This document shows positions 1 through 13,564 of a DNA stretch of 13,564 bases, piece by piece; within the stretch, counting starts at the first letter, position 1, and every line of letters starts with the position of its first letter. The position numbers and the translations under genes were made by a program. Source of the DNA: an uncultured bacterium (GTDB taxonomy: Bacteria > Patescibacteriota > Minisyncoccia > Phycocordibacterales > UBA1006); contig CAIQMU010000062.1 of the NCBI GenBank assembly GCA_903873095.1, positions 1 through 13,564 of the forward strand, written 5' to 3'. The notes beneath the pieces were generated by a model, which worked only from the letters and a program-made list of their open reading frames with translations, searched no databases and was not told the DNA's origin.

Positions 1-52
1 CCTTCTTGAAATTTTCAGCGAATGCCGTATCTTGTGAATTTTGATTACTCAT
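1..52 (-). CDS. 5' end of a leftward gene, product unknown (partial)
   Basis: The minus strand opens with ATG at 52 and stays open to the window edge, giving MSNQNSQDTAFAENFKK before the cut. A clean -10 box (TATACT) lies exactly six bases upstream of the ATG, the same arrangement as most genes in this window, which is the main reason to believe it. The visible residues are polar and show no signal peptide or known motif, so the product cannot be named. It is divergent from the CNNM/CBS gene that begins at 153. Confidence 0.55.
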   Translation of the reverse strand, partial: MSNQNSQDTAFAENFKK

Positions 53-58
53 GTTGGT

Positions 59-64
59 AGTATA
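59..64 (-). promoter_or_regulatory. -10 box of the leftward partial gene
   Basis: On the minus strand TATACT is followed by six bases and then the ATG at 52, so transcription would start at or next to the A of the start codon. No convincing -35 box is seen. Confidence 0.5.
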
Positions 65-111
65 TTACTTTTAAATTGGTTAAGAAAATTGAACGTTAGA
101 TTAGTATTTAA

Positions 112-140
112 TTTACAAAATGTCAAGGTTCTGCTATAGT
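112..140 (+). promoter_or_regulatory. Promoter of the CNNM/CBS gene
   Basis: TTTACA (112-117), a 17-base spacer, then TATAGT (135-140) preceded by TGC (extended -10). The predicted transcription start is about 147, downstream of the possible ATG at 120, so the mRNA would begin after that codon. This decides the start codon as 153. Confidence 0.65.
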
Positions 141-152
141 CATCTACATAAT

Positions 153-1139
153 ATGAAATTAATTATTGAAGGGGCGATGATTGTGTTGGTTACTGGTTTC
201 TTTGCAATGCTTGAAGCTTCATTATTTACGGTTTCACTGTCACGTGCACGTGTGCTCGCATCACAGAAAAAAATGGGAGGTGCCGCGCTTCTTCGTGTGA
301 AACAATCGATGGCACGATCGATTTTCTTACTTGTTGTGTTCATGAACATCTCAACCGTCATTGGAAGTATTTTAGTTGGACAAGAAGCAGCAAATCATTT
401 TGCGAAATCAGTTGCATTGATTTCAATCCTCATGACACTCGCAATTATTTTATTCGGAGAACTGATTCCAAAAAGTATCGGTGACAAACATGCGGAATCA
501 ATTGGAATGTTTTTCGCACCGATCATTCTTTTGATCACGACACTATTTTCACCGATTGTTTGGTGTTACGAAAAATTAATTTCGTTTCTAGTTGGAACAC
601 ACGTGACACCTGTTTCCGAAGATGATCTGCGCGTGCTCTCAGAAACAAGTCACGAGGAAGGCGAGATCGAACTCGACGAGAAACGAATTATTTTAAACAC
701 GTTTCGCATGAACGACACACTTGTTCGTGACATCATGACACCACGCGATGTTATAGAATTCTTGGACGAGAAATCTACTCTCGCCGAAGCACTCGCCATC
801 ATCGGTGAAAAACCATTTTCACGCATTCCCGTGTTTCACGAAGACATCGATCATGTTGTTGGTGTCGTGACTTCAAAAAATATTTTACAAGGACTCGCAC
901 GAGATGAACATACTCGAACCATTGCCGAGTTCATGAAGCCAATCAAAGAAATTCCTGAGACCGTTCAGTCAGACCACCTCCTTGTTCAATTTCAAAAATT
1001 AAAAATTCACTGCGCAATTGTTGTTGATGAGAATGACAAGACTGTCGGATTCGTAACCCTCGAAGATGTACTTGAAATTTTGGTAGGGGAGATTATGGAT
1101 GAGACAGATGAGGTGGAGGATATGAGGAGTGGGAAATAA
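153..1139 (+). CDS. CNNM/CBS-pair membrane protein (HlyC/CorC family)
   Basis: Predicted inner-membrane protein of 328 residues with an N-terminal CNNM (DUF21) domain and a cytoplasmic CBS pair. Hydrophobic segments lie at about 8-28, 55-75, 86-104 and 116-140. The family-typical GELIPKS motif is at 102-108, and the CBS pair runs from about 195 to 315, ending in VGEIMDE. The CorC_HlyC (transporter-associated) domain that usually follows is absent: the protein stops about 13 residues after the second CBS domain. Relatives are linked to Mg2+/Co2+ efflux or resistance, and CBS domains commonly bind adenine nucleotides. The substrate here is inferred only. An in-frame ATG at 120 is rejected because the promoter lies across it. 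A bidirectional terminator follows. Confidence 0.9.
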   Translation: MKLIIEGAMIVLVTGFFAMLEASLFTVSLSRARVLASQKKMGGAALLRVKQSMARSIFLLVVFMNISTVIGSILVGQEAANHFAKSVALISILMTLAIILFGELIPKSIGDKHAESIGMFFAPIILLITTLFSPIVWCYEKLISFLVGTHVTPVSEDDLRVLSETSHEEGEIELDEKRIILNTFRMNDTLVRDIMTPRDVIEFLDEKSTLAEALAIIGEKPFSRIPVFHEDIDHVVGVVTSKNILQGLARDEHTRTIAEFMKPIKEIPETVQSDHLLVQFQKLKIHCAIVVDENDKTVGFVTLEDVLEILVGEIMDETDEVEDMRSGK

Positions 1140-1172
1140 AAAATAAATTAAATTAAAAATATTCTCCGATAA

Positions 1173-1199
1173 AAAACCCGCAACAATGTTGCGGGTTTT
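1173..1199. terminator. Bidirectional intrinsic terminator
   Basis: Perfect 12-bp inverted repeat (1173-1184 with 1188-1199) around a 3-base loop. It has a GC core and A/T tails, so each strand ends in a T-run. It sits between the converging CNNM/CBS gene and the leftward orphan gene. Confidence 0.85.
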
Positions 1200-1207
1200 G
1201 AGATCAA

Positions 1208-1701
1208 TTAAGAATTTGTAAACTCCTCGCATTTTTTCAAAAGATCTCTGAATAGTTTATTGGCTGAATTAATATCAGTTATTGATTCTGGATTCATCAA
1301 GAGTTTTTTCTCAACAAAGTCCGTTATTTCACCGAGCGCTGTACGTGAAGATTGCAAAGCACCTCCTTTGTATGCTCCTATAAAATAGTCGATTTTGTTT
1401 TCCTTGATCAAAGTATTGGTAATTTCACCAAATACTCGAGATGGATACCATGAACCGCTCATCACATAAAGGATTTTGGTACCACATTTCAATTGCTTAA
1501 CATCTTCCAATGTTTCCAATATTTCAAATCTTACTGGTTTGCCTTGAAAATATGAATCGAGAAAACTTGGAGCAATCTTAAGAAAAATTGGATTATCTGA
1601 AAGGATTACAATTTTTTCAGGTGAAACTTTTAGTAATAATTGATAGAAGTTTCTGAGTCCCGGTATAAGAGCAATAAATGTTATGAATTTTTGTTTTTCA
1701 T
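1208..1701 (-). CDS. Hypothetical protein downstream of the ribozyme; start region frameshifted or unusual
   Basis: I do not recognise the family. The minus-strand frame ending at 1208 is open back to a stop at 1721-1723, but it has no ATG or GTG; its only standard start is a TTG at 1519, which would give 103 residues. The upstream part still reads like protein (FITFIALIPGLRNFYQLLL, then EKIVILSDNP), with alternating beta-like and helical stretches. An ATG at 1701 lies in the neighbouring frame, reads five codons (MKNKNS) and stops. A -1 shift at its AAA AAT codons, or one extra A in the run, joins it to the long frame and gives about 164 residues. The gene is therefore a recent pseudogene, a sequencing error in an A-run, a frameshift gene, or starts at a rare codon. 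It is about 83 bases downstream of the predicted ribozyme cleavage site. Confidence 0.55.
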
Positions 1702-1711
1702 GATTATTTAG

Positions 1712-1733
1712 TTTTAGGTTTTAAATGAACAAA
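1712..1733 (-). repeat. Leader block, copy 1 (upstream of the 1701 gene)
   Basis: This 22-base block matches 2209-2230 at 19 of 22 positions. Both copies lie on the minus strand just before a start codon and share a core reading GTTCATTTAAAA. Copy 1 ends 10 bases before the ATG at 1701. It is downstream of the ribozyme and would stay on the 3' cleavage product. Confidence 0.5.
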
Positions 1734-1737
1734 TATT

Positions 1738-1792
1738 TTTCTGTTTCGTCTTTTTAGACTCATCAGTCGGAATACACATTCCGAGACAGAAA
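1738..1792 (-). ncRNA. Hammerhead self-cleaving ribozyme, type III
   Basis: Read 5' to 3' on the minus strand, every conserved hammerhead element is present. Stem III 5' strand is UUUCUG (1792-1787), followed by U16.1 and C17 (1786-1785). Stem I is UCGGAAU/AUUCCGA (1784-1778 with 1773-1767), closed by GUGU. The core CUGAUGA (1766-1760) is followed by stem II GUC/GAC (1759-1757 with 1750-1748), which has the canonical G10.1-C11.1 pair and a UAAAAA loop. GAAA (1747-1744) leads to stem III 3' strand CAGAAA (1743-1738). Stem III is a perfect 6-bp helix and is the open stem, which makes it type III. The predicted cleavage falls between the bases at 1785 and 1784. It lies between two same-strand genes, so it could split their joint transcript. 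Activity is inferred from sequence only. Confidence 0.9.
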
Positions 1793-1811
1793 GGGTGATT
1801 ACTCACCCTTT
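1790..1811 (-). terminator. Hairpin over the stop codon of the 2204 gene, abutting the ribozyme
   Basis: Perfect 9-bp inverted repeat (1790-1798 with 1803-1811) around a 4-base loop. On the minus strand the TGA stop (1805-1803) lies in its 5' arm. The last three bases of its 3' arm are also the first three of ribozyme stem III. On the minus strand no T-run follows beyond the stem, so it is a weak terminator there and may instead be an RNA stability or switching element. On the plus strand a T-run does follow. Confidence 0.55.
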
Positions 1812-2204
1812 TTTAAAAATCAAAGATTTTCTTTTCGTAGCACCATCATTTTTCATAAAAACCTCAGACCCCAGTTGCTCCTCAGAATAGAAATCATCGT
1901 AAATTCCACGAATGGAACAATGATTTAATTCTTTCAAGGGCCACAAGGTCTTTAATTTTTTAGTGATTCTTCTACGAACAGTACGTGCATCTTTTTCAGA
2001 ATATGCATACTTATAAGGAACTCCGAATATACCTTCTTCAGCCACAATGATGTTATCTAACTCTCGAAGGAATTCATCACCTGCTGCGAAAAGATCTTCA
2101 ACTGAACCAAACCAAAAGAAGGTAACAGTGTTATTTCTCTCAATTCTGCAAGCGGCTCGTTTGTGATTATTTGTTACAAAGACTGTTTTAATTTGATGAT
2201 ACAT
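1803..2204 (-). CDS. Hypothetical protein upstream of the hammerhead ribozyme
   Basis: A 133-residue protein I do not recognise. It starts MYHQIKTVFVTNN, has a hydrophobic-aromatic patch (VTFFWFGSVEDLF, about 27-39), an acidic middle, a basic stretch ARTVRRRITKKLK at about 73-85, and a lysine-rich tail. There is no signal peptide or membrane helix, so it is probably cytoplasmic. The start is the ATG at 2204; unlike most genes here it has a leader of roughly 37 nt after an extended -10 box. The stop codon lies in a hairpin that runs straight into the hammerhead ribozyme. It probably shares a transcript with the leftward gene below 1701, which carries a near-identical leader block. It diverges from the winged-helix gene at 2337. 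Confidence 0.65.
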   Translation of the reverse strand: MYHQIKTVFVTNNHKRAACRIERNNTVTFFWFGSVEDLFAAGDEFLRELDNIIVAEEGIFGVPYKYAYSEKDARTVRRRITKKLKTLWPLKELNHCSIRGIYDDFYSEEQLGSEVFMKNDGATKRKSLIFKKG

Positions 2205-2208
2205 AATT

Positions 2209-2230
2209 TTTTATTTTTTAAATGAACTAA
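2209..2230 (-). repeat. Leader block, copy 2 (upstream of the 2204 gene)
   Basis: Matches 1712-1733 at 19 of 22 positions on the same strand and ends four bases before the ATG at 2204. A duplicated 5' leader suggests shared translational control, a shared binding site, or a duplicated gene start. Confidence 0.5.
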
Positions 2231-2247
2231 TTTATTTTCTTACAAAG

Positions 2248-2256
2248 ACTATATCA
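2248..2256 (-). promoter_or_regulatory. Extended -10 of the 2204 gene
   Basis: The minus strand reads TGA TATAGT, 43 bases before the ATG at 2204. That gives a leader of about 37 nt, the longest in the window. No strong -35 box is visible. Confidence 0.45.
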
Positions 2257-2321
2257 AACATTTGACTAAGTTACATTTATATTGCACAAAAATATATAAT
2301 ATTAAACTATTGGTTTAAAAA

Positions 2322-2330
2322 TGATATGCT
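2322..2330 (+). promoter_or_regulatory. Extended -10 of the winged-helix gene
   Basis: TGA TATGCT followed by six bases and the ATG at 2337, so a leaderless transcript is predicted. Confidence 0.5.
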
Positions 2331-2336
2331 TAAGAT

Positions 2337-3164
2337 ATGCTCCTCGGAACAAAGAAAACCCTCTATGACCATATAACAGAAGCTCTATTACAAAAATCGC
2401 ACACCGCGATTGAATTAGGCTTGTATTTAAAGGATAAAAACGTACCAGCAACCGTGCAGGGAATTTATAAAGCACTCCGTGAATTAATTAGTGAGGATGT
2501 TGTTGTGAAACAGGGGATGCAGTACGTGATTAGTAATGTATGGCGCGAAAAGGCCGTAGGCCTTTTCGCGCCCAAATCCCGTTTCAAACTATCCCCCGGC
2601 GAAGACGCAATATATCGATTTAAACGACTCGATCATCTGGATGCATTTTGGAAACACGTACTCGCGGATATTGAAATCGAGATTGGCAACTATCCAACGT
2701 TTCATTTCACACCCCATCAGTTTTGGTCACTCGTTCCAGGGCGAAAAGAAAGTGAACAAGAGTTTTATAAAAACTTTGAAGACCACAATATTTACTCATA
2801 CACTGTTATTGGTGGGACAACCCATCTTGATAAAATTGCACGAGATTCCTTGAAAAATAATTTTCATCAAATTCATTTAGACGAACATATAAACATAAAC
2901 AGGTGCGACCACATTTCAATACTTGGTTCCTATGTTGTAACAACCCGTATATCAGGAAGACTTGCACAGCATATTGATATGGCTTATGAAACAGAACAAG
3001 ACGAAAAAAATATCGAAAAATTAATTTCTGAACTTTTCAAGAAGTTAGGATCGGTAACCATGATTGTTGAACATAACGAACACAAGGCACAAAAACTTCG
3101 CAAGCGACTTGCCCAAGATTTTCATATTCCAAGAGAATTACAAGATGAATTTAACTTGTTTTAA
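2337..3164 (+). CDS. Winged-helix DNA-binding protein, TrmB-like (hypothetical)
   Basis: 275 residues. Residues 1-65 look like a winged helix-turn-helix: helix YDHITEALLQ, then HTAIELGLYLK, then VQGIYKALRELISEDVVVKQ with a turn and a strand YVIS. The remainder (about 85-275) is a mixed alpha/beta domain with no catalytic motif I can name; it includes FHFTPHQFWSLVPG (about 122-135) and a basic C-terminal stretch HKAQKLRKRLAQ. The layout, N-terminal wHTH plus a sensor-like domain, resembles TrmB-type regulators, but this is fold-level reasoning. It lies 29 bases upstream of the 3194 gene, which has its own -10 box. A perfect 14-bp palindrome sits inside the reading frame at 2542-2572 and encodes about residues 69-79. 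Confidence 0.65.
   Translation: MLLGTKKTLYDHITEALLQKSHTAIELGLYLKDKNVPATVQGIYKALRELISEDVVVKQGMQYVISNVWREKAVGLFAPKSRFKLSPGEDAIYRFKRLDHLDAFWKHVLADIEIEIGNYPTFHFTPHQFWSLVPGRKESEQEFYKNFEDHNIYSYTVIGGTTHLDKIARDSLKNNFHQIHLDEHININRCDHISILGSYVVTTRISGRLAQHIDMAYETEQDEKNIEKLISELFKKLGSVTMIVEHNEHKAQKLRKRLAQDFHIPRELQDEFNLF
2542..2572. repeat. Perfect 14-bp palindrome inside the winged-helix gene
   Basis: The arms 2542-2555 and 2559-2572 are exact reverse complements around the loop GTA. The arms have a GC-rich end, an AAAA/TTTT middle and a GGCC tip, much richer in GC than their surroundings. It is in frame and encodes WREKAVGLFAP. On RNA it would form a very stable hairpin within the coding sequence. Confidence 0.9.
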
Positions 3165-3181
3165 ACAAAAATTATTTCACG

Positions 3182-3187
3182 TATACT
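3182..3187 (+). promoter_or_regulatory. -10 box of the 3194 gene
   Basis: TATACT, six bases, then the ATG at 3194, so a leaderless transcript is predicted. It suggests the gene can be transcribed apart from the winged-helix gene just upstream. Confidence 0.55.
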
Positions 3188-3193
3188 TATCAT

Positions 3194-4171
3194 ATGAACC
3201 CAACATTTACTCCATCAATCGAACAGAAAAAATCCACCGAGAAAGATCCAGGTGATTTTGTATTTGAATTTCTTGGTGATGCATCCGAATATTTACATGA
3301 AGACGCTCTTGCAAAAATAGTTTCGGATGCACGGCTCGCACAGCCGGAAATACTTACTGCCCTCAAAACACAAACTGAACACTCACGAACTGTCTCGTAT
3401 AATAAATTTAAAAAACGATTTACTGTTTCAGGGGAAGAAGGATTAACAATAGGAGCTATTGTTGCGGCACGACATATGGGTATTGATGTGAACTTGCCTG
3501 ACGAACTTGATCAATCTGGTGATGGAAAAAAATTACGAAAAGTACTTGTTCAGAAAATTTCGGAAGATCGTATCGCAACTAATGTTAATCGCGAACTTGG
3601 AACTATCTTGGCCGAGAAAACAAAGATGCGCGATGTATTGAAATCCGAGGCATACCAAAAGATTGCCGATCGTGCAGGAATTAAATCAGAGCAACTTGGT
3701 GTGCAAGCAGAACAGATTATGATGGGTGCACTCGAAGCAATCGCGATTGATCATTCAGACCTTGGACTTTCAATAACACCTGGAAATGCCTATCAAGATG
3801 TCGAAGAAAAAATCGACTTCATCATTTCAACAAAAACAAAAAGACGAGGGGTCGAGGTTGAAAAAAATGAAACAACGTTTGATGAAAAACATATCGGTAT
3901 TCAGTTCACGATCAATTCATCAAAACAAGAACACAAGGCAGATCAAATCAAGAAGGCAAAAGCACGTGGTGTCGATGTTGATGATATCTTGTATGTTGCT
4001 ATTGATATGAAAATACTTGCGCAGGCAATCAGTGATTGGAAAAAAGTAAACAAACCAGTCAAGGGGCCTTGGGCATATCTGCCAGAGCAAGTTCGAAAAA
4101 CAGCTATCACAAATTTCTTTGATTCGATATTAACACCTGATCAAATTCGTGGACTTGTAAATAATATCTAA
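3194..4171 (+). CDS. Hypothetical protein, possible PD-(D/E)XK-like nuclease fold
   Basis: 325 residues, no signal peptide or membrane helix. The N-terminal half is largely helical and charged. From about 172 the layout is helix QAEQIMMGALEAIAI, then strand KIDFII with D208, a charged turn, then strand HIGIQFTI with Q237 and T239, then a basic helix (about 244-258) and strand DDILYVAI. Helix, D in a strand, Q-x-T/K in the next strand, then helix and strand is the order of a PD-(D/E)XK core with Gln in place of Glu and Thr in place of the usual Lys. This is a motif-level suggestion; the protein may be an inactive relative or unrelated. It follows a winged-helix gene by 29 bases, so the two could work as regulator and effector. 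Confidence 0.6.
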   Translation: MNPTFTPSIEQKKSTEKDPGDFVFEFLGDASEYLHEDALAKIVSDARLAQPEILTALKTQTEHSRTVSYNKFKKRFTVSGEEGLTIGAIVAARHMGIDVNLPDELDQSGDGKKLRKVLVQKISEDRIATNVNRELGTILAEKTKMRDVLKSEAYQKIADRAGIKSEQLGVQAEQIMMGALEAIAIDHSDLGLSITPGNAYQDVEEKIDFIISTKTKRRGVEVEKNETTFDEKHIGIQFTINSSKQEHKADQIKKAKARGVDVDDILYVAIDMKILAQAISDWKKVNKPVKGPWAYLPEQVRKTAITNFFDSILTPDQIRGLVNNI

Positions 4172-4198
4172 TAATAAAACCCCATGTGGGGTATTATT
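4170..4198 (+). terminator. Terminator of the 3194 gene
   Basis: ACCCC/GGGGT stem (4179-4183 with 4188-4192) flanked by AATAAT and ATTATT arms, starting at the stop codon. A second short stem, CAAAAAA/TTTTTTG (4201-4217), follows and overlaps the next promoter spacer. Confidence 0.6.
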
Positions 4199-4226
4199 TG
4201 CAAAAAATAGTTTTTTGTGGTTATAT
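4198..4226 (+). promoter_or_regulatory. Promoter of the 4246 gene
   Basis: TTGCAA (4198-4203), 17 bases, then TTATAT (4221-4226) preceded by TGG. The predicted start is near 4233, giving a leader of about 13 nt. Confidence 0.5.
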
Positions 4227-4245
4227 GAAACAAAACTAAAGCACC

Positions 4246-4428
4246 ATGGACAATAAAAAACTTAAAACTAATTACTCTCAGGATCGCGGTATTCTTACGG
4301 GGAGATATTGCAAATATGAACATGAGTTCCTTGTCGACCAGATTTATCTAAACAACAATCAACCTGTCGGCATTCCGTCGTATTTGATCATTTCACCACA
4401 ACTAAAACCTTTACCCCATGCCGCCTGA
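4246..4428 (+). CDS. Small hypothetical protein
   Basis: 60 residues beginning MDNKKLKTNYSQDRG. I recognise no family and see no signal peptide or membrane helix. It is preceded by a plausible promoter and overlaps the next gene by 11 bases, which points to translational coupling. The frame of the next gene has a stop at 4403-4405, just before its own ATG, so this is an overlap of two genes rather than an obviously split one; a single-gene frameshift cannot be excluded. Confidence 0.5.
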   Translation: MDNKKLKTNYSQDRGILTGRYCKYEHEFLVDQIYLNNNQPVGIPSYLIISPQLKPLPHAA

Positions 4429-4813
4429 TGTCGCCATTAAGAAGATCGATCTCGAAAACTTGCGCAAGGAACATTTCACCGTCGATATTAAAGAATGTAA
4501 TTTTCACGGAACAAAACCGAAAGGGCGACGGCTCTGGCTATCGTTTATATTCGAATCTCTTTCTTGTTCGAAAATTTTTCACTTAACGAATCCTGTCATC
4601 GTGATAATCGACGATCACCACTATTTTCAAGAAACTCTTTCGAAACAGAGTCAAGAAATCGGATACGCTTTCAAAAAATTTACTGACAGCAACTATCAAT
4701 TTTTGAGAAACACCAACTTGATAACCGCGGCGCAATCGTATCATGCTTCGCAAGATGATCATCCAGATTTTCTTGGGTTGAAAAAAGAACACAAAAAACT
4801 TTGGATTAATTAG
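4418..4813 (+). CDS. Hypothetical protein overlapping the 4246 gene
   Basis: 131 residues starting MPPDVAIKKIDLENL. It has a hydrophobic strand PVIVIIDDHHYF near residues 59-70 and an abundance of His, Lys and aromatic residues, with no transmembrane segment and no motif I can name. Its ATG lies inside the last codons of the 4246 gene, so translation is probably by coupling. A clear bidirectional terminator follows. The conserved overlap suggests the two small proteins act together, but nothing in the sequence gives the function. Confidence 0.55.
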   Translation: MPPDVAIKKIDLENLRKEHFTVDIKECNFHGTKPKGRRLWLSFIFESLSCSKIFHLTNPVIVIIDDHHYFQETLSKQSQEIGYAFKKFTDSNYQFLRNTNLITAAQSYHASQDDHPDFLGLKKEHKKLWIN

Positions 4814-4823
4814 TCCAAAAATC

Positions 4824-4848
4824 AAACGCACTTCTAGGTGCGTTTTTT
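4824..4848. terminator. Bidirectional terminator between the 4418 gene and the AP endonuclease gene
   Basis: AAACGCAC (4824-4831) pairs with GTGCGTTT (4838-4845) around a 6-base loop, with T-runs on both strands. It overlaps the stop codon of the leftward endonuclease gene (4847-4849). Confidence 0.85.
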
Positions 4849-5653
4849 ACTTATCTTTAATTTCCAAAACCACCGGACAATGATCACTCCCTAAAATCTC
4901 AGAATGAATCGTGCATGATTTTATTTTTTTCTCGATCGATTTTGAAACAAAGAAATAATCAATTCTCCATCCAACATTTCGAGCGCGAGCATTTGCGAAA
5001 TGCGACCACCATGTGTAATGACCGTTGCCTTTGGTAAATAATCGAAACGCATCTACAAATCCAGCGGCGATAATCTTGTCGATTCCTCGACGCTCATTAT
5101 CTGTGAAACCGTGAGTGTTATGATTCGCATTCGGATTCGCCAAGTCCTCCGGCATATGTGCAACGTTTAGATCTCCACAAAAGATTACAGGTTTCTTTTT
5201 TTCAAGAGATTTACAAAATTCAAGAAACGCCGGATCCCATGATTCTTCGCGCAATTTTACACGAGATAAATCAGGTTTTGAATTTGGCGTATACACGTTT
5301 ACAAGAAAATATTTTTCAAGTTCCACAGCGATCACACGACCTTCTTCATTTGGATGTCCATACGAATCTTCCAGTGAATATTTTTTTGCAATTGATTCCG
5401 GAATATCAAGAATCACTTGCAACGGTTCTTCCTTGGTATAAATTGCTGTTCCACTGTAACCTTTTCGTTTGCGAGAATGCGAGTACGTTACGTGATAGCC
5501 TTTGATATTTTTCAAACCATCAGGAAGCTGTTCGAGTTCTGATTTCGTTTCTTGCAAACAATAGGCATCTGCCTTAAATCCGAATATTTGTTGAAATAAA
5601 TTTTTAGTATGTAATCCCCGTATTCCGTTTACGTTCCACGTGACAATTTTCAT
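4847..5653 (-). CDS. xth: Exodeoxyribonuclease III / AP endonuclease
   Basis: 268 residues, full length for the ExoIII/ExoA family, which cuts DNA at abasic sites and trims 3' ends during base excision repair, using Mg2+. All catalytic motifs are visible: WNVNGIR (N7), LQETK (E35), VNVYTPNS (Y121), GDLNVAH (D161, N163), TDNERRG, WRIDYFF (D232) and GSDHCP (D257, H258). The protein is cytoplasmic. The start at 5653 is supported by a -10 box exactly six bases upstream. Transcription runs leftward toward a shared terminator; on the other side the promoter faces a possible rightward small gene. Confidence 0.95.
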   Translation of the reverse strand: MKIVTWNVNGIRGLHTKNLFQQIFGFKADAYCLQETKSELEQLPDGLKNIKGYHVTYSHSRKRKGYSGTAIYTKEEPLQVILDIPESIAKKYSLEDSYGHPNEEGRVIAVELEKYFLVNVYTPNSKPDLSRVKLREESWDPAFLEFCKSLEKKKPVIFCGDLNVAHMPEDLANPNANHNTHGFTDNERRGIDKIIAAGFVDAFRLFTKGNGHYTWWSHFANARARNVGWRIDYFFVSKSIEKKIKSCTIHSEILGSDHCPVVLEIKDK

Positions 5654-5659
5654 ATTATA

Positions 5660-5667
5660 AGTATACT
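5660..5667. promoter_or_regulatory. Symmetric -10 element serving both strands
   Basis: The 8-base AGTATACT is its own reverse complement, so each strand reads TATACT. Leftward it lies six bases from the xth ATG. Rightward it has a possible -35 (GTGACA, 5640-5645, 16-base spacer) and would transcribe the 5699 open frame with a leader of about 25 nt. Confidence 0.5.
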
Positions 5668-5698
5668 AGATTAAATTGTTTCACAAAATCCAAAATCA

Positions 5699-5821
5699 AT
5701 GTACAAAGGAAAAACCAAACCCCGTCGTACCAAGACAGCTTTACTTAAATCTCAAACCACCATGATTCTGTGCTTTATGCATAAAGGGTCGCGAGGAATG
5801 CACATAAGTAAGCGAACGTAA
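5699..5821 (+). CDS. Candidate 40-residue strongly basic peptide
   Basis: The open frame starts MYKGKTKPRRTKTALLKSQ and ends ISKRT. It holds 11 Lys/Arg plus two His and no Asp or Glu, a composition typical of ribosomal or nucleic-acid-binding peptides, but I recognise no family. Support: a rightward TATACT at 5662-5667 and a good rightward terminator at 5839-5876. There is no Shine-Dalgarno sequence. It fills an otherwise empty gap of about 220 bases between two leftward genes. It could instead be a small RNA or chance. Confidence 0.4.
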   Translation: MYKGKTKPRRTKTALLKSQTTMILCFMHKGSRGMHISKRT

Positions 5822-5838
5822 TTCAGTAAACAATTTGT

Positions 5839-5876
5839 AAAACAAAAAAGCCATCCTCCGGGATGGTTTTGTTTTT
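5839..5876. terminator. Bidirectional terminator downstream of the methyltransferase gene
   Basis: CCATCC/GGATGG stem (5851-5856 with 5861-5866), loop TCCG, extended by A-rich and T-rich flanks on both sides. It overlaps the leftward methyltransferase stop codon (5875-5877) and also has a T-run on the plus strand. Confidence 0.85.
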
Positions 5877-6537
5877 AAACTTTTTTGTAGAGTGACAACA
5901 CAAGCGCAATCGCATCATCCGGATCAGTACGTGCATCAAAATGTTCGACACGTTGATCAACTAATTGCATACCTCGCGATGCAAATAATTCGTTGAGTTC
6001 CGTATTAGTAAAGAAATAATACGTCACACCAAATTTTTCAAATTCAGCCTCGGCAGAATGTTTTGGCTTGAATCCAAGAAATCTTCCTGTTTCTTTTGAA
6101 AGAGAAACATTCAATACATAACCACCTGTTTTCAAAACTCGAGAAATCTCGTCGACATATTGGTTCCATTGGCCATGTGACATGTGTTGCAAAACTCCAA
6201 TATCAGTAATGCAATCAAATGTATTATCAGCAAGAGGAATATCAAGTACGTCACCAACAACAAACCGTGCGCGATCACCAAGGTTTTCAGATTTCAAATC
6301 TGCATTTCCTTTCTTGATAATTTCAGGAATATAATCAAGTCCGATCACGCGATAACCTGCAGCGACTAACTTGTGAAGCCAAAGCCCGCGACCAACACCA
6401 ACATCCAAGAAGAAAGAATCTTTGGATAATGGTGGAAGCATGCGCATTGCGACCGCATGATACGGAATATGCGTCCATACATCAGAACCTGTACGGTACG
6501 CAAGTTCAAAATAATTTTTCTGTATATCAGAGTTCAT
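5875..6537 (-). CDS. Class I SAM-dependent methyltransferase
   Basis: 220 residues. Motif I FLDVGVGRG (43-51) binds SAM, followed by the acidic position in VIGLDYI (D68), GDVLDIPLADNTFDCI (about 95-110) and the family-typical LQHMSHGQW. This is the Methyltransf_11/25 pattern of small-molecule or lipid methyltransferases. The substrate is not predictable. A longer start at 6573 exists, but a TATACT box lies seven bases before the ATG at 6537 and falls inside the longer version, so 6537 is chosen. It lies 49 bases downstream of the Xer gene on the same strand and ends in a strong terminator. Confidence 0.85.
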   Translation of the reverse strand: MNSDIQKNYFELAYRTGSDVWTHIPYHAVAMRMLPPLSKDSFFLDVGVGRGLWLHKLVAAGYRVIGLDYIPEIIKKGNADLKSENLGDRARFVVGDVLDIPLADNTFDCITDIGVLQHMSHGQWNQYVDEISRVLKTGGYVLNVSLSKETGRFLGFKPKHSAEAEFEKFGVTYYFFTNTELNELFASRGMQLVDQRVEHFDARTDPDDAIALVLSLYKKV

Positions 6538-6544
6538 TGTATTC

Positions 6545-6550
6545 AGTATA
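6545..6550 (-). promoter_or_regulatory. -10 box of the methyltransferase gene
   Basis: Minus-strand TATACT, seven bases before the ATG at 6537. A TTGTCA is nearby but too close to act as its -35 box. Confidence 0.5.
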
Positions 6551-6585
6551 AACAATTGACAAGAATAAGTCATGCGAGTAGTTTT

Positions 6586-7479
6586 TTATTTCCCGTGAAA
6601 TTTTTTATGGACTTCACGAAGTTGCTTATCGGTAACGTGGGTGTAAATCTGAGTCGTTGAGATGTTTGCGTGTCCAAGCATCATCTGAACACTTCGAATA
6701 TCAGCACCATTTGATAACAAGTCCGTTGCGAAACTATGGCGCAAAACATGAGGAGTTACTTTTTTATAAATACCAGCCTTGGTTGCATAAAATTTTACAA
6801 TGCGCTGAATTGACCGGGGTGTCAGACGCGAACTGTTTGTCGTATTAAATGATGTGTTCGCAAACAGAGGTTCTGCCATGTCTTTACGAGATTTTAAATA
6901 TTCTTTGATTGCATCTTTCGCAGTATCAGACAAAAACACGACGCGAACCTTGTCACCCTTTCCTCGAATTGAAAATTCATCTTTTGATAAATCCAAATCT
7001 CTATTCAGTGAACACAATTCAGACAGACGAAGTCCTGTTGAAAAAAATAATTCAAGGATCGCACGATCGCGCAGATTATCACTCGCAGAATGTAAAAATC
7101 GTTTTAATTCGTCACCTGATAAATGATCAATGTCTCGTGCACCTGTTTTTGCAAGTTCGATCGCATCAGGTGCAACAGATGCAATATTTCGCTTGCGAAG
7201 AAATTTCAAAAATGAACGAATCGCGATCATGTAATAATTTTGCGTAACTTTTTTCATTCCTGCAGCCGATTGTCCACGAACTTTTTGTCCTGGTGCTCGA
7301 TTGAGAAACAAACGAAACTCACGAATTTTTTCCTCGGTAATATCACTTGCATTGTTAAATTTCCCAAACGCAAAAAATTTCGACAAATAATGATCGTAGT
7401 TTTTAACCGTGAGCAAACTGCGCCCGCGTTCAATCTCGACATATTCCAAAAACTGCCGTTTTGCGATTTGAATATCCAT
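6586..7479 (-). CDS. xerC: Tyrosine recombinase, XerC/XerD type
   Basis: 297 residues, the usual length for Xer recombinases, which resolve chromosome dimers at dif sites. It has an N-terminal SAM-like core-binding domain (about 1-95) and a C-terminal catalytic domain. Catalytic residues are all present: R151 in GLRLSEL, K174 in RGKGDK, H244 and R247 in HVLRHSF, H270 in LGHAN, and nucleophile Y279 in IYTHV. It is probably the housekeeping recombinase rather than a phage integrase, since no phage genes or att-like repeats are seen. An in-frame ATG at 7497 is rejected because a TATAAT box lies six bases before 7479. Whether it is XerC, XerD or a single archaeal-like XerA cannot be told from one sequence. 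Confidence 0.9.
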   Translation of the reverse strand: MDIQIAKRQFLEYVEIERGRSLLTVKNYDHYLSKFFAFGKFNNASDITEEKIREFRLFLNRAPGQKVRGQSAAGMKKVTQNYYMIAIRSFLKFLRKRNIASVAPDAIELAKTGARDIDHLSGDELKRFLHSASDNLRDRAILELFFSTGLRLSELCSLNRDLDLSKDEFSIRGKGDKVRVVFLSDTAKDAIKEYLKSRKDMAEPLFANTSFNTTNSSRLTPRSIQRIVKFYATKAGIYKKVTPHVLRHSFATDLLSNGADIRSVQMMLGHANISTTQIYTHVTDKQLREVHKKFHGK

Positions 7480-7485
7480 GCTTCT

Positions 7486-7491
7486 ATTATA
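7486..7491 (-). promoter_or_regulatory. -10 box of the Xer gene
   Basis: Perfect TATAAT on the minus strand, six bases before the ATG at 7479, so a leaderless transcript is predicted. Confidence 0.6.
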
Positions 7492-7562
7492 TCTCATATT
7501 GACAAGAAGACGAGATGGGTATTTACTAGATCAAATTTTTCAACCGAATAAAACCTAACACC

Positions 7563-7955
7563 ATGAAACCAGAAATCAAAACCCTCCTCTTTGCAGATAT
7601 TGACGATGCTCGCTTTCGTAAAAAAGTAAGCTGGGGAGATATCCACGCAGTGTGCTGCATGATAATTCTTTGCTTACTTATATCTACCTTGGTCTACTTG
7701 GTACTGAAACAGATTCAACTGCCAACCTGGATCATTAAAACAACATTGGGTGCCATAGTGGCAATTCTTGCCATTATGATGAAATTTAATTTTTTCTCTC
7801 AGAATCTTGTTTTTGGGGAACAATACATATCTATATCCCTCAATCCCAAAAAATTCAACCGGCTTCGCAATCACCACTTCAGTGAACTATCAAATGTTAA
7901 TAAGTCTGATATTGCATGGATGGAAACAAAAGAACTTTTCGAAAGTTACCCCTAA
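7563..7955 (+). CDS. Small two-helix membrane protein, hypothetical
   Basis: 130 residues. Hydrophobic helices at about 29-50 (VCCMIILCLLISTLVYLVL lies inside) and about 56-76, separated by a short turn, with charged N- and C-terminal parts. This predicts two membrane passes with both ends on the same side. No family is recognised. No convincing -10 box is seen between 7498 and 7562, in contrast to its neighbours. It is followed by a good terminator and then by rpsO. Confidence 0.55.
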   Translation: MKPEIKTLLFADIDDARFRKKVSWGDIHAVCCMIILCLLISTLVYLVLKQIQLPTWIIKTTLGAIVAILAIMMKFNFFSQNLVFGEQYISISLNPKKFNRLRNHHFSELSNVNKSDIAWMETKELFESYP

Positions 7956-7966
7956 AAACGCATTCT

Positions 7967-7992
7967 AAACCCGCTACCAAGGCGGGTTTTTT
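7967..7992 (+). terminator. Terminator of the 7563 gene
   Basis: AAACCCGC (7967-7974) pairs with GCGGGTTT (7982-7989), 7-base loop, followed by a T-run to 7992. Confidence 0.85.
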
Positions 7993-8019
7993 ATCTATAA
8001 AAATAGGTAAGCCCATGAC

Positions 8020-8048
8020 TTGCGTAAAAAAACGTTCTGTGCTATAGT
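8020..8048 (+). promoter_or_regulatory. rpsO promoter
   Basis: TTGCGT (8020-8025), exactly 17 bases, then TATAGT (8043-8048) preceded by TGC. The ATG is nine bases further on, leaving a leader of about 3 nt and no room for an S15 autoregulatory mRNA structure upstream of the gene. Confidence 0.75.
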
Positions 8049-8057
8049 CATGCCACT

Positions 8058-8321
8058 ATGTTAACAACTGCCACCAAATCAAAAATCGCCAAGGATTTCG
8101 GCCGAAAGGAAGGAGACACCGGTTCTCCTGAGGTTCAGATTGCTCTTTTGTCAGAGCAGATCGCAACCCTTACCAACCACCTTCAGACAAACAAGAAGGA
8201 TAACCATTCTCGCCGAGGATTGGTCATCATGGTTGCACAGCGACGAAAACTCCTTAACTACTTGAAAAAGTCTGATGCTAAAAAGTATGAGACCGTAGTC
8301 AAAAAAGTTGGACTTAAATAA
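8058..8321 (+). CDS. rpsO: 30S ribosomal protein S15
   Basis: 87 residues, against 88-89 in most bacteria, and recognisable along the whole length. It has the conserved GDTGSPEVQIALL, then LTNHLQTNKKDNHSRRGLV with the H/R-rich 16S rRNA binding turn, then RRKLLNYLKKSD. S15 binds the central domain of 16S rRNA early in 30S assembly. It is a single-gene unit with its own promoter and terminator. It is not followed by pnp, its common partner in other bacteria. Confidence 0.98.
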   Translation: MLTTATKSKIAKDFGRKEGDTGSPEVQIALLSEQIATLTNHLQTNKKDNHSRRGLVIMVAQRRKLLNYLKKSDAKKYETVVKKVGLK

Positions 8322-8323
8322 TT

Positions 8324-8345
8324 AATCACCGAAAGGTGGTTTTTA
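8324..8345 (+). terminator. rpsO terminator
   Basis: AATCACC/GGTGGTT stem (8324-8330 with 8335-8341, one G-U pair) with a GAAA tetraloop, followed by a T-run. Confidence 0.8.
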
Positions 8346-8360
8346 TTACATTAATTTATT

Positions 8361-8369
8361 TGGTATAAT
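8361..8369 (+). promoter_or_regulatory. Extended -10 of the DUF2283 gene
   Basis: TGG TATAAT, then six bases and the ATG at 8376. Perfect -10 hexamer; leaderless transcript predicted. Confidence 0.65.
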
Positions 8370-8375
8370 ACATTT

Positions 8376-8600
8376 ATGAAAATCACCTATGACAAATCTG
8401 TCGATGCAATGAATCTCACGATTCGTGCGGGCAAAGTCGCTAAAACGATTTCCGTTTCAAATGGGATTATGTTAGACGTGGATAAAAAAGGAAATCCTTT
8501 GTATTTGGAAATTTTGAATGCAAGCAGTCTTTTTGGAAAACATAAGAAACCTGAAATAACGATAAATTCAAAAGTAATTACTATTCCTGAATTTGCATAA
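8376..8600 (+). CDS. DUF2283 family protein
   Basis: 74 residues fitting DUF2283: MKITYDKSVDAMNLTIRAG at the start, then GIMLDVDKKGNPLYLEILNAS (residues 30-50) with the conserved Asp-rich turn and the EILNAS strand. This is a small all-beta cytoplasmic protein of unknown function; relatives are often found near toxin-antitoxin genes. The C-terminus is slightly longer than the typical core. It is a single-gene unit between rpsO and the 8653 orphan. Confidence 0.85.
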   Translation: MKITYDKSVDAMNLTIRAGKVAKTISVSNGIMLDVDKKGNPLYLEILNASSLFGKHKKPEITINSKVITIPEFA

Positions 8601-8605
8601 ACTAT

Positions 8606-8634
8606 TTGACATTACATTTCACAAGGAATAAACT
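8606..8634 (+). promoter_or_regulatory. Promoter of the 8653 gene
   Basis: Consensus -35 TTGACA (8606-8611), 17 bases, then TAAACT (8629-8634). Predicted start near 8641, leader about 12 nt. It is the only perfect -35 box in the window. Confidence 0.65.
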
Positions 8635-8652
8635 TTTATAAAATCTTGTAAC

Positions 8653-8931
8653 ATGAAAAACAAAATATCAGAGAGTGACTACTGGGCAATGCTTGCACTT
8701 GCCGATTCTGTTGGTGTAACTTCACGCCTTACACGAAAACCAAAAGAACAACTTATAAAAGAAAACAAAAAAATCCGTATCAAGGCATCCGAAGTTTCTG
8801 AGGCGTTTGTAATGCAAAAACTTAGAAAACGCAATCGTTTCTGTAGTAGTCAAAACATAAAAGACAGAATGTATCGAAATGATACTCTGCGAGATAAAGC
8901 GCGTGCCAAAAGGCGCGCTTTTTTATTTTAA
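8653..8931 (+). CDS. Small basic hypothetical protein
   Basis: 92 residues, rich in Lys and Arg, starting MKNKISESDYWAMLALADS. It is helical in appearance with no membrane segment and no family I recognise. The best argument for its being real is its promoter with a consensus -35 box. Its last residues (KARAKRRAFLF) are encoded by the terminator hairpin itself, so the C-terminus is probably functionally neutral or the stop has drifted into the terminator. The high charge suggests nucleic-acid binding, but that is only a guess. Confidence 0.6.
   Translation: MKNKISESDYWAMLALADSVGVTSRLTRKPKEQLIKENKKIRIKASEVSEAFVMQKLRKRNRFCSSQNIKDRMYRNDTLRDKARAKRRAFLF
8896..8924 (+). terminator. Terminator within the 3' end of the 8653 gene
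   Basis: AAAGCGCG (8896-8903) pairs with CGCGCTTT (8914-8921), and CC/GG (8906-8907 with 8912-8913) pair beyond a 2-base bulge; loop AAAA, T-run to 8924. The stop codon lies beyond it at 8929-8931. Confidence 0.85.
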
Positions 8932-8948
8932 TTAAATCCATTTCCTTG

Positions 8949-8954
8949 TATACT
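8949..8954 (+). promoter_or_regulatory. -10 box of the hydrolase-like fusion gene
   Basis: TATACT, seven bases, then the ATG at 8962. No clear -35 box. Confidence 0.55.
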
Positions 8955-8961
8955 ACATACA

Positions 8962-10659
8962 ATGAAAACAGTGTACATTTTTCACGACGCATTTTCTGAT
9001 CCCGTATCAGAATGGTATCCATGGATGAAAACATCCCTCGAGACTCTCGGGTATTTTGTCAGCGTTCCACAATTTCCAACACCAGCAGGGCAGTCACTCG
9101 CATCATGGGAAGCAGTCATCAGATCAAGTATTCAAAAATGGGGCGACGACACGATTATTATCGGGCATGGAGCAGGTGGTGCATTCGCACTCAATATGAT
9201 CGAAAAGGTTACCCAACCTGTCCATGGTTTGTTTTTAGTGGCGAGTTACGGTGGCAAGATTGGTCATGCGGGATATGACCGTGTAAACGAAACGTTTTTT
9301 GAAAAACCGTTTGATTGGTCCAAAATAAAAAACAATGCAATGATTATTGAATCATTTTCTGGTGAAGGTGATCCCTTTGTTCCAGAATCTACAAGTGTCG
9401 AACTCGCCCAAAACCTTGGAATTAAAAACCAAGTTATTCCACAAGGAGGACATATCACGCACGCCGATGGATTTACGCAATGTGTACCAGTACTACAAGG
9501 AATCAAGGAATCACTCAACGCACTTGAAAAAACAATTTCTCCTGAACTTGTTCAAGAGGAGGTGCAACAAAAACCTGTAAACCACTTAACTGATCAGATT
9601 ACTCCTCAAGAAATATCTTCGGATCAGATAGTTAAAAAAGATGGATCACCAACACGAGCACATACAATGTATCAAGACATGTCAGAACTTGTAAACTCAA
9701 ACACAGGATCTGTCGCATCATCACTTCTTTCAAAAGCACGCGAGGATGAAGCCGTCGTCAAAGCCTTTTCGCCCGCATCAACTCGTAACATCTTGTACAT
9801 CATGGGGACCGTCATTGTTATTGGTGTCGTACTTGGAATTATTGGATATGTTTTATATCAAAACGCACCTGCACCCGTCGCACCAACAGCTACACCAATA
9901 CATTCACTTATTTTGGCGGATTCACATGTTGCAATAGATACAAGTAATCAAACATCCTACGCACTTGCAGCAAAAATCCATGAGGCTCTTTCCAAACCTG
10001 TCCAGAATTCAACTATTTTAGATATTGTCTACACTAATGGAATTAGTCGAGTACCCCTCAAAACAGTTCTAACTAAACTTGGAATTAGTGCACCTGATAC
10101 ATTTTCAGATGAACTAAACGATCCAACGTTTATGCATGGTGAAATTTCAGATAATGGGATAACAAGTCATTTTATAGTCATTCCTATTAACCATTATGAT
10201 GCAGCATTCCTAGGAATGCATGACTGGGAACCAACACTTGTGCGAGACTTGGGAATATTTTTGGGACTACCTGATGCATTTATCCGAAGTCTGAGCAGTA
10301 CGAAATTATTCACTGATACAATGATTCAAAATCATCCTGTACGCGCATTGTATTATCATGCGCCTGCACCGATTGATTTAACAGAATCAAAACCAAGCAC
10401 TGCAACACCTGTTGTGGCAATACCAACGATTTCTGTTCCAATAAAATATTCGGATTACATTAAGCAACTTACTCAAACACCTGTAGTGCCGACACCCGAT
10501 TTATCAAATCCGCTTTTATCTATTACGTCACCTTATAAAGATGGAAATCTGATGCTTGCCTATTTCTTCATCAACGAACACACCCTTGTCATTACAGATT
10601 CTACAGATATTATCCCGAAACTTTTGGAACGATATGCAAATAGTCAGATTTATCAGTAG
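8962..10659 (+). CDS. RBBP9/YdeN-like hydrolase domain (catalytic Ser lost) fused to a TM helix and outer domain
   Basis: 565 residues in three parts. Residues 1-190 are an alpha/beta-hydrolase domain of the serine-hydrolase RBBP9/YdeN type: VYIFHDAF at the start, the nucleophile elbow GHGAGG (68-73), an acid in SGEGDPFVP (D137) and QGGH (H164). The elbow normally reads GHSxGG; here the nucleophile is Gly70, so the domain should be catalytically dead although Asp and His remain. A polar linker (about 195-275) leads to one transmembrane helix (277-299), then a Pro/Ala-rich stretch and an outer domain (about 315-565) with AFLGMHDWEP (415-424) and a C-terminal strand TLVITD. The predicted topology is hydrolase inside, C-terminal domain outside. 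I believe similar C-terminal domains occur in other Parcubacteria membrane proteins, from memory only. Single-gene unit; function unknown. Confidence 0.85.
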   Translation: MKTVYIFHDAFSDPVSEWYPWMKTSLETLGYFVSVPQFPTPAGQSLASWEAVIRSSIQKWGDDTIIIGHGAGGAFALNMIEKVTQPVHGLFLVASYGGKIGHAGYDRVNETFFEKPFDWSKIKNNAMIIESFSGEGDPFVPESTSVELAQNLGIKNQVIPQGGHITHADGFTQCVPVLQGIKESLNALEKTISPELVQEEVQQKPVNHLTDQITPQEISSDQIVKKDGSPTRAHTMYQDMSELVNSNTGSVASSLLSKAREDEAVVKAFSPASTRNILYIMGTVIVIGVVLGIIGYVLYQNAPAPVAPTATPIHSLILADSHVAIDTSNQTSYALAAKIHEALSKPVQNSTILDIVYTNGISRVPLKTVLTKLGISAPDTFSDELNDPTFMHGEISDNGITSHFIVIPINHYDAAFLGMHDWEPTLVRDLGIFLGLPDAFIRSLSSTKLFTDTMIQNHPVRALYYHAPAPIDLTESKPSTATPVVAIPTISVPIKYSDYIKQLTQTPVVPTPDLSNPLLSITSPYKDGNLMLAYFFINEHTLVITDSTDIIPKLLERYANSQIYQ

Positions 10660-10680
10660 ACCTCACCCTTGGGTGAGGTC
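10659..10680 (+). terminator. Hairpin at the stop codon of the fusion gene
   Basis: Perfect 10-bp inverted repeat (10659-10668 with 10671-10680) beginning at the last base of the stop codon. It lacks a T-run; the following bases are the -35 box of the next gene. It is either an atypical terminator or an mRNA-end stabiliser. Confidence 0.6.
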
Positions 10681-10709
10681 TTGCCGTAAGGGGTCAATTA
10701 TGCTACTAT
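10681..10709 (+). promoter_or_regulatory. Promoter of the DksA/TraR-like gene
   Basis: TTGCCG (10681-10686), 17 bases, then TACTAT (10704-10709) preceded by TGC. The ATG is eight bases further on. The -35 box directly abuts the preceding hairpin. Confidence 0.65.
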
Positions 10710-10717
10710 CATGTGAT

Positions 10718-11080
10718 ATGAATAAGACAAAGCTTAACCATTTCAAGGAGAAACTCCTCGCCGAACAGACGTCTCTTTGGGATGAACTTTCGAGCTTTGC
10801 AAAGCAAGATGAACGAGGAAACTGGATTGCGATTCCAGCCCCACACACCGAGGGAGGCGTAGGAGATGATGCAGATCAGGCTGGATTCACCGAAGAAATC
10901 GAATCAAAAAATGCTCTCCTTGGATCTCTTGAAGAAAAATATAATCAGATTCAAGCAGCACTTGCACGAATCGAAGCAGGAACCTATGGAATTTGTTTGA
11001 AGTCAGGCAAACCAATCGAAGAAGACCGCCTCGAAGCGAATCCTTCTGCAGAAACCTGCAAAGAAATGATGAACGGCTAG
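10718..11080 (+). CDS. DksA/TraR family protein with degenerate zinc finger
   Basis: 120 residues. N-terminal coiled-coil helices (about 3-30 and 55-88) with a DDADQA tip (50-55) that keeps the DxxDxA pattern DksA uses at the RNA polymerase secondary channel. The C-terminal finger YGICLKSGKPIEEDRLEANP is the family signature. Only two of four zinc ligands remain: C93 and C114 are kept, while the other two positions are S96 and M117. Zinc binding is therefore doubtful, as in known Cys-poor DksA paralogues. The expected role is modulation of transcription initiation. The start at 10718 is set by the promoter; a longer frame from 10556 overlaps the previous gene and is not used. Confidence 0.9.
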   Translation: MNKTKLNHFKEKLLAEQTSLWDELSSFAKQDERGNWIAIPAPHTEGGVGDDADQAGFTEEIESKNALLGSLEEKYNQIQAALARIEAGTYGICLKSGKPIEEDRLEANPSAETCKEMMNG

Positions 11081-11090
11081 GCCGTTTTTT
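11072..11090 (+). terminator. Terminator with the stop codon as its loop
   Basis: AACGGC (11072-11077), loop TAG (11078-11080, the stop codon), GCCGTT (11081-11086), then a T-run to 11090. Confidence 0.8.
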
Positions 11091-11144
11091 CTTTATCAAA
11101 ACTTTATCTCTTTATTTTTTCTTTAATTTTCCTTTATCTCCCTC

Positions 11145-11153
11145 TGCTACGAT
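11145..11153 (+). promoter_or_regulatory. Extended -10 of the comM-like gene
   Basis: TGC TACGAT, followed by six bases and the ATG at 11160. It directly abuts an alternative ATG at 11154, which would lie upstream of the predicted transcription start. Confidence 0.55.
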
Positions 11154-11159
11154 ATGCGC

Positions 11160-12683
11160 ATGTCAAAAAATTTTTCACGTGTTTACTCGGCTCAGCCGTT
11201 CGCATTACTCGGTCATATTGTTTCAGTTGAGGTCGACATTACCAACGGGCTTCACGCATTTTCAATCGTCGGCATGGCAGACCAAGCCGTCGGCGAAGCA
11301 AAAGATCGCGTTGCAAGTGCGATCAAAAATTCCGGTTTCGTTTCACCAAAACAAGACAACCAGAAAACAATCGTCTCCCTTGCACCAGCAGAACTTCGCA
11401 AAGAAGGTTCCTATTTCGACATGGCAATCGCCATCGGTTATTTATTATCCAATCACGATTTAGATTTCGATCCAGAGAAAAAATTATTCATCGGAGAATT
11501 ATCACTCAACGGACAACTGCAAGGAGTCGCAGGGATTTTACCAATCGTGCAATGTGCAAAACGAAATGGGTTCACTGAAATTTTTGTTCCCGTTTCAAAT
11601 GCCGATGAGGCAAGCCTGATCGAAGGAGTTACTATTTACGCAGTAAAAAATTTAAAACAACTTATCGACCATTTAGATGACGAGTGCGAAGATGTACTGC
11701 AACCACATCCACCGCAAATAATAAAACCTGCGGATGATTTTGCAATTTCAGTAAACTTTGCAGATATCAAGGGTCAAGAATCCGCAAAGCGCGGACTTGA
11801 AATTGCGGCAGCGGGTGGACATAACTTGATTATGTCGGGACCACCAGGAACAGGGAAGACAATGCTCGCACGTGCGTTTTTAGGATTACTTCCTCCACTT
11901 GTTCCTGATGAAATTTTGGAAATCACAGGAATACATAGTATCGCAGGAATTTTACATGAACCACTTGTGACCGCACCACCATTTCGAAGCCCCCATCACA
12001 CTGCAAGTTATGTTTCGATTATTGGCGGTGGAGCATTTCCAAAACCGGGTGAGGTAACACTTGCACATCGTGGAATATTATTCATGGACGAGTTTCCCGA
12101 ATTTGATAAACGAGTTATCGAGGCACTTCGCCAACCACTCGAAGATAAAGTCGTTCATATTTCACGCGCAAAAGGCAGTGCGAGTTTTCCTGCACAGTTT
12201 ATGTTGGTTGCGGCGATGAATCCGTGTCCATGTGGAAATTCAGGATCACTTCATAAAACATGTATATGCAATCCGCATGAGATTATTCGGTATAACAAGA
12301 GAATTTCAGGGCCGATCCTTGATCGTATTGATATTCATTTAATAGTTGAGCATGTTGATTATGACAAGTTAAACGAAGCACGAAATAGCGAAACATCTGA
12401 AACAATTCGTGCGCGAATTAAACAAGCAAGAAAATTCCAAGCATTGCGATTTGGAAATGATTTAAAATTAAATTCACACATGAACGCAAAAGATATTGAG
12501 CATTTAAATCTTTCTGATGATGTAAAACGAACTCTTGCGAGTTCAGCACAGGCACTGAAATTGTCACCGCGTGCATATCATCGCATGATAAAACTTGCGC
12601 GCACGATTGCGGATCTTGATGGCTCAGAAAACATCACGAGTGATCATGTGCTTGAAGCATTTCAATATAGACCGAGATCGTAA
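11160..12683 (+). CDS. comM: ComM/YifB-type Mg-chelatase-like AAA+ ATPase
   Basis: 507 residues, the family's full length. An N-terminal ChlI-like domain (about 1-170, with IVGMADQAVGEAKDRV and SLAPAELRKEGSYFDMAIAIG) precedes the AAA+ core. Walker A GPPGTGKT is at 227-234, Walker B ILFMDE at 306-311, and the RSPHHT motif lies between them. A cysteine cluster at 356, 358, 368 and 370 (NPCPCGNSG...CICNP) follows. The C-terminal helical domain includes LSPRAYHRMIKLARTIADL. In naturally competent bacteria ComM is a hexameric helicase that promotes branch migration during recombination of incoming DNA. The start at 11160, not 11154, is chosen from the -10 spacing. It is followed after four bases by a mazF/pemK remnant. 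Confidence 0.95.
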   Translation: MSKNFSRVYSAQPFALLGHIVSVEVDITNGLHAFSIVGMADQAVGEAKDRVASAIKNSGFVSPKQDNQKTIVSLAPAELRKEGSYFDMAIAIGYLLSNHDLDFDPEKKLFIGELSLNGQLQGVAGILPIVQCAKRNGFTEIFVPVSNADEASLIEGVTIYAVKNLKQLIDHLDDECEDVLQPHPPQIIKPADDFAISVNFADIKGQESAKRGLEIAAAGGHNLIMSGPPGTGKTMLARAFLGLLPPLVPDEILEITGIHSIAGILHEPLVTAPPFRSPHHTASYVSIIGGGAFPKPGEVTLAHRGILFMDEFPEFDKRVIEALRQPLEDKVVHISRAKGSASFPAQFMLVAAMNPCPCGNSGSLHKTCICNPHEIIRYNKRISGPILDRIDIHLIVEHVDYDKLNEARNSETSETIRARIKQARKFQALRFGNDLKLNSHMNAKDIEHLNLSDDVKRTLASSAQALKLSPRAYHRMIKLARTIADLDGSENITSDHVLEAFQYRPRS

Positions 12684-12687
12684 CAAT

Positions 12688-12961
12688 ATGATAAAAGATT
12701 TTGATTCTTGGAATAACGAAAAACAAAATATTGAAAAATATTTTCCAAATGAAATTTCTTTTCATGAAAAAGAAATATGGTGGTGTTCGATTGGCATTAA
12801 TATTGGCGATGACTTATAATAATTTCACATCCATTCTCCTACTTTCTCAAATGAAGCTTGTGAGCTCAAAAAGATTTCGCAGATTTGTAAGAAAAATCTC
12901 TGACACGCAATTTAAAGAAATTCAACAAAAGATTATTACGATTCTTATACCCCCTAACTGA
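12688..12961 (+). pseudogene. Broken mazF/pemK-like toxin gene (internal deletion and frame change)
   Basis: The first frame (12688-12819) reads MIKDFDSWNNEKQNI, then HEKEIWWCSIGINIGDD, and stops. This matches the N-terminus of PemK/MazF-type toxins, where REIWWC.LG.NIG begins the beta-barrel. In the +1 frame from about 12815 to the stop at 12959-12961 the sequence reads SILLLSQMKLVSSKRFRRFV and continues with KISDTQFKEIQQKI. This fits the family's C-terminal half (LSQ.K...SKR, then ISD..F.EI). The middle, about 40-60 residues carrying the catalytic Arg of the RPVVI region and the PLT strand, is missing. No antitoxin gene is adjacent. It begins four bases after the comM stop and probably shares its transcript. 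It cannot be an active RNase. Confidence 0.75.
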
Positions 12962-12962
12962 C

Positions 12963-12984
12963 GAAACCGCCGTAAGGCGGTTTC
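12963..12984. terminator. Hairpin after the mazF remnant
   Basis: Perfect 9-bp inverted repeat (12963-12971 with 12976-12984), loop GTAA, GC-rich tip. The T-run is weak. It lies two bases after the pseudogene stop and probably ends the comM transcript. Confidence 0.65.
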
Positions 12985-13068
12985 TCGATTGGCCGAATGA
13001 CCATTTGTAAAGCTAGTATAGCATTTGATTTTAAATCACACAAATTTTTATTACTCTCAAGAAATGTA

Positions 13069-13077
13069 TGCTATATT
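13069..13077 (+). promoter_or_regulatory. Extended -10 of the CYTH gene
   Basis: TGC TATATT, six bases, then the ATG at 13084, so a leaderless transcript is predicted. The roughly 85 bases upstream (12985-13068) hold only a short palindrome at 13025-13037. Confidence 0.6.
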
Positions 13078-13083
13078 CCTTGT

Positions 13084-13557
13084 ATGAATCTTGAAATTGA
13101 ACGTAAATTTTTAGTAAAAGATGATAGTTGGAAAAATAACGCCGGTGAAGGAGTTTTATATAAACAAGCCTATTTGATTAGTAACCCTGATCGATCAGTT
13201 CGCATTCGCCGTACTGGTGATGGCGCGTTTATTACAATCAAAGGACCGACAACTACCGGTGGATCAAAGCTTGAATATGAATATGAAATTCCTGTTTCAG
13301 ATACTGATGTCTTGTTCACACTTTGCCAAGATGGAAGTATTGAAAAAACTCGCTATGAAGTTTTAGTAGGAGATCATACTTGGGAAATTGATGTATTTGG
13401 TGGATTAAACGAGGGACTTGTTGTCGCAGAAATCGAATTGACTTCGGTTGATGAAAAATTTGAAATACCAGAGTGGGTTGGTGAAGATGTAACTGAAGAT
13501 AGACGATATATTAATAGTAAACTTATTGAAAATCCATTTACAACTTGGAATAACTAA
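13084..13557 (+). CDS. CYTH domain protein (triphosphate tunnel metalloenzyme)
   Basis: 157 residues, the size of single-domain CYTH proteins, complete within the window. The signature EIERKFLV is at residues 4-11. Other tunnel residues are visible: R40 and R42 (VRIRR), K53 (TIKG), E64/E66/E68 (EYEYE), K88 and R90 (EKTR), D103 (EIDVF), E116 and E118 (AEIEL), and a C-terminal DRRYINSKL. This family hydrolyses tripolyphosphate or nucleoside triphosphates with a divalent metal inside a beta-barrel; small bacterial members are often inorganic triphosphatases. The substrate here is inferred from size only. The start at 13084 is set by the -10 box; an in-frame ATG at 12997 is upstream of it. Confidence 0.92.
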   Translation: MNLEIERKFLVKDDSWKNNAGEGVLYKQAYLISNPDRSVRIRRTGDGAFITIKGPTTTGGSKLEYEYEIPVSDTDVLFTLCQDGSIEKTRYEVLVGDHTWEIDVFGGLNEGLVVAEIELTSVDEKFEIPEWVGEDVTEDRRYINSKLIENPFTTWNN

Positions 13558-13564
13558 AAACCAC

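Follow-up and report, generated by a model that had tools for sequence, protein, structure and literature searches.

A hairpin, a type III hammerhead ribozyme and a boxA-like motif at a gene junction in Patescibacteria

The slot and its ribozyme

In the window, by which we mean the whole 13,564-nt stretch of an uncultured Patescibacteria genome analyzed here, a hammerhead ribozyme (1738-1792, minus strand) lies between two orphan frames on its own strand. The upstream frame, a gene of 133 aa (1803-2204, minus strand), matches no Pfam family over the cut-off; in a large protein set it has, besides itself, one homologue (78% identical), and among 148 genomes of relatives it was found in two, once as itself and once as a weak match with stops. 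The downstream open frame (1208-1711, minus strand) has no in-frame ATG and can be read as a TTG form of 103 aa at 1208-1519; the ATG at 1701 meets a stop after 6 codons, and the 164-codon open frame starts just behind it in another frame (1681-1711). A protein search returned a 98% identical 103-aa form as its sole homologue, and in the 148 genomes it occurs once, as itself. The missing start may be a real frameshift, an odd start codon or an assembly slip, and the fact that the 98% identical protein is called in the same short TTG form is compatible with each of these causes. An earlier note on this DNA had placed the element between two orphan genes; Pfam, PHROGs and homologue searches bear out that position, and the upstream gene starting at 2204 stands, but its "1701 gene" lacks an intact ATG frame. 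The broken downstream start was not mentioned in that note, nor were the adjoining hairpin, the boxA-like motif or the recurrence of the element in regulator-led arrays.

Divergent from the slot is a gene (2337-3164, plus strand) for a protein with a predicted winged helix and PLD fold, a candidate regulator of the slot. Its family comprises 70 Patescibacteria relatives among the matches listed and has no Pfam counterpart, and when the existing match lists were looked at a second time, no fold besides the winged helix-turn-helix (wHTH) and PLD types stood out. The next gene (3194-4171, plus strand) is a conserved neighbor that also flanks a TrmB-led ribozyme array in a distant relative (L082), with which the window slot is collinear, as well as the slot of a genus mate (G001), which holds a different boxA-led gene. 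Compared with PHROGs, four proteins gave no phage function at E ≤ 0.01, the slot proteins gave nothing at E below 0.08, and the 2337-3164 protein matched a single entry whose function is unknown (E 5e-4); the genes around the slot look chromosomal.

The ribozyme was recovered by cmscan as Hammerhead_3 (RF00008) with 52.0 bits (E 2.9e-9; gathering score, 48.5), covering model positions 1-54 completely, and is the sole Rfam match above a cut-off within the window. In a separate structure check, stem I had 7 bp plus a G-U, stem II had 4 bp with G10.1-C11.1 kept, and stem III, which is open, had 6 bp plus the U16.1-A15.1 pair; by both approaches the invariant core and three helices are present. 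The earlier note's reading of a complete type III hammerhead is thus upheld, including by the Infernal comparison with the Rfam hammerhead models that it had proposed, and its minus-strand assignment, its coordinates and its predicted cut site between 1785 and 1784 are correct; that such a cut would part two messages, as the note proposed, is plausible. By its sequence features and predicted structure we regard the element as a genuine type III hammerhead. The genome to which it belongs (656,782 bases in 122 contigs) has no second copy. The extent originally given, 1738-1792, holds for the ribozyme, but the whole feature is larger and includes the hairpin and the boxA-like motif that flank it.

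The hairpin (1791-1810, minus strand), predicted by folding, has 8 bp and a GTAA loop and adjoins the ribozyme on its 5′ side; the stop codon of the upstream gene (1803-1805) sits inside it, and it has two U in common with outer stem III. For the isolated 55 nt the minimum-energy structure is the hammerhead (-14.2 kcal/mol). When ribozyme and flanks were folded together (1733-1815), the fold beat all 200 shuffles (z -5.7), and the minimum-energy structure (-26.1 kcal/mol) consisted of the upstream hairpin with stems I and II, without stem III. The hairpin combined with a hammerhead having a 4-bp stem III came to -24.0 kcal/mol, 2.1 above the minimum, so the two can coexist, although the energy model does not favor it. 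A terminator scan did not accept the hairpin and found nothing terminator-like on the slot's strand. No slot promoter was evident, with 4 promoter-like sites found against 5.1 expected, and there are no tandem repeats in the window.

On the other side, 5 nt 3′ of the ribozyme, pattern matching places the boxA-like motif TTGTTCATTTAAAA (1719-1732, minus strand), and a second such motif, TAGTTCATTTAAAA (2216-2229, minus strand), precedes the ATG of the upstream gene by 11 nt. Both stand 11-17 nt ahead of an ATG. Two matches in the window by themselves are not above chance; their place and their recurrence in relatives are.

The ribozyme family and its partners

RF00008 matches at E ≤ 0.001 were found at 46 places in 28 of the 148 relatives and in 30 of 379 genomes sampled from the whole phylum, with those over the Rfam cut-off numbering 2/148 and 2/379, respectively; 14 control genomes had none. 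The family is large and mostly below the Rfam threshold, and because most copies lie under the cut-off, the element escapes standard annotation. As to decay of the core in related genomes, which the earlier note had raised as grounds for doubting the ribozyme, the closest relatives hold no copies to compare (0/19 of the same genus or family), and in the 27 copies of like length that we aligned, CUGAUGAG and GAAA are invariant.

That alignment comprises the 27 of 46 copies measuring 54-56 nt, other lengths being left out. In it, stems I and II are paired in every row (100% of cells) and stem III in 75.1% of cells; paired cells overall amount to 89.8%, compared with 67.2% in shuffles, and the covariation score is 0.729 against 0.259, a value reached by 0/500 shuffles. 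Three measures (paired cells, cells in which both partners have changed, and the covariation score) exceeded the 500 shuffles and every slid register, and the remaining two of five pair measures did not rise above the shuffles (113/500 for the number of pairs with both partners changed, 306/500 for that of further pair types). Judged by this pattern of pairing, the ribozyme family has been conserved as an RNA.

Around the 46 copies, the order of hairpin, ribozyme and boxA-like motif tends to recur. The predicted hairpin on the 5′ side has a mean energy of -9.4 kcal/mol, compared with -4.8 in shuffles (z below -2 in 25/46), and ends 0-1 nt from the ribozyme in 26/46 copies; an adjoining H-type pseudoknot is possible in 15/46, as against 0-1 in eight shuffled sets. 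This upstream element differs in sequence and shape among copies, and the likeness of the upstream 60 nt is only slightly higher within a genome (0.43) than between genomes (0.39).

The boxA-like motif follows at an offset of -1 to 12 nt from the ribozyme's 3′ end in 24/46 copies, representing 15/28 genomes, whereas 1000 shuffled sets gave 0.97 on average and 5 at most; it is missing behind the other 22 and occurs in neither control stretch (0/46). The pattern that gave 24/46 is a loosened one that includes the last 4 nt of the ribozyme; a strict pattern, used first, gave 15/46 compared with 0.35 in shuffles. The motif stands within 12 nt of the ribozyme with or without a start codon nearby. 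In three cases AAAGGTCGAAARATTAT was seen in the place of boxA, after the ribozymes at 1859 and 5672 of one contig (L104) and at 3832 of another (L108).

The composite of ribozyme and boxA-like motif was also searched for beyond Patescibacteria, in a scan that selected for the motif and so serves taxonomy only. It yielded 47 genome stretches, 39 with a structure-checked hammerhead and 8 not folding as hammerheads. The 39 carry Patescibacteria lineage names in 28 cases, the bare name "bacterium" in 10, and Phycisphaerales in one (L066); this last shares its junction with a Wolfebacteria contig (L086) and is likely a binning mix-up. In viruses the composite turned up in a single stretch (L112), which was rejected because it does not fold as a hammerhead.

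The earlier note had called a type III copy in such a genome unusual. Our results do not support this for type III as such: the plain type III pattern, used as a viral control, matched at least 120 viral stretches, and 81 copies were confirmed by the structure check. Among the viral matches listed, the hairpin lies within 0-1 nt of the ribozyme in 62/81 and has a mean energy of -13.4 kcal/mol against -6.6, upstream stretches being G+C-richer there (0.51 vs 0.44), and the boxA-like motif occurs in 1/81 (shuffles 1.5). Because the viral copies share the hairpin and not the boxA-like motif, hairpin plus ribozyme appears common to Patescibacteria and phages, and ribozyme plus boxA appears to be the Patescibacteria form.

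Regulator-led arrays and the nature of the motif

Many of the ribozymes occur among successive short genes on one strand, where a locus has 2-4 of them, spaced by some 300 to 2000 nt. The arrays preserve part of their gene order, and their ORF families recur in different genomes; of ten array proteins compared with Pfam, 7 had no family, 2 were weak Response_reg matches and 1 was His_Phos_1. The window shares with these arrays its short orphan genes on one strand and the hairpin-ribozyme-boxA junction, with one ribozyme only. An array in L036 has a promoter-like TTGACA-17-TAATCT and a boxA-like motif at its head and a hairpin with a T run at its end; a clear head with promoter and boxA was seen in L036 and L102 and not in L095, L105 or L034. 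At 4035-4600 of L036, a Nomurabacteria array, there are boxA-led units without a long ORF, possibly noncoding.

The commonest gene family in 59 loci is a TrmB-type regulator, present in 22. Its genes lie upstream of the ribozymes in 23 cases and downstream in 1 (sign test 3e-6, with loci taken as independent). The 59-locus count excludes duplicates (L066, L068, L080, L086, L087, L097, L107, L009, L011 and L014), needlessly, L018 and L021, neither of which has a TrmB gene, and loci in which the structure check failed to find the ribozyme again. Of 24 PF01978 matches in ten genomes, 8 lie less than 3 kb from a ribozyme. A TrmB operator between the TrmB gene and the first ribozyme was sought and rejected, the sole recurrent words being of the TTGACAAA type (15/21 gaps), which look like a promoter -35 element.

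The window's own genome has no PF01978 match, and the predicted wHTH-PLD gene takes that place instead. Array TrmB proteins have the same predicted layout, winged helix plus PLD, as the 2337-3164 protein, and it is in this predicted domain layout only that the latter resembles TrmB/TrmBL2 regulators (PF01978), since it matches no TrmB family in Pfam and its sequence does not resemble that of the L082 TrmB. Its family was considered as a marker of the arrays and rejected, a homologue in G002 not standing beside such a slot.

For the identity of the motif, we turned to rRNA leaders and to NusB. boxA recruits NusB and S10, and polymerase so modified resists termination (PMC10250234, as far as the portion consulted goes). 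A boxA-like stretch is present in 7 of nine 16S leaders from ribozyme-bearing genomes (shuffles 1.3, at most 4), by a short pattern that was set after looking at the leaders; the window genome's partial 16S is not among the nine. In several of these leaders a hairpin precedes the stretch, an order that was read by eye. NusB was found in 8/10 ribozyme-bearing genomes, including the window's own (PF01029, E 8e-34), and not in G108, which is 98% complete and has the motif, or in G020, which is 61% complete.

Interpretation of the junction

We interpret the junction as a place where one message is closed and the next is opened without a break in transcription, a reading to which we give a probability of roughly one half. 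One transcript would span both frames, and the ribozyme would cut it at the predicted site while polymerase is still elongating. The upstream message would then end in the hairpin, which would shield the new 3′ end, and the downstream RNA would start with a 5′-OH stem followed by a fresh boxA, likely re-arming antitermination. Since the cut would sever the tether made by a boxA further upstream, the next boxA would be expected directly behind the cut. The array would be switched by the divergent wHTH-PLD protein here and by TrmB elsewhere. In the arrays of relatives, the three-part junction probably parts the messages of genes of unknown role in a similar way. In favor of this reading count the Rfam score, the covariation, the frequency of hairpin and motif compared with shuffles and viral copies, the 16S leaders and NusB, the upstream position of TrmB and the collinear slot. 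Against it count the loss of stem III when the flanks are included, the two pair measures that do not exceed shuffles and the weaker pairing of stem III, the 22 copies lacking the motif, the missing NusB match in G108, the lone ribozyme, the lack of a TrmB gene, an evident promoter and a downstream start codon in the window's case, and the absence of copies from the 19 closest relatives. Whether all of this forms one operon design of Patescibacteria, in which cleavage takes the place of termination, hairpins or pseudoknots cap the messages, boxA reloads antitermination and a TrmB-type wHTH-PLD protein acts as the switch, is a more tentative proposal, of which we are doubtful as yet.

Among the alternatives, one retains the first half of this scheme: cleavage by the ribozyme and capping by the hairpin would take place as they do in phage gene clusters, and the boxA-like motif would be a leader or start-site signal that plays no part in antitermination. 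The viral copies, having the hairpin without the motif, would fit this view, as would the position of both window motifs just ahead of an ATG and the lack of a NusB match in G108. However, the motif stands behind the ribozyme regardless of a start codon, leads the ORF-less units in L036 and resembles stretches in 16S leaders, and we consider such a signal unlikely, although it is the most serious of the competing explanations.

Alternatively, the ribozyme could be a relic of a phage or another mobile element with no role in its own genome. Type III copies are common in viral contigs, the same-family relatives have none, the neighbors are orphans, and the part of PMC3088659 that we draw on describes clustered hammerheads in prophages. 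Such an origin is nevertheless hard to reconcile with slot proteins that receive no phage call from PHROGs, with a boxA composite whose one viral stretch does not fold as a hammerhead, with a core that has been kept and with a slot whose gene order parallels that of an array in a distant relative; we think it rather improbable.

One could also envision a switch in which hairpin or pseudoknot competes with the ribozyme, so that cleavage is set by translation up to the upstream stop codon or by a ligand and controls the downstream gene. The stop codon within the hairpin, the two U shared with stem III and the loss of stem III at minimum energy are what such a device would predict. The upstream element is varied, unlike an aptamer, and a hairpin ending 0-1 nt away in 26/46 copies needs no competition, and the chance we allow this explanation is slighter again. 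Paired ribozymes releasing units that become circular RNAs in the manner of retrozymes are very improbable. Several genomes do carry more than one ribozyme on the same strand, but the window's genome has one copy and the window no tandem repeats, and RtcB ligase is found in 0/10 ribozyme-bearing genomes as against 9/14 controls. We give equally little credit to the junction being a site of DNA recombination in a cassette array like that of integrons: related genomes carry different genes in a slot and ORF families recur across genomes, but the ribozyme has been conserved as RNA, part of the gene order persists and there is no recurrent integrase in the arrays, a XerC-type gene occurring in 4/59 loci. 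In the window, L041 and L082 the XerC-type gene belongs to a block that also contains exoIII and methyltransferase genes.

Our preferred reading, the cut followed by re-armed antitermination, touches on several known systems. With RF00008 the window element shares fold, core and open stem III, together with a score over the cut-off, whereas most relatives found here are sub-threshold and the hairpin and boxA-like partners are no part of that family. In prophages, according to the portion of PMC3088659 at hand, several hammerheads flank single genes of unknown role, and RNA processing has been proposed for them; the arrays are alike in having ribozymes flanking single genes, and the listed viral copies share the adjoining hairpin, whereas the arrays differ in lying on Patescibacteria chromosomes and in having the boxA-like motif, a TrmB-type gene upstream and no phage genes. 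The boxB-boxA leaders of rRNA, as presented in the consulted part of PMC10250234, likewise have a hairpin and then boxA, and several 16S leaders here show this order with a boxA-like stretch, but in the junction hairpin and motif are separated by a ribozyme, and protein-gene arrays contain the motif repeatedly. In the open-licence literature we found no paper on hammerhead ribozymes in Patescibacteria or the candidate phyla radiation and, by titles and the beginnings of abstracts, none describing a hairpin-ribozyme-boxA system. What is new is the combination of hairpin, ribozyme and boxA-like motif at one junction, and the position of such junctions in arrays headed by a regulator.

What hammerheads do in bacteria has been named an open question (PMC6155905, in the section available), and a ribozyme with fixed partners makes that role testable. 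If our reading is true, the ribozyme makes the ends of messages, a hairpin on one side and a 5′-OH stem on the other, and boxA restarts antitermination. The hairpin that adjoins viral type III copies among the matches listed suggests that part of this answer may hold for phages as well. For the bacteria themselves, a vast branch with few cultured members, it would mean operons organized around an RNA enzyme in the role of the terminator.
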